Shown: positions 1 through 64,000 of the stretch, one piece after another
How the letters are laid out: each line of letters begins with the position of its first letter
Numbering within the stretch: the first letter of the stretch is position 1
Made by a program: the position numbers and the translations under genes
Assembly: GCF_034377145.1 (NCBI RefSeq)
Contig: NZ_CP139707.1
Span: 2,554,501 to 2,618,500 of the forward strand
Origin: Sulfitobacter sp. OXR-159
GTDB lineage: Bacteria > Pseudomonadota > Alphaproteobacteria > Rhodobacterales > Rhodobacteraceae
Direction of reading: 5' to 3'
Length of the DNA stretch: 64,000 bases
The notes under the pieces: model-generated
Told to the model about the DNA's origin: nothing
The model's database searches: none
The model's input: only the letters and a program-made list of their open reading frames with translations

Positions 1-391
1 GTTCCACCGCCGCCCAAGCCAGCGCCAAGGCCAGCCCGCGCCGTGGTGCAATCCAGCGGGCCAGACCGAATGCCAGCCCCCAAAACAGCGCCATGCCCGC
101 CGCCAGCAGGATCAGCGCAAAGGGCGCCATCCAGCCGTGGCGGGCCACATCGACCAAGAAGGGCGACACGATCCATTGCAGCGCGTGCAGGAAATAGCCA
201 AAGCCAAAGCCCCAACCCAACAGCGCCGCGCGAAACGGGCCGCCAGATCGCGCACGGTACAGCCAAAACGCCGCCACCAGCCCGGCAAAAAGCAAAAGCG
301 GCAGTTCATAGGGCGCTTGCCCGAAGGCTGCGATGGCGCCGGCGATCGGAGCCAGCAACATCCGGCCCCGCATCGCCAGCCGTTGCATCAT
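1..391 (-). CDS. lnt: Apolipoprotein N-acyltransferase, N-terminal part (runs off window)
   Basis: Lnt transfers the third acyl chain to the N-terminal cysteine of lipoproteins in the inner membrane. Only the first 130 or so residues lie in the window. They are strongly hydrophobic and include PFGQAP-like (AFGQAPYELP) and GYFLHALQWIVSPF stretches typical of the membrane N-terminus of Lnt. The catalytic nitrilase-like domain is beyond position 1. The start ATG at 391-389 overlaps the corC stop codon (ATGA-type coupling), so it is the last visible gene of the phoH-ybeY-corC-lnt block, an arrangement common in proteobacteria. The identity rests on the N-terminus plus the neighbours. Confidence 0.85.
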   Translation of the reverse strand, partial: MMQRLAMRGRMLLAPIAGAIAAFGQAPYELPLLLFAGLVAAFWLYRARSGGPFRAALLGWGFGFGYFLHALQWIVSPFLVDVARHGWMAPFALILLAAGMALFWGLAFGLARWIAPRRGLALALAWAAVE

Positions 392-1290
392 CCCCCGGCC
401 CCTTGGGTGCGGACCCGTAACCTTTTGATGCGGCGCGGGTCGGCGTCGATCACCTCAAACTCAGGGCCGTCAGGGTGCAAGACAACCTCGCCCCGCGCGG
501 GAACACGACCCGACAGCATGAAGACCAGCCCACCGAGGGTGTCGATCTCTTCTTCATCCACCGTCTCATGGTCGGTCAACGAATGGCCAATCTCAGCCTC
601 AAAATCGCCCAGCGGGGTCTTGGCGAGCGCCAGATAGGTGCCAGGCTTTTCGACCGTCCAGTAGGTGCCCTCATCAACGTCATGTTCGTCTTCGATCTCG
701 CCTATGACCTGTTCGATCAGGTCTTCAATGGTGACCAGCCCATCAACACCGCCATATTCATCGATCACCAAGGCCATATGCCGCCGCTCGGCCTGCATCT
801 TGGTCAGCAGCACGCCGATGGTCATGGACGGCGGCACATAGACTAAGGGGCGTAGCATGGCGCGCAAATCGAACTTGGTGTTTTTGCCGTTAAAACCGTG
901 GTTCAGCGCAAGGTCTTTCAGGTGGACCATGCCGACGGGCGTGTCCAGCGTGCCGTCGTAAACCGGCAAGCGGGTCATCCCGCTTTCCTTAAACACCGCC
1001 ACCAGCTCATCCAGCGTGGCGCTGACCGGCACGGCGGTGATATCCGCCTTGGGCACCGCCACATCATCGACCCGCATCCGGCGCAGATTGATCATGCCGT
1101 GACCCGTGGGCCGCTCGGCCTCTGCCGATGCCTCTGGGGTGTCATCTTCGCTGTCCGATGGGCTTAGCGCCTCGAACACCCGAGAAAAGAAATTGCCGGT
1201 GCGCATTGCGCTATCGTCCGGCAGCTCATGTCTATCTTCATCCGCAAGCGCGCTCTGCGCCGCGTCAGATGATCCGTCTGTATCGCCCAT
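388..1290 (-). CDS. corC: HlyC/CorC family CBS-domain protein
   Basis: A 300-residue soluble protein of the CorC/HlyC type. An acidic N-terminal tail is followed by two CBS domains (roughly residues 75-195, with GMVHLKDL and EYGGVDGLVTIEDLIEQ signatures) and a C-terminal CorC/HlyC transporter-associated domain (about 210-290). Such proteins are linked to Mg/Co efflux or cyclic-nucleotide and adenosine binding, but the reaction is not settled. ATG at 1290 is preferred over an in-frame TTG at 1311, because a GGGAC ribosome-binding sequence precedes it and the protein then begins in the expected acidic tail. It lies 28 bases after ybeY and overlaps lnt, suggesting one transcript. Confidence 0.9.
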   Translation of the reverse strand: MGDTDGSSDAAQSALADEDRHELPDDSAMRTGNFFSRVFEALSPSDSEDDTPEASAEAERPTGHGMINLRRMRVDDVAVPKADITAVPVSATLDELVAVFKESGMTRLPVYDGTLDTPVGMVHLKDLALNHGFNGKNTKFDLRAMLRPLVYVPPSMTIGVLLTKMQAERRHMALVIDEYGGVDGLVTIEDLIEQVIGEIEDEHDVDEGTYWTVEKPGTYLALAKTPLGDFEAEIGHSLTDHETVDEEEIDTLGGLVFMLSGRVPARGEVVLHPDGPEFEVIDADPRRIKRLRVRTQGAGG

Positions 1291-1317
1291 TGGGTCCCGT
1301 CTGTGTTGCAAAGCCCC

Positions 1318-1833
1318 TTAAGGCCCATTTTCCTTATATGGGTCATCATAACCCATTTTGCCAAGTATTTCGCGCTCTAACCCTTCCATCAACGTCGCGT
1401 CGGGGTCATTTTCATGGTCATAGCCCAGAAGATGCAATAGCCCATGCACGGTAAGATGGGTTACATGTGCGGCCAAAGGCTTGCCCGCCGCTTCGGCTTC
1501 GGCGGCGCAAGTCTCATAGGCCAAAGCGATGTCGCCCAGTTCGAGCATTCCGTCAATGCCGGGGATGGCGGGCAGCGGATCGCCGCCCGGTGCGGCGGCA
1601 CCCCGCTCTTCTGCGGGCCAGCTCAGCACATTAGTGGCACGCGCCTTGCCACGAAAGTCTTCGTTCAGCGCGGCGATACGTGTGTCATCACAGGCCAGCA
1701 GGGTCATCTCAGCGGTTTCCGCGTCCAGCCCCAGATGCCCAAGCGTGGCTTGCGCGGCAGCATGCGCCAGCGGCTCAAGGTCGACCGCCTCCCAGCGGTC
1801 GTCCTCAATCACGATATCGAAATCTTCAAGCAT
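1318..1833 (-). CDS. ybeY: Endoribonuclease YbeY (rRNA maturation factor)
   Basis: YbeY is a zinc-dependent endoribonuclease in 16S rRNA 3-prime-end maturation and ribosome quality control. The 171-residue product carries the diagnostic metal motif HGLLHLLGYDH near the C-terminus. The N-terminus MLEDFDIVIEDDRW matches the family opening, so the ATG at 1833 is chosen. An in-frame ATG at 1863 would add ten residues and overlap phoH more deeply. With the chosen start the gene overlaps the end of phoH only out to position 1838, so it is almost contiguous with it. Context (phoH upstream, corC and lnt downstream) is the classic arrangement. Confidence 0.93.
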   Translation of the reverse strand: MLEDFDIVIEDDRWEAVDLEPLAHAAAQATLGHLGLDAETAEMTLLACDDTRIAALNEDFRGKARATNVLSWPAEERGAAAPGGDPLPAIPGIDGMLELGDIALAYETCAAEAEAAGKPLAAHVTHLTVHGLLHLLGYDHENDPDATLMEGLEREILGKMGYDDPYKENGP

Positions 1834-1837
1834 TACG

Positions 1838-2827
1838 TCAAGCGGCACCGCTATCCGCCTCATAAGCCTCGATAATCGCCGCAACCAGCGGGTGGCGCAC
1901 AACGTCCTTGGAGGTGAAGTAGTTGAAGCTAATACTCGGGATCGTCTTGAGCAGCCGTTCGGCATCCTGAAGCCCAGACTGCACGCCACGCGGCAGGTCG
2001 ATCTGGGTGCGGTCGCCGGTGATCACCATGCGGGAGTTTTGCCCAAGACGTGTCAGGAACATCTTCATCTGCATCGACGTGGCGTTTTGCGCCTCATCCA
2101 GCACGACGAAGGCGTTCGACAGCGTCCGCCCCCGCATAAAGGCCAGCGGCGCGATCTCGATGCGCTTTTCTTCCAGCAGCTTGGCCAATTGTTTACCCGG
2201 CAGGAAGTCGTTCAGCGCATCATAGAGCGGCTGCATGTAAGGATCGACCTTGTCCTTCATATCACCCGGCAGATAGCCCAGCTTCTCTCCCGCTTCGACC
2301 GCAGGACGGGACAGGATGATCCGATCCACATGGCCACCGATGAACATCGACACGCCCACGGCTACGGCCAGATAGGTCTTGCCGGTACCCGCAGGACCGA
2401 TGCCAAAGGCCAGTTCATTGTCGAACAGCGATTGCACGTAAGCCTTCTGCGCATCGGTGCGCGGCTCTACCCGTTTCTTGCGGGTCTGGATTTCAATCGC
2501 GTCGCCCATCGGCATTTCCAACTGATCGCCCTGACGCACGCCAGTGCCCGCGCTGGAATTGCCCATGCGCAACATTCCGTCCACATCCGCAGGCTCAACC
2601 GAGCGCCCGCTTTCCAGCCGCACATAAAGCGCGTTGAGCAGGCTTTCTGCTTTCTCGACGGCCTCGCCCTCACCCAAGATCTGCAGGTGATTGCCGCGCC
2701 GGATGATCTGCACCTCGAGCGATTTCTCGATGGCAGCCAGATGCGCGTCATAGGCGCCGCAGAGGTCGATCAAAAGGCGGTTATCGGGAAACTCCACCAC
2801 CCGTTCGGCCGCGGTTTCCGGTGTCAT
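1838..2827 (-). CDS. phoH: PhoH family P-loop ATPase
   Basis: PhoH-like cytoplasmic ATPase of 329 residues, length typical for the family. A KH-like N-terminal region (about 30-75, RRGNHLQILGEGEAVEKA) precedes the ATPase domain, with Walker A GPAGTGKT at 134-141 and Walker B AFVVLDEAQNAT. The role is thought to be RNA-related, fitting the co-transcribed ybeY, but is not firmly established. ATG at 2827 is used; a TTG 18 bases upstream is an alternative. A strong terminator for the upstream lipoprotein gene lies at 2917-2948, so phoH probably has its own promoter between 2828 and 2916. Confidence 0.92.
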   Translation of the reverse strand: MTPETAAERVVEFPDNRLLIDLCGAYDAHLAAIEKSLEVQIIRRGNHLQILGEGEAVEKAESLLNALYVRLESGRSVEPADVDGMLRMGNSSAGTGVRQGDQLEMPMGDAIEIQTRKKRVEPRTDAQKAYVQSLFDNELAFGIGPAGTGKTYLAVAVGVSMFIGGHVDRIILSRPAVEAGEKLGYLPGDMKDKVDPYMQPLYDALNDFLPGKQLAKLLEEKRIEIAPLAFMRGRTLSNAFVVLDEAQNATSMQMKMFLTRLGQNSRMVITGDRTQIDLPRGVQSGLQDAERLLKTIPSISFNYFTSKDVVRHPLVAAIIEAYEADSGAA

Positions 2828-2916
2828 CAGATCAGTTGAAGGCAATGCGCGTATCCTTTGTGAAGCACTAATTGGTGAGATAGTCAGGCGAGCAGGATTT
2901 ACCAACCCGTAGCGAC

Positions 2917-2948
2917 AAAAAGGGCCGAAGCGCAACGCGCTCCGGCCC
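2917..2948 (-). terminator. Rho-independent terminator after the lipoprotein gene
   Basis: On the minus strand a 12-bp GC-rich stem (GGGCCGGAGCGC with GCGCTTCGGCCC, one G-T pair) closes a GTT loop and runs straight into TTTTT. It lies 26 bases beyond the stop of the gene ending at 2975 and separates it from phoH. Confidence 0.88.
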
Positions 2949-2974
2949 GGTGTGTTTGATATGGCCCGCCAAGG

Positions 2975-3298
2975 TCAGTTCGGGTCTTTGATCTTGGAGC
3001 CACCCTTGAAGTGGCCCGCGGTATGTGTCGGCGGCGCCACGCCCGAGCAGACCGGCTTGCCGAATTTATCAAGCCGCGCCGAGAGATAGCCCTCGACCCC
3101 GTCATCGATGATCCAGTGGTCGCAGCCGTTTGGATCAACCCAGATGCCCGCTTGAAGGGTGCTGAGGTGCTTTGTGTCGATGCCGCGGTCAACGGTCTTG
3201 TCCGAAGGATACCCCCGGCCCAGACCGCCTTCGTAATCGGTACAGGCCGACAGGCCGACGGCACAGGCGGTGACCATGAGAAGTTTCGTCTTAATCAC
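2975..3298 (-). CDS. Small lipoprotein with IWVDP-GC-HW-DDG motif
   Basis: A 107-residue predicted lipoprotein. The N-terminus (VIKTKLLMVTACAVGLSAC) has a basic start, a hydrophobic core and a lipobox LSAC. The central part has the motif IWVDPNGCDHWIIDDGVEGY followed by GKPVC. The same motif occurs in the OmpA-like protein encoded immediately upstream (3312-3887), so the two are paralogous in this segment. GTG at 3298 is chosen because a GAAGGGA ribosome-binding sequence lies just upstream and because the internal ATG would leave almost no signal sequence. The 13-base gap to the upstream gene indicates an operon. An envelope role is likely; the exact function is unknown. Confidence 0.82.
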   Translation of the reverse strand: MIKTKLLMVTACAVGLSACTDYEGGLGRGYPSDKTVDRGIDTKHLSTLQAGIWVDPNGCDHWIIDDGVEGYLSARLDKFGKPVCSGVAPPTHTAGHFKGGSKIKDPN

Positions 3299-3311
3299 TT
3301 TTACAGTCCCT

Positions 3312-3887
3312 TCAGCGAATGCAGATAATTTCGACACGGCGGTTTTTGGCCATGTTCGCAGCGGAATTGTTCGGCACGGCAGGCATCCGTTCACCATAGC
3401 CACGCACATCAGCGATCTTGGCCCCGACTTGGTTGGCGACACGCGCCACCGAGTTTGCGCGGTTGTAGGACAGACGCATGTTATAGGCATCCGAGGCACG
3501 GCTGTCGGTATGGCCGGTGATGATGTAGGACACCGCGCCGGTCGACTGGAAGAAATTCGCCAGACGCGCGCGACCCTGGGCCGAGATGTTGTATTTGTCG
3601 GTGGCAAAGAACTGGTCCGCCTCCATCACACCGCAGACATCGCCACGGCGGCATACCGGGATGCCCTGACGGGTCGTATGCGGGGTCATATAACCCTCGG
3701 CCCCGTCATCCATGACCCAATGTTCACAGCCATCGGGATCGACCCAGATGGTCGGCGTGTAGACGCCCTTGTCACGGCCCTGTTGCGAGGGTGTCTGCGC
3801 ATCGGCCGACGTGCTGGCCACAGTCAGCGCCGCCGCCATCGTCAGGCTGGCCATGGCGCGCAGTGCTTTGGAAATAGTGGGTCCCAC
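3312..3887 (-). CDS. OmpA family envelope protein with N-terminal IWVDP-GC-HW-DDG domain
   Basis: A 191-residue exported protein. A signal peptide of about 30 residues ends near ADAQ, then comes a short domain with IWVDPDGCEHWVMDDGAEGY and GIPVC (about 47-80), and then an OmpA-like peptidoglycan-binding domain (about 90-190) with GHTDSRASDAYN and the terminal NRRVEIICIR. The family anchors outer-membrane or periplasmic proteins to peptidoglycan. There is no beta-barrel; the short cysteine-containing domain takes its place and is repeated in the lipoprotein directly downstream. Two conserved cysteines in the shared segment could form a disulfide (inference). It is transcribed ahead of the lipoprotein as a two-gene unit. 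Confidence 0.85.
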   Translation of the reverse strand: MGPTISKALRAMASLTMAAALTVASTSADAQTPSQQGRDKGVYTPTIWVDPDGCEHWVMDDGAEGYMTPHTTRQGIPVCRRGDVCGVMEADQFFATDKYNISAQGRARLANFFQSTGAVSYIITGHTDSRASDAYNMRLSYNRANSVARVANQVGAKIADVRGYGERMPAVPNNSAANMAKNRRVEIICIR

Positions 3888-4311
3888 AGCTTTTGTCCTA
3901 TTCTAAATATTGGTTCTTATTTTTGGCAAATGCGACCCCTCCCCGGACCCGCGCCTTGTTAGTATAGGGTTAGGTTAGGTAAAAACTGCCCTGCTGTGAA
4001 GCTGTGAAATCAACATTTTGTGGCCGAGCCTTGACCGATTACAACGAATCCTTCGCGCAATAACGGTGAAACCAGTGACGGCGGCAGCCATTCTTTGTTC
4101 GCCGGAACGGCTGAAATTACCCTATTGCCTATGCCCTGGCGACAATCCCCCGCAAGCCCTTGAGATTGTTCTCAACCCCCTGACAGTGCCTTCGAATCTT
4201 CTTGAAATACGCACCTTTAGACCTAAACCTCTATCCATCGGATCGCGAGGGTGGGACTTCGCGCGGCTTTGCCGATCTTGATTGCTGCAATGATAACTGG
4301 GGGACCAACTC
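3888..4311. other. Divergent intergenic region, no gene seen
   Basis: A 424-base region between two genes transcribed away from each other. It is more AT-rich than its surroundings. Near 3959-3980 it carries a short run of overlapping GGGTTAGGTTAGG units. It must hold the promoters of both neighbours. The short open frames inside it lack a family match, a plausible start and local coding bias, so none is called. Confidence 0.6.
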
Positions 4312-4656
4312 ATGATGAAAATGCTACTCGCCACCGCCGTCACTGGCCTGCTTGCCATGCCCGCTTTTGCCGGGGGTGTGAAATACGCCTACCACAACCA
4401 AGGCAAGGCGCACCCAACGGGCAATGTGATCCACGTCAGCTGCTACCGTGGCCCGTGGAATGATGTGATCTGGGACCGGCCAAACTCGGTCTTCGTGGAT
4501 AGCCTCGTGGCCGTCGGCTATGACTTCTCCACCGCCCATGCTGTGGCCGAGCGTGTCTGCCGGGATCACACGCTGGTGGGCAACCCTGAGGGGCTGAAAG
4601 CGACGATGAAACGGATCTTTGCGGATGCCGCTTCGCATCGCAAGCACAACTACTGA
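4312..4656 (+). CDS. Small secreted protein, unknown function
   Basis: A 114-residue protein with a clear Sec signal peptide (MMKMLLATAVTGLLAMPAFA, cleavage after AFA) and a mature part of about 94 residues containing two cysteines (HVSCYRGPWNDVIWDRP and ERVCRDH). No domain is recognised. The conserved-looking W-P-rich centre and the two cysteines suggest a small disulfide-bonded periplasmic protein. ATG at 4312 is preceded by a GGGGGA-type ribosome-binding sequence; the ATG one codon later is equally possible. It is alone on its strand, between the OmpA-like gene and miaB, and is followed by a strong hairpin. Confidence 0.75.
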   Translation: MMKMLLATAVTGLLAMPAFAGGVKYAYHNQGKAHPTGNVIHVSCYRGPWNDVIWDRPNSVFVDSLVAVGYDFSTAHAVAERVCRDHTLVGNPEGLKATMKRIFADAASHRKHNY

Positions 4657-4664
4657 CAAGCTTA

Positions 4665-4686
4665 GGGTGCGCGGCAACGCGCACCC
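4665..4686. terminator. GC hairpin between convergent genes
   Basis: A 9-bp perfect stem (GGGTGCGCG with CGCGCACCC) closes a GCAA tetraloop. It lies between the stop of the small secreted protein (4656) and the stop of miaB (4710). It lacks a T-tract on either side, so it may act as a bidirectional transcript-end structure rather than a canonical terminator. Confidence 0.6.
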
Positions 4687-4709
4687 GCAACGGCCCTAGT
4701 CGCGGCCCG

Positions 4710-6014
4710 TTAGACCAAGACAGCCGCCAAAGAGTTTGTCTTGGCTTCGGTCACCCTTACGCGCTGAATGTCACCGATCTGCGCCGTGCAGTTCTCGATA
4801 TGAACCGCGTGCAGATACTCTGACTTGCCAAGCATCTGACCGGGCAAACGGCCCTTCTTCTCAACCAGAACCGACACCTCGCGGCCCACCATCGACTGCT
4901 GGATCTCTTGTTGGTGCTGGGTGATTAACCCTTGCAGGCGCTGCAAGCGATCGTCGGCCACGGATGCATCGACCAGCGGGCGTTCGGCCGCCGGGGTGCC
5001 GGGGCGGGTGGAATATTTGAACGAATAGGCATAGCCGTAGCGCACCTGCCGGACGAGCTCCATCGTGGCCTCAAAGTCGGCATCGCTTTCCTCGGGGAAG
5101 CCGACGATGAAATCGCCTGACAGCACAATATCAGGCCGCGCCTCGCGGATGCGTTCGAGCAGCTTCAGATAGCTCTCGGCGGTGTGGCTGCGGTTCATCC
5201 GTTTCAGGATGTGATCACTGCCCGACTGCACTGGCAGGTGCAGGTAAGGCATCAACTCAGGCACCTCACCGTGCGCCGCAATCAGATCGTCGCCCATGTC
5301 GTTGGGGTGGCTGGTAGTGTAGCGGATACGCTCCAGCCCATCGACCTTGGCGAGTGCGCGGATCAGACCGGCCAGCGTCATGCCGCCGTGGTAAGCGTTT
5401 ACGTTCTGGCCCAGCAGGGTGACTTCGCGCACGCCGCGCTCGACCAGATCGCGGGCTTCTTCCAGCACCTTCTCGGCGGGGCGAGAGACTTCGGCCCCCC
5501 GCGTATAGGGTACCACGCAGAAGGCGCAGAACTTGTCGCAGCCCTCTTGCACGGTGAGGAAGGCCGCAGGCGCGCGCTTCATCTTGGGGCGGCCCTTGAG
5601 GTGGTCGAATTTGTCTTCTGCCGGGAAATCGGTGTCGAGCGCGCTCTGCCCGCTCTGCACCTTCGCCTCCATCTCTGGCAAACGGTGGTAGCTTTGCGGG
5701 CCGACCACCAGATCGACAGCCGGCTGGCGGCGCATGATCTCTTCGCCCTCGGCCTGTGCCACGCAGCCCGCCACGCCGATCTTCAGATCGGGGCGCGCGT
5801 CTTTCAACGGCTTCAGGCGGCCCAGTTCGGAATAGACCTTCTCTGCGGCCTTTTCGCGGATGTGGCAGGTGTTGAGCAGGATCATATCCGCATCATCGGC
5901 CCGGTCGGTCGTGACATAGCCCTGACCGCCAAGGCTTTCGGCCATGCGTTCGCTGTCATAGACGTTCATCTGGCAACCATAGGTCTTGATGAACAGCTTT
6001 TTCGGTTGTGTCAT
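4710..6014 (-). CDS. miaB: tRNA-2-methylthio-N6-dimethylallyladenosine synthase MiaB
   Basis: MiaB is a radical-SAM methylthiotransferase that adds a methylthio group to i6A37 in tRNAs. The 434-residue product has the UPF0004 domain with cysteines at about 14, 50 and 84, the radical-SAM motif CDKFCAFC at 159-166, and a C-terminal TRAM domain. ATG at 6014 ([17 protein letters not shown]) gives the usual N-terminus; an ATG at 6023 adds three residues. In many alphaproteobacteria miaB is adjacent to phoH-ybeY; here the OmpA-like pair and a small secreted gene lie between them. It is divergent from the gene at 6086, with about 70 bases between. Confidence 0.95.
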
Positions 6015-6085
6015 GGCGGGCATCCAAGGGTTTTGACGGATTTCGGGCAGATGGCGTCGTCTAACAGCGGTGGCCGCGTCTTGCA

Positions 6086-7006
6086 ATGGACCCGGAATTG
6101 ACCGACCTTGCGGCACGGAAATACCAGCGGGGGCCTATGCGGTATCGCGATCTAGATCATCTTATCAAAGAGGCCCGCCCGGCGCTGGAGGCAGGCCCCA
6201 TCGCCATGATCTTGGTCGAGGATGAGGTCGAGGTCGACACCACCCTGCGCCACCACCAGCAAGCGGGCTTTGACAGTGTGGTGGCGCTGATGCCCCCCGC
6301 TTTTGACCTGCCCCGCGACTTACAGGACAGCGTGCTGCGGGTGGACTATGACACCACCGCCGAAGCCGCGCTGGAGGCGGCGGTGAACCGCATGATTGCC
6401 GCAGTGCCGGGGCAATGGCTTTATTACTGCTACAACGCCGAATATCTGTTCCACCCCTTCAGCGAGACGCGCAACGTCAAGGAATTGCTGGCCTTTCACG
6501 GAGAGGAGCGGCGCGATGCCATGCTGGCCTATGTGGTCGACCTCTATGCGCTGGACCTCCAAAGGCATCCCGATGCCGTCTCACTCGATCAGGCGCATCT
6601 GGACCGGTCGGGCTATTACGCGCTGGCGCGCAAGGATCCATCGCGGCAGGGGCATCCCAAGGAACGGCAGCTTGATTTCTTTGGCGGGCTGCGTTGGCGG
6701 TTTGAGGAACATGTGCCACCGCAGAGCCGCAAGATCGACCGCATCCCCCTGTTTCGCGCCAAACCGGGGCTGCTGCTGCGCGACGATCACACGTTCAACA
6801 ACGAGGAATACAATACCTACGCCTGCGCGTGGCATCACAATGTCACCGCGGCGGTCTGCTCTTTCCGCACGGCGAAGGCACTGAAGAGCAATCCGGGCAG
6901 CCGCTATGGTATTCCGACATTCCAGTGGCAGAATTCCGAGCCGTTCGAGTGGCATTCCCGGCAGCTAATGGATTTAGGGCTGATGGAGCCGGGGCAGTGG
7001 TTTTGA
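6086..7006 (+). CDS. Putative GT2-like glycosyltransferase family protein
   Basis: A 306-residue soluble protein with no signal sequence. Its first third resembles the GT-A fold nucleotide-sugar region ([12 protein letters not shown], which could be a DxD-like site). The middle has an aromatic stretch, [13 protein letters not shown], followed by [19 protein letters not shown]. Similar proteins in Rhodobacteraceae are labelled glycosyltransferase family 2, and I recognise it only at that level; donor and acceptor are unknown. The start at 6086 has no clear ribosome-binding site. ATG at 6137 (MRYRDLDHL) is preceded by a G-run and may be the real start. Confidence 0.6.
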
Positions 7007-7223
7007 GCGGGACCCGCCGGTTCTAAAGGCGCCGATTGGAGCCGCGACCTATTCGAACTGTCCCGCCCGGTGGCACACCGGGCATCGCTCTCCCTCCCCC
7101 GGAGGGCGACACCCTCAGCATGATCCCTGCACCGACCCGCCGATGCCGCCCCCAAGATCAAAACCTCCTTGCACTCACCCGCCATGCACCTATGACGGAA
7201 GACAGCCTGAACGGGAGGGTCCG

Positions 7224-7916
7224 ATGTCCGTCAACATGCTCGATACATTCATCAAGCCGATGCACCGCGAGGGCATCAAATTCGTGGCGATCTTCGCCGC
7301 CGTCACACTGGTACTCTTCGCCATCGAAGAGGTGCTGGGCTGGATCGGCGTCGGTCTCACCATCTGGTGCTACTACTTTTTCCGCGACCCAGAGCGCGTC
7401 ACGCCGGATAGGCCCGATCTGATCGTCAGCCCCGCCGACGGCATCGTCTCGCTCATTGAACCTGCCGTGCCACCCGCCGAACTGGGCATGCCGGATGTGC
7501 CGCTGACCCGCGTCAGCGTCTTCATGAGCGTGTTCAACTGCCACATCAACCGCGCCCCCGTTGCAGGCAAGGTGCAGGCCGTGGCCTACCGCCCGGGCAA
7601 GTTCTTCAACGCCTCGCTCGACAAGGCCAGCGCCGATAATGAGCGTAACAGCCTGTGTATCCGTATGGACGACGGGCGCGATCTGGCCGTGGTGCAGATT
7701 GCGGGCCTTGTGGCGCGGCGTATCGTTTGCTTCGTCAAATCCGGCGACGGGCTGGAAACCGGTGAACGCTTTGGCTTGATCCGCTTCGGCTCCCGGCTAG
7801 ATGTCTATTTGCCCGAAGGCGTCGACCCGATGGTGCGCATTGGGCAGACCATGGTCGCCGGGGAAACCGTGCTGGCCGAGTTGAAACAACCGGTGATCGA
7901 CACCGCCCCACTTTAG
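7224..7916 (+). CDS. psd: Phosphatidylserine decarboxylase proenzyme
   Basis: Converts phosphatidylserine to phosphatidylethanolamine at the inner membrane. The 230-residue proenzyme is of the short PSD-A type. The self-cleavage site is RFGSR near residues 187-191, where Ser190 would become the pyruvoyl group. Other family signatures are VSPADG and [15 protein letters not shown] membrane-associating hydrophobic N-terminus is present. The start at 7224 has an excellent GGGAGGG ribosome-binding sequence. It is followed after ten bases by pssA and then pmtA, so one operon covers synthesis and use of phosphatidylserine. Confidence 0.95.
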
Positions 7917-7926
7917 GAAAGCCTCC

Positions 7927-8706
7927 ATGCGCCCCCCTTCTGAAAAGACCGGCGCAGACCTTGCGCTGATCCAACTCCTGCCCAATGCGCTGACGATCAC
8001 CGCGATTTGCGCAGGGCTTTCGGCGATCCGATTTGGGGTGCAGGGCAACTATGTGCTGGCGGTGCAATTGATCCTGCTGGCCTGTGTGCTCGATGGGTTG
8101 GACGGACGGCTCGCGCGGCTTTTGCGTTCTTCCAGCCCGATGGGCGCGGAACTGGATTCACTGGCCGATTTTCTGAACTTCGGGGTGGCCCCGCCGCTGA
8201 TCCTCTATTTCTGGGCGTTGCAAGACATGCGCAGCGCGGCGTGGATTTCCGTGCTGGTCTATGCGGTCTGCTGCGTGGTGCGACTGGCGCGGTTTAACGT
8301 GAACGACAAAGCCGAAGCCGAAAAGGCCAAGAACGGCGACGCGGTGGGCGAAAGCGGCTCGTTCTTTACGGGCATCCCCTCACCTGCCGGTGCCTTGTTG
8401 GTGCTGCTGCCGATGACCGCCTCTTTTGCCTTTCACAACCGGCCCATCGTACCGGATTGGATGATTGCCGCGCATATGGTGCTGATCGGCTTTCTAATGA
8501 TCAGCCGCATTCCGACATGGTCATTCAAGACCACCAAAATCTCGCGGCGGCATGTGAAATACCTGCTGGTAGGCGTGGCAATTTTCGCCGCCGCCCTCGC
8601 GACCTACGCATGGACCACGCTCGTCGTGCTCTGTGTGGCCTATATCGGCATGGTGATCTGGGGCCTATTGCGGGCGAAGAAAACGAATAAAACCAAAAGG
8701 ATTTAA
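7927..8706 (+). CDS. pssA: CDP-diacylglycerol-serine O-phosphatidyltransferase
   Basis: An integral membrane enzyme making phosphatidylserine from CDP-diacylglycerol and serine. The 259-residue protein has several membrane segments and the CDP-alcohol phosphotransferase signature DG-x2-AR-x8-G-x3-D-x3-D at residues 59-81 (DGRLAR ... GAELDSLAD), all catalytic aspartates present. The start is ten bases after psd and the stop lies two bases before pmtA. It supplies the substrate of the decarboxylase encoded just upstream. Confidence 0.95.
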   Translation: MRPPSEKTGADLALIQLLPNALTITAICAGLSAIRFGVQGNYVLAVQLILLACVLDGLDGRLARLLRSSSPMGAELDSLADFLNFGVAPPLILYFWALQDMRSAAWISVLVYAVCCVVRLARFNVNDKAEAEKAKNGDAVGESGSFFTGIPSPAGALLVLLPMTASFAFHNRPIVPDWMIAAHMVLIGFLMISRIPTWSFKTTKISRRHVKYLLVGVAIFAAALATYAWTTLVVLCVAYIGMVIWGLLRAKKTNKTKRI

Positions 8707-8707
8707 G

Positions 8708-9325
8708 ATGGATATCAAGGCGGTCGAGACTTCGTATGCCCGCTGGGCGCCGATCTATGACAAAACCTTTGGCGCGCTGACCAGCGGTGGTCGCCGTCAT
8801 GTGGTCGCCCATATCAACAAGGGCGCGGGCTCGGTGCTGGAAGTCGGCGTTGGCACGGGCCTCTCCCTGCCCCACTACGCGCCGCATCTATCGATCACCG
8901 GCATTGATTTTAGTGACGAGATGCTCGCCAAAGCCCGTCAGCGGGTCACTCGCGAGGGGCTAAAGCACGTAGCCGACCTGCGCCAAATGGATGCCCGCGA
9001 CCTCGATTTCCCCGACGCCAGCTTTGACACCATCGCCGCCATGCATGTCCTTTCGGTCGTGCCCGAGCCGGAACGTGTCATGGAAGAGATTGCCCGCGTG
9101 TTAAAGCCAGGCGGTCAGGTGGTGATCGCAAACCACTTCATGCGCACGACAGGCGTACTCGGTTTCCTAGAGAAGGTCTCCGCCCCTTTCGCCAATACGC
9201 TTGGCTGGCATTCGGATTTCGAGATGGAAACCGTGTTGCAACAAGACGCGCTGCAGGTCGAAGACGAACGTGCCTTGCCGCCCATGGGCATGATGACATT
9301 TCTGGTGCTGCGCAAACGCGGCTGA
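8708..9325 (+). CDS. pmtA: Phosphatidylethanolamine N-methyltransferase, Rhodobacter type
   Basis: A 205-residue class I SAM methyltransferase with motif I VLEVGVGTGLSLPHY, and DFPDASFDTIAAMHVLSVV as motifs II/III. The N-terminus (SYARWAPIYDKTFGALTSGGR) is that of the Rhodobacter PmtA, which methylates phosphatidylethanolamine three times to phosphatidylcholine. It begins two bases after the pssA stop, so psd, pssA and pmtA are almost certainly co-transcribed. This makes lipid methylation the best reading; UbiE-like quinone methylation is the alternative suggested by fold alone. A hairpin follows at 9336-9353. Confidence 0.87.
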   Translation: MDIKAVETSYARWAPIYDKTFGALTSGGRRHVVAHINKGAGSVLEVGVGTGLSLPHYAPHLSITGIDFSDEMLAKARQRVTREGLKHVADLRQMDARDLDFPDASFDTIAAMHVLSVVPEPERVMEEIARVLKPGGQVVIANHFMRTTGVLGFLEKVSAPFANTLGWHSDFEMETVLQQDALQVEDERALPPMGMMTFLVLRKRG

Positions 9326-9335
9326 TCTTTCACGC

Positions 9336-9353
9336 GGCGGGGCGTGCCCCGCC
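9336..9353. terminator. GC hairpin between convergent pmtA and irr
   Basis: A 7-bp stem GGCGGGG with CCCCGCC around a CGTG loop fills the 31-base gap between the stops of pmtA and irr. No T-tract follows on either strand, so it is a terminator-like structure rather than a canonical one. Confidence 0.5.
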
Positions 9354-9356
9354 CGT

Positions 9357-9776
9357 TCAGGATTTCCGGCGCAGGCGGATCACCACATCGACCGAGGCAA
9401 TCTCGGCCCCATCGGGCGCATCGGGAAGCTGGGCGATCACCAATTGCTCTGACGGCGCGTCGGTCAGCTTGCTGTCGTCTTCCCAGAAAAAATGCGGGTG
9501 GTCGTGGGTGTTGGTGTCGAAATAGCTTTTGGAGCCATCAACGGTCACTTCCTGTAACAGCCCCGCATCACAAAAGGCGCGCAGCGTGTTGTAGACCGTG
9601 GCCAGCGACACAGCCTCGCCCTGCCCCTTTGCGGCCTCAAACAGGCTTTCAGCGGTAACGTGGCGATCTTGGCCATCGCCCACCAGAAGGCTCGCCAGCG
9701 TGACACGTTGGCGCGTAGGGCGCAGCCCGGCCTGAGCCAGCCAGCGCGTTCCGACCTCTTGTTCCTGTTCGGACAT
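9357..9776 (-). CDS. irr: Fur family iron response regulator Irr
   Basis: A DNA-binding Fur-superfamily protein of 139 residues. The winged helix spans about 8-80 (LRPTRQRVTLASLL ... VSLATVYNTLRAFCDAGLL). The metal/haem-sensing region contains HDHPHFFWEDD at 91-101, the signature of alphaproteobacterial Irr, which senses haem status and controls iron genes. ATG at 9776 is preferred because AGGGA precedes it; upstream in-frame ATG (9800) and TTG (9845) codons would run through a perfect palindrome at 9819-9836. It is divergent from fabA, a neighbourhood common in Rhodobacterales. Confidence 0.9.
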   Translation of the reverse strand: MSEQEQEVGTRWLAQAGLRPTRQRVTLASLLVGDGQDRHVTAESLFEAAKGQGEAVSLATVYNTLRAFCDAGLLQEVTVDGSKSYFDTNTHDHPHFFWEDDSKLTDAPSEQLVIAQLPDAPDGAEIASVDVVIRLRRKS

Positions 9777-9818
9777 CAGTTCCCTGCCTTTCAGAGCCAT
9801 ATAAAGGATGAAATCCCC

Positions 9819-9836
9819 GGTTTTCAATTGAAAACC
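9819..9836. promoter_or_regulatory. 18-bp perfect palindrome upstream of irr
   Basis: GGTTTTCAATTGAAAACC is a perfect palindrome located 43-60 bases upstream of the irr start and about 105 bases upstream of fabA. The position fits an operator for irr autoregulation or for control of both divergent genes. It does not match the published Irr box (TTTAGAA-type) that I know. Confidence 0.6.
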
Positions 9837-9939
9837 TCGCGCCAATCGTCACAGCCGCCCTTGCGCGGCCCTTGCAGCACGCGGTGACGCGGTGCTAAAC
9901 GGGGCCGGTGTTATAACAGAGCAGCAGGAGAGCCGCAGG

Positions 9940-10449
9940 ATGGCCGACTACCCCACGAGTTTCGACAAGGAAGATCTGCTGAAATGCGCCCGCGGTGAGC
10001 TTTTCGGCCCCGGCAACGCACAGCTTCCCGCCCCGCCGATGCTCATGATGGACCGGATCACCGATGTCTCGGCCGACGGTGGTGCCCATGGCAAGGGCCA
10101 TATCACCGCCGAATTCGACATCACGCCCGACCTGTGGTTTTTCGAATGTCACTTCCCCGGCAACCCGATCATGCCCGGCTGTCTGGGCCTTGACGGTCTT
10201 TGGCAGTTGACCGGTTTCAACCTCGGCTGGCGTGGCTGGCAGGGCCGCGGCTATGCGCTTGGCGTGGGCGAAGTGAAGCTCACCGGCATGGTACGCCCCG
10301 ACCGCAAGATGCTGACCTACAAGATTGATTTCACCAAGGCGATCCAGACCCGCCGCCTGACCATGGGCGTGGCCGATGGCATCGTCGAAGCCGATGGCGA
10401 GGTGATCTATCAGGTGAAAGACATGAAGGTCGCGCTGAGCGAAAGCTGA
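9940..10449 (+). CDS. fabA: 3-hydroxydecanoyl-ACP dehydratase/isomerase
   Basis: FabA dehydrates 3-hydroxydecanoyl-ACP and isomerises trans-2- to cis-3-decenoyl-ACP, the branch point to unsaturated fatty acids. The 169-residue protein carries the hot-dog active site [20 protein letters not shown], with His71 and Asp85 as catalytic pair. ATG at 9940 (MADYPTSF) fits the family length; an upstream in-frame ATG at 9892 would add 16 unsupported residues. A purine-rich GCAGGAG sequence precedes the start. FabB and FabI, its normal operon partners, lie 2.3 kb downstream beyond two minus-strand genes. A strong terminator follows it. Confidence 0.95.
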
Positions 10450-10468
10450 GCTTGCTGACATTGAGACG

Positions 10469-10497
10469 AAAAAAGGGGGCACGCGGCCCCCTTTTTG
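10469..10497. terminator. Bidirectional rho-independent terminator after fabA
   Basis: The sequence AAAAAGGGGGC-ACGCG-GCCCCCTTTTT forms an 11-bp stem with T-runs on both strands. It ends fabA on the plus strand and the gene ending at 10517 on the minus strand. Confidence 0.9.
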
Positions 10498-10516
10498 ATT
10501 GAATGACGCCAAAATA

Positions 10517-11119
10517 TCAGGCGGTTTGCATGTCCATCGCCTTGCCGTCATGGCGGCCCGAAACAGCAGCCTCGGCCAGCACGGCGGCGACGTCGGCGCG
10601 GTGCGCCTTGGCGCTTTGGTCGACATCATCGCCCAGCTTCACCGCATCCGTCTTGCGGTCATCGGTCAAGGCCACGGGACGCAGGATCACATAAGTTAAC
10701 CCGGAAGCCTCTAGATGTTGGTCCGCCGCCTGTTTGGCCTTGAGATAATGCGCAATCTCATTGTCTTCTGGCGGATTATCCGCGCCGATTGAACTCAGCA
10801 TCACAAAACGATCGACGCCAGCTTCCTTGGCCAGATCAACCAAGCGCTTCGCGCCTTCACGGTCGACCTTCTCGGTCATTTCCGGCCCAGTACTGCCGCC
10901 TGAGCCGGCCGCAAAGATAACCACATCCACACCCGCACAGACGCCGTCCTGCAGGTTGGTCAGATCGCCTTTGCGGGTCTGAGTGCCTTCAGGCAGCACC
11001 GATGTGTCAGAGCCATCGCGGACCAGCGCAATCGGAGTGGCGCCGCGGTCTTGCAATTCAGCGACCAAGAGCCGCCCGGTCTTGCCGGTGGCACCGGCGA
11101 CGAGAACAGTATGTGACAT
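10517..11119 (-). CDS. NAD(P)-binding atypical SDR-family protein
   Basis: A 200-residue single-domain Rossmann protein. It opens with VLVAGATGKTGR, the glycine-rich dinucleotide motif of atypical short-chain dehydrogenases (SDR_a5 / NmrA-like), and has FVMLSSIGAD and YLKAKQAADQHLEASGL where an active-site Ser and Lys would lie; the usual Tyr is part of HYLKAKQ. Substrate unknown. Together with the dehydrogenase gene upstream (11201-12580, same strand, 81 bases away) it is inserted between fabA and fabB. Its 3-prime end shares a terminator with fabA. Confidence 0.8.
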   Translation of the reverse strand: MSHTVLVAGATGKTGRLLVAELQDRGATPIALVRDGSDTSVLPEGTQTRKGDLTNLQDGVCAGVDVVIFAAGSGGSTGPEMTEKVDREGAKRLVDLAKEAGVDRFVMLSSIGADNPPEDNEIAHYLKAKQAADQHLEASGLTYVILRPVALTDDRKTDAVKLGDDVDQSAKAHRADVAAVLAEAAVSGRHDGKAMDMQTA

Positions 11120-11200
11120 GTTAAACCTCTTTGTTCGCTGTGAAAAAAAATGAAGGGGCGAGCCAAGGCCGCCCCTCAGTTGTTTGGTGGTCTGTGCTGC

Positions 11201-12580
11201 TTAGGACGGCAGAAAAATCGCCTTGGCGTTGACAAATTCGCTCATGCCAAAACCGCCATGTTCCCGTCCATAACCGGAGTTCTTGACCCCGCCGAAGGGC
11301 ATATTCGGATCCGCCAAACCAAAACCGTTGATCCGGATCATCCCGGTGTCAAACTCGGCTCGGGCCAACTCCAACGCGCGGTCTTCGTCTTTCGAGAAGA
11401 TACCGCCGCCAAGACCATAGCGGCTGTCATTGGCAATGCGCATCGCATCTTCGTCATCCTTGGCACGGATCACCGAGGCAACGGGGCCAAAGATTTCATC
11501 GTCATAGGCAGGCGAGCCGGGCTTCACATTGCCCAAAACGGTCGAAGGATAATAGGCACCAGTACGGTCAGGCACTTCGCCCCCGCAAAGCAGTTCGCAG
11601 CCCTTCTCGACGCTTTCTTTGACCTGATCGCGCACCGTCTCAAACTGCTCTTGGCTCGACAACGGGCCAAGGCCGGTGCTTTTGTCCATCGGGTCGCCCA
11701 TCTCGATCGATTTCATCTGCTCGACAAAGGCTTTCACGAAGGCATCGTAATTTTTGTCAGTCACGATAAAGCGTTTCGCCGAGATGCAGGTCTGGCCATT
11801 GTTGTAAATCCGGCCAGCAGCAGAGAATTTCACCGCCGTGTCGATATCCGCGTCATCCAACACAATAAAGGCATCATTCGAGCCCAGCTCCAGCACCGAT
11901 TTCTTGAGATGCTTTGCCGCCAGCGACCCAATGTGGCTGCCCGCTTTGTCAGAGCCTGTCATGGTCACGCCGCGCACCACATCATGCGCAATCAGCTTGT
12001 CGCTGGTGTCATGGTCGATGATGACGACGTTAAACAGGTCTTTCGGCAGGCCCGCCTCTTCGCAAATTTCTTTGAGACGCAGCGCGCTGCCGGTACAAAT
12101 CTGGGCATGTTTCAGGACGTTACCATTGCCTGCCATCAGGTTTGCCGCCAGAACGCGAACCGGCTGGTAAAAGGGGAAGTTCCAAGGCTGGACCGAATAG
12201 ATCACGCCAATCGGCTGATAGGTCACCACGCCGTTTTTCTTGCCATCCATCAACTCGCGGGTCTCGTCCTTGAGCTTTTCCGGGCCCGCATCGGCGGTCC
12301 AGTCGAAGATCGCGGCGCAGAGGTCAACTTCGTCAAGGCTGTCTTGATAAAGCTTACCCACCTCGCGGGTCATCAACTCGGCCAGTTCCTCTTTATTCTC
12401 GCGCAGCTTTTCCGCAATCTTTTTCAGATAGGGGGCGCGTTCAGTATGGGAGAGCTTGCGCCAATCCTTAAAGGCCTCATGCGTGGCTTCGACCGCGCGG
12501 ATCGCCTCGGCTTCTGACATGACGTTGTAGGTTTTCAGTACCTCTTCGGTGGCGGGGTTTACCGTCTTGATCTCGGGCAT
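11201..12580 (-). CDS. NAD(P)-dependent aldehyde dehydrogenase, succinate-semialdehyde type
   Basis: A 459-residue ALDH-superfamily enzyme. The nucleophile is in NNGQTCISAKRF and the general base in VLELGSNDAFIVLDDAD; the N-terminus KTVNPATEEVLKTY and GVIYSVQPWNFPFYQP resemble the short succinate-semialdehyde dehydrogenases (Sad/GabD2-like). Substrate assignment is by overall resemblance only. ATG at 12580 is chosen because GGAGAACAG precedes it. It is transcribed opposite to fabA and fabB. Confidence 0.87.
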   Translation of the reverse strand: MPEIKTVNPATEEVLKTYNVMSEAEAIRAVEATHEAFKDWRKLSHTERAPYLKKIAEKLRENKEELAELMTREVGKLYQDSLDEVDLCAAIFDWTADAGPEKLKDETRELMDGKKNGVVTYQPIGVIYSVQPWNFPFYQPVRVLAANLMAGNGNVLKHAQICTGSALRLKEICEEAGLPKDLFNVVIIDHDTSDKLIAHDVVRGVTMTGSDKAGSHIGSLAAKHLKKSVLELGSNDAFIVLDDADIDTAVKFSAAGRIYNNGQTCISAKRFIVTDKNYDAFVKAFVEQMKSIEMGDPMDKSTGLGPLSSQEQFETVRDQVKESVEKGCELLCGGEVPDRTGAYYPSTVLGNVKPGSPAYDDEIFGPVASVIRAKDDEDAMRIANDSRYGLGGGIFSKDEDRALELARAEFDTGMIRINGFGLADPNMPFGGVKNSGYGREHGGFGMSEFVNAKAIFLPS

Positions 12581-12744
12581 TCTGTTCTCCTCTATGTCTC
12601 GCTGGGCAAACACCGCCCATCCCTTGCGCGTTCCATCACAGAACCTTGACCGGCAACTTCTGCGCAGGTGGTTTTGGCAAACCGCTTGCGCCGTCCCGCC
12701 GTGCTGTCATACACCGGGGCTGATAAAACAAAGGAGTGCTGCCC

Positions 12745-13974
12745 ATGCGCCGCGTCGTCGTCACAGGGTTGGGAATTGTCTCATCCATCGGAAACAACGC
12801 CGAAGAAGTGCTTGCCGCGCTGAAGGACGGCACCTCCGGGATCGAAGCAAGCCCGGAGATGGCCGAACACGGGTTCCGCAGCCGCGTGGCCGGGACGCTC
12901 AAGATCAATCTGGCCGATCACATCGACAAGCGCACCCTGCGCTTCATGGGTCCGGGCGCAGGTTATGCCTATGTGGCGATGGATCAGGCGATCAAGGATG
13001 CCGGGCTGAGTGAAGATCAAATCAGCAACCCGCGCACGGGTCTGGTGGCAGGCTCAGGCGGGCCATCGACCTCCGCCATGTTCGCCGCGCATAACATCGT
13101 GAAAGATACTGGGGCCACCAAGCGCATCGGGCCGTTTGCCGTGCCGAAGTGCATGTCCTCGACAGTCAGCGCGAACCTTTCGACCGCTTTCAAGATCAAA
13201 GGCATTAACTATTCCATCACCTCCGCCTGCTCCACCTCGCTGCATTGCATCGGCAACGCGGCCGAGCAGATCATGCTGGGCAAGCAAGACGTGATGTTTG
13301 CGGGCGGCGGCGAAGAGTTGGACTGGACGCTGTCGTGCCTCTTTGACGCGATGGGCGCGATGTCCTCCAAGTACAACGACGCGCCCGAAACAGCGAGCCG
13401 CGCTTTTGACGCGGACCGCGACGGTTTTGTGATCTCCGGCGGTGGCGGTATGCTCGTGCTTGAAGACCTCGACCACGCGCTGGCGCGCGGTGCGAAAATC
13501 TATGCCGAAGTGACCGGCTATGCCGCCACCAGCGACGGCCACGACATGGTGGCACCCTCCGGTGAAGGTGGCGAGCGCGCGATGCGTCTGGCGCTCGACA
13601 CCCTGCCCGAAGGCCGCAAGGTCGGCTATATCAACGCGCACGGCACCTCGACCCCCGTCGGCGACGTGGGTGAGATCGAAGCGGTGCGCCGGGTCTTCGG
13701 CAAAGGCAGCACGCCGCCGGTGAGTTCCACCAAGTCAATGACCGGTCACGCGCAGGGCGCGGCGGGCGCCTTGGAGGCGATCTTCTCGCTTCTGATGCTC
13801 GACAATGACTTCATTGCCCGCTCGATCAACGTGCAAAACCTCGATCCGGCGCTTGATCCGTCGGAAATCGCGCTGGCGCGGGTGGACAATGCGGGGCTCG
13901 ATTCCGTGATGACCAACTCCTTCGGCTTTGGTGGCACCAATGGGTCGATGATCCTGTCGAAATACAAAGGCTGA
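12745..13974 (+). CDS. fabB: 3-oxoacyl-ACP synthase I
   Basis: FabB condenses acyl-ACP with malonyl-ACP and is needed to elongate the FabA product. The 409-residue enzyme has the Cys-His-His triad: [26 protein letters not shown] and [15 protein letters not shown] at 12745 ([16 protein letters not shown]) has AAGGAG upstream. fabI follows nine bases later, so the two form an operon. Because the bidirectional terminator and two reverse-strand genes separate it from fabA, fabB needs its own promoter in 12581-12744. Confidence 0.95.
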
Positions 13975-13983
13975 GGGCGCGTT

Positions 13984-14775
13984 ATGTCAGGATTGCTTGC
14001 AGGAAAACGCGGCCTCATCATGGGTGTGGCCAACGAACGCTCCATCGCTTGGGGCATCGCCAAGGCGATGGCCGAAGCCGGGGCCGAACTGGCCTTCACC
14101 TATCAGGGCGAAGCCTTTGGCAAACGCCTTGAGCCGCTGGCGCAGAGTGTCGGGTCGGACTTCATGGTCGATGTCGATGTGACCGATGACGCCTCGCTCG
14201 ACCGCGCCTTTGAAGAATTGGGCGCGCGCTGGCCGACGATTGACTTCGTCGTGCATGCCATTGCTTTCTCGGACAAATCCGAGTTGACGGGGCGGTTCCT
14301 GAACACCAGCCGGGCGAACTTCAAGAACTCGATGGACATCTCGGCCTATTCCTTCATCGACGTGGCGCGCCGGGCCCATCCGCTGATGGTGGAGAACGGC
14401 GGCACGCTGTTGACGCTGACCTATATGGGGTCGAACCGGGTGACGCCGAATTACAATGTGATGGGTGTGGCCAAGGCGGCGTTGGAAAGTGCCACGCGCT
14501 ATCTGGCGAATGATCTGGGGCCGGAAGGCATCCGTGTGAACGCGATTTCGCCGGGGCCGATGAAGACGCTGGCGGGGGCTGCCATCGGTGGCGCGCGCAA
14601 GACCTATAAGCACACGGATCAGAACGCGCCGTTGCGGTCCAATGCGACGCTGGAAGCTGTGGGTGGCACGGCGGTCTATCTGGTGTCTGATGCGGGGGCT
14701 TGCACAACGGGCGAGATCATCCGCGTCGATGGCGGGTTCCACGTGTTGGGGATGCCGCAGGCGGATCATCTTTAA
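13984..14775 (+). CDS. fabI: Enoyl-ACP reductase
   Basis: NADH-dependent reduction of trans-2-enoyl-ACP, the last step of each fatty-acid elongation cycle. The 263-residue SDR-type protein opens with KRGLIMGVANERSIAWGIA, the FabI nucleotide-binding signature, and has the TYMGSNRVTPNYNVMGVAKA region carrying the catalytic Tyr and Lys. FabI is the usual target of triclosan-type inhibitors. It lies nine bases after fabB. Directly downstream is the long inverted-repeat element at 14787-14922. Confidence 0.95.
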   Translation: MSGLLAGKRGLIMGVANERSIAWGIAKAMAEAGAELAFTYQGEAFGKRLEPLAQSVGSDFMVDVDVTDDASLDRAFEELGARWPTIDFVVHAIAFSDKSELTGRFLNTSRANFKNSMDISAYSFIDVARRAHPLMVENGGTLLTLTYMGSNRVTPNYNVMGVAKAALESATRYLANDLGPEGIRVNAISPGPMKTLAGAAIGGARKTYKHTDQNAPLRSNATLEAVGGTAVYLVSDAGACTTGEIIRVDGGFHVLGMPQADHL

Positions 14776-14786
14776 ACACGCACTGA

Positions 14787-14922
14787 GGGCCATCGCCTGC
14801 CCGCGGGTCGGCGATGCAACGGCTGGACCTTGCCACTTTATGGTTCAGCCGTGACGTGACTTCGCCAAGTCGCGCCTAGCCTCACCAAATCGCCTACCCG
14901 GGGGGCGGGCAGGCGATGGCCC
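14787..14922. repeat. Long imperfect inverted repeat, possible structured RNA
   Basis: A perfect 18-bp inverted repeat (14787-14804 with 14905-14922; left arm GGGCCATCGCCTGCCCGC) continues inward as an 11-bp helix with one mismatch (14805-14815 with 14889-14899), leaving five unpaired G on the right side. Inside are two further helices: 14819-14829 with 14842-14852 (11 pairs, one G-U) and 14855-14862 with 14867-14874 (8 pairs, one U-G). The whole can fold as a three-way junction. It lies between the convergent fabI and methyltransferase genes. It could be a structured RNA, an extended transcript-end structure or a palindromic mobile remnant. Confidence 0.7.
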
Positions 14923-14960
14923 GGCGCCTGCGGCTTGATTCCGGGCTCAGGTGGTAGGTT

Positions 14961-16076
14961 CTACCGCAGCACATCCGTCTGCCAGAGCCAGATCTTCATC
15001 CCACCATGCGCAATCGCCGGCCCCTGCGGCTTCCACGGCAGCCCTGTCGCCCGCGCCAAGGGCGGCTCTGACGTTACCAACCCCACGCGCCAGCCGCGGA
15101 AACGCGTCTTCAGCGTCTCGCCCAGCGTCCCATAGAGTGGATAAAGCAGCTTCTTATTCCCGATGCGCCCCCCATAAGGCGGGTTCGCGATCACCAGACC
15201 GGGCGGGCCTTCGGGCGGCTGCAACTCCCCTGCCCCGTGGCAGGCGAAATGACACCACGCACCAACACCCGCACGCTCGGCGTTGGCCGTGCTCATCCGG
15301 ATCGCGCCTGCGTCCCGATCCGAGCCGTAGAACCGCGCCGCAGGTTCGGCCACTGCCCCACCGCTAAGCATCTCTTCCCAAGCTCCAGCATCAAAACTCG
15401 CCAAGTCCTCAAAGGCAAAGCTCCGGCTGCGTCCCGGCTTCACCCCCGCCGCGATCTCCGCCGCTTCGATCAGAAACGTCCCTGAGCCGCACATCGGATC
15501 AACCACCGGTTCGCCCGGCACATAGCCGCAAGACCGCAGCATCAGCGCCGCCATATTCTCGCGCATCGGCGCCTTGCCTACGGCCTCTTTATGCCCGCGT
15601 TTGTGCAGCGCCTCGCCAGAGGTATCGAGGCTGAATTGCACCGCGTTGTCATGGATGCGCACCTTGAGCACCAGTGCTGCCTCGGAATCCACCGTGATCC
15701 CATGGCTTTCGCGCAGCGCCGTCTCGACCCGCTGCTGCGCCGCCCCGGCATGGTAAATCTTCGACGCCTTGCACGTCACCTGCACCTTCACCGGCACATC
15801 GGCGCGCAGCACGTCACCAAAGGGAAACTTGCGGCAGCGTTTGTCCAACTGCGCCAGATGGAAGGCCATAAACCCGCCAATCCGCGCCAGCACCCGGCCC
15901 GCGCCGCGCAGCTCTAGGTTCGCGCGCCAGACCTCGGGCCAGCCGCCCTGAACCGTCACGCCGCCGGGCTGCGCCTGCGCTTCGACAAAACCTTTTTCCT
16001 GCGCCTCGGCGCAGAGCAAATCCTCAAGCCCGGGCGGGCAGACAAGGAAAATCTCGAATGTATCTGGGGTATCCAT
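14961..16076 (-). CDS. THUMP-domain class I SAM RNA methyltransferase (RlmL-like)
   Basis: A 371-residue predicted guanine-N2 RNA methyltransferase. The N-terminal ferredoxin-like and THUMP region (about 8-150, FEIFLVCPPGLEDLL) is followed by the UPF0020/N6-N4 methylase domain, with VDPMCGSGTFLIEAAE as SAM motif I and GLVIANPPYGGRIG as the catalytic NPPY motif. Similar proteins modify 23S rRNA (RlmL N-terminal half) or related RNA; the exact site is not deducible. ATG at 16076 gives the canonical start; the longer frame to 16127 has no support. Convergent with fabI. Confidence 0.88.
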   Translation of the reverse strand: MDTPDTFEIFLVCPPGLEDLLCAEAQEKGFVEAQAQPGGVTVQGGWPEVWRANLELRGAGRVLARIGGFMAFHLAQLDKRCRKFPFGDVLRADVPVKVQVTCKASKIYHAGAAQQRVETALRESHGITVDSEAALVLKVRIHDNAVQFSLDTSGEALHKRGHKEAVGKAPMRENMAALMLRSCGYVPGEPVVDPMCGSGTFLIEAAEIAAGVKPGRSRSFAFEDLASFDAGAWEEMLSGGAVAEPAARFYGSDRDAGAIRMSTANAERAGVGAWCHFACHGAGELQPPEGPPGLVIANPPYGGRIGNKKLLYPLYGTLGETLKTRFRGWRVGLVTSEPPLARATGLPWKPQGPAIAHGGMKIWLWQTDVLR

Positions 16077-16184
16077 GGCCCCTGCATAAGCGCCTGCGCG
16101 CTGCGGTGCGAGGGGAAAAAGACGCACATCGCGCCTTGTAGGCCCGCCGGAGAGACATCCCCCCGGCAGGCAGTGTCAGATCGC

Positions 16185-16613
16185 TTAGGCGATTTTGACC
16201 AGTTCGATGTCGAACTGCAGGTCTTTGCCTGCCAGCGGGTGGTTGGCGTCGAGGGTCACGGTGGTCTCGTCTACTTCCACCACGGTCACGGGCAGCGCCT
16301 GACCTTCGGGCGTCTGCATCTGCAACTGCGTGCCGGGATCAAGCGGGATGTCCGCCGGAATGCCTTCGCGCGGCACAGACTGGCGCATCTCAGGGTTCAC
16401 CGGGCCGTAGGCTTCTTCGCTGGGCACCTGAACGACCTTCTTGTCGCCTTCGGTCATGCCGGGCAGCGCGCTGTCGAGGCCGGGAATGATCTGACCCGAA
16501 CCCACAACGAACTCCAGCGGGTCACGACCCTCAGAGCTATCAAATGTGGTGCCGTCCTGCAGCGTGCCGGTATAGTGAATCTGTACTGTGTCGCCGGATT
16601 TGACCTCAGCCAT
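16185..16613 (-). CDS. FKBP-type peptidyl-prolyl isomerase (SlyD/SlpA-like)
   Basis: A 142-residue cytoplasmic FKBP. The split FKBP domain begins VKSGDTVQIHYTGTLQDG and FDSSEGRDPLEF, with LDSALPGMTEGDKKVV, and has the inserted flap domain (about 70-125, including PVTVVEVDETTVTLDANHPLAG) that marks SlyD/SlpA-type chaperone isomerases. The histidine-rich metal tail of enterobacterial SlyD is absent. ATG at 16613 is chosen; the longer frame to 16664 is unsupported. It is monocistronic between convergent and divergent neighbours. Confidence 0.9.
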   Translation of the reverse strand: MAEVKSGDTVQIHYTGTLQDGTTFDSSEGRDPLEFVVGSGQIIPGLDSALPGMTEGDKKVVQVPSEEAYGPVNPEMRQSVPREGIPADIPLDPGTQLQMQTPEGQALPVTVVEVDETTVTLDANHPLAGKDLQFDIELVKIA

Positions 16614-16806
16614 TGTTGTCTCCAATTTGTCGGGGGAAAAGGGAAGGAGGCCGCGTATCTGCACGGGTGCTCCAAATTCCGCGACAGCATGAAGATTGTG
16701 ATCCCGAGAGTAAACCCCCAGTCCCGGCCGATTGGGGAATTCGCCCCTTTCCGCCGCTGCGCCCCCGTGCCACTCTGCCGCGACACGGAAAGGGAGAGCC
16801 TGTCAG

Positions 16807-17493
16807 ATGCCCATCACAACCTGCGTTTTCGACGCTTACGGAACCCTGTTCGACGTGGCCGCCGCCGCCCGCGAGGCCGCGCGGGAGCCCGCCTTTGCCG
16901 CCATCGCCGAGACTTGGCCGCAGCTGGCAGAACACTGGCGCCTCAAGCAGTTGCAGTATTCATGGCTGCGCGCCGTGACCGGGGCGCATGACGATTTCTG
17001 GCAGGTCACCCAAGAGGGTCTGGACTGGTCGTTGGAGAAGATGGGCGTCGCTGACGACCCTGCCCTGCGCGAGCGCCTGTTGGCGCTTTATTGGGAGCTT
17101 CAGGCCTTTGCCGAAGTTCCTGCGATGCTGCGTGCGCTGAAAGACGGCGGCCTGAACACCGCAATCTTATCCAACGGCTCGCCCGCGATGCTGGACGGGG
17201 CGGTGCAATCTGCGGGAATCAGTGACCTTTTGGATGTGTCGCTCTCGGTCGAAAGTGTCGGTGTCTTCAAACCGCACGCTTCGGTCTATGATCTTGTCGG
17301 GCAGCACTACGGCTGCGCCAAAGACGAGGTGCTGTTCGTCTCCTCCAACGGCTGGGACGCGGCGGCGGCGACGGGCTATGGTTTCACGACCGCATGGGTG
17401 AACCGGGGCGGCGATCCGGTGGACCGGCTGCCATGGAAACCGGCGCATCAGTTGCGAGACCTCAGCGGCATCCCTGCATTGGCGGGCCTCTGA
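16807..17493 (+). CDS. Haloacid dehalogenase type II (2-haloacid dehalogenase-like)
   Basis: A 228-residue HAD-superfamily hydrolase. Motif I is FDAYGTLFD (nucleophile Asp), motif II lies in AILSNGSPAMLD, motif III Lys in VFKPHASVY, and motif IV in FVSSNGWDAAAATGYGF. The SSNGWD and F-x-T-x-W-x-N-R ending are those of L-2-haloacid dehalogenases, which invert and hydrolyse 2-haloacids; physiological substrate not certain. ATG at 16807 has AGGGAGAG upstream. Its stop overlaps the start of the next gene (TGATG), so translation is coupled. Confidence 0.88.
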   Translation: MPITTCVFDAYGTLFDVAAAAREAAREPAFAAIAETWPQLAEHWRLKQLQYSWLRAVTGAHDDFWQVTQEGLDWSLEKMGVADDPALRERLLALYWELQAFAEVPAMLRALKDGGLNTAILSNGSPAMLDGAVQSAGISDLLDVSLSVESVGVFKPHASVYDLVGQHYGCAKDEVLFVSSNGWDAAAATGYGFTTAWVNRGGDPVDRLPWKPAHQLRDLSGIPALAGL

Positions 17494-18314
17494 TGGCACG
17501 GTTCACCACCTCCGACGGGCTGTCGCTTCACTACACGGACGAAGGCTCCGGCCTGCCGATCCTCTGCCTTGCTGGCCTCACCCGAACCGGGGCGGATTTC
17601 GAGTACCTCGCCCCACATTTGGCCGATCACCGCCTGATCCGCATGGATTACCGGGGCCGAGGGCGTTCGGATTTCGACAAGAATTGGAAGAATTACACAC
17701 TTCCAGTTGAATGCCGCGACGTGCTGGAACTGCTGGCGCATCTGGAGTTGGAGCAGGTCGCCATCATCGGCACCTCGCGCGGCGGGCTTAATGCGATGGG
17801 ACTGGCGATGATCGCCCATGACCACCTTCTGGGCGTGGCGCTGAATGATGTCGGGCCCGAGCTTGACGCCAAGGGCGTCGAGTTCATCATGGGCTATCTG
17901 GGCCGCAACCCCGCCGCCAAGACCTATGAAGAGGCCGCCGCCGCCATGGCCCGTGCCTTCCCCGAATTTCGCGGCGTGCCGGAAGGCCGTTGGCTGGAAG
18001 AGGTGCAGCGCCATTACACAGCCACCGACGACGGGCTGAAAATCACCTATGACCCGCATCTGCGCGATGCCATCGCCACAGCAGGGCAGCCGACGCCCGA
18101 CCTCTGGCCGTTTTTCGACGCGCTTCAGGGCATGCCGCTCGCGGCGATCCGGGGGGCCAATTCGACCCTGCTCAGCCGCGAAACGCTGATGCAGATGCAG
18201 GCGCGGCGGCCGGATATGATCGTGGCCGAAGTGCCGGATCGCGGCCATGTGCCGTTTCTCGACGAACCCGAGGCGCGGGCCGCGCTCCACGAATGGATAG
18301 GACAACTGCAATGA
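17493..18314 (+). CDS. Alpha/beta hydrolase
   Basis: A 273-residue alpha/beta-hydrolase fold enzyme. The nucleophile elbow is IGTSRGGLNA (Ser), with an oxyanion region around CLAGLTRTGADFEYL and a C-terminal catalytic His in PDRGHVPFLDEPEA. Substrate unknown. The start codon overlaps the stop of the dehalogenase gene, and its end overlaps the dehydratase start by four bases. It is therefore the middle gene of a tightly coupled trio, which suggests a shared catabolic or detoxification job. Confidence 0.87.
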   Translation: MARFTTSDGLSLHYTDEGSGLPILCLAGLTRTGADFEYLAPHLADHRLIRMDYRGRGRSDFDKNWKNYTLPVECRDVLELLAHLELEQVAIIGTSRGGLNAMGLAMIAHDHLLGVALNDVGPELDAKGVEFIMGYLGRNPAAKTYEEAAAAMARAFPEFRGVPEGRWLEEVQRHYTATDDGLKITYDPHLRDAIATAGQPTPDLWPFFDALQGMPLAAIRGANSTLLSRETLMQMQARRPDMIVAEVPDRGHVPFLDEPEARAALHEWIGQLQ

Positions 18315-19282
18315 ATATCGACATGATCCGCGCCGCCGCCGCCCGCGCAGAGGGCCATGTGCGGCGCACGCCCCTGTTGAACTCGCCCTTTCTGGATGAG
18401 ATCGCGGGCCGTCGCATTTGGGTCAAGCCAGAGTGCTTGCAACATACCGGCAGTTTCAAGTTTCGCGGTGCGTGGTCGGCGCTGTCATCGCTGGATCCTG
18501 ACGCGCGGGCGAAGGGTGTCATCGCCTATTCCAGCGGCAACCACGCGCAGGGCGTGGCGCTGGCGTCGAAAATGCACGGTGCCCCCGCCGTGATCATCAT
18601 GCCCAAAGACAGCCCGCGCCTGAAAATAGCCAACACCCGCGCCTATGGGGCCGAGGTGGTGCTTTATGACCGCGCGAATGAGAGCCGCGAAGAGATCGGC
18701 GCGCAACTGGCCGAAGAACGCGGCCTGACGCTGATCAAACCTTACGACAATCCGCAGGTAATCGCGGGCCAAGGCACCACGGGGCTGGAGATTGCGCAGC
18801 AGGCAGCCGAGGCGGGGATCAACTCCGCCGAAGTCATCGTCTGCTGCGGCGGCGGTGGCCTGACCTCGGGCATCGCCTTGGCGTTGGAGGCCGAGGCCCC
18901 CGGCTTTCGCGTGCGCCCGGCAGAGCCGGAAGGCTTTGACGATGCGGCCCGGTCACTGGCCTCTGGCAAGATCGAGCAGAACCCAAGCGCCTTGGGATCA
19001 ATCTGCGACGCCATCGTCACACCCGCGCCGGGCGAGCTGACCTTTCCGATCATGCAACGGCTTGTCGGGCCGGGGCTGGTGGTGAGCGACGACGAGGCGC
19101 TGCAGGCGATGGGCCATGCCTTCAACCGGCTGAAGGTCGTGGCCGAGCCGGGCGGTGCCGTGGCGCTGGCGGCGGCACTGTTCCGTGGGGCTGAGATTGA
19201 GGGCGACGATGTGATCGTCACTATTTCTGGCGGGAACGTGGATGCGGATATGTTCGCGCGGGCGCTGCAGACGTTGGGGTAA
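18311..19282 (+). CDS. Threonine/serine dehydratase (PLP fold type II)
   Basis: A 323-residue PLP enzyme. The Schiff-base lysine is in HTGSFKFRGA, the substrate loop is SSGNHAQGVAL, and the phosphate-binding loop is CCGGGGLTSGIAL. No C-terminal ACT domain is present, so it resembles catabolic or broad-range serine/threonine dehydratases, hydroxyaspartate dehydratase or serine racemase rather than biosynthetic IlvA. ATG at 18311 overlaps the stop of the upstream hydrolase (ATGA). Confidence 0.87.
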   Translation: MNIDMIRAAAARAEGHVRRTPLLNSPFLDEIAGRRIWVKPECLQHTGSFKFRGAWSALSSLDPDARAKGVIAYSSGNHAQGVALASKMHGAPAVIIMPKDSPRLKIANTRAYGAEVVLYDRANESREEIGAQLAEERGLTLIKPYDNPQVIAGQGTTGLEIAQQAAEAGINSAEVIVCCGGGGLTSGIALALEAEAPGFRVRPAEPEGFDDAARSLASGKIEQNPSALGSICDAIVTPAPGELTFPIMQRLVGPGLVVSDDEALQAMGHAFNRLKVVAEPGGAVALAAALFRGAEIEGDDVIVTISGGNVDADMFARALQTLG

Positions 19283-19389
19283 AGACAAGGGCAGCGCCGG
19301 CCTAGGGGGCATTTTTGATCTGTCCCGCCTTTGACCTGCGCCGCGCGCGCTATATGCTGGCCACCACCGCCGCTCACAGGAGACCACCC

Positions 19390-20193
19390 ATGCAGATATT
19401 CGATACCGGTGACGTCCAACTTCACTACCGCGTCGATGGCCCCGAAGACGGCGCGCCTGTGGTCTTTGCCAATTCGCTCGGCACCGATATGCGCCTGTGG
19501 GATCCGATCCTACCGCTCCTCGCCCCCGGTCTGCGCATCATCCGTTTTGATAAACGCGGCCATGGCCTCTCATCCTGCCCGCCCGCGCCCTATTCGATGG
19601 GGTCGCTCATTACCGATACCGAACGGCTGCTCGATCACCTGCAGGTGCGCAACTGCGTCTTTGTCGGGCTCTCGATCGGCGGCATGATCGCGCAGGGGCT
19701 GGCTGTCAAACGGCTCGACATGATCCGCGCGCTGGTGCTGAGCAACACCGCCACCAAGATCGGCAACCGCGACATCTGGGCTGAGCGGATCGCGGCCGTG
19801 GAACAGGGCGGCATCGAAAGCCTTGCCGATGCGGTGATGGAGCGCTGGTTCTCCCCACAATTCCGCGCCACGCCGGAAATGGCGCTCTGGCGCAACATGC
19901 TCACCCGCCAGCCGGACGCGGGCTATGCGGGCTGTTCGGCGGCGATCTCGCACAGCGATTTCATGACCCCCACCTCCGGCCTGCGCCTGCCCGCGCTCGG
20001 CATCGCAGGGTCGGAAGACGGCTCCACCCCGCCCGATCTGGTGCGCGAGTTGATGGACCTGATCCCGGCCTCGAAATTCAAACTGATCCGCCGCGCGGGG
20101 CACCTGCCCTGTGTGGAGCAGCCGCAGGAATACGCTGATACGCTAAACGATTTTCTTGCCAGTGTCGGGCATATCCCGAAGGCACAGGGCTGA
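19390..20193 (+). CDS. pcaD: 3-oxoadipate enol-lactonase
   Basis: A 267-residue alpha/beta hydrolase closely resembling PcaD, which opens 3-oxoadipate enol-lactone in the beta-ketoadipate route. Diagnostic stretches are FANSLGTDMRLWD, the nucleophile elbow VGLSIGGMIAQGLA, and VLSNTATKIG with IWAERIAAVEQGGI; the catalytic His is in RRAGHLPCVEQP. ATG at 19390 is preceded by AGGAG. No other pca gene is in the window, so the name rests on sequence resemblance; a related hydrolase with another substrate is possible. It is 107 bases from the dehydratase gene, so probably a separate unit. Confidence 0.8.
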   Translation: MQIFDTGDVQLHYRVDGPEDGAPVVFANSLGTDMRLWDPILPLLAPGLRIIRFDKRGHGLSSCPPAPYSMGSLITDTERLLDHLQVRNCVFVGLSIGGMIAQGLAVKRLDMIRALVLSNTATKIGNRDIWAERIAAVEQGGIESLADAVMERWFSPQFRATPEMALWRNMLTRQPDAGYAGCSAAISHSDFMTPTSGLRLPALGIAGSEDGSTPPDLVRELMDLIPASKFKLIRRAGHLPCVEQPQEYADTLNDFLASVGHIPKAQG

Positions 20194-20313
20194 GCGTGGC
20201 GGCAGGTGTCTCTGGCGGCAAGCGGGCCATGCGCCCGCAACGCCTGCCGCATTCGCGCCCTATCGCGACGTCCACCCTTGCCTTCGCCCCCTGCGCGGAC
20301 CAGATCTGACCGA

Positions 20314-21534
20314 ATGCCGCTGCCACTGATCTTTATCCTTGTGACGGTGATGATCGATGCCATGGGCGTCGGTCTGATCCTGCCCGTGATGCCCGACCTG
20401 ATCCGCGAAGTGCGCGGCGGGGGGCTGAGTGATGCGGCCCTTTGGGGCGGCGTGCTGGCCACGGGATTTGCCGCGATGCAATTCCTCTTCGGCCCGGTTC
20501 TGGGCGGGCTGTCCGACCGTTTTGGCCGCCGTCCGGTCTTGCTGCTGGCGCTGGTCGTGATGACGGTTGATTACGGCGTCATGGCCCTGGCGGGCAGTGT
20601 CTGGCTGCTGCTGATCGGGCGGCTGGTGGGCGGTGTGACGGCGGCAACCCATGCCACGGCCTCGGCCTATATGGCCGACATCTCTCCGGCGCAGGACCGC
20701 GCGGCGCGTTTCGGGCTCATCGGCGCGGCCTTTGGCGCGGGCTTTGTTCTGGGCCCGCTGATGGGCGGCATCTTGGGCGAATATGGCACCCGCGCGCCGT
20801 TTTGGGCGGCGGCGGTGCTGGCGGCGGGCAATGCGGCCCTCGGCTGGGCTGTGCTGCGCGAAACCCTGCCCCAGACGCAACGCCGCGCCTTTGACTGGCG
20901 GCGGGCCAATCCGCTAGGCGCGCTGCGTGCCCTTGGCCGCCTGCCCGAGGTTGGCAGGCTTCTGGCGGTCTATTTCATCTATCATGTGGGCTTTGCCGCC
21001 TATCCGGCGGTCTGGGCCTATTTCGGGGTTGAGCGGTTTGGCTGGTCCCCTACGATGATCGGCCTGTCACTGGGTCTTTTTGGCGTGCAGATGGCTCTTG
21101 TCCAAGGCATGCTGATCGGCCCCGTGATCCGCCGCTTGGGCGCGCGCACCACGGTGATCTTGGGCCATGTCTTTGCCCTTGCCGCCTTTGCCGCGCTGAC
21201 CGTACTGACCTCAGGCACTTGGGCGCTGATCATGACCCCGCTCGCCGCGCTCGCCGGGGTGATCCCGCCTGCGCTTCAAGGCATCATGTCGGCCCGCGTC
21301 AACGCCGATGCCCAAGGCGAGCTGCACGGCGCGCTCAGTTCCTCCACCGCGCTGACGATGATCCTCTCACCGCTGACGATGACGGCGGTTTTCGCCTATT
21401 TCACCGCGCCGGAGGCTGCGCTCTACCTGCCCGGCGCACCCTTCCTGCTGGCGCTGTTTCTGACCCTCGGCGGGCTGGTGATCTTTGCCAGCCGCCCTCC
21501 CCTCACGTCACAAACCGGCACTTCGCCCCATTAG
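20314..21534 (+). CDS. MFS transporter, tetracycline-resistance (TetA) type
   Basis: A 406-residue major facilitator with twelve predicted membrane segments. Motif A is GGLSDRFGRRPVLL, and the opening IFILVTVMIDAMGVGLILPVMPDLIRE is that of the DHA1 TCR/Tet group; motif C appears as GAAFGAGFVLGPLMGG. Proteins of this kind export drugs or metabolites, and roseobacter members are usually not proven tetracycline pumps. ATG at 20314 starts the first helix at residue 4; the frame upstream to 20206 is not helix-like. No dedicated regulator sits next to it. Confidence 0.87.
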   Translation: MPLPLIFILVTVMIDAMGVGLILPVMPDLIREVRGGGLSDAALWGGVLATGFAAMQFLFGPVLGGLSDRFGRRPVLLLALVVMTVDYGVMALAGSVWLLLIGRLVGGVTAATHATASAYMADISPAQDRAARFGLIGAAFGAGFVLGPLMGGILGEYGTRAPFWAAAVLAAGNAALGWAVLRETLPQTQRRAFDWRRANPLGALRALGRLPEVGRLLAVYFIYHVGFAAYPAVWAYFGVERFGWSPTMIGLSLGLFGVQMALVQGMLIGPVIRRLGARTTVILGHVFALAAFAALTVLTSGTWALIMTPLAALAGVIPPALQGIMSARVNADAQGELHGALSSSTALTMILSPLTMTAVFAYFTAPEAALYLPGAPFLLALFLTLGGLVIFASRPPLTSQTGTSPH

Positions 21535-21605
21535 TACATTCCCCGCCTTGCACCACCGGCCCTTCCGCGTCAGGCTGGCGAAAACCAAGTGAAAGGGACA
21601 GGCCA

Positions 21606-22694
21606 TTGCAAACCATCAAAGCCGCCGTCTGCCATGCCTTTGACAGCCCGCTGAGCGTCGAAGACATCCGCATCAGGGCTCCGCAATCGGGCGAGGTCGA
21701 GGTGACCTTGGATGCGGTGGCGATCTGCCATTCCGACATCCTGTTTGCCGAAGGCGGCTGGGGCGGCACCCTGCCTGCCGTCTATGGCCATGAGGCCGCA
21801 GGCCGGGTCAGCGCCGTGGGGCCGAATGTACAGGGGCTGGTCGAAGGCGACAGCGTGGTGGTCACCCTGATCCGCGCCTGCGGCAGCTGCCCCAACTGCG
21901 CCTCGGGTCAGCCGACGATCTGCGAAACACCGCAGGCGCCCGATGGGCCGCTGCAAACAGCAGATGGCGCACCGCTTGTTCAGGCCATGAACACCGGCGG
22001 TTTCGCCGAAAAAGTGGTGGTCGACCGCTCCCAGGCCGTGAAAATCTCGCATGACATCCCCAAAGACGCCGCCTGTCTGATCGCCTGCGGCGTGATCACC
22101 GGCGTGGGTGCCGTGGTCAATGCAGCGGGCCTGCGCGCAGGCCAAGATGTGGTGGTGATCGGCGCGGGCGGGGTCGGCCTTAATGCCATCCAAGGGGCGC
22201 GCATCGCGGGCGCACGGCGGATCGTGGCGGTGGACATGACCGAAGAAAAACTCGCCATCGCCCGCGAATTCGGCGCGACCGACACCGTGCTCGCGACCGA
22301 GGCGAAACCGTGGCGCGCGGCCTTCAAGGCCATGGGGCGCGGGGCGGATGCCGTGATCGTCACCGTCGGCGCGATCCCCGCCTATGAAACCGCGCCGCGC
22401 TACCTTGCGGCCGGGGGCCGGGTGATCATGGTTGGCATGCCCCACAGCGGGGCCGAGGCCAGCTATGAGCCGGTGGTCCTTGCCGCCTTGGGGCAAGGCA
22501 TGGTCGGCTCCAAAATGGGCGACGTGGTGATCCAGCGCGATATCCCGTGGATGGTCGACCTTTACCTTCAGGGCCGCTTGCAACTCGACAACCTGATCTC
22601 CGGGCGCTGGCGGCTGGATCAGATCAACGAGGCGATTGCCGACACCAAGACCGGCGCTGCGAAGCGCAACGTGATTATCTTCGACCGCACCTAG
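21606..22694 (+). CDS. Zinc-dependent alcohol dehydrogenase family protein
   Basis: A 362-residue medium-chain dehydrogenase. The catalytic zinc ligands fall in AICHSDIL and GHEAAGRV, the structural zinc loop is CGSCPNCASGQPTIC, and the NAD-binding motif is VVVIGAGGVGLNAIQGA. It resembles the class III / thiol-dependent formaldehyde dehydrogenase-like group, but substrate is open. The start is TTG at 21606 with an AAAGGGAC ribosome-binding sequence; the open frame extends much further upstream inside the MFS gene, which is not coding for this protein. Convergent with the glycerate kinase gene. Confidence 0.87.
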   Translation: MQTIKAAVCHAFDSPLSVEDIRIRAPQSGEVEVTLDAVAICHSDILFAEGGWGGTLPAVYGHEAAGRVSAVGPNVQGLVEGDSVVVTLIRACGSCPNCASGQPTICETPQAPDGPLQTADGAPLVQAMNTGGFAEKVVVDRSQAVKISHDIPKDAACLIACGVITGVGAVVNAAGLRAGQDVVVIGAGGVGLNAIQGARIAGARRIVAVDMTEEKLAIAREFGATDTVLATEAKPWRAAFKAMGRGADAVIVTVGAIPAYETAPRYLAAGGRVIMVGMPHSGAEASYEPVVLAALGQGMVGSKMGDVVIQRDIPWMVDLYLQGRLQLDNLISGRWRLDQINEAIADTKTGAAKRNVIIFDRT

Positions 22695-22711
22695 GCGGAC
22701 CCAGAACCGGC

Positions 22712-23989
22712 TCAGCTTTCGGGTAGATCGCCGATCAGCAGGGCGCGGAAATCATTCACATTGGTCCCGGTGGGGCCGGTGTGAAACAGGGCGTCTACCG
22801 CCGCAAACGCACCGTAGGCATCGTTGTGTTGCAAGGCGCGGCGTGGGTCCACCCCTGCCGCGCGCATCGCGCCCGCCGTGCCCGGCGCGACGAATGCGCC
22901 CGCGTTATCCTCTGACCCGTCGATGCCGTCGGTGTCCGCCGCCAAGGCGGTGATGCCTTCTTGCCCGTCGAGCGCCAGTGCCAAGGACAGCGCGAATTCA
23001 CTGTTGCGCCCGCCGCGCCCCTTGTGGCGCAGGGTGACCGTCGTCTCTCCGCCTGAGAGCAGCACCAGCGGCGCGGGATGCGGGAAACCACTCTCTTGCG
23101 CCTGCCGGGCGAGCGCGGCATGCACCAGCGCCACCTCGCGCGCCTCGCCTTCGATCGCGTCCGACAGTATCCATGCGGTCACCCCCCGCGCCTGTGCCGC
23201 CTTGGCCGCCGCGGTGAGGGACAGACCCGCAGAGGCAATAACATGCGTGGCCGTTTTGCTGTGCGCGTCTTGCGCAGGCTGCTGCGCGGCCTTTTGCAGA
23301 AAAGCCATGCAACGGGGCGGCAGTTCCAGCCCCCGCGCGGCCACCTCCTCCAAAACCTCCGCCGCGGCCCGCCGCCCCGGCACCGTAGGGCCAGAGGCCA
23401 CGGCCCCCGGATCATCCCCCGGCACATCCGAGACGACAAGGCTCACCACCTGCGCGGGATAGGCCAGTTCCGCCAGACGCCCGCCGTTCACCGTGCTGAA
23501 CTGTTTGCGGATGTCATTCATCACCGAGATCGGCGCGCCTGAGGCCAGAAGCGCGGAATTCAACGCCTGCAAATCCTCCAGCGTTAGCCCCTCGGGTGGG
23601 GCGGGCAAAAGCGATGACCCGCCGCCGCAGATTAGCGCGATCACTTGATCCTCCGGCCCCAGCCCGCGCAGCGCATCCTGCAAGGCGCGGGCGGCCTCGA
23701 TCCCGGCCTGATCTGGCACCGGATGGGCGGCCTCCAACACCTTGATGCGCTGGCAGGGCGCGCCATAGCCATAGCGGGTGACCACGACACCGTCATAGGG
23801 ATGCGGCCAAAGCGCCTCGAACGCCTGCGCCAATTGCGCCGCCCCTTTGCCCGCGCCGATCACCACCGTTCGGCCCTTGGGGGGCGGCGGCAGCCTGTCT
23901 TTCAAGATCAGCCGCGGATCGGCGGCGGCGACGGCGGTGTCGAACAGGTTGGCCAAGAACTGGCGTTTCGGATCATTGAGGTTGGGCAT
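22712..23989 (-). CDS. Glycerate 2-kinase (GckA/TtuD, MOFRL family)
   Basis: A 425-residue enzyme of the DUF4147-MOFRL family. The N-terminal domain has VVIGAGKGAAQLAQAFE and LICGGGSSLLPAP. The C-terminal MOFRL domain has LLSGGETTVTL, GRGGRNSEFALSLAL and ADTDGIDGSEDNAGAF. Members phosphorylate glycerate at C2; older annotations call them hydroxypyruvate reductase TtuD. It ends 17 bases from the convergent dehydrogenase and starts 47 bases after the glucokinase gene, with which it probably forms an operon. Confidence 0.9.
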   Translation of the reverse strand: MPNLNDPKRQFLANLFDTAVAAADPRLILKDRLPPPPKGRTVVIGAGKGAAQLAQAFEALWPHPYDGVVVTRYGYGAPCQRIKVLEAAHPVPDQAGIEAARALQDALRGLGPEDQVIALICGGGSSLLPAPPEGLTLEDLQALNSALLASGAPISVMNDIRKQFSTVNGGRLAELAYPAQVVSLVVSDVPGDDPGAVASGPTVPGRRAAAEVLEEVAARGLELPPRCMAFLQKAAQQPAQDAHSKTATHVIASAGLSLTAAAKAAQARGVTAWILSDAIEGEAREVALVHAALARQAQESGFPHPAPLVLLSGGETTVTLRHKGRGGRNSEFALSLALALDGQEGITALAADTDGIDGSEDNAGAFVAPGTAGAMRAAGVDPRRALQHNDAYGAFAAVDALFHTGPTGTNVNDFRALLIGDLPES

Positions 23990-24036
23990 AGGGCACTCCG
24001 GCTGCTGTGGCGATCATGGCGGCCCGCTGCCTGCTG

Positions 24037-25026
24037 TCAATCCGGCAGGGGGCGATCGTGTTGCACAAACAGACAGTTGCGCGCACCCATGAGGCCAAAA
24101 TCGGGGTCATTGCACAGGCCCAACGGCAGCGCCGCGCGCCATTTGCTGTGCCGCCCGCCCGCGTTGAAGGCAGCGAGGAAGGCCTCATCCAACATCCAAG
24201 GGTTCTGCTGCGCCACGCCCCCTGTGATGAAAACCCCACCGCGCGCGCCCAAGACCAAACCCAAGTCCCCCGCGACCCCGCCAAGATATCGCGCCATCAA
24301 GGCCACCGCCCGGCAGGCACTCGTGTCCTCCCCAACCTTGGCCGCCGCAAAGATCGCCGCCGCCCCCTCCAGATGCGCTGCCTCGCCGCGGGCTGCTGCG
24401 ATGGCGCGGTACCAATAGGGGATGCCGGTGCCCGACAGGATCGCCTCGGCCTCTACCGCAAGCGCGTCGCCCATCTGGACCTCGGGCCAAAGCGCGATCA
24501 GGGCTTCGAAATAGGCCACTTCCTCGGCGCTATGAGGGGTGAGCCGCAGATGCCCGCCTTCGCCCGGCACCGCCGTGGGCCGCGCCCCTTGCCAGACCAA
24601 AGACCCCACGCCCAAGCCCGTTCCCGGCCCGACAATCACCCGCGCGCCCGGTTGCGGCGCAGGGCCGCCCTGAAGAAAGCTCACCTTTGCCGCATCCAGC
24701 GTGGCCAAGGACCAGGCCGCCGCTTCAAAATCATTGAGCAGCAGTACCTTACCGGGCGCCACATCGCAGGCCCGCGCCAGATCATCGCGCGAGATGCTGC
24801 GCGCGGCGTTGGTCATGCGCACCTGCCCGTCGACAACCACCCCGGCCACCGCCATCGCGACCCCCTCGGGCGCGCCGCGCATCTCGCTACAAAGCGCCGC
24901 ACAGGCGTCTGGCAATGTGGTCAGCCCATCGGTGCGATGCGTGCAGCGCCGCACCACCGCGCCTGCCGGGTCCACCGCCGCAAGCCGCAGGTTGGTGCCG
25001 CCAATGTCCCCTACAAGATACCACAT
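24037..25026 (-). CDS. glk: Glucokinase
   Basis: Phosphorylates glucose with ATP at the entry of the Entner-Doudoroff route used by roseobacters. The 329-residue protein is of the bacterial Glk family rather than ROK: LVGDIGGTNLRLA as phosphate-1, LLNDFEAAAWSLA with the catalytic Asp, IVGPGTGLGVG, and GEGGHLRLTP as substrate loop. It lacks the ROK cysteine zinc motif. It lies upstream of the glycerate kinase gene on the same strand. Confidence 0.9.
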   Translation of the reverse strand: MWYLVGDIGGTNLRLAAVDPAGAVVRRCTHRTDGLTTLPDACAALCSEMRGAPEGVAMAVAGVVVDGQVRMTNAARSISRDDLARACDVAPGKVLLLNDFEAAAWSLATLDAAKVSFLQGGPAPQPGARVIVGPGTGLGVGSLVWQGARPTAVPGEGGHLRLTPHSAEEVAYFEALIALWPEVQMGDALAVEAEAILSGTGIPYWYRAIAAARGEAAHLEGAAAIFAAAKVGEDTSACRAVALMARYLGGVAGDLGLVLGARGGVFITGGVAQQNPWMLDEAFLAAFNAGGRHSKWRAALPLGLCNDPDFGLMGARNCLFVQHDRPLPD

Positions 25027-25090
25027 ATGTCTGCCCCAATTCCCTTGTTACCGGTGCAAGATGGCCCGCCCGCGCGACCAAGGCAAACAA

Positions 25091-25120
25091 CAAAAAACCC
25101 GGAAGCAAAGGCTTCCGGGT
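25091..25120 (-). terminator. Rho-independent terminator
   Basis: A perfect 10-bp stem (ACCCGGAAGC with GCTTCCGGGT) with a four-base loop is followed on the minus strand by TTTTTTG. It ends the small membrane-protein gene at 25149-25367 and isolates it from glk. Confidence 0.9.
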
Positions 25121-25148
25121 CTTGGCGGTCAACGCAGTTGGCTGGGGG

Positions 25149-25367
25149 TCAATCGGGTGCGACAGGCACGGTCGCCGTATCATCGCCCTCAATCGCGGTG
25201 CCCTCGTCGACGATGACCTCGTCTTCGGTACCGGGGGCGGTGGCGACTTCCTCGCCCGTCCAGAAGACAATGATGCCGATGCCAAAGATCACGACAATCG
25301 CCATGCCGATCAACGGCCACTTGTGACGGCCTTCCTGCTTTTTCAGATTTGTGTCTGGTGGACTCAT
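25149..25367 (-). CDS. Small single-span membrane protein, unknown function
   Basis: A 72-residue protein. A basic N-terminus (LKKQEGRHKW) leads into one membrane helix (WPLIGMAIVVIFGIGIIVFW, about 17-36), and the rest is a very acidic, Thr/Val-rich tail. The positive-inside rule puts the N-terminus in the cytoplasm and the acidic tail in the periplasm. No domain is recognised. A GGGAGCG ribosome-binding sequence and the strong terminator immediately downstream support a real monocistronic gene. Confidence 0.72.
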   Translation of the reverse strand: MSPPDTNLKKQEGRHKWPLIGMAIVVIFGIGIIVFWTGEEVATAPGTEDEVIVDEGTAIEGDDTATVPVAPD

Positions 25368-25482
25368 GATCCGCTCCCTTTCGCTGGCTTCGGGCTATGC
25401 CGCGCAACACCACGCCGCGCGCGGCCCTCGTTAGGAGGCAAACCCGGCAGGCTGCGGCAAAGTTCCCGGAAGCTGGAAGGTT

Positions 25483-26841
25483 TCACAAAAGCGCCGTCAA
25501 CTCTGCCATGGCGCGCCGGTAGCCCGCCACGATCCGGTCACGCTGCCGGTGCCGCCCGCCCGTCACCGCATGCCGGCCCGCTGACCACAGATCCGTCACA
25601 ACCTGATCCTTCGCGGCAAAGACCAGACCGTCGAGCAGTTGCGCGGGCCGCAGCGCACAAAGTGCCGGGTCTTGGCTGTCGATCGCCGTCAGGTCGGCCC
25701 ATGCGCCCACTGCAATCTCGCCCCGGCCCCGGCCAAGCGCCTGCGCACCACCGCGCGCGGCCCCGGTATAAAGCGTCTCCCCGACCGAGCCTTCGCCCGG
25801 CACCATCACGTTGCGCGCCAGATCGCGCAGGCGTTGGGAATACTCCAAAGTGCGCAACTCTTCGGTCAATGAGATCAGCACGTTGGAATCCGACCCAATG
25901 CCAAACCGCCCCCCGGCAGCAAGGTACCCCGGCCCGTTGAACGGCCCATCGCCCAAATTCGCCTCTGTTACCGGGCAGAGCCCCGCCACCGCGCCGGTCC
26001 GGGCCAAGGCCGCCGTCTCTGCTTCGGTCATGTGGGTCGCATGGATCAGGCACCAGTTCCCGGTCACCTCAGCGTTCGCCAGCAACCAGTCCACCGGCCG
26101 CGCGCCGAGCCAGTCAGAGACGTCTGCGACTTCCTTGGGCTGTTCGGCGATGTGGATATGAGTCGACACCTCGGGATGCGCGGCCAGCACCTCGGCCAGT
26201 TCCGCCGGGGCTGTGGCGCGCAGCGAATGCGGCGCGATGCCGACGCGGCAGTCTGGGGGGAGATCAACTACCGCCCGTTTCGCCCGCTCCACCAGCGCAT
26301 TGAACTGCGCCACCCCATTGCCAAAACGCGCCTGACCCGGCTGCAAGGGCACCTGCCCCGCGCCACCGTAGGTATAGAGCACCGGCAGATGGGTTAGCCC
26401 GATCCCCGTCTCCGCCGCCGCCGCCGCGATCCGGGCCGAAAGCTCACCCAGATCATCATAGGGCGTGCCGTCGGGCTGGTGATGCAGGTAATGAAACTCG
26501 CCCACGCTGGCAAAACCCGCCTCTTGCATCTCAAGGAAAACAAAGGCGGCGATGGCCTCAATATGCGCGGGCGTGAGATGGGCGGTAAAGCGGTACATCA
26601 GGTCCCGCCACGTCCAGAAACTGTCTTTCCCCGCCATCCGCACCTCGGTCATCCCGGCCATGGCGCGTTGAAAGCTGTGGCTGTGCAGGTTGGCCAGCGC
26701 AGGCAGCAGGGTATCGACGCGGCTGTCGTCAGGATGGGGCGTTTGTCCGGTCTGCACCGCCGTGATGCGGCCCTCGGCAACCGTAATCCGAACGTCCCGC
26801 GCCCAGCCCTGCGGCAGTCTTGCGTGTTTTGCGAAAATCAT
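25483..26841 (-). CDS. hutF: Formimidoylglutamate deiminase
   Basis: HutF hydrolyses N-formimidoyl-L-glutamate to N-formyl-L-glutamate and ammonia. The 452-residue amidohydrolase has the metal motif LANLHSHSFQRAMAGMTE, later HIAEQPKE and CLIHATHMTEAE, and the catalytic Asp in FGIGSDSNVLISLTEEL. ATG at 26841 (MIFAKHARLPQGW) is chosen over one 11 codons upstream. It is divergent from hutIHGU across a GntR-type operator, so the pathway is one regulon. With HutG it forms the two-step deiminase/deformylase route rather than the one-step formimidoylglutamase route. Confidence 0.93.
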   Translation of the reverse strand: MIFAKHARLPQGWARDVRITVAEGRITAVQTGQTPHPDDSRVDTLLPALANLHSHSFQRAMAGMTEVRMAGKDSFWTWRDLMYRFTAHLTPAHIEAIAAFVFLEMQEAGFASVGEFHYLHHQPDGTPYDDLGELSARIAAAAAETGIGLTHLPVLYTYGGAGQVPLQPGQARFGNGVAQFNALVERAKRAVVDLPPDCRVGIAPHSLRATAPAELAEVLAAHPEVSTHIHIAEQPKEVADVSDWLGARPVDWLLANAEVTGNWCLIHATHMTEAETAALARTGAVAGLCPVTEANLGDGPFNGPGYLAAGGRFGIGSDSNVLISLTEELRTLEYSQRLRDLARNVMVPGEGSVGETLYTGAARGGAQALGRGRGEIAVGAWADLTAIDSQDPALCALRPAQLLDGLVFAAKDQVVTDLWSAGRHAVTGGRHRQRDRIVAGYRRAMAELTALL

Positions 26842-26861
26842 TTGACGGCCTTTCGGTTTTT

Positions 26862-26875
26862 TATGTATAGACATA
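26862..26875. promoter_or_regulatory. Probable HutC operator between hutF and hutI
   Basis: TATGT-ATAG-ACATA is an inverted repeat whose core GTATAGAC matches the GT-N-TA-N-AC rule for operators of the HutC subfamily of GntR regulators. It lies 21 bases upstream of hutF and 52 bases upstream of hutI, in an AT-rich stretch that could hold both promoters. The regulator HutC is encoded at the other end of the locus. Confidence 0.7.
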
Positions 26876-26927
26876 TAACAATTAAAACCGCGTTAGAAAA
26901 GTAAAACCTCAGGAGGGGGCGACAGAG

Positions 26928-28136
26928 ATGGCAGAGCATGACCGGGTCTTGATCGACCTCACCGCCGCGACCTTGGACGGCGCAGAACCCTATGGAATGA
27001 TTGAGAATGCAGCGATTGCGATTGCCGGGAGCCAGATCGCATGGGTCGGCCCGCGCCTTGACCTGCCACGGGCCTACCGCCACCAGCCGACAGAATCACT
27101 GGGCCACCGCCTCGTCACCCCCGGTCTGATCGACTGCCACACACATATCGTCCACGGCGGCGACCGCGCGCGCGAGTTCGAAATGCGCCTTGAAGGAGCC
27201 AGCTACGAAGAAGTCGCCCGCGCCGGGGGCGGCATCGTCTCAACCGTCACCGCCACCCGCGCCGCCAGTGATGCCGATCTGCTGGCGGATGCCCTGCGCC
27301 GCGTCGATGTGTTGATCGCCGAAGGCGTCACGGGGATCGAGATCAAATCCGGCTATGGTTTGGACATCGAGACCGAGCTGCGCATGCTCCGCACCGCCCG
27401 CGCCGTTGGCGGGCAGCGCCCGATCCGGGTGCGGACGACCTTCCTCGGCGCGCACGCCGTGCCAGCCGAATACGCAGGCCGCGCTGACGCCTATATCGAC
27501 GAAGTCTGCATCCCCGCCCTACGCGCCGCCCATGCCGAGGGGCTGGTCGATGCGGTCGATGGATTCTGCGAGGGCATCGCCTTTCAGCCTGCCCAGATCG
27601 CGCGGGTCTTTGACGTAGCGCGGGAATTGGGGCTGCCGGTGAAACTCCATGCCGAGCAACTGTCGAACTTAGGCGGCGCGAAACTCGCGGCCTCCTATGG
27701 CGCGCTGTCGGCGGATCATATCGAATACCTCGACGCGGACGGCGTGAAAGCGATGGCCAAGGCGGGCACCGTCGCCGTCATCCTCCCCGGTGCGTTTTAT
27801 ACCCTGCGCGAAACCCAAGCGCCCCCGATTGATCTGCTGCGCAAACACGGCGTGCCGATGGCGCTGGCGACGGATATCAACCCCGGGTCGTCGCCGCTGA
27901 ACTCCCTGCTGCTGACGCTCAACATGGGCTGCACCCTGTTCCGCATGACCCCCGAAGAGGCGCTGCGCGGTGCCACGCAGCACGCCGCCCGCGCGCTTGG
28001 GCTGGGCGGCTGCGGCATGATCCGCCCCGGCCTGCGCGCCGACCTCGCCGTTTGGGATATCAAACACCCTGCCGAGCTTGCCTATCGCATCGGCTTCAAC
28101 CCGCTTCATTCTCGCATTTTCGGAGGCCAATCGTGA
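26928..28136 (+). CDS. hutI: Imidazolonepropionase
   Basis: Third step of histidine degradation, opening the imidazolone ring to N-formimidoyl-L-glutamate. The 402-residue amidohydrolase has the metal motif [21 protein letters not shown], given here in part as [12 protein letters not shown], then KLHAEQLSN, and [12 protein letters not shown] near the C-terminus. An AGGAGGGGG ribosome-binding sequence precedes the start. The stop overlaps the hutH start by four bases, and it is the first gene of hutIHGU. Confidence 0.95.
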
Positions 28137-29671
28137 CCACCCTGACCCTCACCCCCGGCGCGGCCACCTTGGACGATCTGGCCCGCATCTACCGCGAAGA
28201 GGCATCGGTGAGGCTCGACCCCGCCTGCCGCCCAGCGATTGAACTGGCCCATGCGCGCATTGCCAAAGCGGTGGCGGGCGCGGATGCCGTCTACGGCGTG
28301 AACACCGGTTTCGGCAAGCTCGCCTCGGTCAAGATCGCCTCAGATGACACGGCCACCCTGCAACGCAACCTGATCCTGTCGCATTGCTGCGGCGTCGGCC
28401 CGGCGATCCCGCGCGGCCATGCGCGGCTCTTGATGGCGCTCAAACTGCTGAGCCTTGGGCGCGGCGCCTCAGGCGTGCGGCTGGCGGTCGTTGACCTGAT
28501 CGAAGCCATGCTGGAGCGTGGCGTGACCCCGGTGATCCCGGCGCAAGGATCGGTCGGTGCCTCAGGCGATCTGGCCCCCTTGGCCCATATGGCCGCCGCG
28601 ATGATGGGCCACGGCGAGGCGGAAATTGAGGGCCGCGTCATGCCCGGCGGCGCGGCGCTGACCGCCGCGGGTCTCACCCCGCTGGAGTTCGGCCCGAAAG
28701 AAGGGCTGGCGCTGATCAACGGCACGCAGTTTTCGACCGCCTTCGCGCTGGCGGGGCTGTTTGACGCATGGCGGGCGGCAAACTCGGCGTTGGTGATCTC
28801 GGCCCTGTCGACCGATGCGATCATGGGCTCCACCGCGCCCCTACAACCGGAGATCCATGCCCTACGCGGCCATCGAGGCCAGATCGAAGCGGGCGAGACG
28901 ATGCGTACCCTGCTCAACGGCTCGGAAATCCGCGAAAGCCATGTGGCGAATGATGTCCGCGTCCAAGACCCCTATTGCATCCGTTGCCAGCCGCAGGTGA
29001 CCGGGGCCGCGATGGACGTGCTGCGCATGGCCGCCCGCACGCTTGAGGTTGAAGCCAACGCCGCCACCGACAACCCGCTGGTGCTGGTCGGCGCTGACCT
29101 GATCGTCTCTGGCGGGAATTTCCATGCCGAACCGGTGGGTTTTGCCGCCGATATGATCGCACTGGCCGTGGCCGAAATCGGAGCCATCGCGCAGCGCCGC
29201 GTGGCGTTGATCGTGGACCCGGTGCTCAGCTTCAACCTGCCGCCCTTCCTCACGCCAAACCCCGGCCTCAACAGCGGCTATATGATCGCCGAAGTCACCA
29301 CCGCCGCCCTTATGAGCGAGAACAAGCACCTCGCCAATCCGTGCGTCACCGACAGCACGCCGACCTCGGCCAACCAAGAGGATCACGTCAGCATGGCCGC
29401 CCATGGCGCGCGGCGGCTGGGGCAGATGATCGACAACCTAAACCGCATCTTGGGGGTCGAGTTGCTCTGCGCGGCACAAGGCATCGACTTTCGCGCGCCG
29501 TTGGCGACCAGCGAGACATTGCAGCGTGTGGTGAAACGGGTCCGCAAGGATGTCGCGACGCTGGATGAGGACCGTTACCTCGCCCCCGATCTGGAACGGG
29601 CCGCGCGGATGGTGGCCGAGGGCGAGATCACCCGCGCCGCCGCCCTCGACATGCCGGAGCTTTCCACATGA
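28133..29671 (+). CDS. hutH: Histidine ammonia-lyase
   Basis: First step of histidine breakdown: histidine to urocanate and ammonia. The 512-residue enzyme has the Ala-Ser-Gly triad that forms the MIO prosthetic group in [14 protein letters not shown], and [11 protein letters not shown] near the N-terminus. The start is GTG at 28133 inside the hutI stop (GTGA), giving MTTLTLTPG; the open frame upstream lies in hutI. An AGG-rich ribosome site (CGGAGG) precedes it. It overlaps hutG by four bases. Confidence 0.95.
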
Positions 29672-30483
29672 CCTCTGCTGAGATCACACCTGTCGAGATC
29701 ACCCGAAGCGACAGCCCCATCGTGCTTGGCCTGCCGCATACCGGCACCGATCTGCCCGATATTGTGCGCCGCGATCTGAACCCGCGCGGGCGCGAACTGG
29801 CAGATACCGATTGGCATATTCATCGACTTTACCAAGGGTTGCTGCCCGGCGCGACCACCGTGCGCGCGACCTTCCACCGCTATGTGATCGACGCCAACCG
29901 CGACCCTTCGGGTGCATCGCTCTATCCCGGTCAGAACACCACCGGGCTGGTGCCGTTGACCGATTTCGACGGGCAGGACATCTGGACCACCCCGCCCAGC
30001 GAAGCCGAGATCGAGGCCCGCCGCAAGACATTCCACGCCCCCTATCACGCGGCGCTCGAGGCGGAACTGGCCCGCGTGCGCGACCTGCACGGGGTCGCGA
30101 CCCTCTATGACTGTCACTCCATCCGCTCGCTGATCCCCTTCCTCTTTGACGGCCCCTTGCCCGATTTCAACATCGGCACGAACCTCGGCACCACCTGCGC
30201 GCCTGAGATCGAAGCCGCCGTCGCGGACATCTGCGCCGCCGCCCCCGGCTATACCTCTGTCACCAACGGACGTTTTAAAGGCGGCTGGACCACCCGGCAC
30301 TATGGCCGCCCCGCCGAAGGGATCCACGCGATCCAGATGGAGTTGGCGCAAAGCACCTACCTCGACACAGAAGCCCCACCTTGGCCCTATGACCCCGACA
30401 AAGCCGCGCGGCTGCGCGGGCACCTGACGGACATCCTGACAACTCTGGCCGTCCTGGCCCCTACCCTGAAAGGCACATCATGA
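29668..30483 (+). CDS. hutG: N-formylglutamate deformylase
   Basis: Hydrolyses N-formyl-L-glutamate to glutamate and formate, completing the HutF-dependent branch. The 271-residue protein belongs to the N-formylglutamate amidohydrolase family: [41 protein letters not shown] and [18 protein letters not shown] carry the metal and substrate residues. It is unrelated to arginase-type HutG. Start and stop overlap hutH and hutU by four bases each. Confidence 0.94.
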
Positions 30484-32147
30484 GCGATCCGCGCAAGAAC
30501 ACCCGTGACGTCTATCCCGCCACCGGCACCGAGCTTTCGGCGAAAAGCTGGCTCACCGAAGCGCCCCTGCGGATGCTGATGAACAACCTGCACCCAGACG
30601 TGGCCGAGAACCCGCATGAGATGGTCGTCTATGGTGGCATCGGCCGTGCGGCGCGGACGTGGAAAGATTACGACCAGATCGTCGCCTCGCTCCGCGCGCT
30701 CGAAGACGACCAAACGCTGCTGGTGCAATCGGGCAAACCCGTGGGTGTCTTCCAAACCCATAAAGACGCGCCCCGCGTGTTGATCGCCAACTCCAACCTC
30801 GTGCCGCATTGGGCGAATTGGGATCACTTCAACGAACTCGATAAAAAGGGTCTGGCGATGTACGGCCAGATGACCGCAGGCTCGTGGATCTACATCGGCT
30901 CCCAAGGCATCGTGCAGGGCACCTATGAGACATTTGTCGAGGCGGGCCGCCAGCATTATGGCGGCGATCTGACCGGCAAATGGATCCTCACCGGCGGGCT
31001 TGGCGGCATGGGCGGCGCGCAGCCTTTGGCGGCGGTGATGGCCGGGGCTTGTTGCCTCGCGGTCGAGTGCAATCCCGACAGCATCGATTTCCGTCTGCGC
31101 ACAAAATACGTCGATGAAAAAGCCGAAACACTCGACGAAGCGCTGGAGATGATCGAGCGTTGGACCGCTGCCGGAGAAGCGAAATCCGTGGCCCTCTTGG
31201 GCAATGCCGCCGATGTCTTTCCCGAACTGGTGAAACGCGGCATGCGCCCCGATATCGTGACCGATCAGACCAGCGCCCATGACCCGGTGAACGGCTATCT
31301 GCCGCAGGGTTGGAGCATGGCCGACTGGCGCGAGAAGCGCGAGAGTGCCCCCAAGGCGGTCGAACGCGCCGCCCGCGCCTCAATGAAGGTACAAGTCAAA
31401 GCGATGGTCGATTTTCACGCGGCGGGCATCCCCACGGTCGACTATGGCAACAACATCCGCCAGATGGCGCTGGAGGAAGGGTTAGACAACGCCTTTGATT
31501 TCCCCGGCTTTGTCCCCGCCTACATTCGCCCGCTGTTTTGCCGGGGCGTGGGGCCGTTCCGCTGGGCGGCGCTGTCAGGCGATCCGGAGGATATTTACAA
31601 GACCGATGCCAAGGTGAAAGAAATCCTCTCCGAAGATACGCACCTGCACAACTGGCTCGATATGGCCCGCGAGCGTATTTCCTTCCAAGGTCTGCCCGCA
31701 CGGATCTGCTGGGTGGGTCTGGGTGTGCGCCACAAGCTCGGTCTCGCCTTCAACGAGATGGTCCGCACTGGCGAGCTAAGCGCGCCCATCGTGATCGGGC
31801 GCGACCACCTCGACAGTGGTTCCGTCGCCTCGCCCAACCGCGAGACAGAGGCGATGAAAGACGGCTCTGATGCCGTGTCGGATTGGCCGCTGCTAAACGC
31901 GCTTTTGAACACTGCCTCGGGGGCCACTTGGGTATCTCTGCACCACGGTGGCGGGGTTGGCATGGGCTTCTCGCAGCACTCCGGCATGGTGATCTGCTGT
32001 GACGGGTCCGAAGACGCTGACCGTCGCATCGAACGGGTTCTGTGGAACGATCCGGCGACGGGCGTGATGCGCCATGCGGATGCGGGCTATGACGAAGCGC
32101 TTGATTGCGCCCGCGAACACGGGCTGAACCTGCCGGGCATCCTTTGA
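30480..32147 (+). CDS. hutU: Urocanate hydratase
   Basis: Adds water to urocanate to form imidazolonepropionate, using tightly bound NAD. The 555-residue length is typical. The NAD site is [19 protein letters not shown], and the conserved cysteine region is [15 protein letters not shown]. It is the last gene of hutIHGU, and 34 bases of spacer with a weak GC hairpin (around 32160-32178) separate its stop from the convergent hutC. Confidence 0.96.
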
Positions 32148-32181
32148 ACCTCACGCGCCGCCGCCTTAGCGTGGCGGTGCA

Positions 32182-32871
32182 TCAATAGCGGGTCGTCAGC
32201 CGGTGACCGGGGCGATGCGACAGGCGCACATAGGTCACCGCCTGCCCCTCCCACCATGTCGAACGCTCGACCGTGAAAACCGGATCACCCAAGGCGCAGG
32301 CGAGATACTCACTCAGCCGCTGATCGGCCAGTCCGGCGGAGAGGCTGATCTCAACATCCGAAAAAGGTATTGCCGAGATCAGCCATTCGTTCGGCCCCAC
32401 CTCTGCAAAATCCTCCTCCCGCGCCTGCGGCAGGGTCGCAAGGTTGATCCAGCGGTCTTCATATTGATAGGGATCGCCATCGGCGTAATGCATACAGACC
32501 AGATGCAGCGCCTCGCTGCCTGCGGTCAGTTTCAGCCGCGCGCGCAACCAGTCCGGCGCAGGCTCAACCGCGTGGCTCACCAGCGAATAGCGATAATCAG
32601 CGCCCTTCTCTTCGATCTCGGCCCGGACCAGCGGAATGTCGAAGCGCGCCTGCCGCACCGGGGCCATGCGCACCCGCGTCCCGGCTTTGCGGCGGCGTTC
32701 GATAAACCCTTCGTCGGCCAATTCGCGCATGGCGCGGTTGACCGTCGCGCGGGCGCAGCCATAGGTCTCGGCCAGATCGACCTCATTGGGCACAAGACTA
32801 CCCAGAGGCCATTCCCCCTTGGTGATCTTTGACAGGATGTCGGTTTTCACATCCCGGTAGGTGACTTTCAT
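32182..32871 (-). CDS. hutC: Histidine utilisation repressor, GntR family
   Basis: HutC represses hut genes and is released by urocanate. The 229-residue protein has an N-terminal GntR winged helix (about 5-70; LVPNEVDLAETYGCARATVNRAMREL) and a C-terminal UTRA ligand domain (about 90-225). Its place at the end of hutIHGU and the HutC-type operator between hutF and hutI together support the assignment. It is convergent with hutU and has its own promoter facing the hydrolase gene at 33056. Confidence 0.93.
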   Translation of the reverse strand: MKVTYRDVKTDILSKITKGEWPLGSLVPNEVDLAETYGCARATVNRAMRELADEGFIERRRKAGTRVRMAPVRQARFDIPLVRAEIEEKGADYRYSLVSHAVEPAPDWLRARLKLTAGSEALHLVCMHYADGDPYQYEDRWINLATLPQAREEDFAEVGPNEWLISAIPFSDVEISLSAGLADQRLSEYLACALGDPVFTVERSTWWEGQAVTYVRLSHRPGHRLTTRY

Positions 32872-33055
32872 AAGAACGGCCCTGCTGGGTTCATGACTGT
32901 TTTATCAAGCATTACACTAGATCAATCGTCAGCCCAAGCGCCCCCGCGCGCCCCACCCGGAGAGAAACCGCCTGAGCCGGGGCGCGGGTCTTGCCTCGCC
33001 CCGCGTTTGCTGGAAAATTACGCGCCACCTGCCCCCTCACCCAGAAAGGCCGCCC

Positions 33056-33577
33056 ATGCGCGTTCAGCCCCCGAAAATCCGCACCGCCGCTTTGATGCTG
33101 GGCCTTGGCCTGCTCGCCGCTTGTGGCGGTAAGCAGACCGAAGTGGTCGCGGTCCCGGTGGGTGAGGTGGAGTGTATGGCGCGGGCGATGTATTTCGAAT
33201 CCAACCGCTCCAGCCGCGACGGGATGGTCGCCGTGGGCACGGTGGTGTTGAACCGAGTCCATTCCGAAGCCTTCCCCGATACGGTCTGCGGGGTGGTCGG
33301 CCAGCGCAATCAGTTCGCACCGGGCGTGATGACGAAACCGATGAGCGACCGCGGGGCCCCATTGGCCCGCGCCACGGCGCTGGCGGTGCTTCAAGGTGAG
33401 CGGCACCCCAAGGTCACCCGCGCGAAATTCTTCCACGCCGCGTGGTACAATGCCAATTACAACAACATGCATTACGTGGTGACCGCAGGCGGCAATGCCT
33501 TTTACGAAAAGCGCCGTCCGGCCCTTGTGACCACGCCCAGCCCGCTGCCGCCGCTCGAAGGGATCACCCCCCTCTGA
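33056..33577 (+). CDS. Cell wall hydrolase, SleB family lipoprotein
   Basis: A 173-residue exported protein. The N-terminal segment (IRTAALMLGLGLLAAC) ends in a lipobox LAAC. The rest is a Hydrolase_2 (SleB-like) domain: EVECMARAMYFESNRSSRDG with the catalytic Glu region, GTVVLNRV, CGVVGQRNQFAPGV and AWYNANYNNMHYV. Such enzymes cleave peptidoglycan, in this case probably from an outer-membrane anchor. The gene ends four bases from the convergent YqaA-like gene. Confidence 0.85.
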   Translation: MRVQPPKIRTAALMLGLGLLAACGGKQTEVVAVPVGEVECMARAMYFESNRSSRDGMVAVGTVVLNRVHSEAFPDTVCGVVGQRNQFAPGVMTKPMSDRGAPLARATALAVLQGERHPKVTRAKFFHAAWYNANYNNMHYVVTAGGNAFYEKRRPALVTTPSPLPPLEGITPL

Positions 33578-33580
33578 GCC

Positions 33581-34009
33581 TCACAGAACCCCACGCGCGA
33601 GCAGGATCAGCACCAAATAGCGCCCGCCTTTGGCAAGGGTGACAATCAGCAAAAAGCGCCAAAGCGGTTCGCGCATCATGCCCGCAGCTAAGGTCAGCGG
33701 ATCGCCGATGATCGGCACCCAACTGGCCAGCAGGCTCCAATAGCCCCAGCGTTGATACCAGCCCGAGGCTCGCGCCATTTGCCGCGCCGAGAAAGGAAAC
33801 CAGCGGTGATCGGCAAAATGGCTGAGGTAGCGCCCGAGCAGCCAGTTCAGCAGCGAGCCCAGCACATTCCCCAGCGTCGCCACAAGCCACAACAGCGCCG
33901 CGGCATGGGCACCCGACCACATCAGCCCCAAAAGCACCGCTTCGGATTGCGCGGGGATCAGCGTCGCCGCCAGCAGCGCCGCGAAGAACAGGCTCAGCAG
34001 GGCCAGCAT
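33581..34009 (-). CDS. YqaA/DedA-like inner membrane protein
   Basis: A 142-residue integral membrane protein with four predicted helices. It belongs to the SNARE-associated (DedA-type) superfamily, YqaA branch: LIPAQSEAVLLGLMW, GNVLGSLLNWLLGRY and WVPIIGDPLTLAAGMMR include the conserved G-N and P-x-x-x-D residues. The family has proposed lipid or flippase-related roles, not proven for YqaA. ATG at 34009 starts the first helix; the frame to 34126 is not supported. A 126-base gap separates it from hemP. Confidence 0.87.
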   Translation of the reverse strand: MLALLSLFFAALLAATLIPAQSEAVLLGLMWSGAHAAALLWLVATLGNVLGSLLNWLLGRYLSHFADHRWFPFSARQMARASGWYQRWGYWSLLASWVPIIGDPLTLAAGMMREPLWRFLLIVTLAKGGRYLVLILLARGVL

Positions 34010-34135
34010 GTCAGCGGCGAAGGACGGAAAAGGCAAAAAGGCCGGGCATATCGCGTCAGTAAAGACGCCGTGGCGCGAGGGCAAGCCGCAGCCGCGCCTT
34101 AGGCGTTCCGCGCCGCACTTGGGCAACTGCGCGGC

Positions 34136-34309
34136 CTACTTCGTCAGGATCAATTTCCCTGCCCGCGTGATGCGCAGCGTATAGGTTTGGCCGTCCAGCA
34201 CGATATTCGCCGTCGAGCCGTTGGGCACCAAGGCACGCGCATCATGCACGGCGTCTTCGACCGGTTGGCCTGCGGGCGAGGGAACGGGCAGCTTTTGCAT
34301 CAGGCTCAT
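34136..34309 (-). CDS. hemP: Hemin uptake protein HemP
   Basis: A 57-residue protein. The C-terminal half, ANIVLDGQTYTLRITRAGKL followed by ILTK, is the HemP core signature; the N-terminal part is variable. HemP is a small protein found with haem-uptake genes and in some bacteria acts as a positive regulator of them. The start ATG (34309) overlaps the stop of the 84-residue gene upstream (ATGA), so the two are translationally coupled. The haem context is a ChaN protein and a haem-monooxygenase-like protein on the same strand; no haem receptor or ABC genes are in the window. Confidence 0.9.
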   Translation of the reverse strand: MSLMQKLPVPSPAGQPVEDAVHDARALVPNGSTANIVLDGQTYTLRITRAGKLILTK

Positions 34310-34560
34310 CCTGCGTCCCCCATCTGGCGGGCGCGTTGCAGATCAATGAGGTGCTCAAGGCCAAAGCCATCGCAGGGCGCGGTATCGTTGCTGCCAAGCG
34401 CGATATCGCGCCAGCTGTTGTTGGATTGAGTCTGTAGCCGGGCATGGGCCATTGGCTCGGGCGTGGTCACGGGTGTCCTCACGGGGGCGGGCTCCTTTCC
34501 ATTGACATCCGGGCTTCCGACGCGCGGTGGCTTGGACAGTTTCGGCGTAAAGTCGTTCAT
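34306..34560 (-). CDS. Hypothetical protein, coupled to hemP
   Basis: An 84-residue, proline-rich, soluble protein without signal peptide or membrane segment. No family is recognised. The C-terminal part LEHLIDLQRARQMGDAG is probably helical, the first half looks disordered. Support for coding comes from its four-base overlap with hemP and its position in a same-strand iron cluster. Its own promoter may be the AT-rich stretch just upstream at 34595-34620. Confidence 0.6.
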   Translation of the reverse strand: MNDFTPKLSKPPRVGSPDVNGKEPAPVRTPVTTPEPMAHARLQTQSNNSWRDIALGSNDTAPCDGFGLEHLIDLQRARQMGDAG

Positions 34561-34594
34561 ACCCCGGCCAAAATACCGGGCTCTTATAACGGCT

Positions 34595-34620
34595 ACTTAA
34601 TCCGATTATTTTAGTCAAGT
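34595..34620 (-). promoter_or_regulatory. AT-rich promoter/operator candidate for the hemP pair
   Basis: On the minus strand the sequence holds TTGACTAAAATAATCGG, a quasi-palindrome (YYGAYT-N5-ARTCRR), ending in TTAAGT. It lies 35-60 bases upstream of the 84-residue gene. TTGACT could be a -35 element. The setting suggests an iron-responsive box of the type bound by IscR or Irr in Rhodobacterales; which regulator is not deducible by eye. Confidence 0.4.
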
Positions 34621-34645
34621 ATAGAAAGGCCCAGCCTGCCCCGCG

Positions 34646-34963
34646 TCAGACCGCTTCGATTTGCTGAATGGTCTGAAAGCCCTCGAACCGTGGCGCGCCT
34701 TCGTGCAGCTTGCGGGTTTGCCCCGCCCGCGCATGCGCCGCGCGAAAGGCGTCGCTGGTGGTCCATGCCCGAAAATGCGCTTCGCTTTCCCAAATCGTGT
34801 GCGAGGCATAGAGGATCGTCCCTTCCTCTTCCGGCCCCTTGAGCATGTGGAAGGACACAAACCCCTCCGTCTCTTTCAGATGGCTTTCGCGGTTCAGCCA
34901 TAGCTCTTCGAATGCGGCGGCATTCTCGGGCAGTACAGTGAAACGGTTCATGGCAAGGTACAT
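34646..34963 (-). CDS. Antibiotic biosynthesis monooxygenase-type protein, haem-degrading (HmoA/IsdG-like) candidate
   Basis: A 105-residue dimeric ferredoxin-like ABM-fold protein: NRFTVLPENAAAFEELW, RESHLKETEGFVSFHMLKG and ILYASHTIWESEAHFRAW. These segments match the small ABM proteins annotated as haem monooxygenases HmoA/HmoB. The function is inferred from fold plus neighbours (ChaN upstream by 11 bases, HemP downstream). A generic ABM role cannot be excluded, because the catalytic Asn-Trp-His set of IsdG is not clearly readable here. Confidence 0.75.
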   Translation of the reverse strand: MYLAMNRFTVLPENAAAFEELWLNRESHLKETEGFVSFHMLKGPEEEGTILYASHTIWESEAHFRAWTTSDAFRAAHARAGQTRKLHEGAPRFEGFQTIQQIEAV

Positions 34964-34974
34964 GGGCGGGTCCT

Positions 34975-35736
34975 TTAATTCTTGGTCAGGGCGTTACAGG
35001 GGTCTTCGCGCTTGATGGGCGGGATCAGGTGTGTCTCGTCAAAAGGCATCTCTGTCTGTTTTTCGACAAAGCCGATGGCATGGGTCGTGACCTCGGGGGC
35101 CGCTTGCGCGATCAGCGCGGGAATGCCCCAATCGGTGCGCGCATGGCCGTTGCCGGTGATCACGGCCACGGGCGGGCCGTAGGTCTCAAGCGCCTTGAGC
35201 GCCGCGCGCGCGAATGTGGCGTCGCGGTAGCGTTGCACGGCGACCATGCCCCCCATCATGTCGCGCGGCATGGCCCGGCAATGAGCGGCGAACTGCACCT
35301 CGATGCGGGCCGCCTGCTGATCGTCGGGCAGCGGTTGATCAAGGCCAAAGCGCGCCGCTTCCGGCCCGAAAAGCGCGGCTGCGCCCTCAAGATACACACT
35401 GCGCACCGCCTCGCGGGGGGCGGCGGCACCGATGATCCGCGCCTCGCCCAAAGCATCGAAGATCGGCGCGTAGATGTCGAAATCCTGCCAACCGCTTGCC
35501 GCCCAAGCCTGCGCGATCTGGCTGCGATCGGCATCGGCTTTCGCCCCCTGCGCGGCGGTGAGCATCTCGAACACCACAGCAGTGGGGCGCAGCGTCGCCA
35601 GCGCGGCGGCCTGTTCGAGATGGGCATGGGGGTTGTCATGCACCTCCCCCAAAATCACGATCTCGGCGGGGATGTCGGCACCCGCGGGCAGCGCGAGCCA
35701 GAGCAGCAAGGCGGCGCTGCGGATCTTACCGCTCAC
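34975..35736 (-). CDS. ChaN family protein, haem/iron-related
   Basis: A 253-residue exported protein: signal peptide MSGKIRSAALLLWLALPAGA, no lipobox cysteine. The ChaN (PF04187) motif VILGEVHDNPHAHLEQA begins the mature domain, with VFEMLTAAQ, VAVQRYRDATFA and VAVITGNGHARTDWG later. ChaN of Campylobacter binds haem pairs on the outer membrane and is thought to help haem iron uptake. Start overlaps the end of the small membrane gene by four bases; the next gene starts 11 bases after its stop. Confidence 0.83.
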   Translation of the reverse strand: MSGKIRSAALLLWLALPAGADIPAEIVILGEVHDNPHAHLEQAAALATLRPTAVVFEMLTAAQGAKADADRSQIAQAWAASGWQDFDIYAPIFDALGEARIIGAAAPREAVRSVYLEGAAALFGPEAARFGLDQPLPDDQQAARIEVQFAAHCRAMPRDMMGGMVAVQRYRDATFARAALKALETYGPPVAVITGNGHARTDWGIPALIAQAAPEVTTHAIGFVEKQTEMPFDETHLIPPIKREDPCNALTKN

Positions 35737-35987
35737 GATTTGCGCTCATCCGTGTCGGTTTTCACTTCGGGATCGTTATAGTCGTTGGGGTCAAAATCGT
35801 CGGGGTCGAAGGGGTCTTCGTCTTCGGCGATGCCGCTGACATGGGTGGTGCCGCTTTCTTCATCGAAAACCAGCCCATAGTTCGCCTTGCCCTCGCTTTT
35901 GTAGCGCCGGAATTCGTGGATGCCTGCGTAGACAAAAACCAATGTGATCGGCAACAGAATCAAAAATGCGATAATCTGGGCGTCCAT
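35733..35987 (-). CDS. Small membrane protein with acidic tail, unknown
   Basis: An 84-residue protein: one N-terminal membrane helix (about 5-25, IIAFLILLPITLVFVYAGI), a basic stretch HEFRRYKSEGK, and an extremely acidic tail (EDEDPFDPDDFDPNDYNDPE). No family is recognised. The four-base overlap with the ChaN gene makes it the first gene of the iron-related block. The Asp/Glu tail might bind cations, which is speculation. Confidence 0.7.
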   Translation of the reverse strand: MDAQIIAFLILLPITLVFVYAGIHEFRRYKSEGKANYGLVFDEESGTTHVSGIAEDEDPFDPDDFDPNDYNDPEVKTDTDERKS

Positions 35988-36421
35988 AAACGCGCTCCTT
36001 TAGATGCTTGTCGGGGGCCTGTATCACCGAAGGGGGCGCGGCTAAGTGGCACTGCGCGACCGGTGATCCGGCCAAAGATAGTACGGTCCGCCGCGCGAGG
36101 CTGCGCGGTCTGACCCAATGCGGCCCTATCCGAACCGCCCTGTAAGAGAAAGCATTAATCCGGGGGCTTTGTTCCGCAAGCTCTATTCGGCTGGCCCTTG
36201 TTTTATTGAGGTTGGCTGGCCCTCGCGCCGCACATTCCCCAGCCTGCGCACTGCCCCGCGCGGGGGCAGCCGCGCCACCCAACCGCCTATAAAGCAAGCA
36301 CAAACGCCCACACCTGGGCAGCCGTTCCCGAAAAAGCCGCGCGTTACAAAAGCTTCGTCAAACTTAAACATTCGTGACATTCACCGCTGCGATAGCTCGC
36401 CCCGCAAACCCCGGGGGACCT
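35988..36421. other. Intergenic region upstream of phnC, no gene seen
   Basis: This 434-base region lies between divergent transcription units. Short open frames in it lack support. At 36354-36379, about 45-70 bases before phnC, are two related half-sites, TTCGTCA and TTCGTGACA, 17 bases apart. They faintly resemble phosphate-box repeats bound by PhoB, but match poorly. Pho control of a phn transport operon is expected from biology, not shown here. Confidence 0.4.
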
Positions 36422-37216
36422 ATGCTCGTCATTTCTGAACTGACCAAAACATTCGGCGCGAACACAGCGGTAGCCCGCGCCAACCTGCAGGTCGACAAAC
36501 CGCAGATGATCGGGATCATCGGCCGCTCCGGCGCGGGGAAATCCACGCTGCTGCGGATGTTAAACCGGCTGACCGATTCCTCTTCGGGGCAGATCCTGTT
36601 CCAAGGGCGCGATGTGACTGCTCTGCGCGGCGCCGCCCGGCGCGGCTGGCAGGCGGAATGCGCAATGATCTTTCAGCAGTTCAACCTCGTCCCACGGATG
36701 GATGTGGTGTCGAACGTGCTGCACGGCACGCTCAACCGCCGCTCGACGCTGAGCAGCATCTTCAACCTCTACCCCGATGCCGACATCACCCGCGCGATTG
36801 AGATCCTCGACCGTCTGGGCATCGCGCAGCATGCGCCGAAACGGGCCGAGGCGCTGTCGGGTGGCCAGCAGCAGCGCGTCGCCATTGCCCGCGCCCTGAT
36901 GCAGGACCCGCAGATCATCTTGGCCGATGAACCCATCGCCAGCCTCGACCCGATGAACGCGCAGGTGGTGATGCAATCGCTGCGCCGCATCCACGAGGAA
37001 GATGGCCGCATGGTCATCGCCAACCTTCACACGCTGGATACCGCGCGCCGCTACTGCGACCGCGTGGTGGGGATGCGCGACGGCAAGATCGTCTTTGACG
37101 GCACGCCCGAGCAGCTGACCACCAGCATGGCCCGCGAAATCTACGGCGCAGACAGCAGCTTTTCCGAAGCCGCCACCTCAACCGAGATCGAAACGCTGGA
37201 CAAGGTGCCCGCCTGA
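36422..37216 (+). CDS. phnC: Phosphonate ABC transporter ATP-binding protein
   Basis: ATPase of the PhnCDE phosphonate importer. The 264-residue protein has Walker A GRSGAGKS, signature [15 protein letters not shown], Walker [13 protein letters not shown] and switch His in [10 protein letters not shown], with the PhnC-typical MISRL-like [23 protein letters not shown] at 36422 ([12 protein letters not shown]) is the family start; the frame to 36374 adds no homologous residues. It is first in phnC-D-E1-E2. A small GCCC-CAAG-GGGC hairpin lies in the 45-base gap before phnD. Confidence 0.95.
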
Positions 37217-37261
37217 CACGACCCGCCCCAAGGGGCATATTTTCAAACTGGAGACGACAAA

Positions 37262-38170
37262 ATGAAGAAGCTCATCGCCGCCGCACTGGCAACCACGGCC
37301 CTGACCGGCGCTGCACTGGCTCAATCCGCAGATGTTACCGAATTTCGCATCGGCATCCTCGGCGGGGAAAACGCGCAGGACCGGATGAACTCCTACGAAT
37401 GTCTGCGCGGCTACACCGAAGAGCGCCTTGGCGTTCCGGCCAAGCTCTTTGCCCCTGCCGACTATAACGGCGTGATCCAAGGTCTGCTGGGCGGCACGCT
37501 CGACATGGCGTGGCTGGGTGCCTCGGCCTATGCCGCCGTTCACCTGCAAGACCCCGAAGCGGTTGAGCCGGTGCTGGTCAAGATCAACCTCGATGGCTCC
37601 TACGGCTACCACTCCATCGGCTTCGCGCGCAAAGATGCGGGCATCAACACGCTAGAAGACATGCAGGGCAAGGTCTTTGGCTTTGGCGATCCGAACTCCA
37701 CCTCTGGCTACCTGATCCCTTCCATCGAAATCCCCCAGACGACCGGTGCCACCATGGAATCTGGTGACTACTTCGGCGAAGTGAAATTTACCGGCGGGCA
37801 TGAGCAGACCATCGTCGCGGTCAACAACGGTGACGTGGCGGGCGGCGTGACATGGGCCGACGGTCAGGGCAATTGGGAAGACGGCTACAACTCCGGCGCG
37901 CTGCGCAAAGCCGTGGATGCGGGCCTGATCGACATGAACGATCTGGTGGAAATCTGGCGCTCCAAGCCGATCCCCGAAGGCCCGGTCGTGCTGCGCAAAG
38001 ACCTGCCCGAAGAGGTCAAAACGACCATGACCCAACTGGTGGATGAGCTGCACGAGATGGACGCCGACTGCGCCTATGGCGTGGCCGCGGGCGAAAGCCT
38101 CGGCTTCGATCCGATTGCCCATGACGCCTATGTCTCGATCGTCGAAGCGCGCAAGGCGAAATCCAACTGA
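37262..38170 (+). CDS. phnD: Phosphonate-binding periplasmic protein
   Basis: Substrate-binding protein of the phosphonate importer. The 302-residue protein has a signal peptide (MKKLIAAALATTALTGAALA, cleavage before QSAD) and the PhnD core: EFRIGILGGENAQDRM, the ligand region MAWLGASAYAAVHLQ, VFGFGDPNSTSGYLIPS and GHEQTIVAVNNGDV. A strong stem-loop (38195-38223) follows its stop and probably protects its mRNA relative to the permease genes. An ACTGGAGACG ribosome-binding sequence precedes ATG. Confidence 0.95.
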   Translation: MKKLIAAALATTALTGAALAQSADVTEFRIGILGGENAQDRMNSYECLRGYTEERLGVPAKLFAPADYNGVIQGLLGGTLDMAWLGASAYAAVHLQDPEAVEPVLVKINLDGSYGYHSIGFARKDAGINTLEDMQGKVFGFGDPNSTSGYLIPSIEIPQTTGATMESGDYFGEVKFTGGHEQTIVAVNNGDVAGGVTWADGQGNWEDGYNSGALRKAVDAGLIDMNDLVEIWRSKPIPEGPVVLRKDLPEEVKTTMTQLVDELHEMDADCAYGVAAGESLGFDPIAHDAYVSIVEARKAKSN

Positions 38171-38194
38171 TCCTAAGGGACAAAAGACATCTGG

Positions 38195-38223
38195 CAGGTC
38201 CCGGCAACGATTGTCGGGGCCTG
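38195..38223 (+). promoter_or_regulatory. Stem-loop between phnD and phnE1
   Basis: A 13-pair stem with two G-U pairs (CAGGTCCCGGCAA with TTGTCGGGGCCTG) closes a three-base loop. It sits 24 bases after the phnD stop and 20 bases before the phnE1 start, with no T-tract. It fits an mRNA-stabilising or partial-terminator structure that raises binding-protein expression. Confidence 0.7.
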
Positions 38224-38243
38224 TCGTCATAGGGGGACGACAG

Positions 38244-39122
38244 ATGCACCAGACCACTACCGCGCCTGATATCACGGCGGATTACCTTGCCCATACCCGA
38301 CAAAAGCGGGTGATGAATATGATCTTGCTGGTCGTTTTCGTGGCCCTGCTGATCGGCGGTTTCGGCACCGCCAATGCCCGCAACGCTGGCGGGTTCTGGA
38401 ACGGGCTGCCCAATGTCTTTGACTTCCCCGCCGATGTGCTGAGCGAGGCATGGGAGCGCATTCATCTGCTGCCCGGCTATTTCGTCAAATACCTCCCCTC
38501 TCTGATTGAGACCGTGAACATCGCCGGGGCTGCCACGCTAATCGGTGCGCTCTTTGCCTTCTTCGCCGCCCTGCTGGCCACCCGTGGCCTTGCCCCCGCC
38601 CCATGGCTCGTCGGCCCCCTGCGCCGTTTGTTGGACGTGCTGCGCGCTGTGCCTGAAATTGTCGTCGCCCTTGTGCTGATCTTCCTGCTCGGCGGTGGCC
38701 CGGTGCCTGCGATGATCGCCATCGCGCTGCATACCGTGGGCGCGCTTGGCAAACTTTTTTCCGAGGTGAACGAGAACGCCTCCCTCAAACCCGTCGACGG
38801 CCTTGCCTCTGTCGGGGCGGGCTGGCTGCAACGCATGGTGCTGGGCGTCGTGCCACAGGTCGCGCCCAACTACCTCTCCTACACGCTGCTGCGGTTCGAG
38901 GTGAACATCCGCGCCTCGGCCATCCTCGGCTTCGTCGGCGCAGGCGGCATCGGCTATGACCTGCGCAACACGATGTCTTGGGGCCAAGGCAAATTCGACG
39001 AGGCAGCCGCGATCTTTCTGCTGCTCTTCGGCACCATCATCATCGTTGACCAAGTCTCAAGCCATTTCCGCGACCGGCTGACCCATGGCCGCGCCTATAA
39101 GGACAAGGGAGCCATCCTTTGA
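38244..39122 (+). CDS. phnE1: Phosphonate ABC transporter permease
   Basis: The first PhnE-type permease, 292 residues, with about six membrane helices and the transport-permease domain in the second half. The EAA-like loop region is around ALHTVGALGKLFSEVNENAS with GLASVGAGWLQRM, and the ending ILGFVGAGGIGYDLRNTMSW is typical of PhnE. ATG at 38244 is chosen; upstream in-frame residues are phnD antiframe. It overlaps phnE2 by four bases, so the pair probably forms a heterodimeric channel. Confidence 0.93.
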   Translation: MHQTTTAPDITADYLAHTRQKRVMNMILLVVFVALLIGGFGTANARNAGGFWNGLPNVFDFPADVLSEAWERIHLLPGYFVKYLPSLIETVNIAGAATLIGALFAFFAALLATRGLAPAPWLVGPLRRLLDVLRAVPEIVVALVLIFLLGGGPVPAMIAIALHTVGALGKLFSEVNENASLKPVDGLASVGAGWLQRMVLGVVPQVAPNYLSYTLLRFEVNIRASAILGFVGAGGIGYDLRNTMSWGQGKFDEAAAIFLLLFGTIIIVDQVSSHFRDRLTHGRAYKDKGAIL

Positions 39123-40423
39123 CTGACCTTACCGCTTCCACCCTCCCCGCTCAGCAGACCGCCAGCCGCAGCTTCCGCCGCAAGCGGATGGCAAGCCTCG
39201 CCGCGCCGGTGCTGATCCTTGCCTACCTCGCTTACGTCTTCTTCGCCTTTGACGTGGCGGGGCTGGGCGATCGCATCAACGTGTCGAACATGAAGACACT
39301 GGTCGCCGACAGTTACAGCTACAAGACCCATGTCGCCCGCGACAACCGCAATGGCGAGATGGAGATCGCCATCGAAGGCGAACGCAAGGGCCGCTACGCC
39401 CCCGGCACCGCCCCCTATTGGGTCACCTTAGGCGAGACTTCTATCGTCGAGCTGGGCAACGGCCATACCGTCGAACTGGGGCCGGAAGTGCGCTATGACG
39501 TGCCGGGCTACGGGCTGATCACCGCCACACCGGGCCGCAGCGGCGTCAACGCAACCCTGCCCGACGGCCCCCTGCCTGACTGGATCAACGCCTCGAAAAA
39601 CCGCCTTGCCATAACCACGGAGGCAGGCCGCCTGACGATCACCCGCAACCGGGCCGAGGTTTTCCGCTATTTCAATGGGTGGGAGCTGTTCTTCTTCACG
39701 CTCGACAGCTCCTATCACGGCATGTCCCCGCTAGAGCTGCTGCGCAGTGGTGAATACGGCGCGATCTGGCAGGATTTTTGGACCAACAAAATGTGGCGTC
39801 ATGGCGATGTGGCATGGGCGCTGGTCGAGACGGTCCTGATGGCCTTTCTCGGCACCTTTGGCGCGGCGATGATCGCCCTGCCGTTGGGCTTTCTGGCCGC
39901 CAAGAACTTCTCGCCCCTGGGCGGTCTGCGCTTCGCGGCACGGCGGCTCTTCGACTTCCTGCGCGGGGTCGACGGGCTGATCTGGACCATCGTTCTCTCC
40001 CGTGCCTTTGGCCCCGGCCCGCTGACCGGGTCGCTGGCGATCCTGCTGACAGACACCGGCACCTTCGGCAAAATCTTCTCAGAAGCGCTGGAGAATGTGG
40101 ACGACAAGCAGATCGAGGGCATCGCCTCCACCGGGGCAGCACCTGTGCAACGCTACCGCTTTGGCGTCATCCCCCAGATCACCCCGGTCCTGCTCAGCCA
40201 AGTGCTCTACTATCTGGAGTCCAACACCCGCTCTGCCACCATCATCGGCGCGATCACCGGCGGCGGCATCGGCCTTTTGTTGACCCAAGCGATCATCACC
40301 CAAAAGGATTGGGAGGAAGTGAGCTATTACATCGTACTGATCATCCTGATGGTCGTGGCGATGGACAGCTTCTCGGGCTGGCTGCGCCGCAAGCTGATCG
40401 CGGGCAATGAGGCGGGCCACTAA
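39119..40423 (+). CDS. phnE2: Phosphonate ABC transporter permease, long form
   Basis: A second PhnE permease of 434 residues. After a first helix (about 22-42) comes a roughly 160-residue hydrophilic, probably periplasmic insertion (about 45-205), then the five-helix permease domain with FGKIFSEALENVDDKQIEG and a IIGAITGGGIGLLLTQ ending. Long and short PhnE in tandem are usual in Rhodobacterales. The start is TTG at 39119, in the phnE1 stop region, with AAGGGAG upstream. It is convergent with phnF, nine bases away. Confidence 0.92.
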   Translation: MTDLTASTLPAQQTASRSFRRKRMASLAAPVLILAYLAYVFFAFDVAGLGDRINVSNMKTLVADSYSYKTHVARDNRNGEMEIAIEGERKGRYAPGTAPYWVTLGETSIVELGNGHTVELGPEVRYDVPGYGLITATPGRSGVNATLPDGPLPDWINASKNRLAITTEAGRLTITRNRAEVFRYFNGWELFFFTLDSSYHGMSPLELLRSGEYGAIWQDFWTNKMWRHGDVAWALVETVLMAFLGTFGAAMIALPLGFLAAKNFSPLGGLRFAARRLFDFLRGVDGLIWTIVLSRAFGPGPLTGSLAILLTDTGTFGKIFSEALENVDDKQIEGIASTGAAPVQRYRFGVIPQITPVLLSQVLYYLESNTRSATIIGAITGGGIGLLLTQAIITQKDWEEVSYYIVLIILMVVAMDSFSGWLRRKLIAGNEAGH

Positions 40424-40432
40424 GGCCGCGGA

Positions 40433-41146
40433 TCAATCGCCGGGGTTCAGCGTCAGCGTCACGCGGTCCCCGGCGAACCATGTCACCCCATATTCCACCG
40501 GCACACCCTCCGGGTCCACGTTGATCCCGGCAGACCGCAAGATCGGCGCGCCTTCGGTCAGCCGCAAATGCAGCGCCTGCGTGGCATTGGCCAGTTTCGC
40601 CGTCAGCCGGGTCGAGGCGCGGGTGTAATCTGCCACCCCGCCCTGCGCCAAGGCCGAGGTGACCGAGCGGCTGGTCTCAAGCGCTTTTAACAGATCAGGG
40701 AACCGCGCGGCAGGAAACAGGCTGCGGAAAATCGCGATGGGCTGGTCATCGGCCAGCGACAGCCCCTCATAGACATGCACGAGCGCCTCACCCTCCAGCC
40801 CAAGCTGCTCGGCCTCATGGGCCGAAGCCGCGCGGGTCTCCAGCATCAAAATCTGCTTGGCCGGCACCCGCCCCGCCGCCGCGAGGTTCTGGTGAAACCG
40901 CACCCTCTTGCCGATGGGGTAATCCGTGGGCCGCTGCGCCACGAAGACCCCCGCTCCGCGACGGCTATAGGTCAGCCCGCTCTCGTTCATGTCGCTGATC
41001 GCCCGGCGCACCGTGTGACGGTTGACCCCAAACCGCGCCGCCAATTGCGCCTCGGTCGGGAGCCGATCGCCGGGGGCGTATTTCCCCGTGGCGATGTCAT
41101 GGGTCAGCGTGGCGGTGATGGTTTTCCAGATCGCAGTTCGGGCCAT
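40433..41146 (-). CDS. phnF: Phosphonate metabolism transcriptional regulator PhnF, GntR family
   Basis: A 237-residue GntR/HutC-type repressor. The winged helix (about 5-72) has RLPTEAQLAARFGVNRHTVRRAI; the C-terminal UTRA domain (about 90-235) binds the effector. PhnF controls phn genes, and this one lies between the importer and the C-P lyase operon, divergent from phnG across a cluster of TTGTCTA-type operators at 41203-41247. Presence of both the regulator and matching palindromes makes the assignment firm. Confidence 0.93.
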   Translation of the reverse strand: MARTAIWKTITATLTHDIATGKYAPGDRLPTEAQLAARFGVNRHTVRRAISDMNESGLTYSRRGAGVFVAQRPTDYPIGKRVRFHQNLAAAGRVPAKQILMLETRAASAHEAEQLGLEGEALVHVYEGLSLADDQPIAIFRSLFPAARFPDLLKALETSRSVTSALAQGGVADYTRASTRLTAKLANATQALHLRLTEGAPILRSAGINVDPEGVPVEYGVTWFAGDRVTLTLNPGD

Positions 41147-41202
41147 GTCGCAGAAGTTTCACATATCCAAGCTTGCGCCAGCGGGAGGCCAGCGGCTAAT
41201 AC

Positions 41203-41247
41203 TTGTCTAGTTGTATAGTAAATTAGACAAATGCACAAGGTGTCTAG
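41203..41247. promoter_or_regulatory. PhnF operator cluster between phnF and phnG
   Basis: The stretch holds TTGTCTAG (41203-41210), directly followed by a 20-bp imperfect palindrome TTGTATAGTAAATTAGACAA (41211-41230), and a further GTGTCTAG touching the phnG start codon (41240-41247). All share the TTGT-x-TA half-site. They lie 57-100 bases upstream of phnF and 1-45 upstream of phnG, so a bound dimer could block both promoters. Confidence 0.65.
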
Positions 41248-41706
41248 ATGACGGTTGAAATCAAAGAAAAGACCCGCGATCGGCAGGCTCGGATGGGCCT
41301 GCTCGCGCGGGCCGAGGCCGCTGATCTGGCCCGGCTCTGGGCGCGCTACGGCGCGGTTCCAGCCCATGACCTCCTCCGCGCGCCAGAGATCGGCGGCGTC
41401 ATGCTGCGGGGCCGGATGGGCGCTCTGGGCGATGCCTTTAACATGGGCGAAATGTCGGTCACGCGCTGTTCGGTGCGGCTTGCGGATGGGCCTGACGGCC
41501 ACGCCTATATCCAAGGCCGCAGCCGCGACAAGGCGCTGCAAGCCGCCCTCGTTGATGCCCTGATGCAAAGTGATGCCGCCGATGAGGTCCGCAGCAAACT
41601 GCTCGACCCACTGGCCGAGGTCGAGAGCCAACGCCGCGCCAGCCGCGCTGCCAAGGCCGCCGCCACAAAGGTCGATTTTTTCACCATGGTCAGAGGAGAA
41701 GACTGA
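41248..41706 (+). CDS. phnG: C-P lyase subunit PhnG
   Basis: Subunit of the PhnGHIJ carbon-phosphorus lyase core complex. The 152-residue protein has the PhnG signatures RQARMGLLARAEAADLARLW and RGRMGALGDAFNMGEMSVTRC. A short AAGG precedes ATG, and a probable operator half-site ends exactly at it. First gene of phnGHIJKLN; its stop overlaps the phnH start by one base. Confidence 0.95.
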   Translation: MTVEIKEKTRDRQARMGLLARAEAADLARLWARYGAVPAHDLLRAPEIGGVMLRGRMGALGDAFNMGEMSVTRCSVRLADGPDGHAYIQGRSRDKALQAALVDALMQSDAADEVRSKLLDPLAEVESQRRASRAAKAAATKVDFFTMVRGED

Positions 41707-42266
41707 TGCAGACCCTATCGCTGACTGGCGGGTTTCGCGACGCGCCCAAAGACGCCGCTTTCGCCTTTCGCGCGGTGATGAACGCCATGGCCAAACCGGG
41801 TGAGATCAATCGCGTGACCGGGGCCGAACCGCCTGCGGGCCTCTCCATCGCCGCCGGGGTCGTCCTGCTGACACTCTGCGACCCCGAAACGCCGCTCTAC
41901 CTCGCCCCCGGCTTTGACCGGCCCGAAGTGCGCGACTGGATCACCTTCCACACCGGCGCGCCCTTCGCCCCGGCCAATGCGGCGCACTTCGCCTTAGGCG
42001 CTTGGGACGACCTGCCGCGCGGCGACTTCCCCCTCGGGACCGCCGCCTACCCCGACCGCTCTGCCACGCTGATCGTCGAGGTGGATGATCTGCGCAGCGA
42101 TGGCGCGACCCTCTCCGGCCCCGGCATCAAGGATAGTGCTGCGCTGTCGCTGCCCGACCGCATGGCCTTCCAACAAAACGCGGCGCTCTTCCCGCGTGGA
42201 TTGGATTTCATTTTCACCTGCGGCGACCGTCTGGCGGCGCTGCCCCGAAGCACAAAGGTGTCCTGA
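41706..42266 (+). CDS. phnH: C-P lyase subunit PhnH
   Basis: The 186-residue PhnH subunit forms a homodimer in the centre of the C-P lyase core. Family signatures visible are GGFRDAPKDAAFAFRAVMNAM, cited in part as FAFRAVMNAMAKPG, then FHTGAPFAPANAAHFALG and FPRGLDFIFTCGDRLAALPR. Start and stop overlap phnG and phnI by one base, indicating tight coupling and stoichiometric translation. Confidence 0.95.
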   Translation: MQTLSLTGGFRDAPKDAAFAFRAVMNAMAKPGEINRVTGAEPPAGLSIAAGVVLLTLCDPETPLYLAPGFDRPEVRDWITFHTGAPFAPANAAHFALGAWDDLPRGDFPLGTAAYPDRSATLIVEVDDLRSDGATLSGPGIKDSAALSLPDRMAFQQNAALFPRGLDFIFTCGDRLAALPRSTKVS

Positions 42267-43369
42267 TGTATGTAGCGGTAAAAGGCGGCGAGCGGGCGAT
42301 TGACAACGCCCACGCATGGCTTGCCGAAGAGCGGCGCGGCGACGCAAGCGTGCCGGAACTGAGCGTTGCGCAAATTCGCGAACAGATGATGCTGGCGGTG
42401 AACCGGGTGATGGCCGAAGGCTCGCTCTATGATCCCGACCTCGCCGCGCTGGCGATCAAACAGGCGCGGGGCGATCTGATCGAAGCGGTGTTTCTGATCC
42501 GCGCCTATCGCACCACCCTGCCGCGTTTCGGGGCCTCGCGCCCGATGGACACCGGCACCATGGCCTGCGACCGCCGCGTCTCGGCCACCTTCAAGGATGC
42601 GCCGGGCGGGCAGGTCTTGGGGCCGACCTTCGACTACACGCACCGGCTGCTGGATTTCAAGCTGGCCGCCGATGGTGAGGTGCCGTCCGCGCCCGAGGTG
42701 GCCGATGCCGAGCTGCCTAAAGACACGCCGCACATCATGGAATTCCTCGACCGCGAAGGGCTGATGCAGCGCGACACGGACAGTCAGACTCCGCCGCGCG
42801 ATCTAACCCGCGAGCCGCTGGAACTGCCCGCCACCCGCGACTTACGCCTGCAAGCGCTGACCCGCGGCGACGAGGGCTTTGTCCTCGGCATGGCCTATTC
42901 CACGCAGCGCGGCTATGCGCGCAACCACGCCTTCGTCGCGGAACTGCGCATTGGCAAAGTGGCGGTGGAAATGGACATTCCCGAACTGGGTTTTGCCATT
43001 GAGATCGGCGAGGTCGAGCTCACCGAATGCGAGACGGTGAACCAATTTGCGGGCTCCAAGACCGAGCCGCCGCAGTTCACTCGTGGCTATGGGCTGGTCT
43101 TCGGCATGTCCGAGCGCAAGGCGATTTCCATGGCGCTGGTGGACCGGGCATTGCGTTGGGAGGAGTTGGGCGAAGACAACCTCGGCGCGCCTGCGCAGGA
43201 TGCGGAATTCGTGCTCTATCACGCCGACAACATCCAAGCGACGGGGTTCTTGGAGCATATCAAGCTGCCCCATTACGTCGATTTCCAATCCGAACTCGAA
43301 CTGATCCGCAAACTGCGCCGCGAGGCGACAGCCGCGGCCCAAGACGCGCCCCGGGAGGCCGCAGAATGA
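42266..43369 (+). CDS. phnI: C-P lyase subunit PhnI
   Basis: PhnI is the nucleosidase subunit that, in the core complex, transfers phosphonate onto the ribose of ATP in place of adenine. The 367-residue length is typical, and signatures are MYVAVKGGERAIDNAHAWL, RGDASVPELSVAQIREQMMLAVN (in part) and FTRGYGLVFGMSERKAISMALVD. It overlaps phnH by one base and phnJ by four. Confidence 0.96.
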   Translation: MYVAVKGGERAIDNAHAWLAEERRGDASVPELSVAQIREQMMLAVNRVMAEGSLYDPDLAALAIKQARGDLIEAVFLIRAYRTTLPRFGASRPMDTGTMACDRRVSATFKDAPGGQVLGPTFDYTHRLLDFKLAADGEVPSAPEVADAELPKDTPHIMEFLDREGLMQRDTDSQTPPRDLTREPLELPATRDLRLQALTRGDEGFVLGMAYSTQRGYARNHAFVAELRIGKVAVEMDIPELGFAIEIGEVELTECETVNQFAGSKTEPPQFTRGYGLVFGMSERKAISMALVDRALRWEELGEDNLGAPAQDAEFVLYHADNIQATGFLEHIKLPHYVDFQSELELIRKLRREATAAAQDAPREAAE

Positions 43370-44286
43370 GCCCTGCCATGACACAGAGTGACCAAGACAG
43401 GCATGAGGACCGGGGCATGAACGACTACAATTTTGCCTATCTGGACGAGCAGACCAAACGGATGATCCGCCGCGCGATCCTGAAAGGGCTGGCGATCCCG
43501 GGCTATCAGGTGCCCTTTGCCAGCCGCGAAATGCCGATGCCCTACGGCTGGGGCACGGGCGGGGTGCAGGTGTCTGCCGCCGTGCTGACGCCCGAGGATA
43601 CTTTCAAGGTGATCGACCAAGGCGCGGATGACACGACCAACGCCGTCTCGATCCGCCGCTTTTTTCAAAAGACCGCCGGTGTCGCGGTGACCGAAGCCAC
43701 GACCGAGGCCAGCGTCATCCAAACCCGCCACCGCATTCCCGAAGCCGCGCTGCGCGAAGATCAGGTGCTGGTCTATCAGGTGCCGATCCCCGAACCGCTG
43801 CGTTTTCTTGAGCCTTCAGAGGTCGAGACCCGCAAAATGCACGAGCTGGAGGAATACGGGCTGATGCATGTGAAACTCTACGAAGATATCGCCCAGCATG
43901 GTGCGATTGCCACGGCCTATGCCTATCCGGTCAAGGTCGAGGGGCGCTATGTCATGGACCCCTCGCCGATCCCGAAATTCGACAATCCGAAACTGGAAAT
44001 GGCCGCGATCCAGCTCTTCGGCGCGGGGCGCGAACAGCGTATCTATGCGCTGCCGCCCTATACGCAGGTCGTATCGCTGGATTTCGAGGACCACCCTTTC
44101 GAGGCGAGCAAGGCCGATCATCCTTGCGGCCTTTGCGGGGCGGAGGACAGCTATCTGGATGAGTTGATCGTCGATGACGAAGGTGGGCGTCTGTTCATGT
44201 GCTCCGACACCGATTATTGCGCGGCGCGTCAGGCGGCTGGGCATCGCGGCGCGGAAGTGGCCCCTGTGTTGGAGAGCGTGGCATGA
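43366..44286 (+). CDS. phnJ: Alpha-D-ribose 1-methylphosphonate 5-phosphate C-P-lyase PhnJ
   Basis: The radical-SAM catalytic subunit that breaks the C-P bond. The 306-residue protein has all four conserved cysteines with family spacing C-x2-C-x21-C-x5-C near the C-terminus (CGLCGAEDSYLDEL ... CSDTDYC). PYGWGTGGVQVSAAVL is the conserved glycine region. ATG at 43366 overlaps the phnI stop (ATGA); the first 17 residues (MSPAMTQSDQDRHEDRG) are not conserved, and ATG at 43417 (MNDYNFAYL) could be the true start. Overlaps phnK by four bases. Confidence 0.95.
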   Translation: MSPAMTQSDQDRHEDRGMNDYNFAYLDEQTKRMIRRAILKGLAIPGYQVPFASREMPMPYGWGTGGVQVSAAVLTPEDTFKVIDQGADDTTNAVSIRRFFQKTAGVAVTEATTEASVIQTRHRIPEAALREDQVLVYQVPIPEPLRFLEPSEVETRKMHELEEYGLMHVKLYEDIAQHGAIATAYAYPVKVEGRYVMDPSPIPKFDNPKLEMAAIQLFGAGREQRIYALPPYTQVVSLDFEDHPFEASKADHPCGLCGAEDSYLDELIVDDEGGRLFMCSDTDYCAARQAAGHRGAEVAPVLESVA

Positions 44287-45053
44287 CCCCCTTGTTGCAA
44301 GTTGAAAACATCGCGAAATTCTATGGTGCGCGGATCGGCTGCACCGATGTCAGCTTTGACCTCTACCCCGGTGAGGTGATGGGCATCGTCGGCGAAAGCG
44401 GCTCGGGCAAATCCACGCTGCTGAACACACTGGCGGGGCATCTGACACCGGATCGCGGGGCGGTGCGTTTCGACACCCGCGCCGATGGGCTGCGCGACAC
44501 GGTGACGATGAGCGAGCCGGAGCGCCGGATGCTGTCGCGCACCGATTGGGCCTTTGTCCACCAACACGCCCGCGACGGGCTGCGCATGAACGTCAGCGCA
44601 GGCGGCAATGTGGGCGAGCGGCTGATGGCCGTGGGCGCGCGACACTACGGCGACATCCGCGCCAGCGCCACCGACTGGCTGGGCCGGGTGGAGATCAACG
44701 AGGACCGGATCGACGACCGGCCTTCGGCCTTCTCTGGCGGGATGCAGCAGCGCTTGCAGATCGCCCGCAACCTCGTGACCGGGCCGCGGCTGGTCTTCAT
44801 GGACGAACCCACCGGCGGGCTGGACGTGAGCGTTCAAGCGCGGCTGCTCGACCTGCTGCGCGGGCTTGTGCGCGAGATGGGGCTGAGCGCGATCATCGTG
44901 ACCCATGATCTGGCGGTGGTGCGGCTGCTGGCGGATCGGCTGATGGTGATGAAAGACGGCCATGTGGTGGAAACCGGACTGACCGATCAAGTCTTGGACG
45001 ACCCGCAGCATGGCTATACCCAGCTTTTGGTCTCTAGCGTGCTACAGGTTTGA
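44283..45053 (+). CDS. phnK: C-P lyase accessory ATPase PhnK
   Basis: An ABC-type ATPase, 256 residues, that docks on the C-P lyase core rather than on a membrane permease. Walker A is GESGSGKS, signature FSGGMQQRLQIARNLV, Walker B LVFMDEPTGGLD, switch His IIVTHDL. MSEPERRMLSRTDWAFVHQH is PhnK-like. It overlaps phnJ by four bases. After its stop comes a 71-base spacer with a hairpin before phnL, the only sizeable gap in phnGHIJKLN. Confidence 0.95.
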   Translation: MTPLLQVENIAKFYGARIGCTDVSFDLYPGEVMGIVGESGSGKSTLLNTLAGHLTPDRGAVRFDTRADGLRDTVTMSEPERRMLSRTDWAFVHQHARDGLRMNVSAGGNVGERLMAVGARHYGDIRASATDWLGRVEINEDRIDDRPSAFSGGMQQRLQIARNLVTGPRLVFMDEPTGGLDVSVQARLLDLLRGLVREMGLSAIIVTHDLAVVRLLADRLMVMKDGHVVETGLTDQVLDDPQHGYTQLLVSSVLQV

Positions 45054-45065
45054 CGGTGCAGGGAA

Positions 45066-45085
45066 TTGTTTCGCACGCGAAACAA
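45066..45085. promoter_or_regulatory. Inverted repeat in the phnK-phnL gap
   Basis: TTGTTTCG-CACG-CGAAACAA is an 8-bp perfect inverted repeat with a four-base spacer. It lies 13 bases after phnK and 40 bases before phnL. It could be a hairpin in the mRNA or an operator for an internal phnL promoter in the AT-rich stretch that follows. Confidence 0.5.
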
Positions 45086-45124
45086 ATGACAAACGTTAAC
45101 AATAGGTTAAACAAGGTTGAACCC

Positions 45125-45808
45125 ATGATAAGCGTGGAAAATGTAAGCAAATCCTTCACCCTGCACAATCAGGGCGCTGCGGTGATCCCGGTGATGCGCG
45201 GCGGTGAATTGACCGTGGCACGGGGCGAATGCGTGGCGCTGACCGGAGCGTCGGGGGCCGGGAAATCGACGCTGATGCGGATGATCTATGGCAACTACCT
45301 GACCGCCTCGGGCCGGGTCATGGTGGGCGATCTGGATGTCGCCCAAGCCGCCCCGCGCGAGATACTGGAGTTACGCCGCCATGTGCTGGGCTATGTCAGC
45401 CAGTTCCTGCGCGTCGTGCCACGGGTGGCGACGCTTGATGTGGTGGCCGAGCCGCTCCGGGCGGTGGGCAGCAGCGAGGCCGACGCACGGGCGCGGGCCG
45501 GAGAATTGCTGGCGCAGCTCAACATCCCCGAACGGCTTTGGCAGCTCAGTCCCACGACCTTTTCCGGCGGGGAGCAGCAGCGGGTGAACATCGCGCGCGG
45601 CTTTGCGCATCCCTACCCGGTCTTGCTGCTGGATGAGCCGACGGCGAGCCTTGACGCCACCAACCGCGCCACTGTGCTGGCATTGATCGAAGAAGCCAAA
45701 GCCCGCGGCACGGCGATCTTGGGCATCTTCCATGATGAGGCCGCCCGCGACCAGATCTGTGACCGCGAAGTGGACGTGACCCGTTTCACCCCCGGACTGG
45801 CCGCATGA
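45125..45808 (+). CDS. phnL: C-P lyase accessory ATPase PhnL
   Basis: The second ABC-type ATPase of C-P lyase, 227 residues. Walker A is GASGAGKS, Walker B LLLDEPTASLD, signature FSGGEQQRVNIARGF, switch His IFHDEAARDQ. ATG at 45125 (MISVENVSKSFTLHNQ) is chosen with AAGG upstream; a longer frame from TTG at 45050 would translate through the inverted repeat and has no homologous sequence. It overlaps phnN by four bases. Confidence 0.94.
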   Translation: MISVENVSKSFTLHNQGAAVIPVMRGGELTVARGECVALTGASGAGKSTLMRMIYGNYLTASGRVMVGDLDVAQAAPREILELRRHVLGYVSQFLRVVPRVATLDVVAEPLRAVGSSEADARARAGELLAQLNIPERLWQLSPTTFSGGEQQRVNIARGFAHPYPVLLLDEPTASLDATNRATVLALIEEAKARGTAILGIFHDEAARDQICDREVDVTRFTPGLAA

Positions 45809-46353
45809 GCGGGCGTTTTATCGCGGTGGTCGGCCCGTCGGGTGTGGGCAAGGACAGCGTGATGGAAGGACTGGCCGAAACCCTGCCCGACCTCTTCCTC
45901 GCCCGCCGCGCCATCACCCGGCCCGGTGAGGCCGGGGGCGAGGATTTCGACGGGATCAGCGAGGCGGCGTTTCTGCGGCTCGAAGCGGAGGGCGCCTTTG
46001 CCTTGAGTTGGGCCGCGCATGGGCTACGTTATGGCATTCCCATCGCGGTTGAAATGGCGCTGGCCGAGGGGCGCGACGTGCTGGCGAACCTCTCTCGCAG
46101 CATGCTGACCGAGGCCAAAATGCGGTTTGCGCGGTTCGAAGTGCTGTCGCTGACCGCTTCGCCCGATGTATTGGCGGACCGGCTGCGGGGCCGTGGGCGC
46201 GAAACCGAAGCAGAAATCACCGCACGGCTAGCCCGGGCCGACCGCGCCCTGCCCGACCATATCGCGGCGATAGAGATCGACAACTCCGGCCCGCTCAAGC
46301 AGACCGTGGCGCAGGCGCTGGCGGCGCTCTATCCCGAGAGGGCGGCGCGGTGA
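45805..46353 (+). CDS. phnN: Ribose 1,5-bisphosphate phosphokinase PhnN
   Basis: Phosphorylates ribose 1,5-bisphosphate to PRPP after C-P lyase, returning the ribose to metabolism. The 182-residue guanylate-kinase-like protein has P-loop VVGPSGVGKDSVMEGL and RRAITRPGEAGGEDFDGIS. ATG overlaps phnL by four bases. Its last 25 bases overlap the 3-prime end of the DUF1045 gene on the opposite strand. Confidence 0.93.
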   Translation: MSGRFIAVVGPSGVGKDSVMEGLAETLPDLFLARRAITRPGEAGGEDFDGISEAAFLRLEAEGAFALSWAAHGLRYGIPIAVEMALAEGRDVLANLSRSMLTEAKMRFARFEVLSLTASPDVLADRLRGRGRETEAEITARLARADRALPDHIAAIEIDNSGPLKQTVAQALAALYPERAAR

Positions 46354-47006
46354 ACCTCGTGGAACATACCGTCTTCGGCCTGCCCCACCAGCGTCAGGCT
46401 GTCCAGAATAAAGGGCTGCGGCAGGTGCGGCGCGATATAAGGGGCCAGCGCCGCTGTGACCCGTGGCAGATCGCTTTTCGGCAGTTTGCCGGTCAGGGTG
46501 ACGTGGAAGCGAAACGCCTCCATCACGTAGGGGTAGCCCCATTGGCTGAGGTTCGCCTCTTGCGCCGGGGTCAGATTGGCTTGGCGGCGGCGGGCCAGAT
46601 CGGCTTCGGAAGGGGGCGCGCGGAACGTGTCGAGGCCGCGCACCACCTCGGCGGCCATGGCGTTGAGCGCGGCGGTGTCCCCCTCGGGCGTCAGCGCCAG
46701 AAAGCGGCCCAGCGGGGTGAGCGCAAGCCCGTCGAGCGTGACCGGCGAAAGCCGCGTGCAAAGCGCCTCGAACTCGGCCAGCAACCCGTCAGCCGTGGTG
46801 CCTTCGGCCAACACAAAGGGCGGCTTGATCGTCGCATGCAGCCCGTATTTGCGCGGCGTCTGCGTCAGGGCGGCCACGTCCAGCCCGGCGACCTCTGGGT
46901 GCGCAACGGCGCGCCCGCGTGCCACATCCCAGCCCAGCCAAGCGGCCCCAGCCTCGGCCAAACTGCCCTGCGGCGTGTAATAGATCGCGTAGCGGTCGAA
47001 CTTCAT
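46329..47006 (-). CDS. DUF1045 phosphonate-locus protein (2H phosphoesterase-like)
   Basis: A 225-residue protein of the DUF1045 family, regularly found in phn loci. Two H-x-T motifs (YGLHATIKPPF at about 55 and FRFHVTLTGKLP near 168) identify it as a 2H phosphoesterase-superfamily member. A role in hydrolysing cyclic ribose phosphates from C-P lyase, in place of PhnP, is an attractive inference, since no phnP is in the window. It is antisense to the operon, overlaps the phnN end, and is divergent from phnM with 47 bases between. Confidence 0.88.
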   Translation of the reverse strand: MKFDRYAIYYTPQGSLAEAGAAWLGWDVARGRAVAHPEVAGLDVAALTQTPRKYGLHATIKPPFVLAEGTTADGLLAEFEALCTRLSPVTLDGLALTPLGRFLALTPEGDTAALNAMAAEVVRGLDTFRAPPSEADLARRRQANLTPAQEANLSQWGYPYVMEAFRFHVTLTGKLPKSDLPRVTAALAPYIAPHLPQPFILDSLTLVGQAEDGMFHEVHRAALSG

Positions 47007-47019
47007 TCATCTTCTCCCT

Positions 47020-47033
47020 GCATCCATGGATGC
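47020..47033. promoter_or_regulatory. 14-bp perfect palindrome between DUF1045 gene and phnM
   Basis: GCATCCATGGATGC is a perfect palindrome centred in the 47-base divergent gap, 14 bases from the DUF1045 start and 20 bases before phnM. The location fits an operator or a mutual-exclusion site. It differs in sequence from the PhnF operators at 41203-41247. Confidence 0.45.
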
Positions 47034-47053
47034 GCAACAAGCGTGACGTTCAC

Positions 47054-48202
47054 ATGACAAAAGAAACCATTCTCGCCAATGCCAAAATCATCCTGCCCGA
47101 TGCGGTGATCCCCGGCAGCGTGGTGCTGCGCGATGGGGTGATCGCCGATATCGCCGAAGGCACCGCCGTGCCACAGGGGGCGGTCGATTGCGAAGGCCGC
47201 TACCTCGCCCCCGGGCTGGTCGAGCTGCACACCGACAACCTTGAGCGCCACATGAAGCCGCGCCCCAAGGTCGACTGGCCGCACCGCGCGGCGATCATCG
47301 CCCATGACCGCGAGCTGGCAGGCACCGGGATCACCACGGTTTTCGACGCGATCCGGGTCGGGTCGATCCTGTCGGACGAAGGGCGCAAACGCTACGGGAA
47401 ATACGCCCGCGACATGGCCGATGAAATTCTGATGATGCGCGACAGCGGGGCGCTGGCGATCAGCCACCATATCCACCTGCGCGCCGAGATCTGTTCGGAA
47501 ACGCTGGTGGAAGAACTGGCCGAGTTTGGCCCCGACGACAAAGTCGGCATCGTTAGCCTGATGGATCACACGCCGGGCCAGCGGCAATTCCGCGATGTGC
47601 AAAAGTTCGAGGATTACGTCTGCGGCAAGAACGGTCTGCCCCGTGAGGATTTCGGCGATTACGTCACCTTCCTGCATGGGCTGCAAGAACGGCTGGGCGC
47701 GAAACATGAGGCGGCAGCGGTGGCGGCGGCGGCGCGCTATGGCGCGGCGCTGGCCAGCCATGATGACACCACGGCCGAGCAGGTCGCGACCAGCCACGCT
47801 CATGGCGTGCGCTTGGCCGAATTCCCCACCACCCGCGCGGCGGCAGAGGCCTGTCACGCCCAAGACATCGCAACGATCATGGGCGCGCCGAACCTCGTCC
47901 GCGGCGGGTCGCATTCTGGCAATGTGGCGGCAAAGGAATTGGCGGAACTGGACTTGCTGGACATCCTGTCGTCGGATTATGTCCCCGCGGCCCTGCTGCT
48001 GGGGGCGGTGCAACTGGGCAATCTATGGGGCGATATGGCGCGGGGGCTGGCGACCGTCACTCGCACGCCCGCGCATCACGTAGCCCTGACCGACCGGGGC
48101 GAGATCGCCTTGGGCGCGCGGGCTGATCTGATCCTGTTCGAGGTGATGAAAGACGCGCCGATCCTGCGGTCGGTCTACGCCATGGGCCATCGCGTCGCGT
48201 AG
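47054..48202 (+). CDS. phnM: Alpha-D-ribose 1-methylphosphonate 5-triphosphate diphosphatase PhnM
   Basis: PhnM removes pyrophosphate from the triphosphate intermediate before PhnJ acts. The 382-residue amidohydrolase has the metal region GLVELHTDNLERHMKPRP, ISHHIHLRAEI, LMDHTPGQRQF and LASHDDTTAEQV. ATG at 47054 lies just past the palindrome and lacks a strong ribosome-binding site. It is separated from phnN by the reverse-strand DUF1045 gene, so it needs its own promoter. A terminator follows at 48219-48255. Confidence 0.95.
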   Translation: MTKETILANAKIILPDAVIPGSVVLRDGVIADIAEGTAVPQGAVDCEGRYLAPGLVELHTDNLERHMKPRPKVDWPHRAAIIAHDRELAGTGITTVFDAIRVGSILSDEGRKRYGKYARDMADEILMMRDSGALAISHHIHLRAEICSETLVEELAEFGPDDKVGIVSLMDHTPGQRQFRDVQKFEDYVCGKNGLPREDFGDYVTFLHGLQERLGAKHEAAAVAAAARYGAALASHDDTTAEQVATSHAHGVRLAEFPTTRAAAEACHAQDIATIMGAPNLVRGGSHSGNVAAKELAELDLLDILSSDYVPAALLLGAVQLGNLWGDMARGLATVTRTPAHHVALTDRGEIALGARADLILFEVMKDAPILRSVYAMGHRVA

Positions 48203-48218
48203 CCTCTCATCCTCTACG

Positions 48219-48255
48219 GCATCCGCCAGCTTGGCGGGTGCTGGCCCGCGTTTTT
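48219..48255 (+). terminator. Rho-independent terminator after phnM
   Basis: A 10-pair stem (GCATCCGCCA with TGGCGGGTGC, one T-G) with a three-base loop starts 17 bases after phnM. A TTTTT tract lies nine bases beyond the stem (48251-48255), a little further than usual. Confidence 0.65.
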
Positions 48256-48321
48256 CTGCCCGAAAACCCGCCCCTTGAAAGAATGTGCTTTTTGCGCTCG
48301 TCTTGCCGCTTCATAAGACTA

Positions 48322-48339
48322 GTGTTCTCCACCTGACAG
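48322..48339. repeat. IS630 left terminal inverted repeat
   Basis: GTGTTCTCCACCTGACAG, immediately inside the TA target; pairs imperfectly with 49474-49491 through GTG, TCT and CTGACA. Confidence 0.7.
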
Positions 48340-48378
48340 GAGATTCCCATCGGCAACGTGATGTGCCATATTTGAGGC

Positions 48379-49470
48379 ATGAGACGCCATGACATCTGCC
48401 TTTACCTTGGCCCCGCCGACCGTACTGAGCTTCAAGCCCTGATCAGCAACCGCAACACTGCGCGCAAGCTTGTCTGGCGGGCCGAGATCGTCCTGGCCAC
48501 AGCGGACGGTCATGGCACGTTCGAGATTATGCGACGCGCGGGCACGTCGAAACCCACGGTCTGGCGCTGGCAGCAGCGGTATCTCGATGAGGGCGTGGCC
48601 GGTCTCAAGCGTGACAAGACGCGACCCTCGCGGGTGCCGCCTTTGCCCGTGGAAACAAGGCTGAAGGTGATCGCCAAGACGGTGCAGGAAACCCCGCCCA
48701 ATGCAACGCACTGGAGCCGCGCGCTAATGGCCGAAGCCATGGGCATCTCGCCGTCGAGCGTCGGCCGCATCTGGGCAGAAGCTGGCTTGAAGCCGCATCT
48801 CACGAAGGGGTTCAAGGTCTCGAACGACCCAAAGTTCGAGGAGAAGGTCACCGATATCGTCGGGCTCTACCTCGACCCGCCAGACCGTGCCGTGGTGCTC
48901 TGCGTCGATGAGAAATCCCAGATCCAGGCGCTGGATCGCACCCAGCCCGGACTGCCGCTCAAGAAGGGCCGTGCCGCGACCGTAACGCACGATTACAAAC
49001 GCCATGGCACGACCACGCTGTTTGCTGCGCTGGATGTGAAATCAGGCACCGTCATTGGCGATTGCATGCCACGCCATCGTGCGCAGGAGTTCCTGAAATT
49101 CCTCCGACAGATCGACAAGGCTGTGCCCACGCGGCGCGATGTGCATCTGGTGCTCGACAACTACGCCACCCACAAGACGCCTGAGGTAAAGGCCTGGCTC
49201 GAAAAGCATCCGCGCTTCAAGCTGCACTTCACGCCCACCAGCGCGTCATGGCTGAACCTGGTGGAGCGCTTCTTTGCCGAGATCACATCAAGGCGCATCC
49301 GGCGCGGCAGCTATTCCAGCGTCGATGATCTTGAGGCCGCGATCTACGACTATCTGGCCCACCACAACGAGAAGCCAAGGCCCTTCAAATGGACCAAAAC
49401 CGCAGAGGATATCCTCACCCGGGAACGTCGCGCGCTGGACAAGCTCGATGAAACTCGCGGAAACAGGTAG
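48379..49470 (+). CDS. IS630 family transposase
   Basis: A 363-residue DDE transposase. The N-terminal part has a helix-turn-helix (about 45-80, MRRAGTSKPTVWRWQQRYLD), then a winged-helix (about 110-140). The catalytic triad is readable as VVLCVDEKSQIQALD, DVHLVLDNYATHKT and SASWLNLVERFFAEIT, all intact. The frame is continuous, without the programmed frameshift of some relatives, so the element may be active. It starts 57 bases from the left end and stops 21 bases before the right end. Confidence 0.93.
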   Translation: MRRHDICLYLGPADRTELQALISNRNTARKLVWRAEIVLATADGHGTFEIMRRAGTSKPTVWRWQQRYLDEGVAGLKRDKTRPSRVPPLPVETRLKVIAKTVQETPPNATHWSRALMAEAMGISPSSVGRIWAEAGLKPHLTKGFKVSNDPKFEEKVTDIVGLYLDPPDRAVVLCVDEKSQIQALDRTQPGLPLKKGRAATVTHDYKRHGTTTLFAALDVKSGTVIGDCMPRHRAQEFLKFLRQIDKAVPTRRDVHLVLDNYATHKTPEVKAWLEKHPRFKLHFTPTSASWLNLVERFFAEITSRRIRRGSYSSVDDLEAAIYDYLAHHNEKPRPFKWTKTAEDILTRERRALDKLDETRGNR

Positions 49471-49473
49471 GAA

Positions 49474-49491
49474 GTGTCAGACTCAGAGCAC
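49474..49491. repeat. IS630 right terminal inverted repeat
   Basis: Forward sequence GTGTCAGACTCAGAGCAC, ending one base before the right TA target; partner of 48322-48339. Confidence 0.7.
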
Positions 49492-49505
49492 TAGGTTACA
49501 TATAC

Positions 49506-49520
49506 CCTGCAACTTGCAGG
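49506..49520. promoter_or_regulatory. 15-bp palindrome upstream of the histidine kinase gene
   Basis: CCTGCAA-C-TTGCAGG is a perfect 7-bp inverted repeat around one base, 14 bases beyond the right end of the IS and 45 bases upstream of the kinase start. It could be a dyad operator; lux-box-like sites have a similar look but are usually longer. Confidence 0.4.
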
Positions 49521-49564
49521 TCGAATTTAGCCGGGTCCAGCGACCGACAAGCTTGAGGAAAATA

Positions 49565-51982
49565 GTGCAAGAAGCATTGAGATTGGCGAGCGATCGCCTT
49601 GGGCAGATCGTAGAAGACGCGGCAAGCGAAGTTTACCTGTTTTCAGTCGAAGACTTTACCTTCACCCTCGCCAATCGCGGCGCGCGGGAGAACCTTGGCT
49701 ATTCGATGGAAGAGCTGCGCGGCATGGCGGCGTGGGACATCAAGCCCGAACTGTCGCGCGAGGCGTTTCTGGACCTCGTTGAGCCGCTGATCAACGGCAA
49801 GACGACAACGCTTGAATATGAGACGGTCCACCAGCGCAGGGACGGCTCGCGGTATTGCGTTCTGACCCATTTGCAGCTGATCTCAACCGAAGGCGAAAAG
49901 GTCCTTTATGCGGCCATTCAGGACATCACCAAACAGAAAGAGACCAACGCGGCGCTGACTAAAGTCTCGGCCCGGCTGGACGCGATCCTGAGCAACACTA
50001 CGATGGCCATCTTCATGATGGACGACAAACAGCAATGCGTCTTTATGAACCGCGCAGCCGAAGAGTTGACCGGCTATAAATTCGAGGAAACCGTCAAAAG
50101 ACCGCTGCATGATGTGATCCACCACACCCACCCCGACGGGCGGCATTTCCCAATCGAAGACTGCGCCATCGACCGCGCTTTTCCGGAAAACCACCAGACG
50201 CAGGGTGAGGAAACCTTTGTCCATAAGGACGGCAGTTTCTATCCCGTGGGCTTCACCGCCTCGCCGATGAAGGATGAGACGGGCAAAACCGTGGGCACCG
50301 TGATCGAGGTCCGCGACCTGCGCGAGGAACTGCGCGCACGCAATGCCGAGATTGAGTTCAACAACGCGCTGAAAACCAAGGTCGAAGAGGCCATGGCCGA
50401 ACGGGACCGGCTTGAGGCGCAGTTGGTACAGGCGCAAAAGATGGAAGCCGTGGGCCAACTCACTGGCGGCATTGCGCATGATTTCAACAACCTGCTTCAG
50501 GTGGTGGGCAGCAACCTTCAGCTTCTGTCAAAGGAACTGGCCGAGGTCGACGCCAAGCGGCGGTTTGTCGACAACGCCATGGCGGGGGTGTCGCGCGGCG
50601 CAAAGCTGACCGCGCAACTGCTCGCCTTTGGGCGGCAGCAACCCTTGGAGCCGAAGCCGCAAAACCTTGGCCGATTGGTGCGGGGCATGGACGACATGTT
50701 GCGCCGCACCCTTGGCGAAGGGATCGAGGTCGAGACGGTGATCTCGGGCGGGCTGTGGAACTGTCTTGTCGATCCGGCGCAGTTGGAAAACGTGATCCTG
50801 AACCTTGCGATCAACGCGCGCGACGCGATGGCCCACCATGGCAAGCTGACAATCGAAGTGGGCAACGCCGCCCTTGACGACGCCTATGCCCAAAGTCACC
50901 CGAATGTGGCCCCCGGCCAATATGTCATGCTGGCGATCACCGATACCGGCGCAGGCATTGCACCGGAGATCATGGAAAAGGTCTTTGATCCCTTCTTCAC
51001 CACCAAAGACACGGGCGAAGGCACGGGGCTTGGCCTCAGCATGGTTTACGGCTTCATCAAACAGTCCGGCGGGCATATCAAACTCTACAGCGAAGAGAAC
51101 CAAGGCACGACCGTGCGGGTCTATCTGCCGCGCACGCAGCGCCAGGAAGAAAGCGCCCCGTTGCCTGCCACCACCGAAACGCCCACGGGCAGCGGTGAGG
51201 TGATCCTTGTGGTCGAAGACGACGCCGCCGTGCGCGAGACCGCCGTCGATCAGCTGCGCGATCTTGGCTATGGCGTGCTCACCGCCGAGAACGCCGATAG
51301 CGCGCTGGCGATTGTCAAAAGCGGTGTGCAGATCAATCTGCTCTTTACCGATGTGGTCATGCCTGGCAAAATCCGCAGCCCCGAGCTTGCCCGCGAGACC
51401 AAGGCGCATCTGCCGAATGTCGGCGTGCTCTTTACTTCGGGCTATACCCAGAACGCGATTGTCCACGCCGGGCGGCTCGACGAAGGGGTCGATCTGCTGA
51501 GCAAGCCCTACACCCGCGAGCGGCTGGCCCTGAAAATTCATGAGATTCTCTCTCGCCAATCCGGCAGCGATGCCGCCCACGGGGCGCAGGAAGACGCGCA
51601 CAGCGCCCCCGATGACGCACCTAAAATTTTGCTGGTCGAAGACGATGCGCTGATCAGCATGGCGACCGCGGATATGCTTGCCGATCTGGGCTATGCCGTG
51701 ACCGAAGCCGACAGCGTCGCCGCCGCCGAACGCAGCCTTGAGGCCGAGCGGTTCGACATCATGCTCACCGATCTCGGCCTGCCCGACGGCTCTGGCATGG
51801 ATCTGGTGCAGCACGTCACGCAACTGCGCCCCGAGATCGCGGTCATCATCGCCTCGGGGGCCGATCCGCGAGAATATGCCGAAGGCGAGGCCGAGCCCGC
51901 GCGCTATGTCAGCTTGATGAAACCCTATGACGAGCATTCTTTGAAGCGCGCCTTGGACCAGTGCAAAGAGCCGGCAGGATAA
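49565..51982 (+). CDS. Hybrid sensor histidine kinase, PAS-PAS-HK-REC-REC
   Basis: An 805-residue cytoplasmic hybrid kinase without membrane helices. Order: PAS (about 10-125), PAS (about 135-255), coiled-coil (about 255-295), HisKA-like domain with H-box [12 protein letters not shown], HATPase with N-box [11 protein letters not shown]1 DTGAGIAP and G2 GTGLGLSMV, then receiver 1 ([10 protein letters not shown], phospho-Asp in LFTDVVMPG) and receiver 2 (LVEDDALIS, phospho-Asp in [12 protein letters not shown]). No DNA-binding output. GTG at 49565 has GAGG seven bases upstream; the open frame runs back into the IS but that part is not homologous. The IS lies in its promoter region. Confidence 0.88.
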
Positions 51983-52043
51983 GGCGGCTAGGATCAGCCC
52001 GGTTTTCGATCTATGACGTGAGAAAACAAATGAGAGGCAGATC

Positions 52044-52331
52044 ATGCGCAGGATTACATTCGCAGCAGTTTCCACCCTTATCTTCGTCGCAGGTTGCGCA
52101 GGCATCGCCGCCGACCAAGTAATGGTTCACCGCACCGGGCCAAACGAGCTTTTGAAGCTGCGGTCTGGGCCGGGGCTTGATTTCGGGGTCATCATGGGGC
52201 TGCCCGATGGCACCATCTTGAACCGCCGCGATTGCGTGACCGAGATTGGCCAGCTTTGGTGCCGGGTGTCCTTGGCCGATGCGCCAGAGGTGCAGGGCTA
52301 TGTCTCGGCGGACTATATCTCTGACGTCTGA
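52044..52331 (+). CDS. SH3-domain lipoprotein, small
   Basis: A 95-residue predicted lipoprotein: hydrophobic N-terminus (ITFAAVSTLIFVAGC) with lipobox VAGC, then a bacterial SH3 domain (about 25-95) with LLKLRSGPGLDFGVIMGLPDG and LWCRVSLADAPEVQGYVSADY. Such domains often bind peptidoglycan or partners. A GAGAGGCAG ribosome-binding sequence precedes ATG. It lies 61 bases after the kinase gene on the same strand; no functional link is evident. Confidence 0.82.
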   Translation: MRRITFAAVSTLIFVAGCAGIAADQVMVHRTGPNELLKLRSGPGLDFGVIMGLPDGTILNRRDCVTEIGQLWCRVSLADAPEVQGYVSADYISDV

Positions 52332-52575
52332 TCTATAGGTCAGACTACGGGTGGCGCGCATTTGGTGCCGCCCGCGGCGCTCTTTGGTCAAGCCACCGCG
52401 CCCCAGCCTAGTTGGCGGCGCCTGTCGTCGACAGGGTGGGGCATTCGCCCCCTGCAAGCCCCCTGTCGCCCCCCCCCCTGTTCGGCCCACCTGTCGATTT
52501 CCGCGTGCACCGCTCTATCTCAGCCCTTCACACCCTTCGTGAAACCGCTGAAATATCTCAAGAGTAAGGAAAACC

Positions 52576-53511
52576 ATGTGCCGCTTCCTCGCCTATATCG
52601 GACCTGAACTGCCAATCGAGGCGCTGCTCCTTGCCCCAGAGAACAGCCTGCTGAACCAAAGCCTTGATCCGGAACTTCACCCCAGCCTGCAACTGGCCGG
52701 TTGGGGCTTTGCCGCCTGGAGCGCGCATCTGCTGAAACCCGCCGCGCCGCTGCTTTATCACCGACCCAAAGCGGCCTTTCACGACGACAATGCCAAGACC
52801 CTGATACCCAGCCTGCAGGCCCATACGATGCTGTCGCATATCCGCGCGGCCTCTTATGACGCCAGCGTCGTGCAGGCCGATGAAAACTGCCACCCGTTTT
52901 CCTTTGACCATACCCCGTGGATCATCGCGCAGAACGGTGCCCTGCCCCATTGGCGGCAGTTGCAACGTGAGCTCCTGCCCCATTGCAAAGATCAATACCT
53001 CACCCAGATGCGCGGCACGACGGATACGGAATTTCTTTATGTTCTGTTGCTGTCATTGCTGGAAGGCGACAGCGATGACGATGTGCAGCGCGGGTTTGAA
53101 AAACTATTGCGGGTCATTTGTGAGGCCGCGCGAAAACTTGATCTGGCGGCATTGACCAAGCTAAAAATCGCGCTTGTCAGTTCAGATCGTATTATCGGCG
53201 TAAACTATGGCTGCGGGCATGACGGCGAGACCGATGTGACCGGCGACTGGAAGAAACTGCGCGACGAGGACTTACCCCTCTCTATGCTGCTTGAACCGGT
53301 CTATGTACTGACAGGCGCGAACTTTGAGGATCATGCGGACTCCTATAAGGTCGACCCCTGCCCCGAGGGCGAAGCCGAATCGGCGATTTTTGCCTCCGAG
53401 CCGCTGACCGAAGATGGGGATGAATGGCAGGAAATCGAGTTTGGCGAGATCGTGTTTCTGGAGCGGAAAGACGGGCTTATCTCCAAAACGGTGCGCAAGC
53501 TCGACGTTTGA
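52576..53511 (+). CDS. Class II glutamine amidotransferase (YafJ/EgtC type)
   Basis: A 311-residue Ntn-hydrolase. The sequence starts MCRFLAYIG: Cys2 becomes the N-terminal nucleophile after Met removal. LSHIRAAS, ENCHPFSFDHTPWIIAQNGAL and MRGTTDTEFLYVLLLSLLE are the glutamine-binding and family segments. It has no synthase domain, so it releases ammonia or acts as gamma-glutamyl hydrolase; EgtC and YafJ/DUG3 relatives are the nearest named groups, substrate unproven. The ATG is fixed by the nucleophile. It is 30 bases upstream of the PGA-hydrolase-like gene. Confidence 0.85.
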   Translation: MCRFLAYIGPELPIEALLLAPENSLLNQSLDPELHPSLQLAGWGFAAWSAHLLKPAAPLLYHRPKAAFHDDNAKTLIPSLQAHTMLSHIRAASYDASVVQADENCHPFSFDHTPWIIAQNGALPHWRQLQRELLPHCKDQYLTQMRGTTDTEFLYVLLLSLLEGDSDDDVQRGFEKLLRVICEAARKLDLAALTKLKIALVSSDRIIGVNYGCGHDGETDVTGDWKKLRDEDLPLSMLLEPVYVLTGANFEDHADSYKVDPCPEGEAESAIFASEPLTEDGDEWQEIEFGEIVFLERKDGLISKTVRKLDV

Positions 53512-53541
53512 TCGCCCTCCCCAGCCGATAGGAGCCATATC

Positions 53542-54108
53542 ATGACGGATCGTTTCCAGAACTATGCCGACCTCTCTGCAGAGATGCTGCGCGATGATGA
53601 TTACCAGATACGCGCCGAGGATCGAGGCAGCGCAGTCATCATCATCGCGCCCCACGGCGGTACGATTGAGCCTGAGACCAGCCTGATCGCCGAGGCCATC
53701 GCGGGAAGCGACTATTCCTACTATTTGTTCGAGGCGCTGAAAGCCGGGGCGCATGGGGATTTCCACATCACCTCGCACCGCTTTGACGAGCCGCAGGCGT
53801 TGAAGCTTGTGGCGGAGGCGACGGTGGCCGTGGCGATCCATGGGCGCAGGGATGATGGCACCGAAACGGTCTGGCTTGGTGGGCGCGCCGAGGCGCTACG
53901 CGATGCCATCGGCGCGGCCCTGCGCGACGCGGGGTTTGACGCGGCGCCCAACACCACCCTGCCCGGCGTGCATGAGACGAACATCTGCAACCGCACCCGC
54001 TCTGGCGAAGGGGTGCAGCTTGAACTGCCTCGGTCGCTGCGGCGTGCCCTCGCCGAGGATGCGGATATGTTAGAGAGGTTTTGTCTGGCGGTGCGCGAGG
54101 CGCTTTAG
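53542..54108 (+). CDS. Poly-gamma-glutamate hydrolase family protein
   Basis: A 188-residue protein of the PF05908 family (YmaC/YjqB and phage PghP type). Visible family segments are IIIAPHGGTIEPETS with the zinc His/Glu, FHITSHRFDEPQAL, VAIHGRRDDGTETVWLGGR and RTRSGEGVQLELPRSLRRAL. Phage members are gamma-polyglutamate hydrolases. No signal peptide is present. It follows the amidotransferase by 30 bases with AGGAG, so both may act on gamma-glutamyl compounds (inference). Confidence 0.82.
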   Translation: MTDRFQNYADLSAEMLRDDDYQIRAEDRGSAVIIIAPHGGTIEPETSLIAEAIAGSDYSYYLFEALKAGAHGDFHITSHRFDEPQALKLVAEATVAVAIHGRRDDGTETVWLGGRAEALRDAIGAALRDAGFDAAPNTTLPGVHETNICNRTRSGEGVQLELPRSLRRALAEDADMLERFCLAVREAL

Positions 54109-54145
54109 CCAAAGGCGGCAGGCCCAGCACGGGCCTGCCGAGGTC

Positions 54146-54997
54146 TTAGCTTCGTTTTTGAAACAAGATCACCATCAGCGCCAGAAGCGACGAGCCCAGC
54201 ATCAACAACAGCGACACGGCGTTCAGCAACGGCGTTGAGCCTTCTTTCAACCGATCGAACATGGCGATGGTCAGCGGCGCGTCAGAGCCCACCAGCATCA
54301 GCGTCGTGTTGAAGTTCTCAAAGCTCATGAGAAACGCCACCACGACCGCCCCGACCATTGCAGGCGCAAGGAACGGCAGGGTGATCGTGCGCACGGCGGT
54401 CAAACGATCCGCGCCAAGGTTCAGCGCCGCCTCTTCCAACGTGCGGTCAAACTTTTGCAACCGGGCCGAGATCACCAGCGTGGCGATGGTGGTGATAAAG
54501 CTGAACTGTCCCAAGATCACCAACAATAGACCGGGGCGCAGCGCCTGAATGTCGATCTGCGCCATGTCCCAGACGCCGTTGGCCAGCGTGGAGGAAAACA
54601 CCAGCACCGAGATGCCCAGCACGATGCCGGGGATCACCAGCGGCAGCAGCATCAACACATAGAGAAACCCCTTGCCGCGAAACTCATAGCGGTTGAACAG
54701 AAAGGCGTTCGTCGTGCCAACGCAGACCGACATGATCGCCACGCAAAGCGCCACGAATGCCGATGTGCCCACCGACCGCAGGATGCCACGTTCATGAAAG
54801 ACGCCGATCTGCGGGCGCTCCTCGCCGAAGAACCAATTCCACGTGAATCCCTCCCACGGAAGAGACGGGAACTGGCTGTCGTTGAAGGCAAAGACCGCCA
54901 CCACGGTCAGCGGTAGGGCCAGATAGAGAAAGAACAGCGCCACATAGCCGCCATAGAGGATGCGAAAGCTGCGCGATTGCGGGATTGTCGGGATCAT
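54146..54997 (-). CDS. Polyamine-type ABC transporter permease, PotC-like
   Basis: A 283-residue permease with six membrane helices. The EAA motif is EEAALNLGADRLTAVRTITLPFL, cited as EEAALNLGADRL, and the C-terminal SFENFNTTLMLVGSDAPLTIAM is characteristic of PotC-like subunits of spermidine/putrescine importers. It is last in the SBP-ATPase-permease-permease operon and starts four bases after the PotB-like gene stop. Confidence 0.9.
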   Translation of the reverse strand: MIPTIPQSRSFRILYGGYVALFFLYLALPLTVVAVFAFNDSQFPSLPWEGFTWNWFFGEERPQIGVFHERGILRSVGTSAFVALCVAIMSVCVGTTNAFLFNRYEFRGKGFLYVLMLLPLVIPGIVLGISVLVFSSTLANGVWDMAQIDIQALRPGLLLVILGQFSFITTIATLVISARLQKFDRTLEEAALNLGADRLTAVRTITLPFLAPAMVGAVVVAFLMSFENFNTTLMLVGSDAPLTIAMFDRLKEGSTPLLNAVSLLLMLGSSLLALMVILFQKRS

Positions 54998-55001
54998 TGG
55001 A

Positions 55002-55859
55002 TCACCCCATCGTTTCCTTGAGGGTCCGGCCCGTGAGCCAGAGCATCCCCCAGACGATCACCGAAGACAGCACCAGAAGCATAAAGCCAAAGGCGGCGCC
55101 CAGCTCCCAATTGGAGCGCACGATGAACTGGTTATAGATCATTTCGGTGAACCACAGGCTGTCCTTGCCGCCCAGCATCGTCGGCGTCAGATAGTTGCCC
55201 AAGCTCAGCATGAAGACCACGATACAGCCCGACACGATGCCGGGCATGGCGTGGGGGATGATGATCTCACGCAGGACGGAAAGCCCGCTGCCGCCCAGAT
55301 CATAGCCCGCCTCGATCACACTGTCGTCGAGGCTTTCCAGCGTAGTGACAAGCGGCACTACCATGAAGAGCATGGAGGTATAGACCAGCCCCACCATCAT
55401 TGTGGCATCTGTATAGAGCATCTCAACTGGGCGATCCGCCAGCCCCACCCATTGCAACAGGTTCGAGACGAGACCGGTCTCACGCAGCAGGATCATCCAG
55501 CCGAAAGTACGCACCAATTCAGAGACATAGAACGGGATCAGGCAGAGCAGGAACAACACCTGTTGCAAGCGCCCCTTGGCCATCTTGGCGATGTAATAGG
55601 ACACCGGAAAGGCGATCAGCAGCGTCAGCGCGGTTGCCAGCACCGACATCACCGCCGTGCGCCAAAAGGTGCGTAGGTAAAGTGGTTCGGTCAACGCCTT
55701 TTCATATTGCGCCAGACTGGTTTCATAGACGCCAAAGCTGATCCGCTCGCGCAGGGAAATCAGCAGCATGTCGATATGCGGAATGATGATGAGCAGACCC
55801 AGCCACAGCACCAAAGGCGTCAGCAGCAGGTAGAATGTAATGCGGGATTGGCTGCGCAT
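55002..55859 (-). CDS. Polyamine-type ABC transporter permease, PotB-like
   Basis: A 285-residue permease with six membrane helices: FYLLLTPLVLWLGLLIIIP first, then the permease domain with an EAA-type loop DSVIEAGYDLGGSGLSVLREI and LSLGNYLTPTMLGG. Those are PotB features. Its ATG overlaps the stop of the ATPase gene (ATGA), and the PotC-like gene follows directly. Confidence 0.9.
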   Translation of the reverse strand: MRSQSRITFYLLLTPLVLWLGLLIIIPHIDMLLISLRERISFGVYETSLAQYEKALTEPLYLRTFWRTAVMSVLATALTLLIAFPVSYYIAKMAKGRLQQVLFLLCLIPFYVSELVRTFGWMILLRETGLVSNLLQWVGLADRPVEMLYTDATMMVGLVYTSMLFMVVPLVTTLESLDDSVIEAGYDLGGSGLSVLREIIIPHAMPGIVSGCIVVFMLSLGNYLTPTMLGGKDSLWFTEMIYNQFIVRSNWELGAAFGFMLLVLSSVIVWGMLWLTGRTLKETMG

Positions 55860-56944
55860 CAGGCGGCCCCAAAGCAGGTCGCCTGCCCCGCGCCCCAGCC
55901 GATATGCACCGCATCGCCACGTTTCAGACTTGAGAATTCACCTGATTGCGGCAGCGTGACTTCGAGCGTCTCACCAACATCGTCCTGTACCAACACGCGC
56001 GAAGCCGCGCCGTTGAACAGCAGGCTCGTCACAGTGCCCGCCAGTCGATTGTCAAAACCCGAAAGCGCATCGGCGCTGGCGGCAAGACGAATGGATTCAG
56101 GCCGCACGAAAATCTCGGCGCGCGCGCCTTGGGCAAGGCCCGTCCCCGTGGCCCGCATCGCCAACCCGCTGTCGGTGCGCAGTTGCAGCGCGTCGCCCTC
56201 CACCCGCTCGATCCGGCCCTTCCAGCGGTTCGATTCCCCGATGAAACCCGCGACGAAGGGCGTCTCGGGGCGGTAGTAGAGGTCTTGCCCCCGGCCCACC
56301 TGCTCGAACTGGCCGTTGCTCATGACGGCGATCTGGTCAGACATCACCAGCGCTTCGGATTGGTCGTGGGTGATATAGACGAATGTCGTGTCAAAGGCAG
56401 CTTGCAGGGCCTTCAGCTCTACCTTCATATGTTCGCGCAGCTTGAGGTCCAGCGCCCCCAGTGGCTCATCCAACAGTAGCACGTCAGGCTCCAGCACCAT
56501 GCAGCGCGCGATGGCGACCCGTTGTTTCTGCCCGCCCGAAAGCTCATCCGTCTTGCGCGCGCCGATCCCCGGCAGGCCGATCCGGTCGAGCGCCTCATCG
56601 ACTTTACGCGCGATCTCTCCCTTGGCCATGCCGCGGCGGCGCAACCCGTAGCCGATATTCTCGGCAATCGTCATCATCGGGAAAAGCGCCAGATGTTGGA
56701 ACACCATGTTCACGGGCCGCTTGTTCGGCGGCGTGTCGAGCACCGATCCGCCCTTGATTCGAATGTCACCGGAGGTCGGGTCAAGAAACCCCGCGATCAT
56801 CCGCATGATCGTCGTCTTGCCGCAGCCCGAAGGCCCGAGGATGGAGAAGAAACTGCCGGGCGGCACCGTGAAGGAGACGTTGTTAACAGCGGTGGTATCG
56901 CCGAACCGCTTAACGAGGTCGACGCATTCCAGATCTGGGGTCAT
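55859..56944 (-). CDS. Polyamine-type ABC transporter ATPase, PotA-like
   Basis: A 361-residue importer ATPase. Walker A is GPSGCGKT, Q-loop VFQHLALFPMMT, signature LSGGQKQRVAIARCM, Walker B VLLLDEPLGALDL, switch His YITHDQSEAL; a TOBE domain (about 270-360) follows. The order and the SBP match PotABCD-type systems. A stem-loop lies between the SBP gene and this one. Substrate range (spermidine, putrescine or another cation) cannot be told from sequence. Confidence 0.92.
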   Translation of the reverse strand: MTPDLECVDLVKRFGDTTAVNNVSFTVPPGSFFSILGPSGCGKTTIMRMIAGFLDPTSGDIRIKGGSVLDTPPNKRPVNMVFQHLALFPMMTIAENIGYGLRRRGMAKGEIARKVDEALDRIGLPGIGARKTDELSGGQKQRVAIARCMVLEPDVLLLDEPLGALDLKLREHMKVELKALQAAFDTTFVYITHDQSEALVMSDQIAVMSNGQFEQVGRGQDLYYRPETPFVAGFIGESNRWKGRIERVEGDALQLRTDSGLAMRATGTGLAQGARAEIFVRPESIRLAASADALSGFDNRLAGTVTSLLFNGAASRVLVQDDVGETLEVTLPQSGEFSSLKRGDAVHIGWGAGQATCFGAA

Positions 56945-56963
56945 GTGAATTCCGTATAAAGGA

Positions 56964-56990
56964 GCGACACCCCCGAGATGAGGGTGCCGC
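56964..56990 (-). promoter_or_regulatory. Stem-loop between SBP and PotA-like genes
   Basis: A 9-pair stem with one mismatch (GCGaCACCC with GGGTGcCGC in forward reading) and a nine-base loop lies in the 60-base gap after the SBP stop. It has no T-tract. It parallels the structures after phnD and dctP. Confidence 0.6.
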
Positions 56991-57004
56991 CCGATGGTCA
57001 GTTA

Positions 57005-58066
57005 TCAGTTGGCAGCTTGGACGCGGTCCAGCACTTCGCCTTCGATGGTTTCCAGACCGGCAGGCACCGGCGGATACCATTTGATGTTGTCGATGGCTTC
57101 TTGGGGGAAGCTGGCCTGATACTTGGCTTTCAGGCTGTCTTCGGCAAACTCATCCGCGCCTGCAGAAGCGGTGAAGTTGCCCGCCGCTGCGGTGATCATC
57201 GCCGCGATTTCCGGCTGCATGACAAAGTTGATCCACTCATAGGCCACATCATCGGCCTGCCCTTTGGCGGGCAGAACGAAGGTGTCGATCCAGCCCAGAG
57301 CGCCCGAGGCCGGGGCCACGAAGGTCAGATCAGCGTTGTCGTCGTTCAGCTTCCAACCGCCGGTGTCCCATGCCATCGACGCGGTCACTTCGCCCGAGCG
57401 CAGCAGGTTCATCAGCTCATCACCGCCGCCCCAGTAGGTTTTGACGTTCTCTTTGCATTCGATCAGCTTCTCTTCGACCTTGCCCATGATCTCGGCGTAT
57501 TTGGCTTCGTCGCCATAGGCGGCAAAGGGGTCTTCGCCCATGGCGAAGGCGAAACCGATCAGGGTCGGACGCTTGAGGCGGTAAGAAACCTTACCCGCCA
57601 CTTCCGGCGCGCAGAGGTCAGTGTAATCCTTGACCGTCTCACCTGCTTCGGCGGTGTTCATCACCAGACCGGAGGTGCCCCAGACATGCGGCACGCCGTA
57701 GACATCACCGTTCACGGTGGTGTTCGCCATGGTCGAGTCGAGCATGGAGGTGATGAATAGCTCTTTGTTCAGCTTGGAGACATCGATCGGTTTGTAGATG
57801 CCAAATTCCATCTGCGGGCCCATGATGCGGTCTTGCGATGGCTGAGCGAGGTCAAAACCACCGCCGCCCGTGGCGCGCAGCTTGGCGATCATCTCTTCGT
57901 TGTTGGATTTCGTGACTTCGACGGTATGGCCGGTCACTTCTTCGAATTTCGCGACCACGTCCTCAGGTGCGTAGCCGCCCCATGTCAAAAGACGCAGCGT
58001 GTCGGCTTGGGCCACGGAGGCGAGCCCCGCCAGCATGGTGCCGGCCAGCAGAATGGTTCGTGTCAT
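57005..58066 (-). CDS. Polyamine-type ABC transporter substrate-binding protein, PotD-like
   Basis: A 353-residue periplasmic protein: signal peptide MTRTILLAGTMLAGLASVAQA, mature start DTLRLLTWGGYAPEDVV (PotD/PotF opening), then SNNEEMIAKLRATGGGGFDLA and the hinge GTSGLVMNT. ALGWIDTFVLPAKG and YEWINFVMQPEIAAM are typical of polyamine binders. ATG at 58066 has AGAGGA upstream; the longer frame to 58174 is not a signal peptide. It is first in its operon, behind a palindromic site at 58116-58127. Confidence 0.88.
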   Translation of the reverse strand: MTRTILLAGTMLAGLASVAQADTLRLLTWGGYAPEDVVAKFEEVTGHTVEVTKSNNEEMIAKLRATGGGGFDLAQPSQDRIMGPQMEFGIYKPIDVSKLNKELFITSMLDSTMANTTVNGDVYGVPHVWGTSGLVMNTAEAGETVKDYTDLCAPEVAGKVSYRLKRPTLIGFAFAMGEDPFAAYGDEAKYAEIMGKVEEKLIECKENVKTYWGGGDELMNLLRSGEVTASMAWDTGGWKLNDDNADLTFVAPASGALGWIDTFVLPAKGQADDVAYEWINFVMQPEIAAMITAAAGNFTASAGADEFAEDSLKAKYQASFPQEAIDNIKWYPPVPAGLETIEGEVLDRVQAAN

Positions 58067-58471
58067 GGGAAATCCTCTTTCTAGTGTACTAATTGTCGGC
58101 AGAATGCGCGCGTTAGACCATTTGGTCAATTTATACTTCGACGCATTGCGGCCCCTTGTGGCCTGACAATGCAAAACATTTGTGACAGAGGCGGAAAATG
58201 CCGTTTGTTTTGGCAGGTTTGCTGCGGCCCTAGGCGCGCCGTGGGCCCGCAGCTTCTGCGGCCTTGTTCACACAAACGCCAAAGCGTCCGGATTGCAAAA
58301 CAGCCTTGCTGGGGGTCGAAGCCGGGTGCTGCATCTGGGCAAAACCCTTTCAAATATGCAGGCAATCACCGCAGGGATGATGGCCGCGCCGGGAGGCGAA
58401 ACCATCGTAGTCCCAGCAAAACGCATGCAGTCCCGGGCAGGATCACCCACCCGAGAATGCATTGATCTTGC
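58067..58471. other. Intergenic region, promoter of the polyamine-type operon
   Basis: This 405-base region carries no supported gene. It has a palindrome at 58116-58127 in the likely promoter, and an imperfect hairpin at 58143-58172 (GCATTG and GGCC with GGCC and CAATGC). The rest, up to the end of the TRAP permease gene at 58472, shows nothing I can assign; the short open frames there have no family resemblance. Confidence 0.5.
58116..58127 (-). promoter_or_regulatory. Palindrome overlapping a -35-like element of the SBP gene
   Basis: GACCA-TT-TGGTC is a perfect 12-bp palindrome 50 bases upstream of the SBP start. On the minus strand it is part of TTGACCAAATGGTC, whose TTGACC could be the -35 element (with CATTCT 17 bases on as -10). 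A repressor bound here would block the promoter. The regulator is unknown. Confidence 0.45.
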
Positions 58472-59752
58472 TCAATCAAGGTAGTGCGTCAGCGCGAGGG
58501 AGACTTCGGGCACATAGGTCACCAAGAGCAGGACAAACGCCAGCACGGCAATGAACGGCAAGTTGGTGCGCGAGGTTTCCCAGATGCCCGCGCGGGCGAT
58601 TGAGCAGGAGGTGATAAGCACCGATGCCACAGGCGGGGTCTGCTGACCGATGGCAAGGTTCAGCGTTACCATGATGCCGAAGTGGATCGGATCAATCCCC
58701 ACCGCATTGACCAGCGGCATCACCACCGGCACGACCAAGATGATCGCGGCGGCCCCATGCAGGAACATCCCCAAGACCAGCAAGAGCAGGTTCAACAGCG
58801 CCAGAACGATCAGCGGGTTCGTGGTGACTTCGGTGATCTGAGCCGCCAAGGTTTGCGGCACCTGCGCTTGGGTCAGGAACAACCCCAAGGCGGCGGAGGT
58901 GGACACCAGCAGCATCACCACGCCAGTCTGGCTGACGCCTTCGAGCATGGTCTTGCGGAGCCGCGAGACATCCAGATCACGGTAGATGAACAGCCCGATC
59001 ACCAAGGCCGCCAAGACCGCAAGCCCCGCCCCTTCGGTGGCGGTGACAAGACCAGAAAAGATACCGCCAAGGATGATGACCGGCATGGTCAAGGCCCAGA
59101 ACGCCTCTTTGAAGGTCCGGCCCACATGGCCCAGATCAAAGCTCTCGGCACGCGGCAAGTCATAGCGGACGGCCAGCACATAGGTCACCGTCATCAACAG
59201 AAAGGCCCCCAAAAGGCCGGGCACGACCCCCGCGACAAAAAGCTTGATCACCGAGGTTTCGGCAATGGCCCCGTAGAGGATCTAGGGGATCGAGGGCGGG
59301 ATGATGATGGCAAGCGATGCCGAAGAGGACGTAATCGCCGCCGCCAGTGTCCGTGAATAGCCGCGCCGCTTCATCTCGGGGATCAAGACGGTGCCGGTTG
59401 CGGCCACATCGGCCACAGCCGAGCCAGAGATCTCGGCAAAGACCATCGAGACGCCGATGTTTACCATACCAAGCCCGCCGCGAATAAAACCGATCAGCGC
59501 GGTGACAAAGTTGATCAGCCGCAGAGAGATACCGGAGGTGTTCATCAGATTGCCCGCCAGAATGAACAACGGAATGGCAATCAGCGGAAAGGAGGTCGAG
59601 CCGGAATAGAGCTTGATCACCATGTCATAGAAGGCGTCTGGCCCGGAAGTCAGCAGAAAGCCCGCCATAGAGGTCACCCCGATCGCGACGGCGATGGGCA
59701 CGTTGATCAAGATCAGGGTGATCAGGGCAATGGTGGTGTAAAGGAGGATCAT
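58472..59752 (-). pseudogene. dctM: TRAP transporter large permease (DctM) interrupted by an in-frame TAG
   Basis: Read through, this is a full-length DctM of 426 codons, typical for the family, with membrane helices throughout. Codon 157 is TAG (59284-59282). It falls in the conserved segment IIPPSIP-stop-ILYGA, where relatives have a hydrophobic residue (as in PPSIPMILYG). Sequence on both sides stays in the same frame, with no base gained or lost, and keeps family motifs (FAEISGSAVADVAATG before, LVTATEGAGLAV after). A single base change from a sense codon such as TTG explains it. A restart at GTG 59251 would give only the C-terminal half. Inactive gene, recent mutation or sequencing error are all possible. 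Confidence 0.85.
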
Positions 59753-60306
59753 TTGGCGGTGTCCTTTAGGTCGAGCGTGGCGGTTTCGGCCTCGGCAATG
59801 GCTTTGTCGATTTCTGCATGTTCGGGATCAATCCCTTGCGCGGCCAAGCGCAGGGCGCGCGGCAGGGTCAACAGGGTGCCGATGATCATCAAGACCGAAG
59901 CGATCGGGATCACCGATTGCACGATGTCCAAAGTCATCCAGCGCAAGGACAGCAGTGAATCCCATTTCGCCACCGCCAGGACGGCATTGCCGTAATAAGC
60001 TGTGACGGAGAAATAAATGATGACGAGCAGCTCGGAAAATAAAGTCAGCACGATGGCCGCAGATTTCGGCAAGGCGATGACGATGCCCGAAAAGCCCATG
60101 TGTTGGCGCATGAACACCGCATAGGCGGCGCCGAAATAGGTGAGCCAAGCCAGCAGGACGCTGGCAATCTCATCGTACCATGCGGGCGATGCACCGAGGT
60201 AACGCATGGTGGTCGAATAAACGACCGCTCCCGCCAGTGTCACCAACAGCGCGAGGCAAGCCGTTTCGATTGCCCAAAGAAGTAAACGCTCGATCTTAGC
60301 GACCAT
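59749..60306 (-). CDS. dctQ: TRAP transporter small permease DctQ
   Basis: A 185-residue membrane protein with four helices, the small subunit of a TRAP importer. RYLGASPAWYDEIASVLLAWLTYFGAA is the conserved DctQ region (cited in part as WYDEIASVLLAWLTYFGAA), and HMGFSGIVIALP is the usual second motif. ATG at 60306 has GGAGAC upstream; a longer frame to 60348 is not supported. It overlaps the large permease gene by four bases, and the SBP gene lies 59 bases upstream with a stem-loop between. Confidence 0.9.
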   Translation of the reverse strand: MVAKIERLLLWAIETACLALLVTLAGAVVYSTTMRYLGASPAWYDEIASVLLAWLTYFGAAYAVFMRQHMGFSGIVIALPKSAAIVLTLFSELLVIIYFSVTAYYGNAVLAVAKWDSLLSLRWMTLDIVQSVIPIASVLMIIGTLLTLPRALRLAAQGIDPEHAEIDKAIAEAETATLDLKDTAK

Positions 60307-60327
60307 GCCTGTCTCCTGTTCTAAGCG

Positions 60328-60355
60328 GCCCCGGCCAGCCCATGCCAACCGGGGC
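60328..60355 (-). promoter_or_regulatory. Stem-loop between dctP and dctQ
   Basis: A perfect 7-bp GC stem (GCCCCGG with CCGGGGC) encloses a 14-base loop, starting ten bases after the dctP stop. It has no T-tract, as in the other two binding-protein gaps of the window. Confidence 0.65.
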
Positions 60356-60365
60356 GAAGCTGCGT

Positions 60366-61346
60366 TTACTTGGCCAGTTCTTGCGCGCGCGAGACGAGCG
60401 CTTCGCCCCCCGGCACTTGGCTGGAGAAGGCAGCGTAGATCGGCGCGGAGGCTTCGATAAAGGCGGCCTTGTCAGCCTCATTGACCTCTACCCCCGCTGC
60501 GCGGACCTTCTCGACCAATTCACCGTCGGCGGTTTCGCCCTGGTTCAGCGACCAGTCCTGAACGGATGCAGCAACTTCGGTCGCGGCGGTTTTGACCTCA
60601 TCGGGAAGTTTCGACCAGGTTTCGGCCCCGGTAGTCAGATAGGTAGGTGAATAGACGTGGCCAGTCAGGCTCAGGTAGCCCTGCACCTCTTGGAAATTCG
60701 CGCCGACGATATTGGTCAGCGGGTTTTCCTGCCCGTCCATTGTGCCGGTCTGAAGGGCGACGAACACTTCAGAGAAAGACATCGGCGTCGGGTTTGCGCC
60801 CCATTCTTTGAACATCGAAACCCGCCATTCAGAAGAGGGCGTGCGGATTTTGAGCCCATCCAAATCGCTGGGGGTGTTGATCGGGCGGGCGTTGTTGGTG
60901 ATCTGGCGGAAACCGTTTTCCCAAGTAGAAAGCACTTCAAGCCCGGCTTTGCGCGCCAATGGGGCCAAATCGGGCTGCACGATCTCGGCGTCGATTGCTT
61001 TTAGGTGCGCGCGATCCTGTACCAAAAACGGCATGTCAAAGAGCGCAAATTCGGGCGCAATGTTGGCCATGATGGAAGAGATCAGCGTGAAATCCACGGT
61101 GCCCAGACGCAGCTTTTGCATCAGTTCCTTTTCGTTGCCGAGCTGTGCATCGGCATAGAATTCCACCGTGTGGGCGTCGCCCAGTTGCTCTTGCAGTTGT
61201 TCGGCAAAGCGTGCGGCGCTTTTGCCCTGCAGGCTGTTCGACGCCGCACCCACGGCCACCACATAGGTGTCCGCGGCCACGGGTGTCACAAGTGCAAAGG
61301 TCGCCGCAGCCAGACTGGCGCTCAGGCTCTTTGTAAGGGTTTTCAT
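60366..61346 (-). CDS. dctP: TRAP transporter substrate-binding protein DctP
   Basis: A 326-residue periplasmic protein: signal peptide about 25 residues ending near PVAA, then DctP family segments FAEQLQEQLGDAHTVEFYAD, NEKELMQKLRLGTVDFTLIS and, for carboxylate binding, IRTPSSEWRVSMFKEWGANP with SEVFVALQTGTMDGQENPL. The conserved Arg in IRTP contacts an acid group, so a sugar acid or similar organic acid is expected. ATG at 61346 is chosen as the start of a normal signal peptide. It is divergent from the dehydratase gene across a palindrome at 61487-61500. Confidence 0.92.
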   Translation of the reverse strand: MKTLTKSLSASLAAATFALVTPVAADTYVVAVGAASNSLQGKSAARFAEQLQEQLGDAHTVEFYADAQLGNEKELMQKLRLGTVDFTLISSIMANIAPEFALFDMPFLVQDRAHLKAIDAEIVQPDLAPLARKAGLEVLSTWENGFRQITNNARPINTPSDLDGLKIRTPSSEWRVSMFKEWGANPTPMSFSEVFVALQTGTMDGQENPLTNIVGANFQEVQGYLSLTGHVYSPTYLTTGAETWSKLPDEVKTAATEVAASVQDWSLNQGETADGELVEKVRAAGVEVNEADKAAFIEASAPIYAAFSSQVPGGEALVSRAQELAK

Positions 61347-61486
61347 CGTATCTCCTCCGTTGGTTAAGAAAGTTCTGCCGCATCCATTGCACCTTTGCCT
61401 ATCGGGAAATGAGCCACGAACGCACGGCAGCTTGTGCAGTCGTTGATTTTTCATTTCTTCCCCTCCGTAATTTGGCGCTCTATAAT

Positions 61487-61500
61487 TTTGGCATTCCAAA
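61487..61500. promoter_or_regulatory. Palindrome in the dctP/dehydratase divergent region
   Basis: TTTGG-CATT-CCAAA is a perfect 5-bp inverted repeat with a four-base spacer, midway in the 244-base divergent gap. The TTGG-N4-CCAA pattern resembles operators of FCD-type GntR regulators of sugar-acid genes (UxuR/ExuR-like). The GntR gene at 63676 is the natural candidate. Confidence 0.5.
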
Positions 61501-61590
61501 GTTCCAATATGATGCTAAGAGTGATGTCAACATGATTCGTCTTCGGAAGTGTCCGGCAGAACGAGAAACAGCGAAAAAAGAGAGGCCCTG

Positions 61591-62766
61591 ATGACTAAGA
61601 TCAAATCCGTCCGCACCCGTGTCTGGAACTGGAAAGGGCCGACCGTGCCCCCCTCGGGGAATTTCTGCACCAATGCGTCGGATGCCCTTTGGATTAAGGG
61701 CGATGCCATGGCGAGCTTTCGTTTTCACCAGTGGCTGACCTGCGAGATCGAGACTGAAGACGGCACGATCGGCATCGGCAATGCAGCCTTGGCACCGACG
61801 CTGGTGAAACAGGCGATCGACGAATGGTTCGCCCCGCTGGTCGTCGGCGAAGACCCCTTCGACTACGCCTATCTGTGGGAGAAAATGTACCGCCGCAGCC
61901 ACGCTTGGGGCCGCAAGGGGATCGGGATGACCGCGATCTCGGCCGTCGACATCGCGATCTGGGATCTGATGGGCAAACTGGTCGACAAACCCGTGTTCAA
62001 ACTCTTGGGCGGGCGCACCAAAGAGAAAATCCCGGTCTACTATTCCAAGCTTTACGCGGGGTCTGTCGAAAGCATGCAGGCCGAAGCGGAAGAGGCGATG
62101 CAGCACGGCTACACCGGCTTTAAAACGCGGTTTGGCTTTGGCCCGAAGGACGGCATGGCAGGCATGCGCGAGAACCTCAAAAGGGTCGAAGCGCTGCGCG
62201 AGGTGATCGGCTATGACAAAGACCTGATGCTCGAATGCTATATGGGTTGGAACCTCGACTACGCCAAGCGGATGCTGCCCAAACTGGCGAAATACGAGCC
62301 GCGCTGGCTCGAAGAGCCGGTGATCGCCGATGATGTGGCAGGCTATGCCGAGTTGAACGCCATGGGGATCGTCCCAATCTCGGGCGGCGAACATGAATAC
62401 AGCGTGATCGGTTGCGCCGAACTGATCAATCGCCGCGCGGTCAGTGTGCTGCAATATGACACCAACCGCGTCGGCGGCATCACGGCGGCGCAAAAGATCA
62501 ACGCCATCGCCGAGGCGGCGCAGATCCCGGTCATCCCACATGCCGGGCAGATGCATAACTATCACCTGACCATGGCCAATATTAACTGTCCGATGTCCGA
62601 ATACTTCCCGGTCTTCGATGTCGAGGTCGGCAATGAGTTGTTCTACTATATCTTCGAAGGCGACCCGGAGGCGCAGGGCGGGTTCTTGCAGCTTGACGAC
62701 GACAAACCCGGCCTCGGCATCACCATCTCCGACAAGCATCATTCCAATTTCGAGATCACAGAATGA
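61591..62766 (+). CDS. Mandelate racemase/muconate lactonizing (enolase superfamily) sugar-acid dehydratase, RhmD-like
   Basis: A 391-residue enolase-superfamily enzyme that would dehydrate an acid sugar to a 2-keto-3-deoxy acid. Metal-binding acids are likely in [21 protein letters not shown] and [10 protein letters not shown]. The catalytic His region [17 protein letters not shown] and the ending [11 protein letters not shown] resemble L-rhamnonate dehydratase. Substrate is not certain: other acid sugars are possible. ATG at 61591 fits; an upstream in-frame ATG (61549) lacks support. It overlaps the aldolase gene by four bases. Confidence 0.83.
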
Positions 62767-63674
62767 CCAAATACTCCGGCATCTGGCCCGTCGCCCCTAC
62801 CCCGTTCAACGATGACGGCACGGTCGACTATGAGGGCATGAAACGTGTGATCGACTGTATGGTCGATCAGGGCAGCGATGGCATCTGCATCCTCGCCAAC
62901 TTCTCTGAACAGTTCCTGATCACCGATGAGGAACGCCGCCTTTTGACCGAGGTCTCGCTTAAGCATATGGCGGGGCGCCTGCCCGTCATCGTCACCATCA
63001 GCCATTACGCCACCCAAATCGCGGTGGCCCGCGCGCAGCACGCGAAAGACCACGGCGCCGCGATGGTCATGATGATACCCCCCTACCATGGCGCATTGCT
63101 GAAGGGCTCGGCGGAACAGAGCTTTGAGCAGTTTGCCCAAGTGGGCGAAGTCGGCATCCCGATCATGGTGCAAGACGCGCCGCTTTCGGGGGTGGACCTA
63201 CCGGTCCCTCTGCTGGTGCGCATGGCGCGCGAAATCGAAGAGGTGCGTCTGTTCAAGATCGAATGTCCGCAGGCCGCAACCAAGCTGCGTGACCTGATCG
63301 CGGCAGGTGGCGACGCCATCGAAGGCCCTTTCGACGGCGAAGAGGCGATCACGCTGCTCGCTGATCTCGAAGCCGGGGCCACTGGCGCCATGACCAGCGC
63401 GATAATCCCCGACCAGATCAAGCCGGTGATTGACCATTTCGCCGCTGGCGACCTCCGGGCCGCGACCGATGCCTATGCCCGCGTCTTGCCCGCAGTGAAC
63501 CATGAAAACCGTCAATGCGGCTTTCGGTCTGCCAAAGCGGCGATGGTCGAAGGCGGCGTGATCCGCTCGGAATTCTGTCGTCACCCGATTGCCCCATTGC
63601 ATCCTCAGACACGAGAGTCCCTACTCCGCTTGATCCGGCCGCTTGAGCCGGTGGTGCTGAGCTGGGGAAAATGA
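62763..63674 (+). CDS. Dihydrodipicolinate synthase family protein, probable 2-keto-3-deoxy sugar-acid aldolase
   Basis: A 303-residue class I aldolase of the DHDPS/NAL family. The Schiff-base lysine is in [15 protein letters not shown], the N-terminus [17 protein letters not shown] is the family signature, and the phosphate-type loop is replaced by [16 protein letters not shown]. The context with a sugar-acid dehydratase and a TRAP importer points to cleavage of the 2-keto-3-deoxy acid rather than to lysine synthesis. ATG overlaps the dehydratase stop. Confidence 0.85.
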
Positions 63675-63675
63675 C

Positions 63676-64000
63676 ATGAGCAAGAAGACCGACATCACGG
63701 ACCTCGACACGGGCGAGCTTGCCCTCGCGCGGCCCCGCGCCACATTGGTAGAGGTCACCGCCGACAAGCTGCGCGAGTTGATTTTGCTAGAGAAACTGCC
63801 CGCCGGGGCGCATATCTCGGAGCGTGATCTGGCCGCTGCCTTGGGCATCAGCCGCACCCCCCTGACCCGTGCTTTGACCATTCTCGAACAGGACGGGTTG
63901 ATCGAATATTCGGTCACCCGTCGCCCGCAAGTGGCCAACCCCCGGCTGGATGAGATCGAACAAAACCTGATAGTTATGGGCGCGCTCGAAGCCTTGGCCG
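63676..64000 (+). CDS. GntR family regulator, N-terminal part (cut by window end)
   Basis: Only the first 108 codons are in the window. They contain a GntR winged helix (about 25-90): LVEVTADKLRELILLEKLP, SERDLAAALGISRTPLTRAL and EQDGLIEYSVTRR, and then the start of what should be an FCD ligand domain (DEIEQNLIVMGALEALA). It starts two bases after the aldolase stop, so it belongs to the same operon and is the likely regulator of the sugar-acid cluster. Confidence 0.88.
   Translation, partial: MSKKTDITDLDTGELALARPRATLVEVTADKLRELILLEKLPAGAHISERDLAAALGISRTPLTRALTILEQDGLIEYSVTRRPQVANPRLDEIEQNLIVMGALEALA

Follow-up and report, generated by a model that had tools for sequence, protein, structure and literature searches.

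What is the long inverted repeat that stands between fabI and its convergent neighbour in Sulfitobacter sp. OXR-159, and does it belong to fabI? The window analysed here is the whole stretch of 64,000 nucleotides on contig NZ_CP139707.1 (positions 2,554,501 to 2,618,500), and the coordinates of the locus are those of the window. The upstream neighbour, fabI (13984..14775, + strand), encodes an enoyl-ACP reductase and its stop is 11 bp before the first arm of the repeat; the top NCBIfam matches of the gene were FabI models under cut-off, with Pfam adh_short_C2 over cut-off. The convergent neighbour (14961..16127, - strand) was identified by gene call and domain match as an RlmL/RlmKL-like methyltransferase domain protein. 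An earlier note, made from the sequence alone, had placed a folded element at 14787..14922 between these convergent genes and had offered an undescribed structured RNA, a fabI 3' UTR element or a palindromic non-autonomous mobile remnant as its nature. The position between convergent genes was correct.

The outer helix is formed by a 5' arm (14787..14804) and a 3' arm (14905..14922), which are a perfect 18-bp inverted repeat on the + strand, and it goes on for 11 steps with one mismatch between 14805-14815 (GGGT, mismatch, GGCGAT) and 14889-14899, both as the earlier note had described; the fold and covariation supported this second part, as the inverted repeat and covariation did the arms. 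A 5-nt GGGGG bulge (14900..14904) interrupts the 3' side. The helix encloses a variable segment V1 (14816..14832), which differs among copies and part of which pairs here with 14842-14852 without support from other copies, followed by a conserved core motif CCACTTTATGG (14833..14843), a second variable segment V2 defined by comparison of copies (14844..14884) and a conserved CCAAATCGCC leading into the 3' side of the 11-step continuation (14885..14899, from alignment and covariation). TTTAT is the portion of the core motif that is conserved family-wide: of the two alignments described below, A2 has it in 101 of its 108 copies and A3 in 77 of its 83. After the 3' arm stands a conserved 3' tail (14923..14946) with a small GCC-TGC-GGC hairpin, TTGATT and CCGGGC (14941-14946), the last a repeat of the start of the 5' arm, whose initial GGGCC recurs in the tail of many copies. 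The end of the 3' arm together with 14923-14924 (GGCCCGG, 14918-14924) is a middle strand that can alternatively pair with the tail. All these parts are on the + strand. In blastn and alignment, sequence identity continued beyond the 3' arm as far as about 14950, and the whole copy (14785..14950, + strand) matched covariance model R1 from end to end with 186.5 bits; the element of the earlier note was therefore real as a folded unit and lacked its 3' tail. Two forms of the repeat were found, a short form as behind fabI and a long form in which a piece of 46-49 nt with two small hairpins replaces the GGGGG bulge.

The minimum-energy fold of the + strand held two inner hairpins (14819-14829/14842-14852 and 14855-14862/14867-14874), which the earlier note had joined with the outer helix into a three-way junction. 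It paired 94 of 136 bases, so that the element is mostly paired at a count somewhat under the 100 or so estimated before. Fold z-scores were -6.95 for the + strand and -7.44 for the - strand, with no equally good shuffle among 200 on either strand. Terminator-like and promoter-like sites were absent from 14700-15000 (the fabI copy was the only one scanned), in agreement with the lack of a T-tract noted earlier, and no tRNA was found in 14000-16000. Against Rfam release 15 the window had no match at curated threshold, the best reaching 14.1 bits of the 51.2 required, and three sub-threshold matches, with E values of 2.2-8.1, have the look of chance hits.

Searching the OXR-159 genome by blastn with 14770-14940, a check that had been proposed from the first reading, gave 22 near full-length copies (counted from the list of matches) plus partial ones. 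Apart from that of the window, the full-length copies shared 73-86% identity with the query, and all of them lay on contig C1. R1 was built from 22 OXR-159 copies and a second model, R2, from 83 family-wide copies. With R2 the genome produced 33 matches, which were 31 distinct places and two opposite-strand re-readings; 30 of the places were on C1 and a weak one on C2, and 26 scored at least 70 bits. An extra tandem copy next to 1072080 was found with R1 and is absent from the 31-place list. Within the genus, R1 matched 29 of 58 genomes at E≤0.001, and at E≤1e-6 it matched 100 of 295 Rhodobacteraceae genomes (100 of 294 by genus) with eight candidates scored per genome. With up to 73 candidates scored per genome, R2 matched 21 of 39 family genomes and left 18 without a match. 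The copy-richest genomes were G099 (at least 73 matches, all of its scored candidates), G096 (44), G090 (41), OXR-159 (33) and G085 (28), where counts outside OXR-159 may include opposite-strand double readings. Tandem groups were common among the copies of G099. In a class-wide sample, R2 matched 4 of 289 genomes, every one of the same family. Hosts included Sulfitobacter, Salipiger and, with full copies by model, Pseudosulfitobacter, while Leisingera, Pacificitalea and Roseinatronobacter are candidate hosts from blastn matches alone. A search of 50,697 phage records for a phage origin gave no match. A limited literature search turned up no description of such a repeat, which does not establish its absence from print. 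The palindrome behind fabI is thus one copy of an interspersed, non-coding, folded repeat that occurs in many Rhodobacteraceae genera.

Two alignments were used for the analysis of the fold, A2 with 108 copies on R1, all of the same genus except one from Salipiger, and A3 with 83 copies across the family, including the same Salipiger copy. The long helix of 24 pairs was paired in 97.7% of cells on A2, where 13 pairs showed double-sided changes (49 cells), and in 97.5% of cells on A3, where 20 of 24 pairs showed them (261 cells); none of 500 shuffles was equal in either case. These helix figures are biased in favour of the helix, as the structure guided the making of both alignments and the aligned copies share ancestry, and this kinship makes the shuffle tests overstate independence. 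The effect on A3 is nonetheless large; partners slid out of register paired in 35-47% of cells there. The tail hairpin, made of the middle strand and the tail with the small inner hairpin, had 70 double-change cells on A3 (0 of 500 shuffles equal), and the observed values were reached by 3 of 500 shuffles for pairs and 17 of 500 for pair types. On A2 the tail covariation was weak, with 7 double-change cells (0 of 500 shuffles) and 11 in one slid control. Five identical letters were shared by 5' arm and tail in 40 of 83 copies of A3 (shuffled mean 9.7, maximum 18); on A2, where these letters are near-invariant, the agreement was not significant (36 against a shuffled 31.2, maximum 40). Both alternative helices, arm-middle and middle-tail, were possible in 57 of 83 copies. 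Compensating changes thus maintain the long helix and the 3' tail of the + strand, and the relation of the three strands arm, middle and tail was strong on A3 and weak on A2. The inner helices paired no better than halves permuted among copies (z 0.81 and -0.26, n=101; 0.15 and 0.66, n=81), and the three-way junction was rejected. The covariance search proposed earlier consequently supported the long helix and neither inner helix; what stands of the undescribed structured RNA is a strand-specific, covarying structure of outer helix and 3' tail.

An A-C cell on the + strand is a G-U pair on the - strand. Among the non-Watson-Crick cells of the helix read on the + strand, G-U was in excess over A-C on both alignments (58 vs 17 on A2, 52 vs 12 on A3), which points to the + strand as the folding strand. 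Paired columns of A2 held 50 C>T and 15 G>A changes, and unpaired conserved columns showed no bias (68 C>T in 19 columns, 65 G>A in 14 columns). The Fisher P for the strand bias was 0.0006 on A2, 0.07 on A3 alone and 6e-5 when pooled, values to which the kinship of copies also applies. Most likely, it is the + strand that folds, whether as RNA or as single-stranded DNA.

Placement relative to genes was determined for 146 distinct copies. Almost all came from the genus, and many were orthologous to one another. Exclusion of four copies overlapping a called gene and three without a called neighbour left 139; genes were called with a simple codon model and individual calls may be wrong. There were 68 copies in convergent gaps, 68 in co-directional gaps (34 per sense) and 3 in divergent gaps, compared with 43 convergent and 48 divergent among the 345 gene pairs of a 400-kb background from the OXR-159 genome. 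The median distance from a copy was 30 bp to a gene 3' end and 87 bp to a 5' end. The family-wide set gave 39 convergent, 27 co-directional (14 and 13 per sense) and 6 divergent gaps for the 72 of 83 copies that had both neighbours and no overlap. Copies therefore stand behind the 3' ends of genes, and convergent gaps hold about half of them. The 30 places on C1 of OXR-159 showed no orientation bias by replichore, with 9 + and 8 - in the region of positive GC skew (about 0.1-1.7 Mb) and 7 + and 6 - elsewhere, so that a bias of the kind that single-strand transposons often show was not seen in this genome. Among the copies listed for contig C1 of G099, where the GC skew is irregular, the - strand held 25 and the + strand 6, unlike the even split of OXR-159.

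A fabI query matched 58 genomes and 30 of these loci were read. A copy stood behind fabI in 10 of the 30, eight in the sense of the window (one doubled) and two inverted, and the remaining 20 had no R1 match. As copies adjoin other genes too and in either orientation, the proposal of a fabI 3' UTR element failed, and an element specific to fabI was rejected by the multi-copy spread beside other genes. The fabI copy of G060 (L168) was a mosaic with its left half like those of G003 and G029 and its right half and right flank like those of G000 and G072, a pattern such as recombination would leave between alleles or between tandem copies. In fabI gaps of outgroup Sulfitobacter (L176, L177, L178, L180 and L181), a different GC-rich palindrome of the type CCGGGGC..GCCCCGG followed by CCCCGGGATTT was seen by eye, and the fabI gap may attract repeats from different families.

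Two further sites were read in 10 related genomes. At L008, where the downstream gene reads like a candidate ctaA, five genomes had a copy on the + strand, four on the - strand and one a deletion remnant; at L026, all ten had a copy or a degenerate or trimmed form. Neither site held a copy in five outgroups, as judged by eye. V2 mismatches in 203 same-site pairs were bimodal, with 0-3 mismatches in 31 pairs, 5-7 in 3 and 8-22 in 169, and the pairs of the last group differed as much as unrelated copies. In the different-allele class (V1≥5, 39 pairs), differences amounted to 237/2540 in the arms (9.3%), 278/635 in V1 (43.8%) and 30.1% in V2. The near-identical class (V2≤4, 15 independent pairs) showed 32/978 in the arms (3.3%), 6/248 in V1 (2.4%) and 2.0% in alignable flanks, a pattern that slow purifying selection could also yield. 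When pairs were picked by V1≤2 (21 pairs), the arms differed less (61/1371, 4.4%) than V2 (67/860, 7.8%; P=0.001), an excess in V2 that, as we read it, stems mainly from mosaic or swapped pairs but counts against the interpretation as a propagating repeat given below.

Two plasmids of P. pseudonitzschiae with 97.6-98.3% identical flanks held at one site copies of different subfamilies and of opposite sense, tail included. In addition, a block of about 33 kb was inverted between these two plasmids, NZ_CP054608.1 (L484, 6.9-39.4 kb) and CP071865.2 (L489), which are otherwise about 97-98% identical, and both ends of the inversion were in or adjoining repeat copies. Genomes G206 and G243 contained genome-specific sets of alike copies at different loci, and the likeness continued into flanking repeats (L331 and L367-L370 in G206; L345, L362 and L364 in G243). 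The G206 flanks resembled an outer inverted repeat of the TGGCCTGGAGCGGACGTT type, which suggests that these copies are nested inside another palindromic repeat. Between relatives, copies at a fixed site were thus exchanged, inverted, doubled or trimmed. No clean empty/filled close pair with a target duplication was found in the 400 kb tiles, the window, a set of loci from the genus or at two sites in 15 genomes. Many Sulfitobacter sites are common to several species, so movement there is infrequent.

The repeat is probably a palindromic element of the Rhodobacteraceae that propagates non-autonomously. The mobile remnant, which fits best of the three earlier guesses, would accordingly be replaced by a multi-copy family. 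The main alternative is that each copy yields a structured RNA of benefit to the host, such as a 3' UTR element, an RNA stabiliser or a member of a family of protein-binding sRNAs, with arm, middle and tail acting as an RNA switch. Strong covariation and the G-U preference of the + strand would be expected of it, and copies stand directly behind stop codons, were retained to a high degree (remnants counted) at the three sites read across 10 related genomes and changed less in the arms than in V2 in the V1-chosen pairs. However, the sense of co-directional copies was even (34 vs 34 and 14 vs 13) and flipped at fixed sites, the fabI copy, the only one scanned, had no promoter or terminator pattern, arm constraint was not above that of V1 in near-identical pairs and 18 of 39 family genomes had no match. 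Such an RNA is unlikely to account for the repeat.

A DNA element acting on topology at the level of the chromosome, for example as a site for gyrase or a nucleoid protein or as a roadblock to transcription where genes converge, would fit the enrichment in convergent gaps and the absence of an orientation preference, and DNA-topology roles have likewise been discussed for REP/BIME elements. It is very unlikely, as the asymmetry of G-U and A-C between the strands requires a single strand, the 18 unmatched family genomes count against it as well and outgroup Sulfitobacter had no copy at the sites read. The last alternative is a decayed, immobile repeat whose copies are homogenised by mutual gene conversion. 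The G060 mosaic, the wholesale change of alleles at fixed sites, the sharing of sites and the plasmid rearrangement at copies agree with it, but it is highly improbable given the different subfamilies in opposite orientation, tail included, between the nearly identical plasmid flanks and the groups of alike copies, specific to each genome, that G206 and G243 have at separate loci.

The propagating repeat was then compared with known systems. REP, BIME and REPIN elements are palindromic non-coding units mobilised by RAYT (TnpA-REP, Y1 HUH) transposases, and a conserved tetranucleotide of GTAG/GGAG type at the hairpin foot is a mark of REP/BIME. The repeat shares with them multiple non-coding palindromic copies behind genes, rarity in promoter gaps, tandem groups and one-strand hairpins, and its many intergenic copies behind genes agree with the description of a REP/BIME-like class. 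In contrast to REP/BIME, it is about 165-215 nt long, its helix closes over at least about 75 nt, it has the three-strand design of arm, middle and tail, a single copy in each alignment (108 and 83 copies) had a GTAG-like foot, and there is no link to Y1. Presence of Y1_Tnp (PF01797) did not track the copies: among 39 family genomes it passed its cut-off in three, of which G096 was copy-rich, G088 had one match to the repeat and G110 none. The remaining four of the five copy-richest genomes had no Y1_Tnp match above cut-off. The sole Y1 match of OXR-159 was a sub-cut-off fragment in a 63-aa open frame (C1:2256630-2256713, L196). A RAYT carrier was therefore rejected.

Other alphaproteobacterial palindromes, namely RIME, further rhizobial intergenic mosaic palindromes and Bru-RS, are roughly 100-200 bp long and occur in many copies. 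By description, the repeat resembles RIME and Bru-RS as a multi-copy intergenic palindrome and differs from them in that R2 matches were confined to one family in the 289-genome class sample. MITEs are short, non-autonomous, multi-copy elements with inverted repeats, all of which applies here. Unlike in MITEs, the 18-bp inverted repeat does not bound the unit on both sides, as the tail follows the 3' arm, no target duplication was found (no close empty/filled pair) and the search for a parent transposase, made with Y1_Tnp, gave none. Arm and tail form a short direct repeat, yet one that pairs with an internal strand.

Sites of attC type also stand behind genes. Structured single-stranded DNA sites of this type, including OTH-22-1, resemble the repeat in that structure is kept above sequence and one strand folds (PMC8632094). 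No copy among the 108 of A2 or the 83 of A3 had the RYYYAAC and GTTRRRY boxes at both ends, and attC was rejected. Bridge and omega RNAs carry guide segments; V1 varies among copies, yet it showed no sign of constraint in the same-site comparisons and on that ground was rejected as guide-like. The Rhodobacterales motifs HRC-8-4, uORFC-8-2 and SAM/SAH are likewise structured and intergenic in the same bacterial order, but they are described as occurring mainly in one operon context each (cco, cysS and metK, respectively), whereas the repeat is multi-copy and bound to no single gene (PMC2864571, PMC8632094).

The best reading is a non-autonomous, strand-specific mobile repeat that is REP/BIME-like and yet outside the REP/BIME family. 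In the proposed mechanism, a putative trans-acting machine would recognise the single strand in its folded form, be it DNA or RNA, and exchange of the arm-middle helix for the middle-tail helix would be part of this recognition. New copies would land in intergenic gaps at gene ends, also next to older copies, and recombination would subsequently delete the older of neighbouring copies. The fold would persist since copies that keep it are propagated, rather than by serving the adjoining gene. We tentatively consider, as a possibility somewhat short of probable, that the repeat represents a new class of family-wide mobile nucleic acid in which the folding strand is a three-strand exchange device, with 5' arm and 3' tail alike and both complementary to the middle strand, the carrier is other than Y1/RAYT and copies are still swapping and flipping behind genes between strains.

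To our knowledge, intergenic palindromic repeats are common, and carriers and uses are known for few of them. The present repeat is widespread in a large bacterial family, with strong evidence of strand-specific structure, and its three-strand design predicts which mutations should matter. It also marks points of recombination, as copies stand at the ends of the block of about 33 kb that is inverted between the plasmids. Finally, the population data on P. pseudonitzschiae plasmids are where movement of the repeat might be caught.
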